Shown in pieces: positions 1 through 60,272 of a stretch of 60,272 bases of DNA. The stretch is from Candidatus Cloacimonadota bacterium. Its GTDB lineage: Bacteria; Cloacimonadota; Cloacimonadia; JGIOTU-2. The notes beneath the pieces are model-generated. The model saw nothing but the letters and a program-made list of their open reading frames with translations, was not told the origin of the DNA and did no database searches. The stretch is taken from positions 1 to 60,272 of the forward strand of contig JAYEOL010000026.1 of assembly GCA_034722995.1 (NCBI GenBank), in the 5' to 3' direction. A program made the position numbers and the translations under genes. Numbering within the stretch: the first letter of the stretch is position 1; every line of letters begins with the position of its first letter.

Positions 1-1010
1 GTTGAGAAACTTTTATCCCATTGAATACTTCCAGTAGAGTCCAACTTAACCAGCCACATTGCATGTGTCCCATCAGGAGAAAACGAGTGTGTCGTTCCAC
101 CAATGATATATCCACCATCAGAGGTCTTTTCCATACCCCCCTTATGCCTATCATTTCCCCAACCACCATAAGTATTTGTCCACGAGGTATCACCCTGTTC
201 ATTTACTCTTATAAGCCATAAGTCTTCATTTCCTGCACCAAAAGACCTTGTGGTTCCAACAATTAGATACCCACCATCAATTATCTGAACACCACTTGCA
301 CCATCACCTTGACTTCCTCCATAGGATTTTGTCCAGACTGTATCAAGTGTTCCAGCCTCAAGCCAGGCATATTTCAAATCATATACACTCCAATCACGGT
401 AACTTATATGGGGATTATTATTATCGTCTAAAGCCATGGAAACAAATTGGAATTCATCGCCGAGTAGACTATCAGCAACCTGATGATGCCAGCCTGATGC
501 ATCCTTGTAAGCATGTCTTAGATAGCAATCTCCATCATTAGTATAATATGTATATGCAATATGAGGATAGCCGTCTGTATCAAATGCTATAGAATTCCAT
601 TCACCCACATCTCCATTATAAGGTAAAGAATCTACCCCTTCCTGTTGCCATGTTGAACCATCCCACCAAGCATGCCAGAGCTGGGCACCGTACCAAAAGC
701 CTTTTTCAAAGGCAATGTGGGGATTCCCAGCGCCATCAAGGGCAATAGAAGTTACCCCATAAACACTTTCGGTGGTCTCAACGAATGCTATCTGCCATTC
801 TGAACCATCCCATTGGGCATATTTGAGTCGCCAGCCAATGGTACCATCCCTGTAACTAATATGGGGATTTCCTGTTCCATCTACAGCAATAGCACACTTC
901 TTACCAACTGTTCCTGTAGTATCCACAAATCCAGTCTCCCACTGTGCCCATGCCTTAATTGGCAAAATCACCAGTAAAGCAAAGACACTAACTAATAATA
1001 ACCTTTTCAT
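1..1010 (-). CDS. Secreted repeat protein, 3' end cut by window edge
   Basis: The reading frame starts at ATG 1010-1008 and stays open to the window edge, giving 336 residues without a stop. An AGGAGG-like site lies just upstream. The N-terminus (MKRLLLVSVFALLVIL..AWA) is a signal peptide. Residues about 25-225 hold four repeats with a core like DGxGNPHISY or DTDGYPHIAY, the spacing of a beta-propeller. From about residue 235 a second repeat type begins (DGGYIIGGTTHSF, DLWLIRVNEQGDTSW), as in large secreted FCB-group proteins. No enzymatic motif is visible. The missing C-terminus probably carries a FlgD-like sorting domain as in four other proteins of this window, but that is inference. Confidence 0.85.
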   Translation of the reverse strand, partial: MKRLLLVSVFALLVILPIKAWAQWETGFVDTTGTVGKKCAIAVDGTGNPHISYRDGTIGWRLKYAQWDGSEWQIAFVETTESVYGVTSIALDGAGNPHIAFEKGFWYGAQLWHAWWDGSTWQQEGVDSLPYNGDVGEWNSIAFDTDGYPHIAYTYYTNDGDCYLRHAYKDASGWHHQVADSLLGDEFQFVSMALDDNNNPHISYRDWSVYDLKYAWLEAGTLDTVWTKSYGGSQGDGASGVQIIDGGYLIVGTTRSFGAGNEDLWLIRVNEQGDTSWTNTYGGWGNDRHKGGMEKTSDGGYIIGGTTHSFSPDGTHAMWLVKLDSTGSIQWDKSFS

Positions 1011-1051
1011 GTCTTCCTCCTTTCTTTAAACCGCCTAGGGACAATTTCATA

Positions 1052-1123
1052 TAACGTTCCCGGGCTTTGCGAAGTGCGAAGGCATTTTGGCGAACCGAGT
1101 GAGCCGCGATGCCCGTGTTAGGC
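1052..1123. repeat. attC-like hairpin repeat, copy 1
   Basis: A 72 bp element runs from TAAC (1052-1055) to GTTAGGC (1117-1123). The ends pair (TAAC/GTTA), as do CCCGGGC (1059-1065) and GCCCGTG (1111-1117). The core (TTTGCGAAGTGC-GAAGG, then GA-CGA..GA-CCGC) is shared with the element at 37588-37663. TAAC...GTTRRRY end boxes with an imperfect hairpin resemble integron attC sites, but no integrase is in the window. Confidence 0.6.
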
Positions 1124-1194
1124 GATGCGGCGACATTTTGTTTACCGAACTTGCGGCTCACTTTCGTCCCATTTATCCTATACTTTGGAAACTA

Positions 1195-1659
1195 TTAATA
1201 AGCCACAAATCGTTCCACTTTGACTGTTTTGGCTTTAAGGAATTTATTATAGCCTACATATGCAGAACCTGTCTCACCTTTAAAAGGGAATGGTTCATTA
1301 GGCTTTACATTCTCTTCTTTCCCGTATTCACCACAATCGGCACCTACTTTGAATAATTTGTTACCGGCCGCATCATATACTCCAAAACTAATATCCCACG
1401 TGTAGTCCTTGAATGCCTTGGCACCCACCTTAGCAGGATGATAAATAGCCTTTCCTGTTATAACCAAATTATCTAATGCATCCTTCTCCATAGATGTTTT
1501 CTCCATCTTAACTTCCAGTACTTCAACTGTGGGTTTTGTGAGTGCCTTCTTCTCTACACCTTTTGCTCCTGGAAGCCCTACTTTTGGCACCCCTGCACAA
1601 CCGACCAATAATGCGATTGTGACCAGTGCCATCATCATTGTTGCAATTTTTCCTTTCAT
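1195..1659 (-). CDS. Small putative lipoprotein
   Basis: This 154-residue protein has an N-terminal signal peptide ending in a lipobox (ALLVGC, Cys about residue 21), so it should be lipid-anchored. The rest (KPTVEVLEVKMEKTS..LDNLVITGKAIYHP..KDYTWDISFGVYDAAGNKLFKVGADCGEYGKEE..PNEPFPFKGE) looks like one beta-sandwich of the kind seen in periplasmic lipoproteins. I do not recognise a named family. AAGGAG sits 6 nt upstream of the ATG. It stands alone between an attC-like hairpin downstream and a repeat-rich gap upstream, so its neighbours give no functional hint. Confidence 0.75.
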   Translation of the reverse strand: MKGKIATMMMALVTIALLVGCAGVPKVGLPGAKGVEKKALTKPTVEVLEVKMEKTSMEKDALDNLVITGKAIYHPAKVGAKAFKDYTWDISFGVYDAAGNKLFKVGADCGEYGKEENVKPNEPFPFKGETGSAYVGYNKFLKAKTVKVERFVAY

Positions 1660-1821
1660 TTTGTTCTCCTTCTTTCTTTTTGTAATTTGGGCTCTACAAA
1701 ATTCATATCTTATAGGATATAAGCAGAACCCATATTTTTATTGGTTAACATCTTATTGTCCTGATTTAATCTTCCTTTGGGAACTTGTCAGGACTACCTA
1801 TCAATGACATTAAAGTCCAAT

Positions 1822-1867
1822 TCCCGATGTCATCCCCGTCCCCGCGGACGCGGGGATGATCGGGGAG
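1822..1867. repeat. GC-rich hairpin
   Basis: Arms of about 16 bp pair with one bulge: TCCCGATGTCATCCCCG at the left and CGGGGATGATCGGGGA at the right. The loop contains the palindrome GTCCCCGCGGAC. It is strikingly GC-rich against its surroundings. It could be a terminator-like or REP-like element; there is no long T-run. Confidence 0.6.
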
Positions 1868-1949
1868 GGGTTACCTATCTTAGAAGTTAACATCTCAACC
1901 TATTCAACCTACTTATTTTAATTTTACAATCTATTTTGGAAGTTACTAT

Positions 1950-1993
1950 CTTTGCGAAAGTTTGATCCCCAATTTAATTGGGGATTCGCAAAG
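1950..1993 (+). repeat. Left inverted repeat flanking the HepT/MNT region
   Basis: The sequence starts CTTTGCGAAAGTTT, carries a CCCCAATTTAATTGGGG palindrome, and ends GGATTCGCAAAG. Reverse-complemented, 3220-3261 starts with the identical CTTTGCGAAAGTTT and ends GGATTCGCGAAG, so the two form inverted flanks about 1.27 kb apart. Confidence 0.6.
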
Positions 1994-2031
1994 TTTATGA
2001 GAACAAAAAAGGACGCAACTTCCATTACGAC

Positions 2032-2149
2032 CTAACCTGAGGTATCGCCAAACACCCGCCAAGCAAGACATAAGAAAGTGCGTCCCACAAGGGACGCAGC
2101 CTTCCTATTTACTCTGCTTGGCTTAAAAATTTGGCGAATTTCAGGTTAG
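2032..2149. repeat. 118 bp nested inverted repeat
   Basis: Four nested, mostly perfect arm pairs are visible: CTAACCTGA (2032-2040) with TCAGGTTAG (2141-2149); TCGCCAAA (2045-2052) with TTTGGCGA (2130-2137); GCCAAGCA (2058-2065) with TGCTTGGC (2115-2122); and GCGTCCC (2080-2086) with GGGACGC (2091-2097). The ACCTAAC...GTTAG ends again resemble attC boxes. It sits downstream of the HepT/MNT pair. Confidence 0.7.
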
Positions 2150-2203
2150 AACAAATAAAAATTCTGCGAAATTTAAATTCTTTATATTAGCTAAGTCATA
2201 GTT

Positions 2204-2398
2204 TTAACAACCTCCAGCAAAATTACATTCATTCATATATTTCATAATATTTTTCCCAAAAAACTTAAATGCAAAATAATTATTCTTATTTACTTTTGTC
2301 AAATTTTTTTCCCAAACATTAAGTTGCTCATAACGCTCGGCAGCTGCTACGCCACGACAGGTTTCTCCTTGCTTATCCTGTACTTTATTATAGGAATT
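2204..2398 (-). pseudogene. Possible gene fragment without a start
   Basis: An open frame of 64 codons ends at TAA 2204-2206 and reads plausibly as protein (..QDKQGETCRGVAAAERYEQL..FKFFGKNIMKYMNECNFAGGC). It has no usable start codon at its beginning, where it runs into an in-frame TGA at 2399-2401. It may be the 3' remnant of a decayed gene next to the toxin-antitoxin pair, or chance. I do not recognise a family. Confidence 0.25.
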
Positions 2399-2423
2399 TC
2401 AGGAACTTAGTCCAATAATTCTT

Positions 2424-2750
2424 TTATTTATTTTTTACTGAAAATAAAACTTTTCCCTTTCTATTGATATGTTCAATCAGAGCGGGATTATGAATATAAT
2501 GATAAATTGACAAATCAAAAATCCAGGGAAAAAGGAGATCATCCAGCAACAAATCAATTTTATTTAATTCCTGAAGATTTATTTTCTTACCTATTAATGT
2601 AAGATCAATATCAGAATTAGGTTTATAATTCCCTTTAGCTCTTGAACCATAAATAATCACTTTTTCAACACATTTACTTTTCTCAAATACAGAATTAATT
2701 TGGTTTATTATATTTTCCTTTAACCCAAAACGCATATTAAGCCTTATCAA
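2424..2750 (-). CDS. MNT-type nucleotidyltransferase, antitoxin of HepT/MNT pair
   Basis: This 108-residue minimal nucleotidyltransferase has the family motif GSRAKG (residues 35-40) followed by the metal-binding pair D47-I-D49. Members of the MntA family act as antitoxins of HEPN-domain HepT RNases, in studied cases by adding AMP units to the toxin. The start overlaps the end of the upstream HepT-like gene by 14 nt, the usual arrangement for this toxin-antitoxin class. MRFGLKEN at residue 6 is an alternative start. The pair sits between inverted repeats (1950-1993 and 3220-3261), consistent with recent transfer. Confidence 0.85.
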   Translation of the reverse strand: MIRLNMRFGLKENIINQINSVFEKSKCVEKVIIYGSRAKGNYKPNSDIDLTLIGKKINLQELNKIDLLLDDLLFPWIFDLSIYHYIHNPALIEHINRKGKVLFSVKNK

Positions 2751-3171
2751 AAATTGTTTGTTCTGAATTTCTTTGATGTTGCTTTATTTTATCCTTTAAT
2801 TCAACAAAAAGAGAAAAATATTTATCAACAATTGAATTACATATCTCATTAGCAATTTCTTCATTGTAAGTATGTGAAGTTCTATTTCTACTTTTTAGCA
2901 TATCTATCCAGGTTTCAGCATCTGTAATTATTCCAACTTTAAAAGCTTCTCTAAAAGTATCTCGTGAACCAATTATATCTGTAATTCCCTGGTATTCTAA
3001 AAAATCCTTTATTGTATTCCATGCGAGTTCATAAGTATATTCAAAAGATTTTATCAGTCCTTGTTTTTCAAGTTCAGAGAGTTTACCTTTATCAATAAAT
3101 TTATTAAGCTGAAATAGTGCCTTTTGATAATTTGAAAATCGTTGTTCCCATCTAATATCTTTAAATTCCAT
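2737..3171 (-). CDS. HepT-like (HI0074 family) HEPN toxin
   Basis: A 144-residue all-helical protein of the 'nucleotidyltransferase substrate binding' HI0074 family. The HEPN RNase motif is intact: R95-x4-H100-x-Y102 (RNRTSHTY). Upstream, residues 36-75 (KQGLIKSFEYTYELAWNTI..FLEYQGI) match the family helix pair. Together with the overlapping downstream MNT gene it forms a two-gene toxin-antitoxin module with the toxin first. No strong Shine-Dalgarno sequence is seen before the ATG. Whether this copy is active cannot be told from sequence. Confidence 0.85.
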   Translation of the reverse strand: MEFKDIRWEQRFSNYQKALFQLNKFIDKGKLSELEKQGLIKSFEYTYELAWNTIKDFLEYQGITDIIGSRDTFREAFKVGIITDAETWIDMLKSRNRTSHTYNEEIANEICNSIVDKYFSLFVELKDKIKQHQRNSEQTIFDKA

Positions 3172-3219
3172 AATTTTACATCTTATTCAAATAATTTTTT
3201 CTTTGTCAAATTTATTTAA

Positions 3220-3261
3220 CTTCGCGAATCCTATATTAAATCGGGGGAAACTTTCGCAAAG
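3220..3261 (-). repeat. Right inverted repeat flanking the HepT/MNT region
   Basis: Reverse-complement partner of 1950-1993: on the minus strand it reads CTTTGCGAAAGTTT, a diverged CCCCCGAT-TTAAT centre, then GGATTCGCGAAG. Its left edge lies 48 bp upstream of the HepT start. Confidence 0.6.
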
Positions 3262-3267
3262 ATTTCA

Positions 3268-5034
3268 TCATCTCAAAATAATCATCCTCTTTACTATAGT
3301 CTTATCTTCAGTAGATAATTTATAGAAATATATTCCATTAGATAGTTCTTTTCCATTCTCATCTCTTCCATCCCAGACAACTTTTATAAGTTCAGAGTTC
3401 GGAATTCGGAATTCGAAATTCTTAACTAACTGACCTTTTATGTTATAAATCTTTATCTGTGCCGATCTGTGTAAATCTGTGGCTGAAAAAGAGATTGTGG
3501 TAGATGTGCTGAAGGGATTGGGATAATTTTGCTTAAGTAAAATCGGATGCGAATCTGTTATCTCATCATTAACACCTACACAAGGTATAGTAACCTCCAC
3601 TAAATTAGATGGGTCTGATTCACCATCCTCATAAACTGCGGTCACATAATAATTATAGGTTCCATTCTCAAGTCCAATATCATTAAATTCTGTTGCCGGA
3701 ATATATACTACTGCGATTAAATAATCGTTTCTATAAACTTTATACATAAGTAAATCACTGGTAGGAATAGGTTCAGGTGGCTCCCAACTCAGTAATACAT
3801 CGTTACCACTAACATCTGCTTGTAAATTTTGTGGTGAGGGAAAAGGAATTCTAACACTACCATTTACAACATCAGTTAAATAATTAATATTATTCACATC
3901 ACATTGGGTAAATATGAGTGAAGTTGAATCACCACAAATACCAATAACTGTAAATCCAAGATATGCGACTATTCCGCTGCCGGTAAACAAATCCTCATTG
4001 GCAATAAACACAAGCTCAACTACTCCATCAACACTTGTGTCCACATTCAAATCGTAATTCTCACTTTCTAATATTCCACCCATTAAAGTAGCATCTGGCG
4101 AACCTATTACATTGTCGTTAAATTCAATAATTATGTTCATTTCGCTTAAATTTATCAGGCTGGAAACTGTTAAAGGAATAGAAATATCTGTATCAGGTGA
4201 AGTAAGGGTATCTGGTAGAATAGCTGATGGATTTCCCCAGATATCAACACTTCCGTTTGTTACATCATCCAAAAAACTGACTTCATTTACATCAAATTGA
4301 GTAAAAGTTAAAGGAGTAGAATCATCACTGCTACCTACAACATAAAACTCAAGATATGCAACTACTCCACTGCCAGTAAACCAATCTGCATTTGCATTAA
4401 ATTGAAGTCCAATCACTCCATCAACACTTGTGTTTACTTCCAAATCATAATCCTCATTTTCTAATATGCCTCCTATTAATGTAGCGTCAGCAGAATCTAA
4501 TATACTTTCATTAAATTCTATAGTAATATTCATTGCAAAGAAATTAATTAATCCATTTACTGTTAAAGGAATAGAAATATCTGTAGCAGAATGTGCTGGA
4601 ATGTCTGGAATCATCGCTGATGGATTATCTCCTAATACAACACTAACCGTATTTGATGGGTCTGATTCTCCTTGGTCGTAAACAGCGGTTACATAATATA
4701 CATAAACTCCATTATCAAGGTCATTATCATTGAAATAAGTTGTCGGATGATAAACAACCGCAATTATATTATGATTCCTGTACAGATTGTATCTAATCAA
4801 ATCACGCTTAAGATCAACACCCTCAGGTGAGTCCCAGGTTAATGCTACATCATTTCCAGTAACTACTGCTTGTAAATTTTGGGGTGGATTTAATCTTAAA
4901 TCTCTGTCATCTGAGGAATTTCCTGAATTGCTGGCATTGGCAATACCAATCAAATTTGGTAATCCTTCTTGAGCAATTAAGAATGAAGGAATCAACAAAA
5001 TAAATATTAAACAACTGAATAAATATTTTTTCAT
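3268..5034 (-). CDS. Secreted Fn3 / cohesin-like protein with FlgD-like sorting tail
   Basis: A 588-residue secreted protein. Residues 1-21 are a signal peptide. A fibronectin type III domain follows at about 48-133 (PPQNLQAVV..VALTWDSPEG..YYVTAVYDQGESDPSN). Two copies of a cohesin-like domain lie at about 140-265 and 270-395 (ISIPLTVNGLINFFAMNI..EFNESILDSADATLIGGIL), then a second Fn3 domain at about 397-482. The C-terminal 90 residues are a FlgD-like sorting domain (NPFSTSTTISF..IKIYNIKGQLVK..VVWDGRDENG..GIYFYKL..KRMIILR). The paired cohesin repeats suggest a scaffold or binding role; no catalytic motif is seen. AGGAG precedes the ATG. DNA inside the tail carries repeats at 3397-3421 and 3455-3483. 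Confidence 0.85.
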   Translation of the reverse strand: MKKYLFSCLIFILLIPSFLIAQEGLPNLIGIANASNSGNSSDDRDLRLNPPQNLQAVVTGNDVALTWDSPEGVDLKRDLIRYNLYRNHNIIAVVYHPTTYFNDNDLDNGVYVYYVTAVYDQGESDPSNTVSVVLGDNPSAMIPDIPAHSATDISIPLTVNGLINFFAMNITIEFNESILDSADATLIGGILENEDYDLEVNTSVDGVIGLQFNANADWFTGSGVVAYLEFYVVGSSDDSTPLTFTQFDVNEVSFLDDVTNGSVDIWGNPSAILPDTLTSPDTDISIPLTVSSLINLSEMNIIIEFNDNVIGSPDATLMGGILESENYDLNVDTSVDGVVELVFIANEDLFTGSGIVAYLGFTVIGICGDSTSLIFTQCDVNNINYLTDVVNGSVRIPFPSPQNLQADVSGNDVLLSWEPPEPIPTSDLLMYKVYRNDYLIAVVYIPATEFNDIGLENGTYNYYVTAVYEDGESDPSNLVEVTIPCVGVNDEITDSHPILLKQNYPNPFSTSTTISFSATDLHRSAQIKIYNIKGQLVKNFEFRIPNSELIKVVWDGRDENGKELSNGIYFYKLSTEDKTIVKRMIILR

Positions 5035-5161
5035 GTCTTTCTCCTATTAAGTTATTTTATTTATAGTATAATTTCATAATATGCTGAAACTTGTCAACTT
5101 TTTTAAATTTAGAAACATAAACAAATTTATTCTGTTGATTGAGTGTCCAAATCTTTGTTAC

Positions 5162-5469
5162 TTATTACTGAGTGCATAAAACTGTTTGCATTTATTTCCA
5201 ATACATGATACTGAATAAAAACGGAGTGCTGAAACGAGTCCCGTCCCCGATCCAATCGGGGATTCGGGAGGAACTTTCAGTCCCGACAAATCGGGACGAA
5301 AAGTTCTCCCTCCCAATATATTGGAAGTGCTTGTTTTACAGAGTCGTCACGGACCAATCTGTGGCGAACACCCCAATTGCTCTTTTCAACAAAATTTTGC
5401 CATCGTCAGGGAGTGGTCCCTGACGGCTCCTTTTAATAAAGTAAACTATATTATGCGCCTAATAGTAAC
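5162..5469 (+). repeat. MITE-like element family 1, copy A (with insert)
   Basis: Begins TTATTACTGAGTGCATAA and ends TTATGCGCCTAATAGTAA, imperfect inverted termini. The inner left arm GGAGTGCTGAAACGAG is at 5223-5238, but the matching right arm is missing. In its place is about 80 bp containing the hairpin CGTCAGGGA..TCCCTGACG (near 5405-5426) followed by CTCCTTTT. The middle holds palindromes such as GTCCCGACAAATCGGGAC. It fills most of the 489 bp gap between the acyl-CoA synthetase and the Fn3 gene; the remainder (5035-5161) is AT-rich leader. Confidence 0.75.
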
Positions 5470-5523
5470 TAATTTTCAATGAGCTTTACAATCAATTCAT
5501 TATTAACAGTTTCAAAACAACTT

Positions 5524-7182
5524 TTAGGTAGATAAAGTGTATAAATACCTTTTCACCTTTTTGGTTGGTGTTTTTTCAAACTCTTCTGGCGACAGTTCAA
5601 TTTTTGTAATTGGGCAGTAAGGAGGTAATTGGTGATTTATAAATTTTCGGTTTTCCTCCATTCTCACTGTTAACTTTTTTTCGTTAATTCCTTTAGCATC
5701 TGCTAATTCTAAATCAGGATAAATCAATGCAATGAGTTTTTTATTCTTTTGAACCACGAGTGATTCCTGTATAAATGGTAAATTGTTAAGTTTTGCTTCT
5801 ATCTCTTCTGGATAGATATTTTGTCCTGAAGGTCCCAAAATCATACTCTTACATCTTCCTTTTATAAAAATAAAACCATCCTCATCAACTACTCCCAGGT
5901 CTCCTGTATGTAGCCATCCATCTTTATCAATTGCCTCATTCGTTGCTTCTTCATTTTTATAGTAACCTAACATCACATTTTCACCCCGAACTAAGATTTC
6001 TCCAACGATTTTTTGCTGGTCATCAGAATCAATTCTTACTTCTAATGTATCAACAATTTTACCTACGGAAGATGTTTTATGCTCATCCCAGGGAGTATAA
6101 CTTACCAGGGGACCACATTCTGTTAATCCATAACCTACAGTAACGGGGAAGCCTATCATTTTTAGAAATGTTTCTACTTTTTCATTTAGAGCAGCTCCAC
6201 CAATAACAATTTCCTTAAAATTTCCGCCAAAAGCTTCCACCAATTTATTACAGACCTTTTTATATATAAGATTTTTTAATAATGGAGCTTTGATTAATAT
6301 CTTCACTACACCTTTATCTAAAGCAGCCTTAATTTGTTTGTCATAAATTTTTTCAAGCACAAGTGGAACCGATAAAATCAAACGCGGACGGACTTGTTTA
6401 AACGCTTGTAATATTATTTTGGGAGAAGGTATTTTACCTAAAAAGGTAATGTGGCAACCTATACTAAAAGGGAATAAAAATTCAAAGGCACACCCAAAAG
6501 TATGAGCAATGGGCAAGAATGAAGCAATGGTGTCGCCGGGCTTCAAATCCATATGATTCTGAGCATATATTACATTCGCAATTAAACTATTGTGTGGCAG
6601 CATAACTCCTTTAGAAAAACCTGTTGTGCCTGAAGTATAAACAATTTCTGCAAGTTCATTATTACTAATTTCTGGAAAAGAAAGTTTCTCTGCAATAAGA
6701 GAGCCATCATACTTATCCAAAAAATTATCCTTTGATTTCTCAACTATTGGGACAAGACCCTTCTTTTTATAATAAAACAATTTAAAATCCTCAAGTGAAA
6801 AAATTGCTTCCAAATTCTGCATTTTGGTCTCATCAAGTTTTTCATAAATACTCTCTAAAGCAAAAAGCAAAACTGAATCTGAATGATTCACAATATGATG
6901 AACATCATCGGCATGAAAATCAGGCAATATTGGAACAATCACAGCTCCATAGGTAATAGTTGCTAGATATGTTACAGCCCAATTAACAGAATTTTTGCCT
7001 ATGAGAGCAATTTTATCTCCTTTTTTAATCTGAGCCTTTTCAAAAATGTAATGCAGCCAGATAATATTTTCAGCTACTTCTCCATAACTTAAACTTTTGC
7101 CATTAAAATCAGAAAGTGCAGGTGTATCCCAATTGTTTTTCATGCTTATTTCAAATTGTTTAACCAAATTTTCCTTTAACAT
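5524..7182 (-). CDS. AMP-forming acyl-CoA synthetase (long-chain fatty acid-CoA ligase family)
   Basis: A 552-residue ANL-superfamily enzyme that should activate a carboxylic acid, probably a fatty acid, to an acyl-adenylate and then an acyl-CoA. The adenylate-forming core is complete: YTSGTTGFSKG (182-192), YGLTECGP (351-358), GWLHTGD (422-428), the hinge KGRCKSMILG (441-450), and a C-terminal lysine region TPTKKVKRYL that should hold the catalytic Lys. Length fits the bacterial FadD-like group. It has no transmembrane segment. An AAGGAGG site lies 8 nt before the ATG and a plausible promoter at 7261-7289. It is transcribed alone, with a MITE-like element just downstream. Substrate chain length cannot be read from sequence. 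Confidence 0.92.
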   Translation of the reverse strand: MLKENLVKQFEISMKNNWDTPALSDFNGKSLSYGEVAENIIWLHYIFEKAQIKKGDKIALIGKNSVNWAVTYLATITYGAVIVPILPDFHADDVHHIVNHSDSVLLFALESIYEKLDETKMQNLEAIFSLEDFKLFYYKKKGLVPIVEKSKDNFLDKYDGSLIAEKLSFPEISNNELAEIVYTSGTTGFSKGVMLPHNSLIANVIYAQNHMDLKPGDTIASFLPIAHTFGCAFEFLFPFSIGCHITFLGKIPSPKIILQAFKQVRPRLILSVPLVLEKIYDKQIKAALDKGVVKILIKAPLLKNLIYKKVCNKLVEAFGGNFKEIVIGGAALNEKVETFLKMIGFPVTVGYGLTECGPLVSYTPWDEHKTSSVGKIVDTLEVRIDSDDQQKIVGEILVRGENVMLGYYKNEEATNEAIDKDGWLHTGDLGVVDEDGFIFIKGRCKSMILGPSGQNIYPEEIEAKLNNLPFIQESLVVQKNKKLIALIYPDLELADAKGINEKKLTVRMEENRKFINHQLPPYCPITKIELSPEEFEKTPTKKVKRYLYTLST

Positions 7183-7260
7183 AGAATTTTCCTCCTTGCA
7201 ACCTTTATTTTACCAATTTACAAATAAGAAAGTAATTGATAATATTTCTAATTATTCTTA

Positions 7261-7289
7261 ATAATGAAATAATCAATTCATATTGTCAA
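7261..7289 (-). promoter_or_regulatory. Putative sigma-70-type promoter for the acyl-CoA synthetase gene
   Basis: On the minus strand TTGACA (7289-7284), a 17 nt spacer and CATTAT (7266-7261) lie about 80 nt upstream of the start codon. The -35 box is perfect and the -10 box is weak. Confidence 0.4.
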
Positions 7290-7369
7290 TAAATTTGAAT
7301 CTAATCTTTTATAATGTAACCGTTTTTTACTTCCACATATCTGTATGTATTCGTAGTTTCAAAGCAGAT

Positions 7370-8419
7370 TTATCTTACAAGTTCTAATCTTGGATTTGGA
7401 TTATATTGTCTTCCAACTTTTGCACAGGGTTTTCCGCTTACTTTTACAATATCGGCGGTAAAATCTATTTTCTCTTTGAACAATGCAGAGCCCACACCGA
7501 TTGCATCAAAAGGGACTTTTTCTTTAATAAATTTTTTAATTCTTTCCTCATCAAATCCACCTGAGATAACAATTTTAATGAAATTAAATCCTGCTTTATC
7601 AAATGTTTTTCTCGCTTTATGGCAAAGCTCAACAGAAACCCCATAAGAATCTTCTTTTGTCCCTGTTACTGATTTATCCCTTAAATCTCTTGCAGTATCA
7701 AAGCGAACCCCCCATAATTTTTTACCAAGTGCTTTTGCTACTTTCAGAGAAGTTCCAATACAATCATTATCAAAATCAACAAGTACAATCCTTTTCACAT
7801 CTCCTGGTATATATTTATCAAAGGCTCTTGCTGCTGCTACGGTATTGCCATTATAAGCGGCTATTAATCCGTGAGGCACAGTACCTAATGCTTCCCCACC
7901 CCACCAGGCAGTTTGTTCGTCGGTAGAGACTCCTAAAGCCCCTGACATATAAGCGGCATATCCGTCGGTTGCTTGTATACGATAATGGTCAAATCGTGCT
8001 GGAAAGAATAGAATTTGCTTGCCCGAGGCGGCCTTTACCACTTTGTTTACAGCTGTCGCAACTGATGTGGGTCTTGCCATAACACCTAAATAAACTGTTT
8101 CAAGATGTGCAAAAGTGGAATAATCTCCTTCTATTGTCATTACAGTTTCACCAGCTTTTACTTCATCACCATCATATAATGCCTTTATAACTAATTCATC
8201 TGGCTTATCAGCACATAGTTTTAATATTGCAATCGCCTCGTCAATTCCGCATAGCACACCATCCTTCCGACACCAAACTTGCATAAGTACTTTAGGATGA
8301 TGATTGTCTGCTTTAAGAATTTCTCTTGTTCTTACAAAATATTTATCGCTATACCATCCGCTTTTTATCTTAGTAACAGGAATACTAAACACAGCAGGAT
8401 TTAATCTCTTTTTAGTCAT
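7370..8419 (-). CDS. pncB: Nicotinate phosphoribosyltransferase
   Basis: A 349-residue type II phosphoribosyltransferase converting nicotinate and PRPP to nicotinate mononucleotide in NAD salvage. The N-terminal signature KIKSGWYSDKYFVRT (18-32) and the central RIQATDGYAAYMSG and GTVPHGLIAAY segments fit the shorter archaeal/bacterial form of the enzyme rather than the ~400-residue E. coli form. HGLI holds the His typical of the active site. The gene follows the nicotinamidase-like gene with no intervening base, so the two are translationally coupled and supply consecutive steps. Confidence 0.92.
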   Translation of the reverse strand: MTKKRLNPAVFSIPVTKIKSGWYSDKYFVRTREILKADNHHPKVLMQVWCRKDGVLCGIDEAIAILKLCADKPDELVIKALYDGDEVKAGETVMTIEGDYSTFAHLETVYLGVMARPTSVATAVNKVVKAASGKQILFFPARFDHYRIQATDGYAAYMSGALGVSTDEQTAWWGGEALGTVPHGLIAAYNGNTVAAARAFDKYIPGDVKRIVLVDFDNDCIGTSLKVAKALGKKLWGVRFDTARDLRDKSVTGTKEDSYGVSVELCHKARKTFDKAGFNFIKIVISGGFDEERIKKFIKEKVPFDAIGVGSALFKEKIDFTADIVKVSGKPCAKVGRQYNPNPRLELVR

Positions 8420-8935
8420 TTATACTACCTCTGCATTATAAATTTTTTCCATTCTTTTTAAAGAAAATTCATGCATTTCCTTATCAAAGTCTACGACCCC
8501 TTTTTTGTATACTGTTACAGGTATTTCACGATTACTCAATCCGCCTACTGTATCCATCACACAGATTGATGTACAGACTCCAACTACCTCAACACTTTCA
8601 GGACTGATGTCCTCAAGAATTCTATCAAGATTGGTGCCATAAAATCCACTATATCTTCTCTTCTTAATGATAACATCATCCCTTACTTTAGGAAGTTCAT
8701 CAATAATTTCAGCACCTTTGGTGCCTTTTATACAATGTGGAGGAAACATCTTAAATTCTGGATCATCTTTAGTATGAGAATCACATATAAATATTACTTC
8801 GTTCCCGTTTTTGTGATATTCATCAATTTTACTTTTTATAAATGGAACGATTTTCTTTGCCTCTGGTCCGCAATATAACGCCCCATTCTCATTTACAAAA
8901 TCATAGAGCATATCTATTACCAAAAGTACTTTCAT
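8420..8935 (-). CDS. pncA: Isochorismatase-family amidase, probable nicotinamidase
   Basis: A 171-residue cysteine hydrolase. The triad is visible: Asp8 (VIDMLYDF), Lys92 (KKRRYSGF) and Cys125 (GVCTSICVMD). Metal-site residues Asp52 and His54 (CDSHTKDDPEF) and PPHC (65-68) match nicotinamidases, which convert nicotinamide to nicotinate. Immediate coupling to pncB makes nicotinamidase more likely than another isochorismatase-like role. GGAGG sits 8 nt before the ATG and a good promoter lies at 8969-8997. Confidence 0.85.
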   Translation of the reverse strand: MKVLLVIDMLYDFVNENGALYCGPEAKKIVPFIKSKIDEYHKNGNEVIFICDSHTKDDPEFKMFPPHCIKGTKGAEIIDELPKVRDDVIIKKRRYSGFYGTNLDRILEDISPESVEVVGVCTSICVMDTVGGLSNREIPVTVYKKGVVDFDKEMHEFSLKRMEKIYNAEVV

Positions 8936-8968
8936 AGTAAAACCTCCAATATAATTAATTTGTGTATT

Positions 8969-8997
8969 TTATTATTTTACACTCGAACTTAAGTCAA
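8969..8997 (-). promoter_or_regulatory. Putative promoter of pncA-pncB
   Basis: On the minus strand TTGACT (8997-8992), exactly 17 nt, then TAATAA (8974-8969), about 35 nt upstream of the pncA start and followed by a strong GGAGG ribosome binding site. Confidence 0.5.
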
Positions 8998-9008
8998 GTT
9001 CTTCGGAC

Positions 9009-9260
9009 TTACTACTAAGAGCATAATAAAGTTTACCCCGTAGGATAACATTTTGTATCCTACGGGGTAAACTTTATTTCTAAGAATTATAATGGAGTGC
9101 GAAAACGAGTTGCGATGAAATCGCAAGGAACTTTTCGCCTATGCAATATACTGAAAGTTCGTATTCACGATAAATCGGGAATCCTCGTTTCAGCACTCCA
9201 CTTTCACTCAGTATCATGTATTGAAGATAGATGCAAACAGTTTTATGCACCCAGTAATAA
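9009..9260 (-). repeat. MITE-like element family 1, copy B
   Basis: Same family as 5162-5469 but in reverse orientation. Inner arms GGAGTGCGAAAACGAG (9094-9109) and CTCGTTTCAGCACTCC (9184-9199) frame a variable centre. One end carries a perfect 19 bp hairpin with ACCCCGTAGGAT / ATCCTACGGGGT arms (9028-9046 and 9057-9075). It fills the gap between the oligopeptidase stop and the pncA promoter. Confidence 0.8.
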
Positions 9261-9270
9261 CTCAAGATTT

Positions 9271-11439
9271 CTATCTTTCAATTCCTAAAATATTAAAAAT
9301 AAAAGCATATTTTAATGCAATTTCTTTATAAAAATCATACCGTCCTGATGCACCTCCATGACCTGAAGACATATCAGTCTTTAAAAGCAAAATATTATCA
9401 TTGGTTTTTAAAGCTCTGAGTTTCGCAACCCATTTCGCAGGTTCCCAATAGTTGACTCTCGGGTCATAAAATCCTGCTAAAACAAGCATATTGGGATATC
9501 CTTTCGCTTCAACATTTTGGTATGGGCAGTATGATTTCATATAGTCAAAATATTCTTTATCATTTGGATTGCCCAATTCGTCATAGTGCCATTCAACGCC
9601 GCCTAATGAAGTGTCAAGCATTGTATTAATTACATCTACAGCAGGAACATCTGCTATCACAACTTCAAATAAATCTGGTCTCATATTTGTTACCGCTCCA
9701 ATTAATAAACCCCCCGCACTTGCTCCTTCAATAACTAATTTTTTCTTACTTGTGTATTGTTCTTCAATTAAATATTCTGCACAAGCAATAAAATCAGTAA
9801 ATGTATTTTTCTTATTAAGCAATTTCCCTTGCTCATACCATTCTTCGCCTAATTCTCCTCCTCCTCTGACATGTGCGATTGCATAAACAAAATCTCTATC
9901 TAAGAGGCTTAAACGAATAGAAGAAAAATATGGCTCGCTACAATCTCCATAAGAACCATAAGCATATAGAAGTAATGGGTTTCCCCCATTTTTCTTAAAT
10001 AAGTCTTTTTTATAACCCAAAGAAATAGGTATCAGTGTGCTATCTTTAGCTTGTGCAAAAATTCTTTCTGATTTATAAAGAGAAGCATCATATCCACCAA
10101 GAACTTCTTGTTGTTTTTTCAATTCTTTTTCTCTGGTTTTCATATTATAGTCGTAAACAGAATAAGGCATGACCATAGATTCATAAGTAAATCTAAAAAT
10201 ATGGGTATCAAAATTCGGATTTCTACCAGAATAAATAGTATAAATTGGTTCAGGAAAATCTATATAATAGTCTTCATTTGTACTTAGATTCAAAATTCTA
10301 ATTTTTTCTAAAGCATTTACTCTTTCATAAATTACCATATAATTTTTGAATACATCAATATCAATAGAAACAGAATCCCGAGGGGCTATAAATTCTTCCC
10401 AATTTTCTTTCCCTGGATGTTGTACCGATGTCATCATTACTTTATAGTTTTTTGCATTATCATTAGACACGATAAAAAATTTATTAATATGGGGACAAAC
10501 ATAATATCTATGACCTCTTTCTCTTGGTTGGATTATTTGAAATTCATCAAAAGGATTATTCGCTTTCAAATATCTAATTTCATAAGTAGTTTCACTTCCG
10601 GTTGTTAATATCAAATATTCCTTACTTCTAGATTTATAAATCCACACATCAAAAGCATTGTCTCCTTCTTGATATATTAAATCATCGTTTTCTGTATTAG
10701 TTCCTAAAGTATGGCGGTAAAGTTTATCAGCTCTACCTGATTCATCTTCAATAGTATAGAAAAGAGTTCTGCTGTCATTTGCCCAAACTATACTACAAAC
10801 AGGGTAAGTCTTGTCTTCTAAAAGTTCACTTGATTTCAAATCTTTAATGTAAAGAGTATATTTCTCGTCTCCAGTTGTATCAACAGAATAAGCTAAGTAC
10901 TGGTGATTAGAGCTTAATTTCATTCCACCCACCGAGAAATAACTATGACCTTTCCCAAGTTCATTTGCATCAAGAACAATTTCTTCTTCAGCTTCTAAGC
11001 TTTCTTTCTTTCTACAATATACCCAATATTGCTTTCCCTTTTCTCTTTTTGTGTAATAATAGTAATCATCAATTTTTGTTGGAACGCTTAAATCTGTTTC
11101 TTGGATTCTACTCACTATTTCATCAAATAATGTTTCCTGTAAACTCTCAGTATGTTTAAGCATTTTTTCAGTGTATTCATTTTCTGCATTAATATACTCA
11201 ATTACTTCTGTATCTGTTCTTGTTTTATCCTTTAACCAATAATAGTTATCCAAGAGTGTGTCGCCATGAATAACCGTCTTATGAGAAATAACTTTTGCAA
11301 TAGGTGGTTTAGGTTTTTCATTAAGAATAAATTTTTGTGACTCAAAATGATTGCTTTCTGCACAGGATAATATAAGAATTATGAGAGAAATAAACACCCC
11401 AAACAAAACATTGATTAAGAAATTTTTCTTGTATTTCAT
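9271..11439 (-). CDS. S9A prolyl oligopeptidase / oligopeptidase B-like lipoprotein
   Basis: A 722-residue serine peptidase of family S9A, closest by motif to oligopeptidase B (PtrB). An N-terminal hydrophobic segment ends in a lipobox (LILSC), so it is predicted to be a lipoprotein, unlike the cytosolic E. coli enzyme. Residues about 40-450 are the beta-propeller. The C-terminal hydrolase domain has Ser574 (GASAGG), Asp659 (AGFYDPRVNYWEP) and His694 (SSGHGGASGRYDFYKE), an intact triad. It should cleave short peptides after basic or proline residues at the envelope. The gene is flanked by two same-orientation copies of the MITE-like repeat. Confidence 0.9.
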   Translation of the reverse strand: MKYKKNFLINVLFGVFISLIILILSCAESNHFESQKFILNEKPKPPIAKVISHKTVIHGDTLLDNYYWLKDKTRTDTEVIEYINAENEYTEKMLKHTESLQETLFDEIVSRIQETDLSVPTKIDDYYYYTKREKGKQYWVYCRKKESLEAEEEIVLDANELGKGHSYFSVGGMKLSSNHQYLAYSVDTTGDEKYTLYIKDLKSSELLEDKTYPVCSIVWANDSRTLFYTIEDESGRADKLYRHTLGTNTENDDLIYQEGDNAFDVWIYKSRSKEYLILTTGSETTYEIRYLKANNPFDEFQIIQPRERGHRYYVCPHINKFFIVSNDNAKNYKVMMTSVQHPGKENWEEFIAPRDSVSIDIDVFKNYMVIYERVNALEKIRILNLSTNEDYYIDFPEPIYTIYSGRNPNFDTHIFRFTYESMVMPYSVYDYNMKTREKELKKQQEVLGGYDASLYKSERIFAQAKDSTLIPISLGYKKDLFKKNGGNPLLLYAYGSYGDCSEPYFSSIRLSLLDRDFVYAIAHVRGGGELGEEWYEQGKLLNKKNTFTDFIACAEYLIEEQYTSKKKLVIEGASAGGLLIGAVTNMRPDLFEVVIADVPAVDVINTMLDTSLGGVEWHYDELGNPNDKEYFDYMKSYCPYQNVEAKGYPNMLVLAGFYDPRVNYWEPAKWVAKLRALKTNDNILLLKTDMSSGHGGASGRYDFYKEIALKYAFIFNILGIER

Positions 11440-11464
11440 TTAATTAACCTTTATTTTTAAATAC

Positions 11465-11739
11465 CTACTACAAGGAGCATAATATAGTTTACCCCGTAGG
11501 ATAACATTTTGTATCCAACGGGGTTTACTTTATTTTACGGATTACAGTGGAGTGCGAAAACGAGCCCTTCCGATATATCGGGAGGGAGAACTTTTCGTCC
11601 CGATTTGTCGGGACTGAAAGTTCGTCCCGTGTAATATAAAACGCTTCGCTATTACACAGGACTCGTTTCAGCACTCCACCTTTATTTGGTATCATGTATT
11701 GAACATAGATGCAAAACAGTTTTATGCACTCTGTAATAA
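11465..11739 (-). repeat. MITE-like element family 1, copy C
   Basis: Same orientation as copy B. Inner arms GGAGTGCGAAAACGAG (11549-11564) and CTCGTTTCAGCACTCC (11662-11677). An ACCCCGTAGGAT / ATCCAACGGGGT hairpin lies at 11487-11528. The centre carries an additional GTGTAATA..TATTACAC hairpin and a CCCGAT..ATCGGG palindrome. Its edge is only 2 bp from the stop codon of the next gene at 11742. Confidence 0.8.
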
Positions 11740-11741
11740 GA

Positions 11742-13226
11742 TTATCTATCATCCTTATCAATTTTATTGTATTCGTATCCCCCCAATCTATTTGGGAATT
11801 TCGGGGATAATTGGGAATTGGTTTTTGAATTCCATAGATTAAGTGCTTTCCAAGTAGAATCGTAATTTCCAGATGCATTCCATAATAAATATCCTGAATC
11901 TAAACCACAATCTTTGATAGCTTGCAATTGTGAAACGATATACAGTGGACTAACTAATGCTCTCTCAAGAGTAAAAGCCTGTAAGTATGGAATTATTTTT
12001 TTCTTTTGCTCAATCTGAGTTAAAAGAGTCTTGCAAGTCCGATACACAAAATAATAGGGCTCATCTGCAGGATATTTCTTATTCCAAAATTCACCAAAAA
12101 AATGTGATGGATACATCATAGGATGTATTCTATCAAGATACGGTAAGATTGATTTTATGTCCTGTCCTGTATTTATAATATCCTGCTCATTCTGTAAAGC
12201 AACAACTCCAAAGATATCAGCAGATAATTTAATTCCATTCTTCCTTGTAATACTGTAAACCTTTTTTACAAAATTGGTAATCACATCTTGCTTTGATACA
12301 GAATCAGGAATTCCATAATCAGCAGATAATAAGTAGGTTTCAGTTGGGAATCGGATATAATCTAATTGAATCTCATCAACACCTAATGAAATTACCTCTT
12401 CTATGATATCAAGATTATAATTTTGAACTTCTATACAATTTGGATTCACCCATTTTATTTTTTTATTAGCTTTTATACTATCAACAATAGATGAATCGGC
12501 AGTTATAGAATCAATCTTATTTTCTGGTGCCCTTTCTACACGCCAGATAGAAGACGCATTTGCTAATGTTGTATCTTTAAATATAGTTATCCTTGCAATG
12601 AGTGAAATATTATGTTTATGAAGCTGATAAATTAATCTGTTTGGGTAGGAAATTACAGGTTTACATGCTCCTATTTCAATTGCTAATGAATTTTTCGTTG
12701 GATATAATATATCACCATGAGTATTTTTAAAATCCACAACCAACGCATTTAATCCCAAAGAATCAAAATTTTCAATAATTTCTTTTAGCCTTTCAGTCGT
12801 AAGTTGGTATGTATTAAGATAAATACCTCTTAATTCATTGTGTTGAATCTTTTGATAAAATACAGAATCAACTTCTGAACTTATAGGAATTTTCAAAATT
12901 TGATCTGGTAAAAGAATATTATCCTCTGGAATTTCATTTATTTTTTTTATCTCTTCAATAAAATCATCAAAGAAACAGATATCAGTTCGGGCGAAATATT
13001 TTTTTGCGATATGATAAAGATTGTCGCCTTTTTGGACTTGATAATTTAGTAATGAATCTTGTCTCCCCGATTTCATCGGGGAGCCGAGATGGGCTGATTG
13101 TAGCTCTTCGGCAAAGGAGTGATAGGTAGGTATTGAAAATAGAAAGAAACAAAAGAAAATTAAAAAGATTTTATTTATAAAATCAAAATATGTATTTTTA
13201 TTTTTAAAAGTATTCTTAATTTTCAT
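11742..13226 (-). CDS. LysM domain plus DUF4015 putative glycoside hydrolase
   Basis: A 494-residue envelope protein. The N-terminus has a hydrophobic export segment (residues about 18-38). A LysM peptidoglycan-binding domain follows at 61-114 (YQVQKGDNLYHIAKKYF..ILLPDQILKIP). Residues about 130-465 match the DUF4015 putative glycoside hydrolase family, a TIM-barrel group (ELRGIYLNTYQLTTERL..LNALVVDFKNTHGDI, EIQLDYIRFPTE, DRIHPMMYPSHF). A role in cell-wall polysaccharide turnover is inferred. Two palindromic repeats lie in the coding sequence: 13063-13083 encodes residues 48-55 just before LysM, and 11776-11809 encodes part of the C-terminal tail. Both lie outside the predicted domains. Confidence 0.82.
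   Translation of the reverse strand: MKIKNTFKNKNTYFDFINKIFLIFFCFFLFSIPTYHSFAEELQSAHLGSPMKSGRQDSLLNYQVQKGDNLYHIAKKYFARTDICFFDDFIEEIKKINEIPEDNILLPDQILKIPISSEVDSVFYQKIQHNELRGIYLNTYQLTTERLKEIIENFDSLGLNALVVDFKNTHGDILYPTKNSLAIEIGACKPVISYPNRLIYQLHKHNISLIARITIFKDTTLANASSIWRVERAPENKIDSITADSSIVDSIKANKKIKWVNPNCIEVQNYNLDIIEEVISLGVDEIQLDYIRFPTETYLLSADYGIPDSVSKQDVITNFVKKVYSITRKNGIKLSADIFGVVALQNEQDIINTGQDIKSILPYLDRIHPMMYPSHFFGEFWNKKYPADEPYYFVYRTCKTLLTQIEQKKKIIPYLQAFTLERALVSPLYIVSQLQAIKDCGLDSGYLLWNASGNYDSTWKALNLWNSKTNSQLSPKFPNRLGGYEYNKIDKDDR
13063..13083. repeat. In-frame palindrome in DUF4015 gene
   Basis: CTCCCCGAT-TTC-ATCGGGGAG, framed by GTCT before and GCCGAGATGG after. The intergenic copy at 36118-36145 shares both the palindrome type and the flanks (GTCT ... 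GCCAAGACGG). Adds residues between the signal segment and LysM. Confidence 0.75.
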
Positions 13227-13310
13227 TATTTATGTGAGCAACATTATAAGGAATAGTTCAGAATTTCAAATTGTATATTCTATAGAACAAACGAATTATA
13301 AACAGAAAAA

Positions 13311-13721
13311 TTATCTTTCAACAGATTGCAATCGCGCAACTGCTCGTCGTAATGCTGCTTCAGCTCTACGAAAATCAGTATCTTCCTTTTTTTCTCTTAA
13401 TCTTCTTTCAGCCCGTTTTTTTGCTTTTTCGGCCCTATGCTTATCTATTTCCTTCGGACTTTCAATTATTTCTGTTAATATACTAATTTTATCAATATCA
13501 ACAATTACAAATCCATTATGTATAGAATATTTTTCCTGAGCTTCTTTATAATAAACTGTTAATATCCCTGGAATAATAGAAGTTATAAAAGGTGTATGGC
13601 CATACTGGACTCCAAAGTATCCTTCACTTCCTGGAATAACGATTTCGTCTATATCTTCTTCAAAGAAGACACCAAGAGGTGTGGTTATCTTTAAGTGCAG
13701 ACAATTCTTATTATTGTTCAT
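13311..13721 (-). CDS. atpC: F-type ATP synthase epsilon subunit
   Basis: 136 residues. An N-terminal beta-sandwich (LKITTPLGVFFEEDIDEIVIPGSEGYFGV..GHTPFITSIIPG) is followed by a C-terminal helical part rich in Arg/Lys/Glu/Ala (residues 90-136), the normal two-domain form. It belongs to the central stalk and regulates F1. It is the last gene of the atp operon, 46 nt after atpD, and the DUF4015 gene follows 84 nt downstream. Confidence 0.95.
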   Translation of the reverse strand: MNNNKNCLHLKITTPLGVFFEEDIDEIVIPGSEGYFGVQYGHTPFITSIIPGILTVYYKEAQEKYSIHNGFVIVDIDKISILTEIIESPKEIDKHRAEKAKKRAERRLREKKEDTDFRRAEAALRRAVARLQSVER

Positions 13722-13767
13722 AATAACAGTTATAATTTGAAACAGAGATTACATTTATTATCAAATT

Positions 13768-15222
<1,455 letters not shown>

Positions 15223-15242
15223 TTATTTACATTTTGAATAAA

Positions 15243-16121
15243 CTATTCCCCGAGATTCTTTGCAATAATTTCTTTCTCAGTAAAGGCAACATGCCTGCTG
15301 GTTGAATATAGCATACCTTCCTGTTCTGATTTAATTTCAGATATTCTTTTCTTACAAATTGAGAATAAATTAGGATTAATTTCAAAACCGATATAATTTC
15401 TTTTAATCTCCTGACAAACTACCAAAGTTGTGCCTGTGCCAGCAAAGGGGTCTAAAACTAAATCCCCTTCGTTTGAACTCGCTTTAACTATTCTTTCAAT
15501 TAACTTTTTAGGTTTCTGGATAGTGTGTAAATATTCTCTACTCAATAATTCTTTTGATTTATAAGTAAGTTGTTTAATATCACCCCAAACATCTCCAGGG
15601 TTTTTACCTCTTTCATTGAATTTGGTTTTTCCAAATTCACCATTTACGACTGAAGGAACATTTTCGCATCTTTTTCTATGAGTTAATTCTACTAATTGTG
15701 GCACTCTTATTTCATTCAAATTAAAAGTTTTGGCTTTGCCTTTTGTAAAATAAGCAATTATATCATAATTATTTGTATAACTAATTCTTCCTTGTGCCAA
15801 TCTACTTGGCTGATACCAAACGATTTTTGAATTTAATGTCAGATAAGGTTTATAATCAATAAAATCAATACAGTCAGGTTTACCGAAAAGATAAAATGAC
15901 CCACCAGTTTTCAACTTTTTAGATAAAATTTTTATTAGTTGAAGATTAAATTCCTGGATATTTTTTACTTTACCCCGTTGGATATATATCTTACGGGGTT
16001 TATCCCATTTTTTTTCAGTAACACCATAAGGTCCATCACAAACTATTAGGTCAATAGATTCATCTTCTATCTCTTTAATCAATTTGAAGAAATCCCCCAG
16101 AAAAATTTCATTAATTTTCAT
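15243..16121 (-). CDS. Beta-class DNA (adenine or cytosine-N4) methyltransferase inside the atp operon
   Basis: A 292-residue site-specific DNA methyltransferase with the beta-class order: catalytic motif first (D29-G-P-Y-G, where most members have DPPY), then the S-adenosylmethionine motif near the C-terminus (HTIQKPKKLIERIV, DPFAGTGTT at 224-232, NYIGFEINP). It should methylate a base in a short DNA site. No restriction endonuclease is adjacent, so it is an orphan. It lies between atpG and atpD, an unusual position. Residues 41-51 (KPRKIYIQRGK) are encoded by a palindrome at 15971-16000 of the same ACCCCGT family found in the MITE-like copies. The Gly in place of the first Pro occurs in some relatives, so I do not call it inactive. 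Confidence 0.88.
   Translation of the reverse strand: MKINEIFLGDFFKLIKEIEDESIDLIVCDGPYGVTEKKWDKPRKIYIQRGKVKNIQEFNLQLIKILSKKLKTGGSFYLFGKPDCIDFIDYKPYLTLNSKIVWYQPSRLAQGRISYTNNYDIIAYFTKGKAKTFNLNEIRVPQLVELTHRKRCENVPSVVNGEFGKTKFNERGKNPGDVWGDIKQLTYKSKELLSREYLHTIQKPKKLIERIVKASSNEGDLVLDPFAGTGTTLVVCQEIKRNYIGFEINPNLFSICKKRISEIKSEQEGMLYSTSRHVAFTEKEIIAKNLGE
15971..16000. repeat. In-frame ACCCCGT-type palindrome in methyltransferase gene
   Basis: ACCCCGT (15972-15978) pairs with ACGGGGT (15993-15999) around the palindrome GATATATATC. This is the hairpin type seen at 9028-9075, 11487-11528 and 46259-46328, here with a short loop and in frame. Confidence 0.7.
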
Positions 16122-16168
16122 TATTATATTTTAATATCTCTATTTATTGGGACAATTATAATCTAAAA

Positions 16169-17035
16169 TCACTTCATCCCCTCTGCAGTAGAAGCCACCT
16201 CAATAATTTCTTTAGTAATTTTATCCTGTCTTTTGTGATGATATTCTAAGGTTAAATCTTTAAGCATCTCATCGGCATTATCGGTTGCAGCGTCCATTGC
16301 AGTCATTCTTGCTCCTTGCTCAGCAGAAGAAGACTCTAGCAAAACTCGCCATATTTGAACATCAAGATGTTTTTTTATTAGTTCTTCTAATAATTTATAA
16401 GGTCCGGGTTCAAATAGGAACGACGAAAGAAATTTATCTTGAGGCTCTTCTAAATCTTCTAAAGGAAGTAATTGTTTTTCACCCACATCTTGCTGAATAG
16501 CGGATTTGAATTCATTATACACAATTACTACCTTATCGTATCTTCCTTGTAGAAAGTAAGATGATACAATATTCATCACATCACGACTATGGTCAAACTT
16601 CAATTTATTAAAAAAGTCAATGTATTCTTCTCTAATTTTAAATCCTTTATTTTTAAAATAATTCCTCCCCTTTTTCCCAACACAGATCAATTCAACATTT
16701 TTATTACTGTATCGTTTAATAACCATTTCAGATTTTTTAATGATATTCATATTGAAAGCACCACAAAGTCCTTTATCTGCAGTTACCACAACAATTGCAA
16801 TTGTCTTAACATTCTCTGGCTCAACTTTTCTTAGTAAAGGATGAACTTCCCTTTGGGTTCTGGTTGCAAGTGAGAGCAGAATTTCATCCAATTCATCAGA
16901 ATAAGGTCTTGCATTTAAAATTCTTTGTTGGGCTTTTTGCAATTTTGCAGCAGAAACCAATTTCATTGCACTGGTAATCTGCCTTGTACTTTTAACAGAA
17001 TCTATTCGCTGTTTAATCTCTTTAAGATTTGGCAT
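16169..17035 (-). CDS. atpG: F-type ATP synthase gamma subunit
   Basis: 288 residues, the central rotor shaft. The N-terminal helix (KEIKQRIDSVKSTRQITSAMKLVSAAKL) and C-terminal helix (SSSAEQGARMTAMDAATDNADEML) that form the coiled coil are clear. The middle Rossmann-like part (VVTADKGLCGAFNMNI) is normal. Its start codon overlaps the atpA stop by one base (TAATG). Confidence 0.97.
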   Translation of the reverse strand: MPNLKEIKQRIDSVKSTRQITSAMKLVSAAKLQKAQQRILNARPYSDELDEILLSLATRTQREVHPLLRKVEPENVKTIAIVVVTADKGLCGAFNMNIIKKSEMVIKRYSNKNVELICVGKKGRNYFKNKGFKIREEYIDFFNKLKFDHSRDVMNIVSSYFLQGRYDKVVIVYNEFKSAIQQDVGEKQLLPLEDLEEPQDKFLSSFLFEPGPYKLLEELIKKHLDVQIWRVLLESSSAEQGARMTAMDAATDNADEMLKDLTLEYHHKRQDKITKEIIEVASTAEGMK

Positions 17036-18591
17036 TATTTCTCATTAATTTCCAATTCATTTTCCCGGGATGACTCCAAAATTTGATGCTCAAAGTTTGA
17101 TTTAACCTGTTTGCAAAATGAATGTAATTCTTTTTCTATTTCTTCTGTAACTCCTTCTGGTTGAAGAAGTTTCTTTCCTAACCCTTTGTATTCTGTATCT
17201 ATCATTTGAAATATTTCTCTTTCAACAACAGGAATAATTTCAAGAGGGAGGTCATCTAAATATCCATTATAAGCCAAAAAAATCACAGCAATCTGTTTCT
17301 CAACAGGAATTGGAACATACTGGCCTTGCTTAAGCACTTCAACCAGGCGATAACCCCTTGTAAGTTGCTGCTGGGTATCCTTATCTAATTCTGTGCCAAA
17401 TTTTGCAAAGGCTTCTAATTCTCTGAATTGTGCAAGTTCAATTCTAAGTTTTCCCGCAACATCTTTCATAGCTTTAATTTGAGCATTTCCTCCAACACGA
17501 GATACAGAATCTCCCGCATTAATTGCTGGTCTTATTCCTGAATAAAACAACTTTGTCTCTAAATAAATCTGTCCATCAGTTATTGAAATCACATTTGTAG
17601 GAATATAAGTTGAGATATCACTTGCCTGGGTTTCAATAATTGGAAGAGCAGTTAATGACCCACCACCAAGTTCATCACTTAATTTTGATGCCCTTTCAAG
17701 AAGACGAGAATGTAGATAAAATACATCTCCTGGATATGCTTCTCTACCAGGTGGTCTACGAAGGAGTAAAGATAACTGTCTGTATGCAATTGCATGTTTT
17801 GATAAATCATCATAAATAACCAATGCATGTTTCCCCTGGTCTCTAAAATATTCACCAATAGTTGCACCGGCATAAGGAGCAATATATTGTATAGACGGTG
17901 GTTCAGAAGCAGATGCTGAAACTATTATAGAATAATCAAGAGCTTTATGCTTTCTAAGGGCTTCTACAACCTTTGCAACAGAGGATCTTTTCTGCCCAAT
18001 TGCAACATAAATACAATAGACATCAGCATCTTTCTGGCTGATAATTGTATCAACAGCTAATGCTGTTTTCCCCGTTTTTCTATCACCGATTATTAGTTCT
18101 CTTTGGCCTCTACCGATAGGTATCATTGAATCAACAGCTTTCAATCCTGTTTGTAAAGGTTCTTTAACAGGCTGCCTTTGGATAACACCTAATGCTTTTC
18201 TTTCAAGAGGCATAAATTTCTTAGCATTAACTTCACCTCTGCCATCTAATGGAATACCAAGTGGATTTATTACTCTGCCCAAAAGCTTTTCACCAACTGG
18301 AGTTTGCACAATATTTCGTGTCCTTTTAACAATATCTCCTTCTTTTATCCGGTTGGTTTCGCCTAATACAATACATCCAACATTATCTTCCTCTAAATTG
18401 AGAGCCATTCCATACACATCATTATCAAACAAAACTAATTCACTTGCCATAATATCTTTTAGACCGTATACGCGAGCAATACCATCACCAACTTCAATTA
18501 CTCTGCCAACCTCTGAGACATCAATGCGGTAATCGTACTTCTCTATCTTCTCTTTGATAATTCTACTGATTTCCTCTGGTTGTATCTTCAT
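17035..18591 (-). CDS. atpA: F-type ATP synthase alpha subunit
   Basis: 518 residues. The non-catalytic nucleotide site Walker A is GDRKTGKT (169-176). [43 protein letters not shown] and the Q-rich C-terminal helices are typical. It partners AtpD in the F1 hexamer. It lies 87 nt after atpH, the widest gap between structural genes apart from the MTase insertion and the gap between the two c genes. Confidence 0.98.
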
Positions 18592-18678
18592 ATTTACCTT
18601 TCCATTATCTGAAAAACAGGTTTTTACTTTAAACTTAATTTAAAATCTTGCAGTAGAAAATACTTATATAATATAAAT

Positions 18679-19209
18679 CTAAAATTCTTTCTTAAAATTC
18701 AATAAGCTATTTGTTATTGAAGCATTTATTGCCAGATTTTCATTATACACTAAAAATCCACCTTTTATTCTCTTATCAATATTATGTTTAAGATGCACTT
18801 CACCTGATACATAGCTTTTAACAAATTCATTGATTTTCTTTAAAGTTTTAGAGTCAATTGGGTAAGCGGTTAGCAATTGGAAATCATAAATATTTAATCT
18901 TTGATGAATCTGGCTGATTATTTGATGACAGATATCCTTTAAAAAAAATATTCTATCAGCATCAACAAGTACTTTCAAAAAATCATTAAACCTATCACTA
19001 ATTTTCAGCCCTTCTGCAAGTTTTTCTAATACCTCTTTCTTGAATCTATTTTCAGCAACGGGCGAAATCAAAAATTCTTCTATTTGCTTGTTATCCCGCA
19101 AGAAATTCGTAAGAATCTCTACTTCATTTTCTAATAACTTTAGCTCATCAGACTGAAAAGTTTGTACTAATGCATTAGAATACCGTTTTGCAATAATATT
19201 CCTAATCAA
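18679..19209 (-). CDS. atpH: F-type ATP synthase delta subunit
   Basis: 176 residues. The N-terminal helical domain (IAKRYSNALVQTF..LLENEVEILTNFLRDN) and the C-terminal GGFLVYNENLAINASITNSLLNFKKEF, which contacts the b subunit, identify the peripheral stalk subunit. The start is a TTG that overlaps the atpF stop (TTGA). The AAGGA ribosome binding site 6 nt upstream belongs to a palindromic repeat lodged in the end of atpF, so this gene's translation start seems to depend on that repeat. Confidence 0.93.
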   Translation of the reverse strand: MIRNIIAKRYSNALVQTFQSDELKLLENEVEILTNFLRDNKQIEEFLISPVAENRFKKEVLEKLAEGLKISDRFNDFLKVLVDADRIFFLKDICHQIISQIHQRLNIYDFQLLTAYPIDSKTLKKINEFVKSYVSGEVHLKHNIDKRIKGGFLVYNENLAINASITNSLLNFKKEF

Positions 19210-19748
19210 CTTTCATCCTTCGTCCCGATTGAATCGGGACTATGGAGAACGGGCTTTCTCTCCTTTGATTGCTTTCTCCCAGTTTTTATAAGACTGTTTA
19301 TCAGTTTAATATCATCTTTTTCTGTAAGTTTTTTCCCTATGATTTTATCAGTAAGTGAAACAACAAACTCTCCAATTTCTTTTTCAATACTCTTCTTCGC
19401 TTTTTTAACTTCACTTTCCATAATCTTTTGGGTTTCAGCCATTAAGACATCTTTTTCGGTATTAGCCTCTTTCAGTATTTGTTCTCCAGTAAGCTTGGCA
19501 TTAGTAATAGCTTCATCTCTAATTTCTCTTGCTTCTTTTCTTGCTTTATGCAACATTTCCTTCTGTGATTTTAACATCTTAGCAGACTCCTCTTGACCTC
19601 TTTTAGCATTTTCTAAATCGTCCTTAATTTGTTTCTGCCTTTTATTAAGGAAACTAACAAGTGATTTATACAGCAGTTTTTTCAATATTATAAGAAGCAA
19701 AATAAAGTTCAAGATGACTAAGATCAAAGTAAAATCAATACTTATCAT
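19206..19748 (-). CDS. atpF: F-type ATP synthase b subunit with palindrome-encoded tail
   Basis: 180 residues. One N-terminal membrane helix (TLILVILNFILLLIILKKLLY) is followed by a long charged coiled coil (residues 30-150) ending near FVVSLTDKIIGKKLTEKDD, the usual end of b subunits. The last ~15 residues (KPVLHSPDSIGTKDES) look foreign. They are encoded by a repeat centred on GTCCCGATT-G-AATCGGGAC (19222-19240) that also occurs upstream of the nitrilase gene. The tail is dispensable in family terms. It is the single b-type gene here (no b'). Confidence 0.93.
   Translation of the reverse strand: MISIDFTLILVILNFILLLIILKKLLYKSLVSFLNKRQKQIKDDLENAKRGQEESAKMLKSQKEMLHKARKEAREIRDEAITNAKLTGEQILKEANTEKDVLMAETQKIMESEVKKAKKSIEKEIGEFVVSLTDKIIGKKLTEKDDIKLINSLIKTGRKQSKERKPVLHSPDSIGTKDES
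19211..19255. repeat. TTCTCC-hairpin-CGAAGGATGAA repeat inside atpF
   Basis: On the minus strand: GTTCTCCATAG, palindrome GTCCCGATTGAATCGGGAC (reading as TCCCGATTCAATCGGGA), then CGAAGGATGAA. The intergenic copy at 36178-36221 on the plus strand shares TTCTCC-x-TAG and CGAAGGATGAA around a different hairpin. Provides atpF codons and the atpH ribosome binding site. Confidence 0.7.
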
Positions 19749-19775
19749 AAATTAATCTCCAGATAAAAATAGCAA

Positions 19776-20012
19776 TTATACTGCAAAAATTAAAAGCAAA
19801 GCGATAACCAATGAATATATTCCTGTTGATTCAGAAACAGCCTGGCCAACCAACATTGTTCGGGTTATCAGTCCTGCATTTTCTGGTGAACGGGAGATAG
19901 ATTCGCATGCTTTACCTGCTGTAAATCCTTCGCCAATACCAGGTCCCAAAGCACCCATACCCATACAAAGTCCTGCTCCTAAAAGAGCAGCTGCTCTAAT
20001 TATTTCTGACAT
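19776..20012 (-). CDS. atpE: F-type ATP synthase c subunit, single hairpin, two-carboxylate type
   Basis: 78 residues forming one helical hairpin. The ion site can be read by alignment with Ilyobacter tartaricus c (Q32, E65, S66): here they are Glu28 (GPGIGEGF), Glu61 and Ser62 ([14 protein letters not shown]). Glu in helix 1 gives the two-carboxylate arrangement described for the sodium-driven Fusobacterium nucleatum rotor. Sodium coupling is therefore likely but not proven. It follows a second c gene encoding a three-hairpin protein; the two would share one ring or be alternatives. Confidence 0.95.
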
Positions 20013-20028
20013 TTTTCCTCCTACTTCC

Positions 20029-20108
20029 TACCACTAAGGCACAAAGATATAAAGATTAATTTCGATTTTCCTTCTTTAAACCTTTTCTTATTTTGTGACT
20101 TTGTGGTA
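20029..20108. repeat. Inverted repeat between the two c-subunit genes
   Basis: TACCACTAAGGCACAAAG (20029-20046) pairs, with a few mismatches, with TTTTGTGACTTTGTGGTA (20091-20108). The arms belong to the common CCACAAAGACACAAAG repeat type, also seen near 28629-28655, 30080-30107 and 36165-36220. A hairpin here could act on mRNA stability between the c genes. Confidence 0.5.
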
Positions 20109-20136
20109 TAATTAATATTATTCATAACAATATTTT

Positions 20137-20865
20137 TTATGCTACAAAAATTAACAAAAATGCAACCACTAAAGAATATATTGATGTTGATTCTGCAACA
20201 GCAGCACCTACAAACATTGTTCTCGTTAATAATGGGGATTGTTTAGGAAATTTGCTTATTGACTCAACTGATTTGCCAGCTACAATACCTATACCAAGAC
20301 CAGGACCAAATGTTCCAAATCCCATAGAAAGTGCTGCACCTAAAAATGCAAAGCATTTTGCGATACTATTTCCAGTAGAAGTAGAATATAAAAGTAAAAT
20401 TGATACAACCAGAGCAAAAACCGCAGAGGTTTCGGATAAAGCTTGTCCAATAAGCATATTAGCAGTAAGAAGTTTAGCTTCTCTTGGCTGTCTCCCAATC
20501 CCTTTGCAAGCTTGACCTCCAGTATAACCAATTCCTAAACCTGTTCCAACGCATCCAGTTCCTATTACTAAACCTGCAGCAAAAAGTGAGGCTACCGTCT
20601 GCCAACCAACATTAGAATCTCGCATACCTCCAAATAAAAGAAGCATCGCAACAACAAGAGCAAAAATTGCACCTGTTTCTGTTATTGCCTGGCCAATTAG
20701 CATTGTTCTTAATAGAGAATCACTTGCTTTAGGCTGTCTCATTAATGCTCGTGTAGCATTGGCAGCTATAAATCCTTCACCAATCCCTGCACCAACTGAT
20801 GAGATGCCCACGGCAAGTGCTGCACCTAAATATGATGCAATAGAAATAAAATCAACTAAATTCAT
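20137..20865 (-). CDS. atpE: F-type ATP synthase c subunit, three fused hairpins (six helices)
   Basis: 242 residues made of three tandem F-type c units, about 1-80, 81-160 and 161-242. Each keeps the helix-2 carboxylate: Glu63 (GQAITETGA), Glu145 (GQALSETSA), Glu225 (GAAVAESTS). Helix-1 ligands differ: unit 1 has Glu30 (GAGIGEGF), while units 2 and 3 have Ile112 and Ile192 at that position. Unit 3 also loses the Gln before the Glu (Ala221). Multi-hairpin c subunits are known mainly from archaeal and V-type ATPases; in bacterial F-type enzymes the two-hairpin c1 of Acetobacterium woodii is the usual example. It sits between atpB and the single-hairpin atpE. Confidence 0.93.
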   Translation of the reverse strand: MNLVDFISIASYLGAALAVGISSVGAGIGEGFIAANATRALMRQPKASDSLLRTMLIGQAITETGAIFALVVAMLLLFGGMRDSNVGWQTVASLFAAGLVIGTGCVGTGLGIGYTGGQACKGIGRQPREAKLLTANMLIGQALSETSAVFALVVSILLLYSTSTGNSIAKCFAFLGAALSMGFGTFGPGLGIGIVAGKSVESISKFPKQSPLLTRTMFVGAAVAESTSIYSLVVAFLLIFVA

Positions 20866-20879
20866 TCAATCCATCTTAT

Positions 20880-21719
20880 CTATTTAATTGCTACTGCAGT
20901 ATACGATAATGCTAACATTGTAAAAACAAAAGCCTGTATAGTGCCTATGAACAAACCAAAGAAGATACTTAGACCAATAGGAATGAGTATAAATCTTATC
21001 AAATTTGAGATAACTAAAATTATTATAGCTCCTCCTAAAATATTCCCAAAAAGACGGAAAGAGATAGAAATTCCCTTTGCAACTTCGCCCACAAGGTTTA
21101 AAGGTGCCATAAAAAAAAATGGTTCTGTATAACTTTTTAGATATTTCTTAAATCCTTTTTCTTTTATTGCTGAAAAGTGAACAACTAATATTACCATCAA
21201 ACCCATCCCAAGAGGGACATTGAGATTTCTTGTTGGCTCCATATTACCCGGAATTGGTATTATCCCAATAATATTGCAGGTAAAAATAAATAGAAAAATC
21301 GTAATAATATATGGTGTAAAATAAGCCTTATCCTCTCCTAAGGTTTCAGTAACTAAATCTATAAAAAATGAATAAACCATCTCTGCAATTGATTGTACTT
21401 TTGATGGAACCAATTTCATATTTCTTCTCACAAAAAATGCAATCAAAATCAAAATTAAATCAACAGCTATGATAACTCTGATAACATTCCAGTTTATCGG
21501 AAATCTACCAAAAACCTTAATAATCTTATCAGATTGAAACTCTTTGTGAATCTGTTCCTGTATACTTTCTTCTTTTTTTATGCACTGAATACTAAATTTT
21601 CTCTGCTCATTAAATCCAACCCGAAGCTGATATTTTATTCCAAAAGATAGTGCTAATTCAACAACAAAAAGAATGACAAATATAACTAAAATTTTCTTTG
21701 TTCTTGGTTGATGGTTCAT
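20880..21719 (-). CDS. atpB: F-type ATP synthase a subunit
   Basis: 279 residues with an N-terminal membrane helix, an extracytoplasmic stretch of about 45 residues, and a C-terminal set of five or so helices. The essential Arg is Arg212 in ISISFRLFGNILGG, next to the Asn/Gly segment that faces the rotor. The end (FVFTMLALSYTAVAIK) is normal. It forms the ion path together with the c ring. The first codons are built from a short direct repeat (AACCATCAACC, AACCAAGAAC), a low-complexity pattern also present at 22139-22166. Confidence 0.95.
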   Translation of the reverse strand: MNHQPRTKKILVIFVILFVVELALSFGIKYQLRVGFNEQRKFSIQCIKKEESIQEQIHKEFQSDKIIKVFGRFPINWNVIRVIIAVDLILILIAFFVRRNMKLVPSKVQSIAEMVYSFFIDLVTETLGEDKAYFTPYIITIFLFIFTCNIIGIIPIPGNMEPTRNLNVPLGMGLMVILVVHFSAIKEKGFKKYLKSYTEPFFFMAPLNLVGEVAKGISISFRLFGNILGGAIIILVISNLIRFILIPIGLSIFFGLFIGTIQAFVFTMLALSYTAVAIK

Positions 21720-21729
21720 TGTTCTTGGT

Positions 21730-22098
21730 TCATTTGGAAATTGATTTTGTCTTTAAAGATGAAATATATTTGTTTAATTGTTTTGCGATAATAATAATTG
21801 ACTCCTGTAATTCAAGATGCTCATTTTCACTTATTAGATTTCGCGTTTCTGATTTTCGTAACCAATCTTTTGTCTCTTCTAATGAACCTCGGGTATAATA
21901 ACAGAAATGAATATTATCCTGAATATTAAACCTGCCATAACCTTCAGCAAGGTTAGCAGAAATAGAGTCTGCTGATTTTACAATTTGATAACCAACAGTA
22001 CTTTTTGCAAACTTATCCCAGCTTAAACAAATATTCCAGATTCTATTAGAAAATTCCAATGCTCTTTGATATACTCGAAGTTCTTCAATATTAGCCAT
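21730..22098 (-). CDS. Four-helix-bundle protein (23S rRNA intervening-sequence protein family)
   Basis: 122 residues matching the S23/four-helix-bundle family: ELRVYQRALEFSNRIW at 6-21, GYQIVKSADSISANLAEGYG around 36-55, YYTRGSLEETKDWLRKS around 67-83, then LNKYISSLK. Members occur inside 23S rRNA intervening sequences and as free-standing genes scattered through FCB genomes; biochemical function is unknown. Here it interrupts the atp operon between atpI and atpB. TCCTCC on the plus strand marks its ribosome binding site. It is probably a mobile or transferred gene rather than an ATP synthase component. Confidence 0.88.
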   Translation of the reverse strand: MANIEELRVYQRALEFSNRIWNICLSWDKFAKSTVGYQIVKSADSISANLAEGYGRFNIQDNIHFCYYTRGSLEETKDWLRKSETRNLISENEHLELQESIIIIAKQLNKYISSLKTKSISK

Positions 22099-22242
22099 TT
22101 TTCCTCCTAATCTATTAAAATTTTAGCAATTACCCCCAACTATCAACCATCAACTATCAACCATTTTATTCATCCTGGTATTGGTCATTGCGTAGATTTA
22201 AAATAACTCTACTCAACTAAATATCAAGCACGTAGTTAAATA

Positions 22243-22629
22243 TTAAGACTCTCTTTTCTCCTTTTTATACGAAACCAGACCTTCAAGGGCAAGGACTAAA
22301 GGTATTGAAATTAGCCCAACTAATAGTGCAAATATATTTATTTTTAGAAACTTTACAAAAGTAATTAAAATGATTGCAAAAACTAAATATCTAATATAAA
22401 AATTTTTGAATACCCCCAGCCGAGCTCTAGATTCACTTAAACCCAATAAATTTTCAGCACTCTTTGCCTGAAAATAGAAATTGACACATCCACAGATTGA
22501 ACCTAAAATATATCCTATACACAACCTGAAATTTAACGGGATGAGCAGTAATGACGCTAAATCTGTCAAGAAAATTAGCCTGAATATTTTATAAAGATAT
22601 TTCTTTGTATTATTACTTTTTATCTTCAC
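22243..22629 (-). CDS. atpI: ATP synthase protein I-like membrane protein
   Basis: 128 residues with four predicted membrane helices (about 14-35, 36-52, 74-92, 95-117) and a basic C-terminus. Position directly after atpZ and before atpB, size and topology fit AtpI, which assists c-ring assembly or Mg/Ca handling. Sequence in this family is poorly conserved, so the call rests largely on context. It overlaps the end of atpZ by 17 nt. Confidence 0.78.
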   Translation of the reverse strand: MKIKSNNTKKYLYKIFRLIFLTDLASLLLIPLNFRLCIGYILGSICGCVNFYFQAKSAENLLGLSESRARLGVFKNFYIRYLVFAIILITFVKFLKINIFALLVGLISIPLVLALEGLVSYKKEKRES

Positions 22630-22849
22630 TCCTTTTTAACAATTTATAGCAAGAAAAGACTCCAGTCACTATTCCTAACACAGTAAAGATAATAATTAGA
22701 ACTCCTCCAAGATGCCAGTGTTTATCAATCAATAAACCTATAAAGAACATCACAAGTATATTCACAACCATTGTTAAGCCCAATTGAGCCACAAGCCCAA
22801 TACCTTGAAATATCTCTTTATAATATTTTTTGTTTTTATTATCTATCAT
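22613..22849 (-). CDS. atpZ: AtpZ/AtpI-type F0F1 accessory membrane protein
   Basis: 78 residues with two membrane helices (about 14-38 and 46-67) separated by DKHWHLGG. This matches the short AtpZ-like family that precedes atpI in many anaerobes and partners it as a putative Mg/Ca channel or c-ring assembly factor. It overlaps the bactofilin stop by 4 nt, tying the cell-shape genes upstream to the atp operon. Confidence 0.82.
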   Translation of the reverse strand: MIDNKNKKYYKEIFQGIGLVAQLGLTMVVNILVMFFIGLLIDKHWHLGGVLIIIFTVLGIVTGVFSCYKLLKRSEDKK

Positions 22850-23208
22850 TTCTTTTCTGGAATCTTTTCTATTATCTCATTCTGCATTTGACACTTACCA
22901 TTCAATCTTGCTCCTGTTTCAATATCAAGAATTTTAGCAATAATATCTCCGTTTATTTGAGCTGATTTCTCTAATGTCAGACTATTTTCCACAGTGACAT
23001 TTCCATTGACAATGCCAGCAATGACTGCTTCTTTTGATTTTATATCAGCTTTAATTTTTGCTGCTTGTCCAGCTGTTAAAAAACCTGTTGATTCAATCTT
23101 TCCTTCAATTTCTCCGTCAATGCGGATACTTCCATTTGTATAAACTTCACCAATTAATCTTGTGCCTTTGCCTATTATCGTATTCAAATTACCTGACTTT
23201 TTTTTCAT
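22846..23208 (-). CDS. Bactofilin
   Basis: 120 residues with the bactofilin right-handed beta-helix repeat pattern (LIGEVYTNGSIRIDGEIEGKI, AKIKADIKSKEAVIAGIVNGNV, QINGDIIAKILDIETGARLNG) and short disordered ends. Bactofilins polymerise without nucleotide and organise wall-modifying enzymes at the membrane. The gene directly follows a membrane-anchored M23 peptidase, the same pairing as Csd1/CcmA and Hyphomonas BacA/LmdC. Together they probably act in cell shape. Confidence 0.92.
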   Translation of the reverse strand: MKKKSGNLNTIIGKGTRLIGEVYTNGSIRIDGEIEGKIESTGFLTAGQAAKIKADIKSKEAVIAGIVNGNVTVENSLTLEKSAQINGDIIAKILDIETGARLNGKCQMQNEIIEKIPEKK

Positions 23209-23222
23209 TGTTTATTTCTCCA

Positions 23223-23900
23223 TTATTTCTTTATGACTGTTTCTGGGTCAATATGCTCATTTTTATACATAATCTCAAAGTGCAGGTGTGGTGCCGAACT
23301 TTTACCTGTATTTCCTAATTCTGCGATAATATCACCCTTTTTTACGAAAAATCCTTTCTGAGCTAAAATCTTTGAATTATGTCCATAAAATGTTTTATAT
23401 CCATTTAGATGGTTAATTAAGACTGTTTTACCATAGATTTCATCATTTATTTTAATTTCTTCTATAACACCCGATGCGGCGGCAAAAATTGGGGTTCCAA
23501 TCTTTCCTGCAAGATCAATACCATAATGGCTTCTTGAGGGCAAATACGGTTTTGTTAATATAAATTCAGATACGGGTAAAAAATCTGGAATGTATTGTCG
23601 TGCATTAAGAAAATTCAGGCTTGCTATTTCTAATTCCTTAGATTTCAAAGGGATAGTGGGAAATTCATTCTTATCTTTTTTCTCATATGGTGATATTTTT
23701 TGCATCTCTTCACTTCTCTTTGCAGAAATGACCATATCTTCAAGTTCTTTAATCTTAAGCAGATAACCATGTTTTTCTCTTCTTAAAAATTTAATTTCTG
23801 AAGACTGGTTTAGAATTATATGAATTGAAATCCCAATATAACACCCGAATATTAAGGTGCTAATAATAAGTAATAAAATATAAATTGGCTTAAGTTTCAC
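23223..23900 (-). CDS. Membrane-anchored M23 (LytM-type) endopeptidase
   Basis: 225 residues: an N-terminal membrane anchor (residues 7-30), a short coiled coil (about 35-65), then a LytM domain. Metal ligands are visible in HYGIDLAG (about 132-139) and HLHFE (about 208-212). Predicted to cleave peptidoglycan cross-links in the periplasm. It overlaps parB by 4 nt and is followed by bactofilin 14 nt later, so all are probably cotranscribed. Confidence 0.9.
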   Translation of the reverse strand: MKLKPIYILLLIISTLIFGCYIGISIHIILNQSSEIKFLRREKHGYLLKIKELEDMVISAKRSEEMQKISPYEKKDKNEFPTIPLKSKELEIASLNFLNARQYIPDFLPVSEFILTKPYLPSRSHYGIDLAGKIGTPIFAAASGVIEEIKINDEIYGKTVLINHLNGYKTFYGHNSKILAQKGFFVKKGDIIAELGNTGKSSAPHLHFEIMYKNEHIDPETVIKK

Positions 23901-24727
23901 TGTGCTTTTGATATAATATTTATAATCTTATTTAATTCCTCTTCAGAATAAAAATAGATTTCTAATTTTCCTTTCTTACAACCAGTTAATTTTACTTTTG
24001 CTCCAAATATTTTTGAAAGTTCATTTTCTACTGCTAAAATATTTACATCTTTCTTTATCTTCCGCAGCTTTTTCTTCATCCTTCCAAAACTTTTCGCTTT
24101 ACCCTCTGCACTATGTACAGGAAGTTTGTTCTTAATTATATAATTTGCAAATTCCAGCTGAAGTTTAGGTTCAACCTGCAGAATAGCTCTTGCATGTCCT
24201 GTTGAAAGAACATCTGTTTTTATCATATCTAAGACTTTAGATGGGAGTTTCAATAGCCGAAGCATATTCGTAACTGCAACTCTGCTTTTGCCAACAATTT
24301 CAGCGATTCTATTATGTGTTAATTTAAATTCACTTACTAATCTCTCATATGCAAGCGCTTCATCAATTGGATTTAAATCTTCTCTTTGAATATTTTCAAT
24401 AATTGAAAGTTCAAGCATCTCAGCATCTTTAGCTGACCTAATAATTACTGGCACTTTTTCAAAACCTGCTAACTGAGCAGCAGTAAGCCGTCTTTGACCT
24501 GTTATTAATTCATATCTATCATTAGAAATCCTTCGCACAATAACTGGCTGAATAATTCCATTTTCTGAAATTGAGTCTGCTAACTCCTGCAATTTCTGTT
24601 TGTTACCAGTCTTTCTTGGTTGATATGGATTAAATTTAACCTTTTTAACATCAATAAGATTAACTTGTTTTGTTTCCTCTTCGTTGACCTTGATTAAAGC
24701 TTCCAATCCTTTGCCCAATTTACTCAT
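23897..24727 (-). CDS. parB: Chromosome partitioning protein ParB
   Basis: 276 residues. The CTP-binding/ParB-N domain contains NPYQPRK (32-38), ELADSISENGIIQPVIVR and ELITGQRRLTAAQLAG; the helix-turn-helix follows at about 127-155 (RIAEIVGKSRVAVTNMLRLL). It starts 2 nt after parA. It should bind the parS site seen at 28711-28726, 4 kb upstream. Confidence 0.96.
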   Translation of the reverse strand: MSKLGKGLEALIKVNEEETKQVNLIDVKKVKFNPYQPRKTGNKQKLQELADSISENGIIQPVIVRRISNDRYELITGQRRLTAAQLAGFEKVPVIIRSAKDAEMLELSIIENIQREDLNPIDEALAYERLVSEFKLTHNRIAEIVGKSRVAVTNMLRLLKLPSKVLDMIKTDVLSTGHARAILQVEPKLQLEFANYIIKNKLPVHSAEGKAKSFGRMKKKLRKIKKDVNILAVENELSKIFGAKVKLTGCKKGKLEIYFYSEEELNKIINIISKAQ

Positions 24728-24729
24728 AT

Positions 24730-25500
24730 TTAATCCTTTCTCTCTAATCTTAAAATCTCCATTGCTAACTTTAAGTAATTTTGTGCACCTCTTGAATTTA
24801 TATCATAAGATAAGATTGATTTTCCAAAACCAGGAGCCTCACTTAATTTTACATTTCTATCAATTATAGTATTGAAAACCTTATCGCCAAAAAATCTGCG
24901 AATTTCCTTTGCAACCTGTTCGGATAGTAGCAATCTTCTATCATACATCGTAAGCAGAATTCCAAAAATTAATAAATTTTTATTTAATCCTTTTTGAATC
25001 AGTTTTATAGTTTTTAGTAAATGAGCAATGCCTTCCAGTGCATAATACTCGCATTGAATAGGAACAAGTAAACTACTACAAGCCACTAAGGCATTTACAG
25101 TAAGTATGTTAAGTGCAGGTGGACAATCTACAATTACATAGTCAAACTTATTGTCAATTTTATATAGCACTTTTTCTAATCTTTTCTCTTTATCCTGAAA
25201 TGAGAGCAGTTCAACTTCTGCACCGATGAGGTCAATATTAGATGGAATGATTTTCAGATTAGGGATTTCAGTTGAGATTATTGCAGAGTAGATATTATTA
25301 TTACCTAACAGAAGGTCATATATTTGTTTATCTATTTTATTTTTATCAATACCCACACCGCTTGTGCAATTTGCTTGTGGGTCTAAATCAACCAAAAGAA
25401 CTTGTTTGGCATAAGTCGCTAAGGCAGCCGCAAGATTCACCGCTGTTGTGGTCTTTCCAACTCCACCTTTTTGATTTGCAATTGCGATAAATTTAGTCAT
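24730..25500 (-). CDS. parA: Chromosome partitioning ATPase ParA (Soj)
   Basis: 256 residues with the deviant Walker A KGGVGKTT (10-17), [11 protein letters not shown] (39-49) and VDCPPAL. It is a DNA-bound ATPase that segregates ParB-parS complexes. The gene is in the standard parA-parB order, but the usual adjacency to rsmG is broken by a toxin-antitoxin pair (25568-26133). Confidence 0.97.
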
Positions 25501-25567
25501 TTCAATTTATCATTAAATAATCCTTAACTAGATTAAGTCATCAGTAGATACAGCATTTGAGTCGGGC

Positions 25568-25837
25568 TTAAATATCTGAATCCATCCTTGCGATCTCTTT
25601 TTGCATTTCCTCCAGAGAAAGTTTCTTTCCCTTTTTGAATTCTTTCCTGGATTTTTCTATTATCTCCATAAAGTCTGGATTGGTGCATAATGATAAAGAT
25701 TCCAAATCTACATTCTGGAGGGAGACTATAGCTGCCACTGGTTTGCCATCAGAAGTCAGAATCAGTAATTCATCCTTTAAGTTCTTAGTATACTCGGATA
25801 GAGGTTTAGTTGCTTTTGATATGGCAAGAGTTTTCAT
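25568..25837 (-). CDS. Phd/YefM-family antitoxin
   Basis: 89 residues. The N-terminal half (AISKATKPLSEYTKNL, ILTSDGKPVAAIVSLQNVD) matches the Phd/YefM DNA-binding fold; the C-terminal half is charged and likely wraps the toxin. It overlaps the upstream RelE-like gene by 4 nt (toxin first, antitoxin second, the reverse of the common order). Expected to repress its own promoter. Confidence 0.85.
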   Translation of the reverse strand: MKTLAISKATKPLSEYTKNLKDELLILTSDGKPVAAIVSLQNVDLESLSLCTNPDFMEIIEKSRKEFKKGKKLSLEEMQKEIARMDSDI

Positions 25838-26133
25838 AGTTTCACCTCCTTATTGCCGATGAATAATTTATTTTTTTCTTTTCGTCCAATTGCAAGAATT
25901 CTTACTACTTTCGACTCTTTGTCTGCGACATCATAGAAAACACGAAGATTTCCTTTCCTAATTTCCCACGGAGCAATAGGATTGGGACTAAGATGTTTTC
26001 TGTTCCGTGTTTCCTTTAAGGGCTCATGCATAAGCTGTTTTTGTATAGCACCAAGCATAATAGCCCGCTGGTTTGCAGCTAGCTTCTTTAAGTGTTCCTT
26101 AACAGATTCTGCAAATTCAATTGTATACACCAT
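25834..26133 (-). CDS. RelE/ParE-family toxin
   Basis: 99 residues with the RelE/ParE fold pattern: YTIEFAESVKEHLKKL, a basic centre (NRKHLSPNPIAPWEIRKGNLRV as one stretch of about 43-64), then VFYDVADKE and VVRILAIGRK. Members cleave ribosome-bound mRNA or inhibit gyrase; which applies here is not decided. The module sits between rsmG and parA, inside an otherwise conserved origin-region gene order. Confidence 0.87.
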   Translation of the reverse strand: MVYTIEFAESVKEHLKKLAANQRAIMLGAIQKQLMHEPLKETRNRKHLSPNPIAPWEIRKGNLRVFYDVADKESKVVRILAIGRKEKNKLFIGNKEVKL

Positions 26134-26155
26134 TTCTCAATATTATTTACATCTT

Positions 26156-26803
26156 TTAGCGATAATTGGTGACTTTCTGAACAATTACATAATTTCTCAT
26201 TCCAATGTCTGGATATCTTTTTTTGATTATCTTTATATCTCTATTGGGATTAAGATGTTTTAATCTTACAACCTTCTCCTGAAATTCCTTGCCTTTATAA
26301 AGAATAATAATTCCATCATTTTTTAAAAGTTGAAAACATTTTTCATAATAAATCTTTTTCATTTTAACTGCACGAATAAGTATAAAATCAAAATTTTTAT
26401 TAAAGGAAATATCCAAATTTTCAATACGATTATTTATAATTTCATATTCTTGTAAGTCAAGTTTTTCCAACAAATAGCGCAAAAAAAGAACCTTCTTTCT
26501 TACTGATTCTAAAAGAAAAATCTGCATAGTTGGATATAATATTTTAATAGGTATCCCTGGAAATCCTGCACCACTTCCAAAATCCAATACTGTTTTATTT
26601 GAAAAATTGATTTCATCACAGATTAAGATTGAATCTAAAAAATGAGCAGACCAAATTCTGTCTAAAGAGTTTTTTGAAATTAGATTTAATTTCTGATTTT
26701 TTTCTGCTAGAATTGACTGATAAATTTTAAAACCTTTTATCAAATTAGCTGAAAAATTATTCTTAAACAAAAAATTACAAAATTCATTAAAATCTTTATC
26801 CAT
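26156..26803 (-). CDS. rsmG: 16S rRNA (guanine527-N7)-methyltransferase
   Basis: 215 residues. The SAM-binding motif VLDFGSGAGFPGIPIKIL is at about 75-92, with LLESVRKKVLFLRYL and FDFILIRAVKM following. It methylates G527 of 16S rRNA. It overlaps the end of mnmG by 8 nt, the classical gidA-gidB pair. Confidence 0.94.
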   Translation of the reverse strand: MDKDFNEFCNFLFKNNFSANLIKGFKIYQSILAEKNQKLNLISKNSLDRIWSAHFLDSILICDEINFSNKTVLDFGSGAGFPGIPIKILYPTMQIFLLESVRKKVLFLRYLLEKLDLQEYEIINNRIENLDISFNKNFDFILIRAVKMKKIYYEKCFQLLKNDGIIILYKGKEFQEKVVRLKHLNPNRDIKIIKKRYPDIGMRNYVIVQKVTNYR

Positions 26804-28616
26804 GCAAACTCTTTAGTTTTATCAATAAAGCGGAAATATCCGCATAAGTTACACCGGGAATTCGGGATGCCTGCCCAACTGAAACGGGTCTGATTTTTGT
26901 TAACTTCTCTCTTGCCTCGTATGAAATAGTATGAAAATTCATATAATCAAAGTTTGGAGGTATTTTTTTATGCTCAAGAGAATCAAATTTTTCTATTTCT
27001 TTTAACTGCCTTTTTATATACCCTTTATATTTCACTTCTAAGGTAATCTTTTGTTTAATAAGTTCTGTTACATCATTTTCAATTTTGTATCCAAACTGAG
27101 TAAGACCATCAAAATTAACTTCAGGACGACGCAAAATATCAATCATTTTATAAGATTTTTTAGATTTAATATTTGCATTTATAGATTTTAATTTCTCAAT
27201 CTCTCTATTTTTGATTTCTATTGCTCTTTGAAATCGGTCATACCGCTCCTGACCGATTAGTCCTAATTTATATCCTAAAGGCATCAATCTCTCATCTGCA
27301 TTATCCTGACGCAGATGCAGACGATATTCCGCTCTTGCAGTGAACATTCTATACGGCTCATCAACACCTTTAGTAACCAGGTCATCAATTAATACACCAA
27401 TATACGAGCTATCGCGTTTAAAAATTATTGGCAATTTATTTTTTAGTTTTTGAACAGCATTAATGCCCGCAACAATTCCCTGAGCAGCTGCTTCTTCATA
27501 GCCTGATGTACCATTAATCTGACCAGCTAAAAACAATCCGCTTATATTCTTCGTTTCTAAACTTGCTTTTATTTGGTCAGTAGGAACACAATCATATTCA
27601 ATTGCATAGCCAAATCGCATAATCTTTGCCTTCTCAAGCCCTTTTATTGAATGAACTATTTTTAATTGAATGTCTGGTGGAAAGCTTGTGGGAATGCCAT
27701 TTGCATACATCTCAAAAGTATCTATACCCTCAGGCTCAATAAATACTTGATGTTTGTTTTTCTCTGGAAATTTTCGGATTTTATCCTCAATTGAAGGGCA
27801 GTATCTTGCTCCAATTCCAGTAATATTTCCGCTAAAAAGAGATGATTTTTCAATATTATCGGCAATAATTTTATGCGTTTGGGGATTCGTTGATGTAAGA
27901 TAACAGCTCACATAATTTTTTGGCTGAATATCAGTATAATAAGAAAATTTCACCGGGGGTTCATCCGGCAATTGTTCATCAAGTTTAGAAAAATCTAATG
28001 TTCTTGAATCAACTCTTGGAGGAGTTCCAGTTTTGAATCTTGCTAATCTTATTCCGTTCTTCATAAGGGATAATGTTAAATTTTCAGCAGCAAATTCTCC
28101 AGCTCTTCCTGCAGAAAAGTTTTTTAGTCCTATATGAATTCTCCCACGCAAAAAAGTTCCTGGTGTTAGTATCACGGTTTTCCCAAAATATTCCTGTCCA
28201 TACTGGGTCTTCACACCCTTAATCACATTATTTTCAACAATAATTTCTTCAATGAGAGCTTCCTTTATTTCAAGATTATTTTGATGCTCAAGTATAGAAC
28301 GCATAGCTAAATGATAACGGTTTCTATCTGCTTGTGCACGAGGAGCCCATACAGCTGGTCCTTTACTTTTATTCAGCATCCTGAAATGTATACCAGCCCT
28401 ATCTATAGCCTGTCCTATAGCACCACCAAGTGCGTCAACTTCTCTTACAAGATGTCCTTTCGCAAGACCACCGACAGATGGGTTGCAGGACATTCTTCCT
28501 ATAGTTTCAATTTTGATAACAAACAGCAAAGTACTTGCACCAATTTTTGCTGCTGCTATTGCGGCTTCAGAGCCGGCATGCCCACCACCAACAACGATTA
28601 CATCATAAATTTTCAT
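26796..28616 (-). CDS. mnmG: tRNA uridine 5-carboxymethylaminomethyl modification enzyme MnmG
   Basis: 606 residues from the ATG at 28616, where the FAD-binding start MKIYDVIVVGGGHAGSEAA begins; a longer frame exists upstream to 28652 but adds 12 unrelated residues. Family motifs MSCNPSVGGLAKGHLVREVDALGG (split across about 45-68), LTPGTFLRG and GTSGYEEAAAQG are present. With MnmE it modifies U34 of tRNAs. Upstream is a CACAGAGACACAAAG repeat and the mnmE stop. Confidence 0.96.
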   Translation of the reverse strand: MKIYDVIVVGGGHAGSEAAIAAAKIGASTLLFVIKIETIGRMSCNPSVGGLAKGHLVREVDALGGAIGQAIDRAGIHFRMLNKSKGPAVWAPRAQADRNRYHLAMRSILEHQNNLEIKEALIEEIIVENNVIKGVKTQYGQEYFGKTVILTPGTFLRGRIHIGLKNFSAGRAGEFAAENLTLSLMKNGIRLARFKTGTPPRVDSRTLDFSKLDEQLPDEPPVKFSYYTDIQPKNYVSCYLTSTNPQTHKIIADNIEKSSLFSGNITGIGARYCPSIEDKIRKFPEKNKHQVFIEPEGIDTFEMYANGIPTSFPPDIQLKIVHSIKGLEKAKIMRFGYAIEYDCVPTDQIKASLETKNISGLFLAGQINGTSGYEEAAAQGIVAGINAVQKLKNKLPIIFKRDSSYIGVLIDDLVTKGVDEPYRMFTARAEYRLHLRQDNADERLMPLGYKLGLIGQERYDRFQRAIEIKNREIEKLKSINANIKSKKSYKMIDILRRPEVNFDGLTQFGYKIENDVTELIKQKITLEVKYKGYIKRQLKEIEKFDSLEHKKIPPNFDYMNFHTISYEAREKLTKIRPVSVGQASRIPGVTYADISALLIKLKSLHG

Positions 28617-28710
28617 TTTATTATTTTCACCACAGAGACACAAAGAACGCAAAGATAATTTTAATTTTTAATTTCTTATTTTCTATTTTATATTTTCAAT
28701 TTCTCTGGGA

Positions 28711-28726
28711 TGTTTCACATGAAACA
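28711..28726. promoter_or_regulatory. parS centromere-like site
   Basis: TGTTTCACATGAAACA matches the bacterial parS consensus TGTTTCACGTGAAACA at 15 of 16 positions. It lies in the mnmG-mnmE gap, 4 kb from parB. Expected ParB loading site, marking proximity to the replication origin. Confidence 0.8.
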
Positions 28727-28728
28727 AT

Positions 28729-30075
28729 TTATTTCCCTACACAAAATCTATCAAAGATTGAATTGATTATGTTGTCACTTGTAACTTTGCCGATAATCTC
28801 TTCAAGTGCTTCGCTTGCTTCGCGTAAATCAAATGCAATAAATTCTAACCCCAGATTTTTCTGGGTTGTCTTAATTGCTTGTTTTATCGCTTGTAAACTC
28901 TTTTTCGCTGCTGCAAGTTGACGAGTATTGCTTATCAATCCATTTGAAATATCATATTTGCCAAGGTCTATTCTGATTATAATTTTATTCTTAAGAGCAC
29001 TAATCCCCTCTCCTGAAAGTGCAGAAATATAAACAACATTTTGACTGTCAGACTTTTTTCCCCTTTTAACCAAGTCTATCTTATTAAATACTTCTATAAT
29101 ATCTTTATCCGTTAACTGTTCTTTTATTGAAAACTGTTTATGCACGGTTATATCACGAACCCACAGGATAAGATTAGCCTGTTTGATAATGTCTACACTT
29201 TTTTCAATTCCGACTTTTTCTATTTTATCTTTACTTTCTTGTAGACCAGCTGTATCAAATAATTTTATTAGATAGCCTTTAAGTGCAATATCTTCCTCGA
29301 TATAGTCACGGGTAGTACCTGGAATCTCAGTAACGATTGCGCGTTCATTTTCAACTATTTTATTAAACAGGCTGGATTTCCCAGCATTAGGTTCTCCTGC
29401 TATCACTATCCTATAGCCTTCACTAAGAATAATCCCCTCATTGCCATTACGAACAAGTGCTGAAATTTCTTTTTTGATTACCTTTAATTGTGTCAATAAC
29501 CCTTCAGTAGTGATATATTCCAAGCCCTGGTCTGAAAAATCCAGATCTAACTCTAACTGACTTCTAAGTTCAGTAATTTCGTTTAAAATTTTTTTAATAG
29601 CAGAATAAAGCTTGCCCTCCAACTGATAAATAGCGGCTTCTTGTGAATGTTTGGTTTTTGCTTGAATCAAATCAATAACAGCTTCTGCCTCTGTCAAATC
29701 CATCTTGCCATTCAAAAACGCTCTTTTAGTGAACTCTCCAGGTAAAGCCATACGTGCACCATTTCGCAGCATAATTTGCAGTATAATTTGTGTTACAAAG
29801 TTCCCACCATGACAGCTTATCTCAATTACATCTTCACCTGTATAACTGTGAGGAGCAATAAAAACAGACACCAACACATCATCAATGAGTTGGTTTCCGT
29901 CAAAAATTTTTCCAAAATAGATAGAATGCGTTCTGAAATTCTTTGTAGCTATCTTCCCTTTATATGACTTTGACAAAACATTAATAGCATTTTCCCCACT
30001 AATTCTTATTATTGAAATTCCTCCAATACCAGATGGGGTAGAAATGGCGACTATGGTATCAGTTAGACTTTGCAT
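28729..30075 (-). CDS. mnmE: tRNA modification GTPase MnmE
   Basis: 448 residues from the ATG at 30075 (MQSLTDTIVAISTPSGIGG); a frame extended to 30099 adds 8 residues and is less likely. The GTPase domain has GEPNAGKSSL, EIPGTTRD, DTAG and a NKID-type motif (FNKIDLV), and the protein ends in the invariant C-terminal CVGK with its catalytic Cys. It works with MnmG. Gene order mnmE-mnmG-rsmG is conserved near many bacterial origins. Confidence 0.96.
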   Translation of the reverse strand: MQSLTDTIVAISTPSGIGGISIIRISGENAINVLSKSYKGKIATKNFRTHSIYFGKIFDGNQLIDDVLVSVFIAPHSYTGEDVIEISCHGGNFVTQIILQIMLRNGARMALPGEFTKRAFLNGKMDLTEAEAVIDLIQAKTKHSQEAAIYQLEGKLYSAIKKILNEITELRSQLELDLDFSDQGLEYITTEGLLTQLKVIKKEISALVRNGNEGIILSEGYRIVIAGEPNAGKSSLFNKIVENERAIVTEIPGTTRDYIEEDIALKGYLIKLFDTAGLQESKDKIEKVGIEKSVDIIKQANLILWVRDITVHKQFSIKEQLTDKDIIEVFNKIDLVKRGKKSDSQNVVYISALSGEGISALKNKIIIRIDLGKYDISNGLISNTRQLAAAKKSLQAIKQAIKTTQKNLGLEFIAFDLREASEALEEIIGKVTSDNIINSIFDRFCVGK

Positions 30076-30161
30076 AAAATTTTTTACAACAAAGAGCACA
30101 AAGAAATATATCTTTATATTTCAATATAATATAAATTTTTATCTTCGTATTCTTTTTATAT

Positions 30162-32042
30162 TCATTCTTCAATTTCTCTAAGAATAAAATCTAAAATGTT
30201 TTTCGTTTCTAATCCAATCAAATGATGTAACTGACTGGTTTTCCCATATGTGATAAACTTGTCTGGAATTCCAAACATTTTTATTCTGAATTTCAGTCCA
30301 AGCTCATTCGCTTTTTGTAAAACTGCAGACCCAAATCCGGCTCTGACAACATTTTCCTCAATAGTTACAATATTTTTTACTCCCTTAGTTGCAAGTTCTA
30401 ATAGCATTTCTGAATCTAACGGTTTGACAAATCGGGCGTTTATCAAATAGGACAAGATGCCCTTTGATTGCAGTTCATTACAGACTTCATATCCAATTTT
30501 GAAAACCGCGCCGATGGTAATTATTGCTATTTTCCCTTCATTAAAAATCACTTCTGACTTTCCATAAGTAATTCTTGGATTGGTGAGTTCAGGAAAATTT
30601 TGAATCTTTCCGCGGGGATAACGTACTGCTATAGGACCCTTTTTATATCCAGCCATAAACTTCAGCATTTTTTCCAATTCTTTCCCATCTCTTGGTGCCA
30701 TTATTGTCATATTTGGAATGCATCTAAGATAAGATAAATCAAAAGCTCCGTGATGAGTGGGTCCATCTTCTCCTACCAAACCTCCTCTATCAATAACAAA
30801 TCTTACAGGTAATTTTTGCAAAGCAACATCGTGTATTATCTGGTCATAAGCTCGTTGGAGAAAAGTTGAATAGATTGCAACAAAGGGCTTTATCCCTTCA
30901 ATAGCCAAACCGGCAGCAAAGGTTACAGCATGCTGTTCAGCAATTCCAACATCAAAAAGTCTTTCAGGAAATCTCTCTGCAAAACCTTTTAGCCCTGTGC
31001 CATCTGTCATTGCTGCGGTTATTGCTATGACCCTCTCGTCTTTCTCTGCCATTTTTTCTAAGGTTCTACCAAATAGTGTGGAGTAACTTATAATGGCTTT
31101 ATCCTTCTTTGTCTTATTCAGTTCCCCTGTTAAATTATTGAATGAGGGAACCCCATGAAACTTGGTAGCATCCTGCTCTGCAAACGGAAATCCCTTACCC
31201 TTTTTTGTAAGTATATGAATCAAACAAGGTACATCTACATGCTGTTTTACATTAGATAAAATCTTTATTAAAGTTGGTATACTATGTCCATTTATAGGTC
31301 CAATATATTTGAATCCTAAATCTTCAAAAAGGCTACTGGGAATAAGCATACTCAATATACTATCTTCAAGTCTTCTAACACCATAGATAATTCTATTGCG
31401 AACCATTCTGGGCAAAGATTGAACTGCATCCCAGACCTCCTTTTTTAGTTTGTTATATCGCTTGCCAGTAAGAATATTTGCCAGATAGGAATGCATTCCA
31501 CCTACATTTTTGGAAATAGACATTGAATTATCATTAAGGATAATAATTAATTTTTTATTCAGTCCGCCAACATTATTCAGTCCTTCAAATGCCTCACCTG
31601 CTGTCATTGCACCATCGCCAATCACCACTACGACTTTCTCTGGCTTCTTTTTTAATTCCTTTCCAACATAAATACCAAGACCCGCAGAAATTGATGTGCT
31701 ACTATGACCAACTCCAAATGTATCATATTTGCTTTCAAAGATATTATTGAATCCACTGATTCCACCTAATTGTCTTAATGTATCAAAACGAGCATTTCTT
31801 CCAGTTAAAATTTTATAAGCATAAGACTGATGCCCAACATCCCAGACAATACGATTCTTTAAAGGGTCAAATACTTTGAGAAGTGCAACTGTAAGCTCTA
31901 CTACCCCCAAGCTTGGTGCTAAATGTCCACCTGTTTTGGAAGTAACATCAATTATTCTTTCCCGAATATCTTTACTTAATCTAATTAATTGTCGTAAATT
32001 TAAGTTCCTTACATCATCAGGAACTTTTATACTTTCTAACAT
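30162..32042 (-). CDS. dxs: 1-deoxy-D-xylulose-5-phosphate synthase
   Basis: 626 residues, full length. The thiamine diphosphate site (GDGAMTAGEAFEGLNNVG), GHSSTSISAGLGI, and the C-terminal DRGGLVGEDGPTHHGAFDL identify Dxs, the first step of the MEP isoprenoid pathway. Its product feeds ispA at 58968-59858. It lies between engB and mnmE in a same-strand run. Confidence 0.97.
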   Translation of the reverse strand: MLESIKVPDDVRNLNLRQLIRLSKDIRERIIDVTSKTGGHLAPSLGVVELTVALLKVFDPLKNRIVWDVGHQSYAYKILTGRNARFDTLRQLGGISGFNNIFESKYDTFGVGHSSTSISAGLGIYVGKELKKKPEKVVVVIGDGAMTAGEAFEGLNNVGGLNKKLIIILNDNSMSISKNVGGMHSYLANILTGKRYNKLKKEVWDAVQSLPRMVRNRIIYGVRRLEDSILSMLIPSSLFEDLGFKYIGPINGHSIPTLIKILSNVKQHVDVPCLIHILTKKGKGFPFAEQDATKFHGVPSFNNLTGELNKTKKDKAIISYSTLFGRTLEKMAEKDERVIAITAAMTDGTGLKGFAERFPERLFDVGIAEQHAVTFAAGLAIEGIKPFVAIYSTFLQRAYDQIIHDVALQKLPVRFVIDRGGLVGEDGPTHHGAFDLSYLRCIPNMTIMAPRDGKELEKMLKFMAGYKKGPIAVRYPRGKIQNFPELTNPRITYGKSEVIFNEGKIAIITIGAVFKIGYEVCNELQSKGILSYLINARFVKPLDSEMLLELATKGVKNIVTIEENVVRAGFGSAVLQKANELGLKFRIKMFGIPDKFITYGKTSQLHHLIGLETKNILDFILREIEE

Positions 32043-32104
32043 AATAACTCCATAACATTAAATTAAAATTTTTCTATCCTTTCTTCAATCCAGTTCTCTC
32101 GTTC

Positions 32105-32140
32105 CTAAAGCCCTCCCCAATTGAATTGGGGATTGGGAAT
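32105..32140. repeat. CCCCAATT palindrome repeat at the 3' end of engB
   Basis: On the minus strand GCATTCCCAATCCCCAATT, then CAATTGGGGAGGGCTT. The intergenic copy 36081-36115 matches at nearly every base (one palindrome arm is AGTTGAGGAGGGCTT). It supplies the last 13 codons and stop of engB. Confidence 0.75.
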
Positions 32141-32755
32141 GCAATGTTGAGTTTTTTTTTCATTTATCCATGCCATTATTTTTTCTTTCCCAAAACAGCT
32201 TTTTGATGAAAATCCTATAATTTGTTCATCGCTTAACAATGAGAATTCCTGTTTCAATAAGTTAACCTGTAGATTAATCTTTGATTTGCTTAATTTATCA
32301 CTCTTTGTGGCAACAAGAAGTAAAGGCTTTTGAAATGAGCTCACCCATTTAACAGCTTGAATATCCTTTTCATCTGCGGAATGTCTAATATCCACAATAA
32401 TTACAACCCCACAAAGTTTTTCCTGTTTTTGCAAGTAATTCTCCACAAGTCGCTTCCAATCTAATCTTATTTTATCTGAAACTTTTGCGTATCCATAGCC
32501 AGGCAAATCTGCAAAAATAAGCTTATCTTTCTTATCTTTTATGTTAATATACTCAACCTCAAAAAGGTTTATAGCTCGCGTCTTTCCAGGATTCTTACTA
32601 ATCTGTGCCAGGTTTTTTCTGTTCAACAAAGTATTTATCAACGAAGACTTCCCTACATTAGACCTGCCCATAAAAGCAATCTCAGGCAAAGTGGATTTCG
32701 GCAGATGCCTAAATTGTGTTGCACTGGTAACAAACTTTGAATTAACAATTCTCAT
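32105..32755 (-). CDS. engB: Ribosome biogenesis GTPase EngB (YsxC) with palindrome-encoded tail
   Basis: 216 residues from ATG 32755 (MRIVNSKFVTSATQ), overlapping the queD stop by 14 nt; a frame extended to 32800 would overlap queD by 59 nt. GTPase motifs: GRSNVGKSS, PGKTRAIN, DLPGYGYA, TKSDKL. Assists 50S assembly. After the normal end (IMAWINEKKTQ) there is a tail HCIPNPQFNWGGL plus the stop codon, both encoded by a CCCCAATT-G-AATTGGGG palindrome repeat (32105-32140) that also occurs at 36081-36115. The tail is probably an accident of repeat insertion. Confidence 0.94.
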   Translation of the reverse strand: MRIVNSKFVTSATQFRHLPKSTLPEIAFMGRSNVGKSSLINTLLNRKNLAQISKNPGKTRAINLFEVEYINIKDKKDKLIFADLPGYGYAKVSDKIRLDWKRLVENYLQKQEKLCGVVIIVDIRHSADEKDIQAVKWVSSFQKPLLLVATKSDKLSKSKINLQVNLLKQEFSLLSDEQIIGFSSKSCFGKEKIMAWINEKKTQHCIPNPQFNWGGL

Positions 32756-33122
32756 TGGGTCTATACACAACAGAATATTTTTCTGATTCCCAGACTTCAA
32801 TTTCTTTTACCTTGCAATTGGAATTATTGATTTTAGCTGATGCCCTTTCAAAGAGGGTTTTAGCAATCAATTCTGAAGTGGGATTTTGTCTATCAAAACA
32901 CTTTAATTCATTCAAATATTTATGGTCAAATTCATAAAGGAGCTTCTCAAATTGTTTTTTCAAAACTTTAAAATCAATAGTCATTCCAATTTCATTGGTT
33001 TTCTTACAAAAAATTCCCAAACGAGCTTTCCAATTATGACCATGAAGATTGGCACATTCACCTTGATATCCATCTAATCTATGTGCTGCACTAAAATGAC
33101 TCCAAATATTTATCTCAAACAT
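32742..33122 (-). CDS. queD: 6-pyruvoyl tetrahydropterin synthase / QueD family
   Basis: 126 residues. Zinc ligands are visible in FSAAHRLDGYQGECANLHGHNW (His about 13, 27 and 29), with catalytic Cys23 in GECANLHGH. The E-containing motif VKEIEVWESEKYSVVY is at the C-terminus. In bacteria this family usually makes 6-carboxy-5,6,7,8-tetrahydropterin for queuosine; no other que gene is in the window, so the exact product is inferred. Confidence 0.88.
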   Translation of the reverse strand: MFEINIWSHFSAAHRLDGYQGECANLHGHNWKARLGIFCKKTNEIGMTIDFKVLKKQFEKLLYEFDHKYLNELKCFDRQNPTSELIAKTLFERASAKINNSNCKVKEIEVWESEKYSVVYRPNENC

Positions 33123-33141
33123 TTTTACTCCTTAAAGTTTA

Positions 33142-33170
33142 AATAAATTATAATTGATTTTTATTGTCAA
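33142..33170 (-). promoter_or_regulatory. Weak candidate promoter for queD
   Basis: TTGACA (33170-33165 on the minus strand) with TTTATT 17 nt further, about 20 nt before the queD start; TATAAT also occurs but at 12 nt spacing. It lies in the divergent gap with tldD. Confidence 0.3.
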
Positions 33171-33237
33171 AGATTATTGTTCCTTTTCTTGACATAAATT
33201 CATATAATTAGAATTTCACTCCAAATCTGGAGGCTGT

Positions 33238-34620
33238 ATGTTAAATCAAAGATTATTAGAAAAAGTTTTGGAAATGGCTTTGTCAAATGGAGCTGATTTT
33301 GCTGAAATTTTTATAGAGGATACTTTTAATTCCTCTATTCAACTTTTAGACAGACAAATTAAAAAGGCAATTGAAGGAGAAGACTATGGGGCTGGCATCA
33401 GAATATTTTATGGTATTAAAGCAATCTACGCATTTACAAATGACCTTTCTGAGAAATCTCTTCTCGCTGCTGCTGATGCTGTCAGTAAAGCCGATATTGG
33501 AAAGGGTAATATCGTAACTTTTGACCTGCAGAAAAAAGATCTTGACTCACCACATAAGATTGAAATTCCTTTTAACTCTATTACAAAAAAAGAAAAAATT
33601 GACTTTATACAAAAGGTAGACAAAGCAGCGCGCAACTATTCTGATTTGATCTCCCAGGTAAATGTTACTTATACAGAAAAGGAGCAAAAAATTCAAATTG
33701 CTAACAGCGATGATTTACTTACTGATGATACCAGAACTTATGCAAGAATCTATGTTTCATCCATTGCAAGTAAAGGAAATGAAATGCAAACAGGTTCAGA
33801 AGGACCCGGAGCACAAAGAGGTTATGAATTCTTTCAAAAACTGAACCCTGAAGAATTAGGACGGAAAACTGCAAAACAAGCTGTCACAATGATTCTCGCT
33901 GATTATGCCCCTTCTGGAAAATTTCCTGTTGTCATTGGAAACGGCTTTGGTGGTGTAATCTTTCATGAGGCTTGCGGACATGCTTTAGAAACTACCAGTG
34001 TCGCAAAAGGTGCCTCGGTATTTGCAGACAAAATGGGTAAACAAATCGCAAATCAATGTGTAACCGCTATTGATGATGGCACAATTCCTAACGCATGGGG
34101 CTCCACTACAATTGATGATGAAGGAAATCCCACACAAAAGACAGTCTTAATTAAAAATGGCATATTAAAATCCTTTATGATAGACCATTTGGGTGGAATA
34201 AAAATCGGGACAAAATCAACAGGAAGCGGACGAAGACAGTCATACAAATTTGCTCCAACCTCCAGAATGAGAAACACTTACATTGCTGCGGGAAACGATA
34301 ACTTTGATGATATGATTGCTTCAATTGATTTTGGACTTTATGCAAAAAAAATGGGTGGTGGCTCTGTTCAGCCCGGGACTGGAGACTTCAACTTTGCTGT
34401 GGCAGAGGGCTACTTGATAGAAAATGGCAAGATAACCAAACCAGTTCGTGGTGCAACTCTGATTGGGAATGGAGCAAAAATTCTTCATAAAATAAGTATG
34501 GTCGGAAAAGAACTTAAATTTGCAGAAGGAATGTGTGGCTCTGTAAGTGGGAGTGTTCCAACATGCGTTGGAGAACCCCCAATTAAAGTTGATGAAATAG
34601 TTGTCGGTGGAAGAAAATAA
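33238..34620 (+). CDS. tldD: TldD metalloprotease subunit
   Basis: 460 residues of the TldD/PmbA family. The zinc motif HEACGH (243-248, in VIFHEACGHALE) makes this the catalytic subunit. GSGRRQSYKFAPTSRMRNTYI and PGTGDFNFAV are family landmarks. TldD and TldE form a heterodimer that degrades unfolded or leader peptides. GGAGG sits about 6 nt before the ATG. This is the first gene of the only plus-strand block in the window. Confidence 0.95.
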   Translation: MLNQRLLEKVLEMALSNGADFAEIFIEDTFNSSIQLLDRQIKKAIEGEDYGAGIRIFYGIKAIYAFTNDLSEKSLLAAADAVSKADIGKGNIVTFDLQKKDLDSPHKIEIPFNSITKKEKIDFIQKVDKAARNYSDLISQVNVTYTEKEQKIQIANSDDLLTDDTRTYARIYVSSIASKGNEMQTGSEGPGAQRGYEFFQKLNPEELGRKTAKQAVTMILADYAPSGKFPVVIGNGFGGVIFHEACGHALETTSVAKGASVFADKMGKQIANQCVTAIDDGTIPNAWGSTTIDDEGNPTQKTVLIKNGILKSFMIDHLGGIKIGTKSTGSGRRQSYKFAPTSRMRNTYIAAGNDNFDDMIASIDFGLYAKKMGGGSVQPGTGDFNFAVAEGYLIENGKITKPVRGATLIGNGAKILHKISMVGKELKFAEGMCGSVSGSVPTCVGEPPIKVDEIVVGGRK

Positions 34621-34692
34621 ATCAGCCAGGTATAAAAGTAGCAGTTGGCAGTAGCAGGAGCTGAAACTGCTAAATAATTTATAGGAGAAAAG

Positions 34693-36027
34693 ATGTTTGA
34701 AAAAGAGTTTGAACAAATATTTGATATTGCAAAAAAAAGAAATATCAAAGATATAGATATTCTATTAACAAAAGCTAATTCCTTTTCTGTGAAAATATTT
34801 AAACAGGAAGTTGAAAGCTTTAAATATGCCGATTCAATCGGGCTTGGTGTAAGAGTACTTAAAAATAATTCAGTTGGATACGCATATACTGAAAAACTAA
34901 ATAAGAATGCCTTTGAAACTATAATCAATAAAGCACAGGAGAATGCTACATATATTGAATCAGATGAAGAAGTTGAACTCAAAAACTATCCTGATATCAA
35001 AAGAAAATTGTATGTCTATTATCCTGAACTTGAAAAAGTTACTGTTAGCGAGAAGATAAATAAAGCAAAATTATTGGAAGAAAGCGCTCGGAAGTTTAGT
35101 AAAAAAATTATTAATGTTCCTTATTCAGAAATAGGAAATGCAAAGGGGTCAACTAAAATAGCTAATTCAAATGGTTTACAAAAAGCGTATATCTCAAATA
35201 TGGCTTACGGTTATGCTATGTCTTTGGCTCGCCAGAAAGATGAAACGAAATCTGGAATGTTCTACAAATTTTCTCATGATTTCAATCAAATTGATGCTGA
35301 AATCATTGGAAATGAATCTGCGAAAAGGGCATTAGACCTTCTGGAAGCAAGAGAGATTAAATCTGGTAAGTATCCCATCATCTTCAATAATGAAATGGCT
35401 GCAACCGTTCTTGATACTTTTTGTGGCATCTTCTCAGCTAAATCAGTTCAAGAAGGTAGCTCTTTACTGAAAGGAAAATTGAATACCAAAATCGCCAATA
35501 ACATCGTATCAATCATTGACGATGCCTTGCTTGATATTGGTTTTTCTACCAGACCTTTTGATGATGAGGGATATCCTTCACAAACCACGAATCTAATCTC
35601 TAAAGGTATTTTGCAATCCTATCTTCATAATACCATTACTGCAAAAAAGGATAAAACTAAATCTACAGGTAATGCCAGCCGTTCTTATAAAAGCACAATG
35701 AATGTTTCACCATCTAATTTATTTATCCCAAATAGTAAAACCCCGTCAGATGATTTATACAAGTTTTTCACTCGCTCAATTGAAATTGTTCAACTTTCTG
35801 GTATGCATAGTGGTTGCAATCCTATTTCCGGAGATTTCTCTATGGGCGCTCAGGGATTTTTCTGGGAAAATGGGGAAAGAAAATATCCTGTGCACAACTT
35901 TACTATCTCAGGAAATTTCCTTCAACTACTTCAAGATATTATTGCTATTGGCGATAATCTCAAATTTAACTTCTCATCTATCGGAGCACCATCTATTTTA
36001 GTAGAAAAACTTAATATAAGCGGATAA
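34693..36027 (+). CDS. tldE: TldE (PmbA) subunit
   Basis: 444 residues, same family as the preceding gene but without the HExxxH zinc motif (the corresponding stretch reads IIFNNEMAATVLDTF), as expected for the TldE/PmbA partner. GNASRSYKSTMNVSPSNLFI and HSGCNPISGDFSMGAQGF are typical. It lies 72 nt after tldD, with a small AGCAGTT..AACTGCT hairpin between (34640-34666). AGGAG precedes the start. Confidence 0.93.
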   Translation: MFEKEFEQIFDIAKKRNIKDIDILLTKANSFSVKIFKQEVESFKYADSIGLGVRVLKNNSVGYAYTEKLNKNAFETIINKAQENATYIESDEEVELKNYPDIKRKLYVYYPELEKVTVSEKINKAKLLEESARKFSKKIINVPYSEIGNAKGSTKIANSNGLQKAYISNMAYGYAMSLARQKDETKSGMFYKFSHDFNQIDAEIIGNESAKRALDLLEAREIKSGKYPIIFNNEMAATVLDTFCGIFSAKSVQEGSSLLKGKLNTKIANNIVSIIDDALLDIGFSTRPFDDEGYPSQTTNLISKGILQSYLHNTITAKKDKTKSTGNASRSYKSTMNVSPSNLFIPNSKTPSDDLYKFFTRSIEIVQLSGMHSGCNPISGDFSMGAQGFFWENGERKYPVHNFTISGNFLQLLQDIIAIGDNLKFNFSSIGAPSILVEKLNISG

Positions 36028-36080
36028 ACATTTTATAATATTACTCAAATTTCGCATTAAGATATTATAAAAAGTTGTAA

Positions 36081-36145
36081 GCATTCCCAATCCCCAATTC
36101 AGTTGAGGAGGGCTTCTGTCTCCCGATTTATCGGGAGCCAAGACG
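36081..36145. repeat. Two adjacent palindromic repeats (CCCCAATT type and CCCGAT type)
   Basis: 36081-36115 is the engB-tail repeat; immediately next to it, 36116-36145 is GTCT-CCCGATTTATCGGG-AGCCAAGACGG, the repeat found in frame at 13061-13090. They stack in the tldE-nitrilase gap. Confidence 0.7.
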
Positions 36146-36177
36146 GATAGGAATAAGTTTGTTTTTTCCTTTGTGTC

Positions 36178-36221
36178 CATTCTCCGTAGCAGTAGGACTG
36201 CTATTGCGAAGGATGAACCTT
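36178..36221. repeat. TTCTCC-hairpin-CGAAGGATGAA repeat, intergenic copy
   Basis: ATTCTCCGTAG, hairpin AGCAGT..ACTGCT, TTGCGAAGGATGAA. Same flanks as the atpF copy at 19211-19255. It appears to split a CCTTTGTGTCC...CCTTTGTGGTTA repeat, as if inserted into it. Confidence 0.6.
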
Positions 36222-36243
36222 TGTGGTTAGAAAGGATTTTCAG

Positions 36244-37032
36244 ATGAAAGTAGGATTTTTACAATTTTACCCCAAATTGTTTCATGAGAAACATAATCTG
36301 GAAAAAATAGAAACATTACTGCAAGGATGTAAGACAGATTTGGTGGTTCTTCCTGAACTTGCTACGAGTGGCTATCTTTTCACAAATCAAAAGGAGATGG
36401 AACCACTCTCTGCACCTGCAAAATCAGGCAGAATCGCTGACTTCTTTAGAAACATTTCAGCAAGAGAAAATTGTAGTATAGTAAGTGGCTTTTTAGAAAA
36501 AGAAGCTAATAGTTTTTACAATTCACAAATGTTAGTTCAACCGAATGGAAAAATTGAGATATATCGGAAAACCCATTTATTTTTTGATGAAAAAGAACTT
36601 TTCAAACCAGGCAATACTGGATTTAATATTTTTGAATTTAATGGAACAAAACTTGGCTTGATGATATGTTTTGATTGGATTTTCCCGGAATCGGCTCGTA
36701 CTCTTGCCTTGAAAGGAGCAGAAATCATCTGCCACTCTGCTAACTTAGTTTTGCCTTTCTGCCAGAAAGCGATGATAACCCGTTCTGTTGAAAATAGAAT
36801 TTTTACTATTACAGCAAACAGAATCGGGACAGAGAAAAATGAAACACAAGAATTTACATTTACTGGAATGAGCCAAATCACATCACCAAAAGGTGAAATA
36901 TTGGCTCAAGCAAAAGGGAATGAAGAGGTTTTAGAGGTAGTTGAAATTAATCCAGCGGAAGCAAGAGATAAATTTGTTACTGAAAAGAATGATATTTTTG
37001 CTGATAGAAAAAGAGAGTTTTACAAGATATAA
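36244..37032 (+). CDS. Carbon-nitrogen hydrolase (nitrilase superfamily)
   Basis: 262 residues from ATG 36244 (MKVGFLQFYPK), which has AAAGGA 7 nt upstream; an in-frame ATG at 36223 is less likely. The catalytic triad is intact: Glu38 (VLPELATSGY), Lys109 (YRKTHLFFDE) and Cys142 (LGLMICFDWIFPE). Cleaves an amide; close to omega-amidase/N-carbamoyl-type members, but the substrate cannot be named. The gene ends a three-gene plus-strand block and faces a minus-strand gene. The 195 nt gap before it is almost entirely palindromic repeats. Confidence 0.9.
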   Translation: MKVGFLQFYPKLFHEKHNLEKIETLLQGCKTDLVVLPELATSGYLFTNQKEMEPLSAPAKSGRIADFFRNISARENCSIVSGFLEKEANSFYNSQMLVQPNGKIEIYRKTHLFFDEKELFKPGNTGFNIFEFNGTKLGLMICFDWIFPESARTLALKGAEIICHSANLVLPFCQKAMITRSVENRIFTITANRIGTEKNETQEFTFTGMSQITSPKGEILAQAKGNEEVLEVVEINPAEARDKFVTEKNDIFADRKREFYKI

Positions 37033-37186
37033 AACTTATAATTCATGAGCTTATTAACCCTATTTTTTAGATTTTTGCTCAAAGCCCTCTTCCTTTTTAC
37101 TATCCATTTTTATTCTTATTGTGTTATATTTCCCGCAACGATTGAATTATATGACCGTTTTACATTTCAATAAAGTAAAGTCAGAA

Positions 37187-37498
37187 CTAACTCTCCAAAT
37201 CTCTCCTCATTTTATCAAACTCTTCTTTTGTGATTTCACCCTTTGCATATCGCTTCTTTAAAATATCTAAAGCAGTATCTTTGAATGAGGTATCATCCCT
37301 CTTTGATTTTGTGCTTTTAATAATGAAATAAACAATCAATCCTAATATAATTAAAAACAATATTCTCATAAAAATCCCTCCATATAAAAAATAAAAAGGA
37401 TAATTTCTACTCCACATATACCAATCATTAACACAGCCAGTACATAATATAATAGACAGAAATAGAAATATCTTACCAAGCACATGTAATTTTCTCAT
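37187..37498 (-). CDS. Small membrane protein with C-terminal SHOCT domain
   Basis: 103 residues in the long form: a signal-like N-terminus (MRKLHVLGKIFLFLSIILC), a short loop, a membrane helix (about 46-62), then a SHOCT domain (ALDILKKRYAKGEITKEEFDKM as the last 25 or so residues, LKKRYAKGEITKEEF core). SHOCT modules are short oligomerisation helices of unknown precise role. A second in-frame ATG at 37369 has a much stronger site (GGAGGGA, 5 nt away), giving a 60-residue single-helix protein. Either or both starts may be used. No operon partner is evident. Confidence 0.75.
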   Translation of the reverse strand: MRKLHVLGKIFLFLSIILCTGCVNDWYMWSRNYPFYFLYGGIFMRILFLIILGLIVYFIIKSTKSKRDDTSFKDTALDILKKRYAKGEITKEEFDKMRRDLES

Positions 37499-37587
37499 AA
37501 GTTTGTTCCTTTCTATATTTTAAACATAAATACATTTCCTATTAAGAATTCACTCACACTAATTATTTTTAATATCTATCATATTTA

Positions 37588-37663
37588 GGCTAACGGTTTG
37601 CGTATTTGCGAAGTGCCGAAGGTATTTAGGTGAGCGAAGCGAACCGCAAACACGCTGTTAGCC
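37588..37663. repeat. attC-like hairpin repeat, copy 2
   Basis: GGCTAAC (37588-37594) pairs perfectly with GTTAGCC (37657-37663) and GTTTGCG (37596-37602) with CGCAAAC (37645-37651). The core TTTGCGAAGTGCCGAAGG resembles the copy at 1052-1123. It abuts the stop codon of the gene at 37669. Confidence 0.65.
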
Positions 37664-37668
37664 GAAGT

Positions 37669-38448
37669 TTATCTTTCACCATTTAACATTTTATGAAATA
37701 GCCTTTCTATGTCCCCCAACAATTCCGGTTCTTGCATACCCAAAAATTCAATAAACCTTGCACCTCCTTCATAAAACGAGATCCTATGAAAAGGTTTTTC
37801 TATGCCATAATGATTTTCTTTAAGATTAAGCCTGCGTCTGATTTGATTTTCAATGAAGCGCGCAAATCCCTCTTTCCATTCCTGCCAAACCATATATTCA
37901 AAATCCCTTTTACTTAAAATCCGCTCTAATTGACTACGATATTTGAAAATGTCATCTGGTTTGTTCTCTTCCAAAGCTTTTAGAAATAGAGAATAAGTTT
38001 CAGTAAATTTACTGTTTTCATATGGAAAAGGGTGGTTTAACTCCCACATATAGTCTTTCTTAGCCATTGCTTTCTGAACTACTCCCAACTTTTGTTTGAG
38101 TTTTGGTTCACAGATTTTCCATTGATGATAATGCATAAATTCGTGAAATATTGTAGTGTAACCTTCAAGAGACTCGAAGATTTCACCTGAAATTATGCAG
38201 GTTATCTTACCTTCATAACACTCAAGTGGGAAAGCGGCTCTTACTCCTTTAGCAATTGGCATCGTAGTAGGTGATTCTTTAACAAAAATATATCTCTTTC
38301 CAGGTGAATCGGTATCAAATACAAAGAAATGGTTATCTTCCACAATGGCAATTGGGAATACTTTTTCCAAGAAAGGATGAATATCCTCAATTTTATTTTG
38401 AATTTCAAATACTTTTTGTAAACCGTTATTGTATTTCAATGCCACCAA
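37669..38448 (-). CDS. Unrecognised protein with HExxH metal-binding motif
   Basis: About 259 residues; the start is uncertain (TTG 38448 or nearby GTG/TTG codons, none with a clear ribosome binding site). The motif H102-E-F-M-H106 within TTIFHEFMHYHQWK suggests a zinc-dependent hydrolase of gluzincin type. Residues 130-200 are helical and charged (ENSKFTETYSLFLKALEENKPDD) and hold several Glu that could be the third ligand. No signal peptide, so it is probably cytosolic. It overlaps the upstream unknown gene by about 23 nt, so the two form an operon. I do not recognise the family; a peptidase role is inference from HExxH alone. Confidence 0.7.
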   Translation of the reverse strand: MVALKYNNGLQKVFEIQNKIEDIHPFLEKVFPIAIVEDNHFFVFDTDSPGKRYIFVKESPTTMPIAKGVRAAFPLECYEGKITCIISGEIFESLEGYTTIFHEFMHYHQWKICEPKLKQKLGVVQKAMAKKDYMWELNHPFPYENSKFTETYSLFLKALEENKPDDIFKYRSQLERILSKRDFEYMVWQEWKEGFARFIENQIRRRLNLKENHYGIEKPFHRISFYEGGARFIEFLGMQEPELLGDIERLFHKMLNGER

Positions 38449-39055
38449 AATTTCCGAAGAAAGTACCCTGATTCTTTAATATTAATTGAGATAAACCGTT
38501 TCCAATATCTACTCGTTCAAACTTTTTACCAGTAACTTTCTCAAGTTCTACAAATCTTTCCTCTGGTTGAGGAATACCAATTAGATTTGTGCTGCAGAAT
38601 TTTGAACCTTTCATTATGTTTTCAGCCATTGTGAGAGTTGCCGTAAGGTCGCCATTGTAAACATAATTATCTGTTAAAGCAACAACCGAGATAAATTCCG
38701 AAGGAACAAAACACGGCTCATCAGTAGAAGCACTTTCAGCAATCCGTTTCATTGCATGATGTGTAACCTTTGCACCTTGCCAGCCAGAAACCTGCGCAGT
38801 GGCGATGCCAAAATTGCTATTATAAGAAGTGTTGTTTTCTTTTTCAAAATCACCAACTTTAACAAATTTTTTCACGAATTCATCAGCTTCTTCAATCATT
38901 TTGCCGTAGCCTTTTTCAGCTAAGATTTTTTTACGGATTTCAAAGTTTCTCATTTTTTTGATAGTTTCAATGATGCTCTTTGCACCACCGTGGTATTCTT
39001 TTAAGGAGTCTATAGCCTTTTCGTCACCATTTGATAATAGGTTAAATTCCGTCAT
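38426..39055 (-). CDS. Unrecognised cytosolic protein, partner of the HExxH gene
   Basis: 209 residues from ATG 39055 with AAAGG 4 nt before it; a TTG at 39073 would add 6 residues. The first 70 residues are helical (DSLKEYHGGAKSIIETIKKM, EIRKKILAEKGYGKMIEEAD). The rest is mixed, with no recognised motif (GIATAQVSGWQGAKVTHHAM, CFVPSEFISVVALTDNYVY). No signal peptide or membrane helix. Overlap with the downstream HExxH gene implies a joint function. Preceded by guaD on the same strand. Confidence 0.7.
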   Translation of the reverse strand: MTEFNLLSNGDEKAIDSLKEYHGGAKSIIETIKKMRNFEIRKKILAEKGYGKMIEEADEFVKKFVKVGDFEKENNTSYNSNFGIATAQVSGWQGAKVTHHAMKRIAESASTDEPCFVPSEFISVVALTDNYVYNGDLTATLTMAENIMKGSKFCSTNLIGIPQPEERFVELEKVTGKKFERVDIGNGLSQLILKNQGTFFGNFGGIEIQ

Positions 39056-39123
39056 TTCTCCTTTCGTCTTCAAATCTTGGTAAGATTAATATTTGTCAAA
39101 CATTTTGTTTTCATATTTAGAAT

Positions 39124-40413
39124 TCACACAAGCCTTTTCCCTTTTACATAAACCTGTTCAATAATATCTTCACCCCCCAAATAAATCATCTTTGACAAAA
39201 TCATTTTTGCATTTGAAAGAATATCATTATCTTTACAATCATTAAGTTTCTGATAGTCAATAACCAGAAAATCGGCAGATTTGCCTATTTCCAAACTGCC
39301 TGTTTCTTCTTCAATTGACAATACTTTCGCACCCCCAAGAGTGGCAAGATAAAACGCTTCCTCAACAGTTATTGGTTTATACTGTTTTCCGGAATTTATA
39401 AGATTTATCGTCTTTGATGTTTCTATCGCTTCTTTCATCTCATTAAACATTGACAGGCTATAACCTCCAGCCACATCAGTGCCCAACCCAATAGTTAAAC
39501 CCTTCTCTTCCAGTTTTCTATAAGGCATAATGCCGCTTGCAAGAAATCGGTTAGCAGTCGGACAATGGCTTACCTTTGTGCCTGTTTTTCGCAGGATTTC
39601 AATTTCCATTTCGCTTAAATAAATGCAATGAGCCATAATTGTCTTTTCTGACAAAATTCCTGCTCTGTAGTAAACATCAGTATAATTTTCAAAATCTGGA
39701 TAGAGTTTTTGTATAAGTTTAAGTTCTCCATTACTTTCTGCCAGATGAGACTGGGTATAAACATCATACTTTCTTGCTAATTCACCAATACCTTTAAGCA
39801 TTGAGAAGGAGCAGGAAACCGCAAATCGTGGAGTCAATGCATACCGCAATCTACCATTGTCATATCCATCCCACTTTTCTATCAATTCTTCTGAATCTCG
39901 CAAAGACTGTTGAGTATTTTCTATCATATTGATAGGAACTTGCTGGTTCATCATAACTTTGCCAATAAACGCTCTGATTCCAATCTTGCTCGCGGATTGA
40001 AATGCTAAATCTGTAGCTATTTTATGTACAGTTACATAAGTAGAAGTAGTTGTGGTGCCATGCTTTAGAAGGTGATGAAAAAATGCATCTGCAGTCTGTT
40101 TTGGTATATCTATTGAGTTAAATCTTTCTTCACAAGGAAAAACTAATTTATTCAACCATGTTAACAGATTATTGTCTGAAAGTCCCATCAAAGGCAATTG
40201 TGACAGGTGGTTATGTATATCAATAAATCCCGGACAAATTATTCTATCAGAGAAATCGTAGAATGGAAAACTTTTATATTTTTTTCTAGGGTTATCGGAA
40301 GTAACTTCTAATATATTGCCTTGTTCAGAGGTCACGAGGTATCCATGAACTATGAATAAAATTTCGCCCTTTGATATTGGAGATAAAATCGTTCCTTTAA
40401 ATATTGCACGCAT
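39124..40413 (-). CDS. guaD: Guanine deaminase-like amidohydrolase
   Basis: 429 residues of the amidohydrolase superfamily. Metal ligands: DIHNHL, TQSHLAESNGE, IMAHCIYL and GLGTDVAGG. The guanine deaminase signature SHCPTANRFLASG followed by GLTIGLGTDVAGGYSLSM is well preserved. Converts guanine to xanthine. The 122 nt upstream gap to the FtsB-like gene holds another palindromic repeat (40466-40526). Confidence 0.88.
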   Translation of the reverse strand: MRAIFKGTILSPISKGEILFIVHGYLVTSEQGNILEVTSDNPRKKYKSFPFYDFSDRIICPGFIDIHNHLSQLPLMGLSDNNLLTWLNKLVFPCEERFNSIDIPKQTADAFFHHLLKHGTTTTSTYVTVHKIATDLAFQSASKIGIRAFIGKVMMNQQVPINMIENTQQSLRDSEELIEKWDGYDNGRLRYALTPRFAVSCSFSMLKGIGELARKYDVYTQSHLAESNGELKLIQKLYPDFENYTDVYYRAGILSEKTIMAHCIYLSEMEIEILRKTGTKVSHCPTANRFLASGIMPYRKLEEKGLTIGLGTDVAGGYSLSMFNEMKEAIETSKTINLINSGKQYKPITVEEAFYLATLGGAKVLSIEEETGSLEIGKSADFLVIDYQKLNDCKDNDILSNAKMILSKMIYLGGEDIIEQVYVKGKRLV

Positions 40414-40465
40414 TTTTTAGTTTATAATTTCAAATAGATGAACTCGTATTAGTGTAGCAAGTTGA

Positions 40466-40526
40466 GGCTTCCCGCCCGTCTGGGGCCAAGACTGAATGAA
40501 ATCGGGGGGACTGATAGACTGAAGCC
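40466..40526. repeat. Palindromic repeat between ftsB-like gene and guaD
   Basis: GGCTTC (40466-40471) pairs with GAAGCC (40521-40526); inside lies GTCTGGGGCCAAGAC, which shares GTCT...GCCAAGAC with the CCCGAT-type repeat at 36118-36145. Confidence 0.5.
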
Positions 40527-40535
40527 AGGTTAGAT

Positions 40536-40847
40536 TTAGTCCCCTTTTTGTGCTTTTTTCTCCTCTTCACGAATTCTGATTATTGTCTCACCTGGTTTTA
40601 TTAATCCTAACTCTCTTGCCTTTTTCTCTATAACTTTTTCATCCTTATTTTCTAATTTGTTTCTTTCAATCTTCAATTTCTTTGCTTGTTTTTTATATAC
40701 TTCTATTAAATTTTGTTTTTGCTTAATTTTGACATCACTCGTTATTATTTTTATCAAGCTATATTTATCAAAGAAAAGAAACCAAATCAATGCAATAACT
40801 ATAATAATCAGGATGATTCTCAGATTTTTTTTCTTCTTTCTTCTCAT
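40536..40847 (-). CDS. FtsB/DivIC-like septum formation initiator
   Basis: 103 residues with a basic N-terminus, one membrane helix (about 10-25), a coiled coil (about 38-75, KQKQNLIEVYKKQAKKLKIE) and the family C-terminus EKKARELGLIKPGETII. Bitopic divisome protein that bridges early and late division factors. It follows enolase, the eno-ftsB order seen in many bacteria. Confidence 0.87.
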   Translation of the reverse strand: MRRKKKKNLRIILIIIVIALIWFLFFDKYSLIKIITSDVKIKQKQNLIEVYKKQAKKLKIERNKLENKDEKVIEKKARELGLIKPGETIIRIREEEKKAQKGD

Positions 40848-40886
40848 TTATTATTGATTTTAATTAGGATAAAATACATTTCTAAG

Positions 40887-42164
40887 CTATGTTTTGAACA
40901 AATCTTTTCCAGGAAAAACAGCTGATTCCCCCAATTCTTCTTCAATTCGTAAAAGTTGGTTATACTTTGCAATTCGTTCCGAACGAGAGACGGAACCGGA
41001 TTTTATCTGTCCGCAATTAGCAGCAACAGCAAGGTCAGCAATTGTTGTATCACAGGTTTCACCAGAACGGTGAGAGACTACTGTAGTAAATTTAGCTTTT
41101 TTTGCAATCTCAATTGTATCTAAAGTTTCAGTCAAAGTGCCAATCTGATTTAACTTTATCAGAATAGAATTAGCTGATTTCTCTTTAATTCCTCTTTCCA
41201 ATCTGACTTTATTTGTAACAAATATATCATCACCAACTATCTGGATTTTATCGCCCAACTGTTGAGTCATCATTTTCCAGCCTTTCCAATCATCTTCTGC
41301 AAGACCATCTTCAATTGAGACAATTGGATATTTCTTCACCCACATTTTATAGATTTCTACCAAATCACTATTTGTAAGCCTTTGTTTAGAGCCATTTATC
41401 ATATACTTGCCATTTCTGTAGAATGATGATGCGGCAGAATCTATTGCAATAACAATATCTTCTTCTGGACGGTATCCTGTTTTTTGAATTCCTTTAACTA
41501 TAAATTTCAAAGCCTCTTCATTTGATTTAAGATTAGGCGCAAAACCTCCTTCATCCCCAACCGATGTGCTATATCCACCATTTTTGAGAATTTCTTTCAG
41601 GGAGTGGAATGTCTCTGATGCCATTTGTAATGCTTGATGGAAAGTTTCTGCCCCGAGAGGCATAATCATAAACTCTTGAATATCAACATTATTATCAGCA
41701 TGCTTTCCCCCATTAAGAATATTAAACATTGGAATAGGTATTATCCTTGCGTTGGTTCCGCCAATATAGCGATACAAAGGGAGTCCGAATTCCATAGCAG
41801 ATGCTTTAGCCACTGCAACAGATACGCCTAAAATAGCATTGGCTCCCAATCTTTCTTTGTTATCTGTGCCGTCCAAGTCTATCATTACCTTATCTATTTC
41901 AACTTGATTTATACTTTCTTTTCCTATTAGCTCCTGTGCAATAGTTTCATTAACATTTTTTATTGCTTGCAATACCCCTTTCCCATTATATCTATCATTA
42001 TCACCATCTCGCAGTTCTACTGCCTCATATTCTCCTGTTGATGCTCCAGAAGGAATACCAGCTCTACCAAAAGCACCAGATTCTAATTTAACTTCTACTT
42101 CCAAGGTGGGATTCCCGCGAGAATCCAAAATCTCTCGTGCATAAATACTCATTATTTCAGACAT
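40887..42164 (-). CDS. eno: Enolase
   Basis: 425 residues, full length, interconverting 2-phosphoglycerate and phosphoenolpyruvate. [34 protein letters not shown], the metal site [24 protein letters not shown] and [19 protein letters not shown] are all intact. Confidence 0.98.
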
Positions 42165-42178
42165 TTTTGCCTCACATA

Positions 42179-42469
42179 TTATTCCTGCTCATTTTTTGTT
42201 ACATAATCTATCTTCTTGCCTTTTACATATAGAAATTTAGGTTTTCTCGGATAATCCTTTTTCTTTATTTTATCAGAATCGCCTTCTTCTTCTAATCGCC
42301 ATACTTCCCATCTGTCCTCGCTTCCATCCACGCAAAATGAAACCTTTTTTTTGACAAAATCATCAATGATAAATTGGATGTTTTCTAAAGGTCCTATTTT
42401 AGTTACAGGGACACAGAATTTCTTTGCATCATATTCATATTTTTCTTCAGATTTTTTCTTTCTGCCCAT
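42179..42469 (-). CDS. Small protein of unknown function between gmhA and eno
   Basis: 96 residues, basic N-terminus ([18 protein letters not shown]) then a mixed region ([41 protein letters not shown]) and a Lys-rich end. No signal or membrane segment; I do not recognise a family. 14 nt upstream of eno and 20 nt downstream of gmhA, so probably cotranscribed. GGAG lies before the start. Confidence 0.7.
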
Positions 42470-42489
42470 TATGACTCCTTATTTTATAT

Positions 42490-43083
42490 TTATTTTTTAA
42501 AGTATATTTCTTCTACTAACCGACATAAAATATGTCCAATAGTAATATGTGCTTCTTGAATTCGAGCTGTATTATTATGTAAAACTATAATAGAATTATC
42601 TGCAATGTTTTTGATTTTACCACCATCTTTACCAGAAAGCAACAAAGTCCTAATTCCCTTTTTTCTGGCAAGTTCAAAGGCTTTATAAACATTTGAAGAA
42701 TTTCCGCTTGTACTAATTCCAATCAAAAAATCACCTTTATTGCCCAGTCCTTCAATCTGACGAGCAAAAATATTCTCAAACCCATAATCATTGCCACACG
42801 CAGTAATCAGTGAAGTATCAGTAGTTAGGGCAAGAGCAAAAAGTGATTTACGATTATAATTACTTCTAAGGCGAACCACAAATTCAGCCGCGATGTGTTG
42901 CGCATCTGCTGCACTTCCCCCATTACCACAAAGCATAATCTTGCCCCCATCCCGTAAAGTTTGACACATCTCTTTTGCTGAAGTTATCAAATCTTCAGTA
43001 AAATTAGATAATGACTCAATCGCTTTAATATGCTCTTTCAAGCAAGAGCTAATTATGTTTTTCATATTGCTTTTTTGCTCCAT
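42490..43083 (-). CDS. gmhA: Phosphoheptose isomerase (SIS domain)
   Basis: 197 residues with one SIS domain: MLCGNGGSAADAQHIAAEF, ISTSGNSSNVYKAFELAR, LLLSGKDGG and the C-terminal IQEAHITIGHILCRLVEE containing the metal/catalytic Glu-His. Converts sedoheptulose 7-phosphate to a heptose phosphate for LPS core or S-layer glycans, consistent with a Gram-negative envelope. Confidence 0.93.
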   Translation of the reverse strand: MEQKSNMKNIISSCLKEHIKAIESLSNFTEDLITSAKEMCQTLRDGGKIMLCGNGGSAADAQHIAAEFVVRLRSNYNRKSLFALALTTDTSLITACGNDYGFENIFARQIEGLGNKGDFLIGISTSGNSSNVYKAFELARKKGIRTLLLSGKDGGKIKNIADNSIIVLHNNTARIQEAHITIGHILCRLVEEIYFKK

Positions 43084-43147
43084 TTTTTAATATCCGCTAT
43101 AAAGATTTCAAGAAAATAATAAAATACTTACATTTTTAGGGGAACTA

Positions 43148-43352
43148 ATCTATGAGCCCACTCTAAAAAGGTCAAAAATGAAATATTTTGATATTTTCTT
43201 TTAAATTGGGAAACCGTTGAAACGGTTGGGTATTTCTATCTTCTTATTAACACCCAACTTAAGTTGGGTGTTAATAAAACCATAACCTTCCTATAACCGT
43301 TTTAACGGTTTATAAAAACATAAATATGACTTTTTATAGTGGACTCATCTAT
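43148..43352. repeat. MITE-like element family 2 with nested hairpins
   Basis: About 205 bp with imperfect inverted ends: ATCTATGAGCCCACTCTAAA.. at 43148 and its near complement ..TATAGTGGACTCATCTAT ending 43352. Inside are AACCGTTGAAACGGTT (near 43211), a perfect TTAACACCCAACTT / AAGTTGGGTGTTAA hairpin (43248-43275) and AACCGTTTTAACGGTT (near 43297). It begins at the rodA stop codon. No coding capacity. Confidence 0.75.
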
Positions 43353-44579
43353 TTATTCAATAAAACTTTTCACAGCTGCAAATTTAACAATTATACCCAT
43401 TGCAACCATATTAACCAGAAGATTGCTACCTCCATAACTAATGAATGGTAAAGGAATTCCAACAACCGGAAAAATCCCAATATTCATTCCAATATTTATT
43501 ACTATTTGACATACAATAAAAGAAAGTATCCCAACAATTGTTATTCGTTTTCTTGTATTTTGAATCTTTCTAAGAATGCATATTACTCGCCAAACTAATA
43601 GAATAAACAGAATTATCAAAAGAGTACATCCAAGAAAACCGAGCTCTTCACCTATAACCGAGAATATAAAATCTGTATGCTGTTCAGGCAAGAAAGCAAG
43701 ATTTTTTTGAGTACCTTGTAATAATCCTTTACCAAATATCCCCCCGGAGCCAATAGCAATCTTAGATTGAATTGTCTGATACCCGCTACCCATCACATCT
43801 CGTGTAGGCTCAATAAATGTAAGGATTCGCTTCTGCTGGTACACTTTTAAATTATTCCAAAAATAAGGGGTGATAAAAGATAAGAAAAAATTACCTGCAA
43901 AAATAACACCAGATAAAGTCAAAGATAGTCTTCTTAACAATAAAACTATTAACAAAATAACATCAAAAATTACCCATAATGTCAACGAAAACCCAACAAT
44001 AATACTGATAATTGGAGAAAATATTAAAATAATGGTAACGAGCGGAATACCAGCGAAATAAATCATGGGAAAATAAAATATTATGAAAATCAAGGCACTG
44101 CCTAAATCAGGTTCCCAAAGTATCAATAATATCGGTGGTAAAATTACCAAAAAAGAAAATACAACTATCTTCCACTTCTGTAAATATCGCTTTGAAATAA
44201 TTTTAGCTATAAGCAACACTGATGCAATCTTTGCCAATTCAGATGGCTGAAGACCAAATCCACCAAAATTAATCCAACGGTGAACACCTTTGACCCCTGG
44301 TAAAAATAACACCAATAATAATAGAAAGATAGCACCAATATAGAATGGAACTACAAAAATATCTATAATAACCTCTGGTATGTATAAAACAAAGATAAAA
44401 ATTGCAATTCCAACAAATATCCAGATTAACTGTTTAAGGTAATAGTCACTCAGTATAACCTTTTCGCCTGTTTTTTGAATTGAGGCGCTATAGATTGATA
44501 TCTCACCAAAGGCTAATAACAGTATTAGAATAATTAACAAAAACCAATCAAATTGCCTTGTGAATTCTTCTCTAATCAT
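43353..44579 (-). CDS. rodA: Rod shape-determining glycosyltransferase RodA
   Basis: 408 residues with about ten membrane helices, SEDS family. KGVHRWINFGGFGLQPSELAK, FIIFYFPMIYFAGIP, GSGGIFGKGLLQGTQKNL, FLPEQHTDFIFSVIGEELGF and GIPLPFISYGGSNLL identify RodA/FtsW. EQHTDF and its length favour RodA (peptidoglycan polymerase of the elongasome). It follows comM by 12 nt. Confidence 0.93.
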   Translation of the reverse strand: MIREEFTRQFDWFLLIILILLLAFGEISIYSASIQKTGEKVILSDYYLKQLIWIFVGIAIFIFVLYIPEVIIDIFVVPFYIGAIFLLLLVLFLPGVKGVHRWINFGGFGLQPSELAKIASVLLIAKIISKRYLQKWKIVVFSFLVILPPILLILWEPDLGSALIFIIFYFPMIYFAGIPLVTIILIFSPIISIIVGFSLTLWVIFDVILLIVLLLRRLSLTLSGVIFAGNFFLSFITPYFWNNLKVYQQKRILTFIEPTRDVMGSGYQTIQSKIAIGSGGIFGKGLLQGTQKNLAFLPEQHTDFIFSVIGEELGFLGCTLLIILFILLVWRVICILRKIQNTRKRITIVGILSFIVCQIVINIGMNIGIFPVVGIPLPFISYGGSNLLVNMVAMGIIVKFAAVKSFIE

Positions 44580-44591
44580 AAATGCAAATCA

Positions 44592-46136
44592 TTATAACCA
44601 ATATTTTCTATCAAGGCTGCGATATTGGATTGCCTCACTTATATGTTCAGGCTTTATATGAATACTTTTATTCAAGTCTGCAATAGTACGAGATACTTTC
44701 AAAATTCTATCATATGCGCGAGCAGAAAGTCCAAGCTTCTCAATGGCAATCTTTAAAAGTTGTTTACACTCTCGGTCTATCTTGCAATACATTCTGATAT
44801 GTTTTGACACCATATCAGCATTTGAAAATATATTTTTATTCTTAGCAAATCGTTCAAGTTGGATTTTTCTTGCTTCATTTACTCTTTTTTGTATATTTAT
44901 TGATTTTTCCCCTTTTGGGTCAGTTGAGAGTTCATCATATTTTACAGCTGGCACCTCAACATGAATATCTATTCTGTCTAATAATGGGCCGGAAATACGA
45001 GAAACATATTTCTGAATCATAGCAGGTGTGCAAGTACATACATGACCACTTATATTACTTCCAAAATATCCACAAGGACATGGGTTCATTGATGCTACAA
45101 GCATGAAATTAGCAGGAAATGTCAAGGACTGTATAGCACGCGAGATTGTAACAACTCCATCCTCCAATGGCTGACGCATAACTTCTAAAACAGTTTTCTT
45201 AAACTCAGGTAACTCATCTAAAAAGAGGACTCCATTGTGTGCAAGCGAAACTTCCCCAGGTTTTGGATAACTTCCTCCACCAATCAAAGCGACATCGCTA
45301 ATAGTATGATGAGGTGAGCGAAAAGGTCTTACTGCGACAAGCGAATGTTCTGATTGTAATTTACCTACTACTGAATGAATCTTAGTGGTTGTCAAAGCTT
45401 CTTCCAAAGTCATTTCCGGTAATATAGATGGTATTCTTCGGGCAAGCATTGTTTTTCCTGCTCCAGGGGGTCCAATCATCAGAATATTATGACTACCTGC
45501 GGCTGCTACTTCTAATGCTCGCTTTACATTGTACTGGCCTTTTACATCAAACATATCAATAATATCAACTCTCTCTCTTTCAAAAATAGATGATAATTTT
45601 ACTTTTATAGGCGGTATGTCCAATGCATCGTGCAAAAAAGCAATACATTCTTTTAAATTATTTACAGGATATACAGATATGCCATCCACAACAGCAGCTT
45701 CTTTTGCATTCTCTTCTGGCACAATAATTCCTTTGAGTCCATTATCTCTTGCTGATAAAGTTATAGGTAAAATACCTCTAATAGGTCTAACCTCTCCATT
45801 TAAGGAAAGCTCGCCTACAAGTCCAATATCTTCAAGATGATTGGGAGAAATCTGCTTTAGTGAAGAAAGCAAAGCAATTGCAATTGGTAAATCAAATGCT
45901 ACACCCTCTTTTTTCACATCTGCAGGTGCCAAGTTTACAGTATAAGCTTTTGCAGGAAAATAATAATTGTTGTTCCTAATCGCTGTGATTACTCGGTCTT
46001 TACTTTCTTTTACAGAATTAGCAGGTAAACCTACCATTGAGAAATATGGCATTGATGAAGCCTTTGCATCCATTTCTACATCAATTGGAATGGCGTCAAT
46101 GCCCACTATTGAAAATGAAATTACTTTTGTAAACAT
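44592..46136 (-). CDS. comM: ComM/YifB-family Mg-chelatase-like AAA+ ATPase
   Basis: 514 residues: N-terminal Lon-like fold (AYTVNLAPADVKKEG, AFDLPIAIALL), then the AAA+ module with GPPGAGKTMLARRIPSILP, RPFRSPHHTISDVALIGGG, LFLDELPEF, and four zinc-like Cys in NPCPCGYFG..CTCTP. In Haemophilus and Vibrio ComM is a branch-migration helicase used in transformation. No other competence gene is seen here. Confidence 0.93.
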   Translation of the reverse strand: MFTKVISFSIVGIDAIPIDVEMDAKASSMPYFSMVGLPANSVKESKDRVITAIRNNNYYFPAKAYTVNLAPADVKKEGVAFDLPIAIALLSSLKQISPNHLEDIGLVGELSLNGEVRPIRGILPITLSARDNGLKGIIVPEENAKEAAVVDGISVYPVNNLKECIAFLHDALDIPPIKVKLSSIFERERVDIIDMFDVKGQYNVKRALEVAAAGSHNILMIGPPGAGKTMLARRIPSILPEMTLEEALTTTKIHSVVGKLQSEHSLVAVRPFRSPHHTISDVALIGGGSYPKPGEVSLAHNGVLFLDELPEFKKTVLEVMRQPLEDGVVTISRAIQSLTFPANFMLVASMNPCPCGYFGSNISGHVCTCTPAMIQKYVSRISGPLLDRIDIHVEVPAVKYDELSTDPKGEKSINIQKRVNEARKIQLERFAKNKNIFSNADMVSKHIRMYCKIDRECKQLLKIAIEKLGLSARAYDRILKVSRTIADLNKSIHIKPEHISEAIQYRSLDRKYWL

Positions 46137-46258
46137 AAGACAAAAAGGTGAAATATATCATTGATGGTCAAGATAAATCCTCTTTTAAGAATAAAAAGTA
46201 AGTTCTGAAACTAATAAATCTAAATATTTCTAATTTTTTAAATAATCTTTTATTAGTG

Positions 46259-46328
46259 TTTACCCCGTTAGGTGTTCTTATAATATTTAACTCTTGAAAT
46301 CTAATGGGATACTATCTAACGGGGTGAA
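46259..46328. repeat. ACCCCGTTAG hairpin with long loop
   Basis: TTTACCCCGTTAG (46259-46271) pairs with CTAACGGGGTGAA (46316-46328). Same stem type as in the MITE-like copies and the methyltransferase palindrome. It lies between comM and the tRNA cluster; nothing else is recognised in that 253 nt gap. Confidence 0.6.
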
Positions 46329-46389
46329 TTCGTGTAAATTTGTGGTTTATTTTTTATCCGAAGTATCTACCTCTGGCATGATAAGAAAC

Positions 46390-46466
46390 TGGCACGCCAG
46401 AGAGGATTTGAACCTCTGACCCACAGCTTAGAAGGCTGTTGCTCTATCCAACTGAGCTACTGGCGC
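46390..46466 (-). tRNA. tRNA-Arg (TCT)
   Basis: Cloverleaf with acceptor GCGCCAG/CTGGCGT, D-arm AGCTCAGTTGGATAGAGC, anticodon loop CTTCTAA (anticodon TCT), T-arm GAGGTTCAAATCCTC and encoded CCA. It is the last gene of a three-tRNA run on the minus strand. Confidence 0.97.
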
Positions 46467-46497
46467 TTAAATATAAGGGAATTCAGAATGATAAAAT

Positions 46498-46573
46498 TGG
46501 TAGCGATGCAGGGATTCGAACCCCGGACCAATGGATTATGATTCCACTGCTCTAACCACTGAGCTACATCGCC
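46498..46573 (-). tRNA. tRNA-Met (CAT), elongator
   Basis: Acceptor GGCGATG/CATCGCT, anticodon loop ATCATAA (CAT), T-arm GGGGTTCGAATCCCT, encoded CCA. Acceptor and discriminator resemble elongator tRNA-Met; a lysidine-modified tRNA-Ile with CAT cannot be fully excluded. Confidence 0.9.
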
Positions 46574-46579
46574 TAAAAA

Positions 46580-46656
<77 letters not shown>

Positions 46657-46728
46657 TTTACTTTCAAATGCAAAAATTGCAAATAGTCTTTTTAGTGTCA
46701 AGAAAAATCTTGCCTGAATCTGGCTAAA

Positions 46729-49236
46729 TCACTTCTCACCTATTACCATTGTCTTCGTCTTTTGGAAAATTTTTCCACTCTGTTTGCCAGTAGCTTCTAA
46801 ATAAACAATGTAAATCCCGATTGGCACCACCCTCCCATTATCGTCCTTGCAATTCCATATAATAGCACCTTGAGAGCCAATCCACTGCTGGTCAGAAAGC
46901 CAACGAATCAGTCTACCTTTCATATCAAAAATTCGCACATTCACTTTTGATAGAACTTCTGGCAGATTATATTCAATCAAGACAGATTTTTTCACTCGTA
47001 AAGAAACTGGATTAGGATTAATTGATAATTTGATATGTGGATTCACTTCTTCAATATATAAACTATTTTCTCTGCCCGGAGTCGCACCAAGTAAGTTAAT
47101 AGAACTCTCCCAATTATCAGGATTATTGCTGTTTATATTTGTATTTATTCTTTCTAATGAATTCCCTGAAATTTCCCCCCAATCTGAAAAATAACAAATA
47201 CTGTCAATTACTGTTCCATATTCATCCCAGAGCAAAAGCATGTCTTCATCGTTGTTTAAAGTAGGAAGACCAATTGCAAATTTTACTGAAAAGGCTGAAT
47301 CTATCAAGGAATACTTTTGTAAGATTTGCAAAGTATCCGCACAATCCTTTACAATAATAATATATTCCTCTGGCAGAAAAATTGGCTTAGCTGACCATAA
47401 ACTTAAAGTGTCTCGTTTATCAGCCAATTTCCAACCTAAAATATCAATTGGATAGGAGAAATTGTTGTATAATTCCAGCCATTCCGGTTCATCGCCTTTC
47501 GGAGCATATTGTATCTCATTGATAGGCATTGGATAATTTTGCGGAGAATTGTAAGTTGTAAATATTATATTATTGGATGTATCTAAATCAAAATTAGAAA
47601 AAATCAGAAATCCAAAATGGTAGTAATTCTTCTCATTAATTACTTTAGGATAAGAGAATTCCTCAGATTGTTCAGCAGAGATAGAAAAGTTCTGGGTTGC
47701 AATCTCTTCACCATCATCTAACTGAAAATTAAAATTGCTATCATTAAAAAATATCGCTTCCGCATCTTCAATATCATTGAACCCAACATTAGTGCAGACT
47801 CCTGATAATGTGAGAATATTTCCATTTAATTCTTTTGTTAAAGATGAAGCACAAAGGTCATAATCCTTTGGTGTTATGCTGTTAACCCTGCCTGGTGTGG
47901 CTCCACAAGTATCTACTGAAACTCCCCAATTATCTAAACCATCTTCAAAAGGGTTTATTCGTTCTAAGGAAGAATTGTTCGGAACAGAAATTTCACTTGG
48001 ATCGTAACAAGCTGAATCAAGTTGTGTAGAATATGTATCAGCAAAATGGACTTCATCTGGCGTGGTGTTGTTTAATGCTGACCAATCATTGGTTTGAAAA
48101 AGGAGGATATCATTGCCATAATAATCTTTAACTGCACTTGAATCTTCACAGATAACAGCATAAGATTGGGATAGAAGAATCTTATCCGTTTCAACAGAAT
48201 TCCAATTTACTCCTGCATCTCTTATTTTCCAATTTAAAAGAGGAAAATTTTGTTCAGAACGGTTATAGATTTCCACCCATTCTACATTTGGAGAAGTCGG
48301 AGCAAACATAATCTCATTTATGATAATCGGAGCTTTACCAACAAGAAAGGAAGTAGTAATTGAATTGTTGGTAGTCTGGGTATCTCCAGAGAAGAATATC
48401 TGAACGGCTATTTTATAGAGTCCCTTAGTAAAAATCCCCAAGAAAGTTTCAATAGAAACAGTCTCCTCTGCATTTATTGTATCACTAATAACATCCTCAA
48501 AAAACAATGTATCGTTAACAAAGATTTCATATCTACAACTATCAGGTGGAATTTGAAAAGGGGAATTATTTTTAATTTCAAAGGAAAAATATACATCATC
48601 CAGAGTATCAGGATGTTGTGGAAAAATTGAAATAGAAACGACTTCCAAATCCTGAACCATAACATTTGGCTCGCCTGGAGTAAGAGTGAGACTATCACAA
48701 TCATAAAAATCATTTTCACAATTATCAGAATCACAGCCATCTGGGAAACGCATTAAGGAATAACCTGAAGGCACATCAGGAGCAAAATAAATCCCTGGCT
48801 GGTTTGCATCACCTGGAAGATTATTTGAGTTTGGGGAGTCATAAAGTATTGTATCAATTGTATCACTATCAGCAGAAATGATTCTTACTCCATCGGTAGC
48901 TGTTCCAGCATTTTGAAAAGCAAGCGAGGTAGTCAAATCTGCATTTGCAACATTTGATTCTCCGATAAGAAGAAAATCACCAGAAGCAAGGGAAATATCT
49001 GGAAAAGTAAAACACTCTGCAAAATAATTCCCAGCTTTCTCTATTCTCCAATTTGCAATGTTTATTGAGATAGAACCCGCATTATACAATTCTATCCATT
49101 CATAGCCTTCATCACTACTTGGGTGGTCATAATAAATCTCATTGATTTTAATATTTTGTGCTGATAAAACAGAAGTTGTTAAAATCAATAAAGTAATTAG
49201 TGCTAAAATATAATATAATTTTTTCTTATTTTTCAT
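46729..49236 (-). CDS. Secreted protein with three lamin-tail domains and FlgD-like tail
   Basis: 835 residues from ATG 49236 (MKNKKKLYYILALITLLIL, signal peptide); the frame extends to 49335 but that part overlaps the upstream gene. Three lamin-tail domains are recognisable by INEI-x-Y/F..EWIELYN..NWxI cores, at about 25-130, 290-400 and 560-670. Between the first two is a CARDB-like domain (SFEIKNNSPFQIPPDS). The C-terminus (IFDMKGRLIRWL..IIWNCKDDNGRVVPIGIYIVYL) is the FlgD-like sorting domain, ending KTMVIGEK. Probably surface-exposed, perhaps binding nucleic acid or polymer; function is unknown. Confidence 0.85.
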   Translation of the reverse strand: MKNKKKLYYILALITLLILTTSVLSAQNIKINEIYYDHPSSDEGYEWIELYNAGSISINIANWRIEKAGNYFAECFTFPDISLASGDFLLIGESNVANADLTTSLAFQNAGTATDGVRIISADSDTIDTILYDSPNSNNLPGDANQPGIYFAPDVPSGYSLMRFPDGCDSDNCENDFYDCDSLTLTPGEPNVMVQDLEVVSISIFPQHPDTLDDVYFSFEIKNNSPFQIPPDSCRYEIFVNDTLFFEDVISDTINAEETVSIETFLGIFTKGLYKIAVQIFFSGDTQTTNNSITTSFLVGKAPIIINEIMFAPTSPNVEWVEIYNRSEQNFPLLNWKIRDAGVNWNSVETDKILLSQSYAVICEDSSAVKDYYGNDILLFQTNDWSALNNTTPDEVHFADTYSTQLDSACYDPSEISVPNNSSLERINPFEDGLDNWGVSVDTCGATPGRVNSITPKDYDLCASSLTKELNGNILTLSGVCTNVGFNDIEDAEAIFFNDSNFNFQLDDGEEIATQNFSISAEQSEEFSYPKVINEKNYYHFGFLIFSNFDLDTSNNIIFTTYNSPQNYPMPINEIQYAPKGDEPEWLELYNNFSYPIDILGWKLADKRDTLSLWSAKPIFLPEEYIIIVKDCADTLQILQKYSLIDSAFSVKFAIGLPTLNNDEDMLLLWDEYGTVIDSICYFSDWGEISGNSLERINTNINSNNPDNWESSINLLGATPGRENSLYIEEVNPHIKLSINPNPVSLRVKKSVLIEYNLPEVLSKVNVRIFDMKGRLIRWLSDQQWIGSQGAIIWNCKDDNGRVVPIGIYIVYLEATGKQSGKIFQKTKTMVIGEK

Positions 49237-50296
49237 TGCTTTCCTTATAATTTGTTTTGAAAGTTTCACTAATAATTCCCAATCCCATAAGTGCTCGCAG
49301 CTTTTCGCCTTCAGGGAAAAAAACTGCATTATCAATTAAATAAGATATCTTCTGCTTCTCGTCATAGAAAGCAAAACTGACAAATGCTCCTCCAATAAAA
49401 TATTCTGGATTTTGCCATCTGCCAGAAAGTTTGTAGCCATTATAAGATAGAAATTGTGTTTTCTCTTGAGTAACATCTTCAGAAGAGAATTCGTCGCCTT
49501 CATAATACTTTTTCCCTAATTCCAGTCTTTTATTCCAGAGCCATTCTTTATTCACAATATTTTCTGGCATATTCTCCCAATATACTGCTAAAAATCTATC
49601 TGGATGCTTTTCAACACGAAGCAGGTAAGATACAAAGTGATTCCCATCATCTTTTCTAAATGTAAGATATTGGTAAGGCAAGTCAAGGTGCCAGGGATAA
49701 TGCTCTTTTTGATATTCAATCTCTTCCTTATTCAAACCGGGTTTATAAATAAGATTCTTAATACGCTCAATCTCCCTATTCCTATAAATCTTAAATATTA
49801 TATTTGATTTTTCAAAAGTATAAAGTAACAGAGTTTTAATATCCTTTCCAATCACAAAAACCACTGCTTGATTCTGAGACCAGTTATCATTAACTGCAAT
49901 AATATCCGCCGGGATTGAGTCTGATAAAGAAGAAGTCTGTTCTGGCAGAATAGATTTTACATATTGTGATGTGGGTTTATTTGAATTTGTATCACATAGA
50001 AAAAGCAGATTCGCAAATTTATAATACCTTTTGATTTGTGATATGTCTTCTCTTTGAACAGTAAATAGCTTCTCATTAGTTGTTGTGAAAAACTCTCTTT
50101 CAAGTGATTTAAGAATCTCTAATTTGCCATAATCCCATACCTTGTCATCAGCAAATACAAATATAACACTTGACTTGCCCCAGGAAATCGGTTTTCTTAT
50201 ATCTGTAGAAGACTCATGAGAAAATTCAGATTTGCCACATCCGTAAATACCAAGTATTATAATCAAAAAAGCAGATATTATAATTTTATCTCGCAT
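49226..50296 (-). CDS. DUF4837-family lipoprotein
   Basis: 356 residues from ATG 50296, with signal peptide and lipobox (LGIYGCGK). The start PISWGKSSVIFVFADDKVWD and the LFTVQREDISQIKRYYKFANLLFLCD stretch (in two parts) match the DUF4837 family known mainly from Bacteroidota. Function unknown. It overlaps pgsA upstream by 11 nt and the lamin-tail gene downstream by 11 nt, forming a tight run. Confidence 0.8.
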   Translation of the reverse strand: MRDKIIISAFLIIILGIYGCGKSEFSHESSTDIRKPISWGKSSVIFVFADDKVWDYGKLEILKSLEREFFTTTNEKLFTVQREDISQIKRYYKFANLLFLCDTNSNKPTSQYVKSILPEQTSSLSDSIPADIIAVNDNWSQNQAVVFVIGKDIKTLLLYTFEKSNIIFKIYRNREIERIKNLIYKPGLNKEEIEYQKEHYPWHLDLPYQYLTFRKDDGNHFVSYLLRVEKHPDRFLAVYWENMPENIVNKEWLWNKRLELGKKYYEGDEFSSEDVTQEKTQFLSYNGYKLSGRWQNPEYFIGGAFVSFAFYDEKQKISYLIDNAVFFPEGEKLRALMGLGIISETFKTNYKESNEK

Positions 50297-50846
50297 ATAA
50301 TCTCTCCCTGATTTGGAACACATAAATTATAGCAGAAAGCCAGGTAATAATAGTTACTAAAATAAATGCAATTAATATAATATTTTCAATTACTAATGAT
50401 TTAGGAAGAAAACTTTTATAGAAAAGCGAGAAAATAATTGTGGACATTTGAGCGGTAGTTTTAATCTTACCGAATATATTAGCTGCCAAATAAATCTTTC
50501 TTTTAATTAGATGATTTCTGAGCAGCGTCATAAATAGTTCTCTTGCTAATATCAAAAGTGTCAGCCACCAATATATTAATCCCCAAAATGTCAAAATAAT
50601 TAATGCTGAAGCAACTAAAATTTTATCAGCTAAGGGGTCGAAAATCTTACCAAAACTTGATACATATTTAAATTTCCTTGCAATTATCCCGTCAAATGCA
50701 TCTGTCAATGATGCAATTATAAAAACCAGCAATGTAGCAAGATAATACTCCTTAATTGCCAGAAATATAAATAATGGAATAAGAATTATTCTAAGTAAAG
50801 TCAGTGCATTAGGAATTTGACTTTTATACTTTCTCACCTTTTCCAT
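50286..50846 (-). CDS. pgsA: CDP-diacylglycerol-glycerol-3-phosphate 3-phosphatidyltransferase
   Basis: 186 residues from ATG 50846. The CDP-alcohol phosphotransferase motif is complete: TDAFDGIIARKFKYVSSFG followed by KIFDPLADK. Several membrane helices. Makes phosphatidylglycerol phosphate. The ATG at 50882 is less likely since the conserved part begins SQIPNALTLLRI. Confidence 0.92.
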   Translation of the reverse strand: MEKVRKYKSQIPNALTLLRIILIPLFIFLAIKEYYLATLLVFIIASLTDAFDGIIARKFKYVSSFGKIFDPLADKILVASALIILTFWGLIYWWLTLLILARELFMTLLRNHLIKRKIYLAANIFGKIKTTAQMSTIIFSLFYKSFLPKSLVIENIILIAFILVTIITWLSAIIYVFQIRERLYAR

Positions 50847-50878
50847 TATACGCCCTTTGCTTATACAATAACTAAGAA

Positions 50879-51724
50879 TCAACCTTTGGGTTCATCTTTA
50901 GAAATCAGGTTTATTAAAGAAATAAAAATATATACTCCAAGGAGACAAAAAACTCCATACCATCCTAAATTTAATTCTAATACCTGAATATCAAATAATT
51001 GATAGATTTTATCCTGCAAAAAATAGATTGGAATTAAAAGGCTTAAGAAAATTACTAAAAATAAAATAACTGTCTCAGTAAGTAAATGCGGAATTTTATA
51101 CAAATGTTTGTAGCCTTTTTGTTTCCATAGTCTCCACTTCTCTTTCTGGCGGTTTCTTATAAGTCTTCTGAACAAAAAAAGCTGAAAACTTGCTACAAAT
51201 ATGATAATGAAAAATGGATAATACTTATACTGATACAATAATGATTTAATCTTCCCAAATCTATTTATTTCACTTTTATTATAATCAACACTTGCTATTC
51301 GTGGGTCACTTGAAAGTCGGTCTGTCATTTGCAGAAATTCTTTCAAAGAGAACTCTTCCCCATTAATAGTCAAAACGATATAATCTGAAAGATTTTCAGG
51401 CATAACCCATTTTTGTAAGTTTGATAGGTCAAATTCCTTCTCTAATTTTACAATACTTTCTAATCCTGTAATTAAACTAAACTTATTTATTATTTTATAT
51501 TTCATCAATAAATCCTGAATGAGCTTTTCGGTATCTGTGTTTGGAGCAAGATACAATATTAGAGAAGAAGACAAATAGTTATTAATTTTCTTCTCAATTT
51601 TTTTTTCTGCATAGTAAACGCCCAAAACAGCAACAGATGCAATAATAATAGTCAGCCAGACAAAGATAAGATGCCCAATTAATCCCTTATATTGTTTCCC
51701 AAATAAATAGAACATCTTACTCAT
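50879..51724 (-). CDS. ftsX: FtsX-like cell division permease
   Basis: 281 residues with FtsX topology: helix at about 17-38, a large external domain (about 40-165), then three C-terminal helices (about 168-188, 211-232, 252-270). WVMPENLSDYIVLTING and ASVDYNKSEINRFGKIKSLL match the FtsX extracellular part. The usual partner ATPase FtsE is not adjacent. The start codon overlaps the trmN6 stop by one base. Confidence 0.82.
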   Translation of the reverse strand: MSKMFYLFGKQYKGLIGHLIFVWLTIIIASVAVLGVYYAEKKIEKKINNYLSSSLILYLAPNTDTEKLIQDLLMKYKIINKFSLITGLESIVKLEKEFDLSNLQKWVMPENLSDYIVLTINGEEFSLKEFLQMTDRLSSDPRIASVDYNKSEINRFGKIKSLLYQYKYYPFFIIIFVASFQLFLFRRLIRNRQKEKWRLWKQKGYKHLYKIPHLLTETVILFLVIFLSLLIPIYFLQDKIYQLFDIQVLELNLGWYGVFCLLGVYIFISLINLISKDEPKG

Positions 51725-52479
51725 TATAATCTCTTAATTTTTGCAACGAATAGGTTGCTTTTTTCAAGAATTTTTTCATAATCGGCTGATGATGAACAAT
51801 TGTTAAACATATCATCAAATAATCTATTATTTATATCCCTAAAGAAATAGTATTTTTGCAGTACAAATTTTTTCGTATTACCTCTAATTTTATCATCAAA
51901 TTCTCGCCATCTAAATGTTGGATATATAATAAAACCTAATCCATTCTTTTTAAGAAGAAAATCAAAAGATTCAATAACATCATCCATAGTACATAAAATT
52001 TCATGCCGAGCGTTTCTCTTCTCTTCATCAGGACTGAGTCTTCCTCTGCCAACGGGGTAAAATGGTGGATTTGAGAAAGCAATATCAAATTTCTTGAAAG
52101 GTATTCTGCTTTTGACTTCTTTCCCATTCATCTCAATAAGACTGATTCTATTACTCAAATGATTACTTACAATATTCTTTTGAGCGAGTTCAAAAAGTGA
52201 GGGTTGGACTTCTATGGCAGTTATAGAAATTTGAGGGAGTTTTGCTGCAAGAAGAATAGCTATAATGCAGGATCCTGTGCCAAATTCAAATGCTGTGCCA
52301 GAAAAACTAATTCCAATATTTTCAAGAATAATATTCAGTAGAATTAAAGAATCCTCTGAACTACGATACCCCTTTTTATTTTGTAAAAGTTTTAGATTTT
52401 TATATTGGAGAGCGTCCAAAGTGTAGTTTTTCGCACTAAGAATTTCCCGGTTTTGTTTTTTGTCTCTGATTTTTATCAT
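51724..52479 (-). CDS. trmN6: tRNA1(Val) adenine-N6 methyltransferase-like (YfiC/TrmN6)
   Basis: 251 residues. LLQNKKGYRSSEDSLILLNI, the SAM motif AFEFGTGSCIIAILLA, VQPSLFELAQKNI and the catalytic SNPPFYPVG mark the YfiC group, which methylates A37 of tRNA-Val. RLSPDEEKRNARHE follows the NPPF as in the family. Confidence 0.88.
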   Translation of the reverse strand: MIKIRDKKQNREILSAKNYTLDALQYKNLKLLQNKKGYRSSEDSLILLNIILENIGISFSGTAFEFGTGSCIIAILLAAKLPQISITAIEVQPSLFELAQKNIVSNHLSNRISLIEMNGKEVKSRIPFKKFDIAFSNPPFYPVGRGRLSPDEEKRNARHEILCTMDDVIESFDFLLKKNGLGFIIYPTFRWREFDDKIRGNTKKFVLQKYYFFRDINNRLFDDMFNNCSSSADYEKILEKSNLFVAKIKRL

Positions 52480-52643
52480 TTCAATTAAATATAATTCAAC
52501 TTTTTTTTAATTAAGAAGTTTTTCAATTTGATTAAATATAGTCAAGTTTTGGGGTTTTTAATTTTGATTATTGCAAAAAATGAGAATTTTCGCTATGTAA
52601 GTATTTGCTATATACCTTTGTTGTGATATAGAAAAAAATAGAT

Positions 52644-52693
52644 TAAAAAAGGGTCTGACTAAAACTCTGCCAATTTTGACTGATAGTCAGACC
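52644..52693 (-). terminator. Rho-independent terminator after the C25 peptidase gene
   Basis: On the minus strand GGTCTGACT (52693-52685), a 24 nt loop, AGTCAGACC (52660-52652), then CTTTTTT. It lies 27 nt past the stop codon. The remaining trmN6-side gap (52480-52643) is AT-rich with no feature seen. Confidence 0.8.
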
Positions 52694-52719
52694 ACTTTTA
52701 TACTTTAGTAATAGTTATA

Positions 52720-54750
52720 TTATCGCAGCATCAGAATCTTACTTATTTCAGATTTATATTTATCTGTTTCCATACGATAGAAATAAATCCCATTGGATAA
52801 CTGTATACCTCTGTTATCTTTACCACTCCAAATAACCTTATCTTTTCCAGTTAAATCTCCAAACCGCTTTACCAATTGACCTTTTACATTATAAATCTTT
52901 ATCTGTGATAATCCGTGTAAATCTGTGGCTGAAAAAGAGATTGTAGTTGAACTATGCATCGGATTTGGATAGCAGCACAACGAAATATCTGATTCTGAAC
53001 CCAGGTCTTCATCTCCCTTGCCATAATAGGGTATCTCTTCTACTATACTTGAATAAGGAATAAAATTAGCCTTGATAGTTGTAAGTTCCATTTCAGAAAT
53101 ATCTTCCTTCCCAATTTCAAACTCTACAACTCCTTCCTCATCTGTAAATCCTCTTAGGAATATCTCATTACCTTCTGATATCAAATTACATCTTACATTG
53201 CTTACAGGATTTTCTTCTTTATCTAACACCCAAAAAACAGCCAGTTCTTCATTTTCAGATTTTAATCTATATACATTAAATACCCGGGCTTTTTCACTCC
53301 AAATTTGCATACTCGGGTCACCAAATAAGACATGAGAAAGAATAAGATCTCTTGCACAATTTGAGCCCCCATATTGATAAATATATTGATGACATTCCAC
53401 ACAGTTTTCTCCAATACGATACATCTCATTATCAAATATAAAATCCATGAAATCTTCTACTGAATGGCGAGTTGTATAAGGAAATTCAAGGAATGATGAG
53501 GCATATAAAGCAACAGCACCATCAGGACTATTTATAAACTCTGCTCCTACACACTCTGCAGGAAAATACACATAATTGGTGTCTATCATAGCGAAAAGAT
53601 TACCTCTACAAGAACTACTCCAGAACAGATAGGGATTTGTATTTGATAGATAGGGTGGCAAATATTCATAATATTCAGGTGCATGATAGGGTAGGTTACC
53701 AACTAGACAAATTGTATCATTAATTGTGACTATATTTGTATTTTCAAAAGGTGGAAGACCCATAGGAGGCGGAGGTCCTGGATATGAATTTGCATTACAC
53801 ATTATATTGTAGGCACCAATACACTTCCTATGACCATGAGCCACATTAAATAGAAAACTAAAATTATTGCTTGCTATTGCCTCTCCCCATAAAACTCCAG
53901 GTCGGATTGTATCTCCTGGCTCTGCATGATATAAGTCCTCTTCATAAGTATAGGCAATGTCCGTATTGATATGTTCAGCAATCCTGTTTATTATATAATT
54001 TCCACCCGTATCATAAGGAATCTTCGCAAGATTCTGTGCAATTAAATGATATTTCTCAGAATAATTACCATTGTAACGATAGGCAATATATTTATTGATA
54101 AAATTCTGTACCTCTTCTGGCGTATCTGCAGGGATTCTGCCAACATATAAATCAGCTTCAAAATTTACCTCATCATCAGATACCCAGTCAGAAAGAACAT
54201 TACAAAAATAATAATCAGTAGGGAATTCTGAACCATAGCCCTCTATACAACTTTCAGCCCATTGATGATAATATGGATTCCATATCATTTTAGGCATAAT
54301 TACTGATGCATCTCCACCAATCAAAACATATTTAAGATTTGGATTTCTCTCCTTTCTTGTTTTTAAATACTGCCTTATCTCCTGCGGGGTATTCCCTGTC
54401 TGTAAAATAGATACCACTTGGGTCTTTATCCCTTCTCTATTTTTTATTGTAGCAAATTCAAGAAAATCCTGTTCTAATTCCGCATTTGTAATGATTATCA
54501 TATCATAAGGTATCTTATTTTCTCCTTTTGTAGTAGTTTCAGGATATTCTTGCTTTTTTATTGTAGGCTTAAAGTTCTCTGCATGCTCAATAAACTGCTC
54601 TATCTCTTCAGGATTATCAAATATTTTGCTTAATTCTTCTCTTAATCCCTTCTCATAATCTTCCTTTGGACCAGCAAATAAACAGATAAAAGTAAAGGTG
54701 AAGGTTAAGATTATAGTTGAGATTATTAGTATTCTATTTTTTCTTTTCAT
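52720..54750 (-). CDS. Gingipain-like C25 cysteine peptidase with FlgD-like tail
   Basis: 676 residues. Signal peptide about 1-26; a short propeptide-like stretch to about 75; C25 domain about 80-475 with DMIIITNAELEQDF, LKYVLIGGDASV, the catalytic His305 (FLFNVAHGHRK) and Cys381 (FWSSSCRGNLF). Then an Ig-like domain (about 490-570) and the FlgD-like sorting tail (SSTTISFSATDLHG..IKIYNVKGQLVK..VIWSGKDNRG..GIYFYRM..ILMLR). Secreted protease, probably surface-bound through the type IX-type route. The propeptide is shorter than in Porphyromonas gingipains. It ends in a clear terminator. Confidence 0.9.
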   Translation of the reverse strand: MKRKNRILIISTIILTFTFTFICLFAGPKEDYEKGLREELSKIFDNPEEIEQFIEHAENFKPTIKKQEYPETTTKGENKIPYDMIIITNAELEQDFLEFATIKNREGIKTQVVSILQTGNTPQEIRQYLKTRKERNPNLKYVLIGGDASVIMPKMIWNPYYHQWAESCIEGYGSEFPTDYYFCNVLSDWVSDDEVNFEADLYVGRIPADTPEEVQNFINKYIAYRYNGNYSEKYHLIAQNLAKIPYDTGGNYIINRIAEHINTDIAYTYEEDLYHAEPGDTIRPGVLWGEAIASNNFSFLFNVAHGHRKCIGAYNIMCNANSYPGPPPPMGLPPFENTNIVTINDTICLVGNLPYHAPEYYEYLPPYLSNTNPYLFWSSSCRGNLFAMIDTNYVYFPAECVGAEFINSPDGAVALYASSFLEFPYTTRHSVEDFMDFIFDNEMYRIGENCVECHQYIYQYGGSNCARDLILSHVLFGDPSMQIWSEKARVFNVYRLKSENEELAVFWVLDKEENPVSNVRCNLISEGNEIFLRGFTDEEGVVEFEIGKEDISEMELTTIKANFIPYSSIVEEIPYYGKGDEDLGSESDISLCCYPNPMHSSTTISFSATDLHGLSQIKIYNVKGQLVKRFGDLTGKDKVIWSGKDNRGIQLSNGIYFYRMETDKYKSEISKILMLR

Positions 54751-54835
54751 AATAGACCTTCCTTTTCCCGATTAATTAGTCTCGTTTAAGCACCGAGCCT
54801 GACCAAATCGGGATCCCGTTAAAACGGGACTTTTT

Positions 54836-56560
54836 TTATCTTATTAATAACATTCTTTTTGTATCAATAACTTTGTTGCCATTTACTAATTGATACAGAT
54901 AAATACCACTGGACAGTTGGTTGCCACTTTCGTCTTTTCCATTCCAGACAATCGATGATTGATGATTATCTATTGATACCTGCTTTATCAATTGCCCTTT
55001 GATATTATATATCTTTATCTCTGTGCTCTTAGCCCCGAGTTCACGGGGCTGAAGAAAAAAAGAAATTGTTGTAGAACTGTGAAATGGATTGGGAAAATTA
55101 GGTTTGAGTTCATTTATAAAAGATATACTATTATCTTCGACTGAAGCCCCTACAGGTGGTATATGGTAGAAATCACAACTGACTAAGTTTGGATTTTCGT
55201 CATAAAACCAATAAACTCTTACATCATTATAAGGCCCTCCTACATCAGGGTCATGGGAACTTAATCTAGCCCAATTATATTCATCACCAACTCTGGCAAA
55301 TACAGCATGTTTCCAAAGATTATCCGCTTCATTATATATAGCAGGATCTCCTTTTACAAACCAATCTGGTTCTTGAGGCCAATCATCTTCTGATAAACGT
55401 TCATAAAGAGTTACATCTTGATAATTCATTAAATGAATGTGTAAATGATCACAGTATGGAATACAACCGTAATCATCTACACCCCCACCATATCCATCCC
55501 AACCTGCAGATAAATCCAATCCACCTTCTTTCAAACATTGGGAGACAAAATTTGCACAGTCACCGTTTCCAAATGGTGGTGAATAATTATCATAATCTTG
55601 CAGGTTTCTTCCATCCCACCATTCGTCTGCATAGGCGACTGCAGCATCGGAATCATAATTTCGCATAGAGTTTTCCAATTTGTCATCAGGAGGAACTTCT
55701 ATATTGAAGTAACTTTTTAGTATTGTTCTGATATATTGTCGTACGTACGGACTCTTGTCATTAAGCATACCTTTTATTAACTGGAGTGAGGTTGCATCAC
55801 CAATCTCAGCTAAACCCCTTACTGCTGCACTCCGAATATGCTTATCACTATGCGTCAACATTTTTTTTAGCCTAGGAAACGCATCTTCACAGTATCCCAA
55901 TTCAGCCAATCTAATTGCAGCACCAACAGCGACCTGAGGATCCTCATCATTCATGGCTTTTCGTAGATTTTGGATTGCTCTTTTCGTTCCAATGTCTTTT
56001 AACCCTTGATTAATAGCAAGACGAGTTCTTCTATCTCCAAACTTCCATAGATCCTCAAGCACAGGTATACAATAGGTAGTATCACCTAAAAAGACGAGGG
56101 CTAAAGCTGATCTTAGCTGAACTTCTTCCACAAAATCGTTCATAGCTTCTATTAGGACAGGTTGAGATTCAATTGATTCTAATGTTGCCAATGATGTAGC
56201 ACATTGTGCTCTTACATTGCTTGCCGGGTCTTCCAATAATAACTTTTCCAAATAAGGTACTACCTGCTCATCCTGGCTGCACCCTAACTGCATAGCAGCT
56301 ATCTGGCGCCTATATCTACTTGTATCAGATAATGTCTCTATCAAGCCGGGCACATTAGGAGCTATATCCTTTCTTGCTTGCTCCTTCAAATGCTCCGATC
56401 TTTCATGAAATCTTTTTAGTCGAGCTCTTTTTAAACTATCCAAATAGGTGCTATCCGGCTCATCGGTAGGTACTTTTCTTTCATTCCCGCCAGCAATACA
56501 GGGAATCGCAATAGTCAAACATATAAGTAAGCTTACTGACATCAATACTATCTTTTTCAT
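54836..56560 (-). CDS. HEAT-repeat / Amidase_6 secreted protein with FlgD-like tail
   Basis: 574 residues. Signal peptide 1-23; HEAT repeats about 65-285 (RYRRQIAAMQLG, NVRAQCATSLATL, HIRSAAVRGLAEIG); a putative amidase domain of the Amidase_6 type at about 300-470 with the nucleophile region FGNGDCANFVSQCLKEGG (Cys335); and a C-terminal FlgD-like sorting domain (IKIYNIKGQLIK..IVWNGKDESG..GIYLYQL..KRMLLIR). Amidase_6 proteins cleave amide bonds in peptides or peptidoglycan. Sorting-tail loops carry an AGCCCCG..CGGGGCT palindrome (55031-55050) and an ATCGATGATTGATGATT repeat (54951-54977). Confidence 0.85.
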   Translation of the reverse strand: MKKIVLMSVSLLICLTIAIPCIAGGNERKVPTDEPDSTYLDSLKRARLKRFHERSEHLKEQARKDIAPNVPGLIETLSDTSRYRRQIAAMQLGCSQDEQVVPYLEKLLLEDPASNVRAQCATSLATLESIESQPVLIEAMNDFVEEVQLRSALALVFLGDTTYCIPVLEDLWKFGDRRTRLAINQGLKDIGTKRAIQNLRKAMNDEDPQVAVGAAIRLAELGYCEDAFPRLKKMLTHSDKHIRSAAVRGLAEIGDATSLQLIKGMLNDKSPYVRQYIRTILKSYFNIEVPPDDKLENSMRNYDSDAAVAYADEWWDGRNLQDYDNYSPPFGNGDCANFVSQCLKEGGLDLSAGWDGYGGGVDDYGCIPYCDHLHIHLMNYQDVTLYERLSEDDWPQEPDWFVKGDPAIYNEADNLWKHAVFARVGDEYNWARLSSHDPDVGGPYNDVRVYWFYDENPNLVSCDFYHIPPVGASVEDNSISFINELKPNFPNPFHSSTTISFFLQPRELGAKSTEIKIYNIKGQLIKQVSIDNHQSSIVWNGKDESGNQLSSGIYLYQLVNGNKVIDTKRMLLIR

Positions 56561-56731
56561 GGTTATCTCCTCTTTTTAGTCATTTTTTTATCTTTTTATT
56601 CTTAACAATATTTTTTTGGTATAACACCAAAATTCCTATCCTATAAGTTAACATAACCCATTTGTCCCGTAAAAGACTAAACCTTTAACGGGATTTTCCC
56701 TAAATTCATGCAATTCCATTTAGATGTTTTA

Positions 56732-56754
56732 AAATTTTCTTGCCAAATTTTTTT
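56732..56754 (+). repeat. 23 bp direct repeat flanking the orphan gene, left copy
   Basis: AAATTTTCTTGCCAAATTTT followed by TTT, identical over 23 bp to 58341-58363. It lies 172 nt upstream of the HEAT gene start; otherwise the 368 nt gap 56561-56928 is AT-rich with a CCCGTAAA..TTTAACGGG hairpin near 56669-56692 and nothing else seen. Confidence 0.55.
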
Positions 56755-56928
56755 TATCAGGAACTCAGGGAAAATTATAAAGAAGTTAGTTATTATAGCT
56801 GATATGGATAAATCCAACAGGAAATTTAATCACCATTCTCATCTTTTCCATCCGACATAATTGAATTTTCCACTTTCTTTTCAATTAAATTAACGACCAA
56901 ATTTGCCTTTCATAAGCATTGTTTTAAT

Positions 56929-58269
56929 TTAATACAACCTATCGAGAGGTTTAATAGTATTATAATTCAAATCTTTAAAACCTTTCGTAAAATAATTATA
57001 TCTATAGGGTAAAATAACTTTATCACCGGGAAAGCATCTACGAGCAGGAATAGAATCAACAATAGTAAATTCAAGTTTAAAATCGTTTTTTTTATATGAA
57101 TTTACCAGGACATCTTTTACATCGGTTTTAATTCTTGGAAGAGAGACAATAGTAACCGCATAAATATCAGAATATACTTCTGCTGAGAAATGTCCCAGAG
57201 AATCTGTCTGAATATAAGTTAGCTGATGTTTTGCAGAAAGAAAAGATAATTCAAATGATTCAATTTCATGATTCATAATTTTTACTTCTCCAGAAATCTC
57301 AAATTTTTCATCAGGTTTAACAAAAGTCTTTACATAATCAGCATAAGGAATGGTTTGTGAAAAGCTATACAAGTATGGATAGAATCCTTCTTCTTTATAA
57401 GGTTTTATCTCTGAAATAGTTTTATATGTTATTGAACCAAAATAAGAAGCATACATTGGAGTATTAAATAAGGTAACATAATCTTCTGTTATCTCTATTG
57501 GATATGAATATCCATTTCTTTCTGTAAGTAGCAAAGCACTAGGGCTATTATCAATGTCTATAAAAACTAAGATTTCCTTTTGTTTTGCTGTATACTCAAT
57601 AAATGCTTCTTCATCTAAATAAATTATTGGAATGAATTCGAGTTTAGGGAATTCCCCTTCTCGAATTTTAACTATTTTAGGCCCATTTACATCTTTAAGT
57701 ATTTTCTTTTTCTGATTTTCAGAAGCCATATAACTTTTTACTGTTTCTACAGATATTTTGTATTCTCCTTCAGGTAGCCAAGAAGAAAATTCACCATTAC
57801 TTTCAGTGAAAAAACTCTCAACATTATATCTTCTTTTTGTTTCTGGATGCTTAAATATTACAGAAACAATGTATATTGAATCAACATGACAAAATCCTTT
57901 TAACATTCCTTTATGTTCGGACTTCCAATCTAAAAGTAACTTATCAATACGCTTTTCTTGTAAATATGTATTATCATCACGAAGTCCACAAATTTCAATC
58001 TTGTCGCTTAACTTATTTTTTAACTTTTTTACTAACTTTACTGGAGCTGTTGTAGCAATATACTGGTCGTTACCTGTAATTAGTTTTACTTTCTTTTTAT
58101 TTATAAATTTTTTCACATGCTTTTTTGTATCTTCATCATATTTTATAAATGTAGTAGTCATTTCAGTATTATTTTCAATATAAGTTTTATAGTGCCAATC
58201 AGAGATATCATCAGCTAATAAAACTGAAGGTAAAAGTAAAATAATAATTAAAATCTTTCTTAATATCAT
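56929..58269 (-). CDS. Orphan secreted protein, no recognised family
   Basis: 446 residues from ATG 58269 (MILRKILIIILLLPSVLLAD, signal peptide). After export, residues about 115-180 and 330-395 look like carboxypeptidase-regulatory or transthyretin-like beta domains (GEFSSWLPEGEYKISVETV; SGEVKIMNHEIESFELSF, GHFSAEVYSDIYAVTIVS). The middle has no motif. No sorting tail, lipobox or membrane helix. It stands alone between direct repeats. Confidence 0.75.
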   Translation of the reverse strand: MILRKILIIILLLPSVLLADDISDWHYKTYIENNTEMTTTFIKYDEDTKKHVKKFINKKKVKLITGNDQYIATTAPVKLVKKLKNKLSDKIEICGLRDDNTYLQEKRIDKLLLDWKSEHKGMLKGFCHVDSIYIVSVIFKHPETKRRYNVESFFTESNGEFSSWLPEGEYKISVETVKSYMASENQKKKILKDVNGPKIVKIREGEFPKLEFIPIIYLDEEAFIEYTAKQKEILVFIDIDNSPSALLLTERNGYSYPIEITEDYVTLFNTPMYASYFGSITYKTISEIKPYKEEGFYPYLYSFSQTIPYADYVKTFVKPDEKFEISGEVKIMNHEIESFELSFLSAKHQLTYIQTDSLGHFSAEVYSDIYAVTIVSLPRIKTDVKDVLVNSYKKNDFKLEFTIVDSIPARRCFPGDKVILPYRYNYFTKGFKDLNYNTIKPLDRLY

Positions 58270-58340
58270 AATATATACATTATGTTTAAAAATTCTTATT
58301 AATATTAATATAAAATCTTTATACATACTTATTAGTCTTT

Positions 58341-58363
58341 AAATTTTCTTGCCAAATTTTTTT
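58341..58363 (+). repeat. 23 bp direct repeat flanking the orphan gene, right copy
   Basis: Identical 23 bp to 56732-56754, 71 nt upstream of the orphan start. Could be a shared promoter or regulator element rather than an insertion scar. Confidence 0.55.
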
Positions 58364-58515
58364 CATATTTTTAAAATTTTATTTCCATCGTAAAATGTCT
58401 AATCCTATCAAAAAAAGATTTGATCGCAAGTGCAGAATAAAAATTCAAATTAATAAAAAAAGTAATAACCTAACCTTTGATTTCTTAGAAATTGTTATTT
58501 TTTTTAAAAATAAAT

Positions 58516-58968
58516 CTATTTGCAATCAAGTTTATTGTCTGTATGCCCGAATCCACCAGCATCTCTTTCTGTTTTGCTTAAAGAAATACTTTCTTCTAAA
58601 ACTGTATCTTCAACCTTTGAGAAAACCATTTGAGCGATTCGCATATTTGGTTTTACAATAAAATCTTCATCACCAAAATTAAAAGCTATTATCTTAACTT
58701 CTCCTCTATAATCAGAATCGATAGTGCCTGGAGAGTTTAAGATTCCTATTTTATGATTAATTGCCAGACCACTTCTTGGACGAATTTGTGCTTCATATCC
58801 TTGAGGAATTTCTAAAGAAAAACCAGTTGGTATTAAAGCAACATCCTTAGGCAAGATTACCACATCTTTTGCTAAATTGGCAAATATATCATATCCAGAA
58901 GAATGGGGAGTCATCTTTTGAGGTAATTTTGCAGTTTTGGATAATCTCCTTATTTTTACTTTAATCAT
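58516..58968 (-). CDS. dut: Deoxyuridine 5'-triphosphate nucleotidohydrolase
   Basis: 150 residues from ATG 58968, which overlaps the ispA stop by one base (TGATG). All five dUTPase motifs can be followed: SSGYDIFAN, RPRSGLAINHKIGILN, GTIDSDYRGEVK, RIAQMVF and DAGGFGHTD near the C-terminus (usually GFGSTG). Hydrolyses dUTP to dUMP. The frame to 58998 adds 10 unlikely residues. Confidence 0.94.
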   Translation of the reverse strand: MIKVKIRRLSKTAKLPQKMTPHSSGYDIFANLAKDVVILPKDVALIPTGFSLEIPQGYEAQIRPRSGLAINHKIGILNSPGTIDSDYRGEVKIIAFNFGDEDFIVKPNMRIAQMVFSKVEDTVLEESISLSKTERDAGGFGHTDNKLDCK

Positions 58969-59858
58969 CAGAATTCTCTGGTGGCAATGTAAACACAAAT
59001 CTTTTTCAAAAATTCAGCCTTAGGACCATAATAAGAGATAATATTTTGTGCTTTGCTCTGTAACTCTTGAGCTTTCTCCTTTGCTTTTTCTATGCCATAT
59101 ATTTTAGGGTAAGTAGCTTTCCCTCTCTGAGCATCAAGTCCTGTTTTCTTACCCATCTTTTCTTCAGAACCTTCTACATCAAGAATATCATCACTTATTT
59201 GGAAAAGCAGTCCTAAGGTTTTACCAAATTCTGTTATCCTTTCTAAATCATCTTCACCTGCTTCAGCCATAATCGTACCAAAACGAACAGCTGTAGTAAT
59301 CAACTTTGCAGTTTTATTCATATGAATATAATCAAGGATTTTTGGTGAGACATATTTTCCTTCACTATCAATATCAACTATTTGACCCGCAATTAACCCG
59401 GTATCCCCAGTTGCTTCTGCGAACTCCTTTAATAACTCAACTTTAACTTTAGATTTTACATCAATTGTAAGCAGAATCTTAAATGCTTCAACAATTAATG
59501 CATCTCCAGCAAGTGTTGCAATATCCTCCCCAAACTCTATATGGCAGGCAGGTTTCCCCCTTCTGAGATCATCATTATCTATATCTGGCAAATCATCATG
59601 TATTAATGAATAAGTATGAATCAACTCAATTGCAGCAGCAACAGGTAATATTTTTTTATCCATATGTCCAAAAAGTTGATATGTAGTAATTGTCAGATAC
59701 GGACGGATTCTTTTGCCACCAGCAAAAAGAGTGTAACGCATTGCTTTATGTATAATTTTTGGATACTCGTCCTTCCGCGGTAAAAATCTATCAATTATAA
59801 TATTGACTAATTCTCTTTTCTCCTTAACATCTTTTTTGAGACGCATCATTTTGGTCAT
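58968..59858 (-). CDS. ispA: Polyprenyl (farnesyl/geranyl) diphosphate synthase
   Basis: 296 residues with GGKRIRPYL, the first Asp-rich motif DDLPDIDNDDLRRGKP (D88, D89, D92) and the second FQISDDILDVEG. Chain elongation enzyme downstream of Dxs. xseB lies upstream on the same strand, the common xseB-ispA order, here separated by a MITE-like element. Confidence 0.93.
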   Translation of the reverse strand: MTKMMRLKKDVKEKRELVNIIIDRFLPRKDEYPKIIHKAMRYTLFAGGKRIRPYLTITTYQLFGHMDKKILPVAAAIELIHTYSLIHDDLPDIDNDDLRRGKPACHIEFGEDIATLAGDALIVEAFKILLTIDVKSKVKVELLKEFAEATGDTGLIAGQIVDIDSEGKYVSPKILDYIHMNKTAKLITTAVRFGTIMAEAGEDDLERITEFGKTLGLLFQISDDILDVEGSEEKMGKKTGLDAQRGKATYPKIYGIEKAKEKAQELQSKAQNIISYYGPKAEFLKKICVYIATREF

Positions 59859-59914
59859 TACTATTCTCCTGAAAAAAAATTTACGCTTTTACATTTAGTC
59901 AAAATCAGGCAAAA

Positions 59915-60130
59915 TTATTACTGAGTGCATAAAACTATTTGCATCTATTTTCAATAATGATATTAAATAAAAGTGGAGTGCTGAAACGAGTCCTTCCGAT
60001 ATATCGGAAGGGCGAACTTTCAGCATATTGGCATCTGCGAAAAGTTCATTCCGATAAATCGGAACTCGTTTTCGCACTCCGCTACTATCCGTAGAAATAA
60101 AGTAACCTATATTATGCTTCTAATAGTAAC
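59915..60130 (+). repeat. MITE-like element family 1, copy D
   Basis: Starts TTATTACTGAGTGCATAA and ends TTATGCTTCTAATAGTAA. Arms GGAGTGCTGAAACGAG (59975-59990) and CTCGTTTTCGCACTCC (60065-60080) frame TTCCGATATATCGGAA and TTCCGATAAATCGGAA hairpins. The cleanest and shortest copy (216 bp), with no coding capacity, between xseB and ispA. Confidence 0.8.
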
Positions 60131-60140
60131 TTTACTCCGT

Positions 60141-60272
60141 TTACGCTTCTTTGACTTCACTTAGTAAGGAAATCTTATTTTCTATCTTCTTTAATCTTTC
60201 AGAACAAAGCTTGATTAATTTAATGCCTTCTTCATAATATTCTAAAGATTTTTCAATATCAACATTCCCCTC
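60141..60272 (-). CDS. xseB: Exodeoxyribonuclease VII small subunit, C-terminal part
   Basis: The last 43 residues plus stop are inside the window. SLEYYEEGIKLIKLCSERL and IENKISLL match the helical XseB family, which partners XseA in single-strand DNA degradation. The 5' part lies beyond the window edge. Confidence 0.88.
   Translation of the reverse strand, partial: EGNVDIEKSLEYYEEGIKLIKLCSERLKKIENKISLLSEVKEA

Follow-up and report, generated by a model that had tools for sequence, protein, structure and literature searches.

In the genome of a Candidatus Cloacimonadota bacterium, a dispersed palindrome resembling REPs and RPEs has probably inserted directly 5' of atpH, displaced the native Shine-Dalgarno sequence (SD) of this gene and offered its own AAGGA as a replacement. 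We give this reading a probability of about 0.7. The palindrome is of a known kind, and the replacement of an operon SD is an unusual variant of what such elements do. The locus would provide a natural before/after case of a mobile palindrome at a ribosome-binding site of a core operon, with an empty site and filled sites at three depths; two lineages in which the old signal has decayed can be seen alongside another that has cleanly reverted. Rewiring of translation by a small repeat could thus be tested directly through two natural alleles. The window analysed here is a stretch of 60,272 nucleotides from a 1.89-Mb, 97%-complete MAG (G000), and all genomes compared are MAGs. At atpF/atpH, the relatives compared were G001, G002, G003, G005, G008 and genus g4, among 15 loci of the family. 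G003 is the closest, with 93% identity for AtpH and 92% for DNA across 3.5 kb of the locus.

The atpF/atpH junction and its empty site

Both genes are on the minus strand. The b subunit gene atpF (19206-19748; PF00430, 1.5e-21) encodes 180 residues, and its TGA stop codon overlaps, as TTGA, the TTG start codon (19207-19209) of atpH (18679-19209), the gene for the F1 delta/OSCP subunit (PF00213, 2.9e-30). This TTG is conserved in the family, being found at 14 of the 15 loci, with or without the repeat. The junction reads ...CAAAGGAGAGAAA|GCCCGTTCTCCATAGTCCCGATTCAATCGGGACGAAGGATGAA|AG-TTG, where GCCCGTTCTCCATAGTCCCGATTCAATCGGGACGAAGGATGAA is a 43-bp palindromic element (19212-19254, minus strand). 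In G003 it reads ...CAAAGGAGAGAAAAG-TTG; one 43-bp gap is all that separates the two sequences in length over the 3.5 kb, the junction being intact otherwise, and deleting positions 19212-19254 of the window regenerates the G003 junction sequence. By this comparison the insertion point is placed between AA and AG, two nucleotides 5' of the atpH start codon. The putative native SD is the AAAGGAG now located at 19260-19266. The same AAAGGAG lies 7 nt 5' of the TTG in G003, and (A)AAGGAG is found 7-8 nt 5' of it in the repeat-free G003, G008 and genus g4. The insertion moves this sequence by 43 nt, to about 50 nt upstream, and brings the AAGGA of the element itself (19216-19220) to 6 nt from the TTG. 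The first-pass annotation had already attributed this AAGGA to a repeat; the scarless empty site in G003 and the outgroups with native AAGGAG at the expected spacing bear this out.

Because the insertion changes the frame of atpF, the b subunit is extended by about 14 residues, ending at the TGA of TTGA: AtpF ends in PVLHSPDSIGTKDES in G000 versus VD in G003. The annotation had derived roughly the last 15 codons of atpF from the repeat, which holds for 14-15 codons. The tail is KPVL[HR]S[PS]DSIGTKDES in G000 and G005, where AtpF has 180 residues, and the protein is 164-169 residues long in relatives in which the repeat is absent or untranslated. Neither PF00430 nor the conserved columns extend into the tail. 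It is missing from the outgroups, contrary to what a native tail conserved across distant relatives would show, although three other relatives share the insertion. Both differences between the G000 and G005 tails change amino acids (H/R and P/S). Nothing thus points to conservation of the tail as a peptide, and selection at the protein level was rejected on this ground. The junction can tolerate 43 additional nucleotides since the element combines an SD-like AAGGA end, an arm complementary to the SD and stop-free frames.

A dispersed palindrome and its relatives

The inserted sequence belongs to a family of dispersed imperfect palindromes with the motif TCC[AG]TTCTCC-hairpin-GAAGGATGAA. Its minus-strand part at 19212-19249 (TTCTCCATAGTCCCGATTCAATCGGGACGAAGGATGAA) can be compared with a plus-strand copy at 36180-36217 (TTCTCCGTAGCAGTAGGACTGCTATTGCGAAGGATGAA). 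The pattern TTCTCC-N(8-30)-CGAAGGATGAA has 16+16 matches in G000 versus 0+0 in a backwards-read control, which confirms the annotation's view that a repeat is present at atpF/atpH with a second copy near 36178. Matches were counted as hits, a few of which are inflated by overlapping readings of nested copies, and merging these readings leaves about 25 distinct sites. GAAGGATGAA alone gives 63 genome matches versus 7 in the control. Within the 60-kb window only, CGAAGGATGAA with 2 mismatches is found at chance level (21 versus 19.5), so the non-chance origin of the atpF/atpH copy rests on the genome-wide count and the empty sites and not on the count in the window. The family pattern is found 49 times in G001, 16 in G002, 4 in G003 and 27 in G005; elsewhere among the genomes of the family it is nearly absent, with scattered matches in a few genomes of another one.

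Delimited copies start with [TC]CC[AG]TTCT[CT]C and finish with GAAGG[AG]TGAA. The shortest form (30 bp), TCCATTCTCCGTAG-TA-CTACGAAGGATGAA, is imperfectly palindromic, and its 14-nt arms act as terminal inverted repeats with 3 non-Watson-Crick positions in DNA folds; the core can also be written TCC[AG]TTCTCCGTAG-TA-CTACGAAGGATGAA. It is often enlarged by an extra central hairpin (TCCCGAT..ATCGGGA, GCAGTAGGACTGCTACTGC) or by a second copy of the element, resulting in nesting. At atpF/atpH the predicted central hairpin, GTCCCGAT-TCA-ATCGGGAC, has an 8-bp stem (19222-19240, minus strand); its GATTCAATC core is also present in G001 and G005 and is degenerate in G002. The left and right flanks of the copies are complementary to each other above shuffled pairs (mean 6.3 versus 4.9, with 4 of 2000 shuffles as high), a score fed in part by nested copies, and this suggests that palindromes are favoured as targets. 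Most positions are intergenic, and about 2 of 25 sites are coding. A search of Rfam over the whole window returned tRNAs only, the repeat matching none of its RNA families, and a literature search on palindromes in Cloacimonadota found nothing relevant.

Two further empty/filled pairs fix the ends of the element. In L028 (672-697; G000:C70), a 30-bp copy lies in frame within a long ORF and exactly 30 bp are missing in G003. The reading frame through this copy matches that of the insert in atpF (..T-K-D-E-S). A Pfam search of the long ORF gave no match; by eye, we take it to be SprA-like. The other pair is the 42-bp plus-strand element TCCATTCTCCGTAGCAGTAGGACTGCTATTGCGAAGGATGAA at 36176-36217, filled in G000 (L012) and empty, CTTTGTG^CCTTTGTGG, in G001 (L094). 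All three pairs are scarless and none has a target duplication. At six further orthologous sites (L002, L013, L017, L025, L026 and L027), G003 is without the element, and the ends are unreadable there because the whole intergenic region differs.

Exact ends, scarless sites, nesting, hairpin-like targets and no target duplication are compatible with single-strand (Y1/HUH) mobilisation. Scarless empty sites without target duplication also recall the IS200/IS605 type, a likeness that fits such a process and does not prove it. Seven Y1 transposase (Y1_Tnp) loci are present in G000. None of the 7 has copies of the element on both sides in this 97%-complete MAG, which speaks against Y1 loci as mobilisers flanked by the repeat. 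L030, a degenerate Y1 copy, is preceded by one element at a distance of about 150 nt.

We regard the element as most likely a mobile palindrome of the REP/RPE type that is not autonomous. Its dispersal, its nesting and its empty and filled sites make the selfish nature proposed in the annotation plausible. Rickettsia palindromic elements (RPEs) and the Wolbachia palindromic elements are dispersed palindromes that occur as in-frame insertions in protein genes, conserved housekeeping genes among them (PMC2229807, PMC10969869). The likeness to RPEs lies in the in-frame insertions with empty sites in relatives, as in the L028 ORF and, for G000 and G005, in the translated tail of atpF. However, RPEs measure about 105-150 bp versus 30-43 bp here, and the present element is mostly located between genes, belongs to another phylum and would have replaced an SD rather than just added residues. 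GTAG REPs and REPINs are imperfect palindromes of 20-40 bp with tens of copies, mostly intergenic and some intragenic (PMC3733652, PMC3116915); size, copy number, location and the presence of Y1 transposase genes in G000 recall the GTAG REP/RAYT system. These REPs have an unpaired GTAG at one end (PMC3733652), whereas the GTAG of our element is central and pairs with CTAC, and its ends are TCC[AG]TTCTCC and GGATGAA. CGTC REPs have a CGTC tag at one end (PMC3733652), and the 22 delimited copies here have TCC...GAA ends instead (CCC...GAA at atpF). MITEs such as Correia/NEMIS, ERIC and YPAL are small, non-autonomous and bounded by terminal inverted repeats, form in-frame fusions and affect adjacent mRNAs (PMC2229807). 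The element shares with them its inverted repeats and its empty and filled sites but is much shorter, and target-site duplication is absent at three pairs. Finally, Beggiatoaceae carry dispersed TAACTGA repeats just 5' of start codons, where in many genes they take up the ribosome-binding region (PMC4679880). As excerpted, that source describes tandem heptamers with little SD character and no palindrome, and makes no empty-site comparison in an essential operon.

A proposed replacement of the Shine-Dalgarno sequence

Three relatives more distant than G003 are filled at the identical point. G001, G002 and G005 read ..AG-CCCGTTCT..GAAGG[AG]TGAA-AG-TTG with a related core, and GAAGG[AG]TGAAAG-TTG is common to the four carriers. 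In G001 and G002, AtpF stops 53 nt 5' of the TTG, before the repeat, and the native SD is altered to AAGGTAAG and AAATGAG, respectively. The AAGG core of the repeat is kept in all four. We propose that the ancestor of this genus and its sister genus received the element between the AA and the AG preceding atpH, and that ribosomes may now recognise its AAGGA. This recognition would be helped by the TTCTCC arm, which would pair with the old GGAGAG and mask the native SD, while the central hairpin would leave the new SD single-stranded. The native SD would then have decayed in two carriers with the AAGG of the repeat maintained, and exact loss in G003 would have brought back both the native SD and the VD-stop overlap. 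In RNA folds of G000 and G005, GGAGAG pairs with UUCUCC, the central hairpin forms and AAGGA is unpaired; those of G001 and G002 are less clean, the new SD not being fully open. It is from position, conservation and decay that we infer the hand-over.

The annotation went further in making the repeat part of translation coupling, a view that the comparison does not support. The atpF/atpH overlap and the geometry of coupling are also seen in the repeat-free G003, G008 and genus g4, and the overlap is lost in the two carriers in which AtpF stops upstream. G003, having lost the repeat, has a normal junction. The overlap is thus not maintained by the repeat. The same observations feed the strongest rival explanation, according to which the repeat is an inert passenger, its AAGGA is idle and atpH is translated by termination-reinitiation at TTGA or through other features. 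The stop/start overlap is found with and without the repeat, and, as G003 shows by having lost it, the repeat is not required. Moreover, 14 of the 39 long ORFs in the window have no SD, even with starts picked to favour one, so that SD motifs are not universal here and atpH could initiate through coupling alone. For G000 and G005 this makes an inert repeat with pure coupling a serious rival. In G001 and G002, however, where the overlap is gone, it is the native SD that has decayed and the AAGG core of the repeat that is still in place, and we consider an idle AAGGA unlikely overall.

The history of the insertion bears on a second alternative, in which the junction is a hot spot hit in several lineages by independent insertions or gene conversion, with G003 ancestrally empty. 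In the gene tree, G000 and G003 are sisters (100/100) within a G000/G001/G002/G003 clade (100/100); the placement of G005 versus G008 is weak, with G005 joining the genus clade to the exclusion of G008 at 65/37. The minimum number of state changes on this tree is 2, and one ancient gain followed by one scarless loss in G003 is the history that it favours. The loss in G003 could also have come about by deletion between short A-runs. The emptiness of the nearest sister would suit a hot spot. So would the inserts of G000 and G005, which differ at 2 of 43 sites (41/43 identical) against flanks about 74% identical (binomial 2.5e-4), a similarity that could reflect gene conversion or repeated insertion instead of simple descent. 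But the point, the orientation, the leading GCCCG and the GATTCAATC-type core are alike in all four carriers, other copies within each genome have different cores, and at least three gains would be needed versus one gain and one loss. Separate arrivals are, for these reasons, quite unlikely. The hairpin and AAGGA could also be native, as an ancestral attenuator or translational enhancer of atpH that resembles or has seeded the repeat family. Their conservation in four lineages, the hairpin directly 5' of the SD and the high G000-G005 identity would be expected of such an RNA. It is very improbable nonetheless, as it is missing from all outgroups and from the sister G003, the same sequence is present at some 25 sites, one of them within an unrelated gene for which an empty counterpart exists, G002 has a degenerate hairpin and Rfam has no match. 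An assembly artefact or a chance resemblance, conceivable since all genomes are MAGs, is hardly credible with an insertion at the same base in four independently assembled genomes and a family of 32 matches versus 0 in the control.

A second repeat family and other features of the window

The second copy in the window had been reported as intergenic at 36178-36221. A copy is indeed there, as the 42-bp element described above, but its setting is different: it is nested within a longer repeat, CTTTGTG...CTTTGTGGTTAGAAAGGATTTTCAGATG. The copy is not simply intergenic, as the host repeat bears the SD and the start codon of the next gene. The end of this repeat (36218-36246, plus strand; CCTTTGTGGTTAGAAAGGATTTTCAG-ATG) provides both for a carbon-nitrogen hydrolase gene (PF00795). 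The family to which it belongs, CTTTGTG..CTTTGTGG[TC]GAAAGGATTTTCAGATGAAA, brings along both an SD and an ATG. Allowing at most 3 mismatches, GAAAGGATTTTCAGATGAAA has 32 copies in the genome and 0 in the control. In 15 of 30 copies (loci L102-L131), an ORF of 90 or more residues starts at this ATG, the genes being unrelated. At the hydrolase gene the repeat is present in G000 and G001 and absent or unrecognisable in G002, G003 and G005. These observations suggest that atpH may not be the only gene of this genome with an initiation region provided by a repeat. It is tempting, although doubtful at present, to regard dispersed repeats as portable translation-initiation modules, one replacing the SD of atpH and the GAAAGGATTTTCAGATGAAA family providing SD and start codon to some 15 or more unrelated genes at their 5' ends. 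If so, movement of repeats would exchange initiation regions between genes.

Additional dispersed repeats are found at 36076-36165, 5' of the 36176 copy (GCATTCCCAA..; TCTCCCGATTTATCGGGAGCCAAGACGGATAGG), with many matches in G001, G003 and G005. The intergenic space there is largely made up of stacked palindromic repeats with fast turnover. The atp operon has two c-subunit genes, one of 242 residues with three fused ATP-synt_C repeats (20137-20865) and an ordinary one of 78 residues (19776-20012); a tripled c subunit is unusual in a bacterial F-type operon. A gene for an N6/N4 DNA methyltransferase (PF01555, 15243-16121) separates atpG from atpD and has the orientation of the operon, and a gene for a 23S rRNA intervening-sequence protein (four-helix bundle, PF05635, 21730-22098) lies directly upstream of atpB. 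Finally, a perfect 23-nt inverted repeat with an 8-nt loop is found at 9025-9078 (AATAAAGTTTACCCCGTAGGATA), and a shorter palindrome related to it at 15972-15999.
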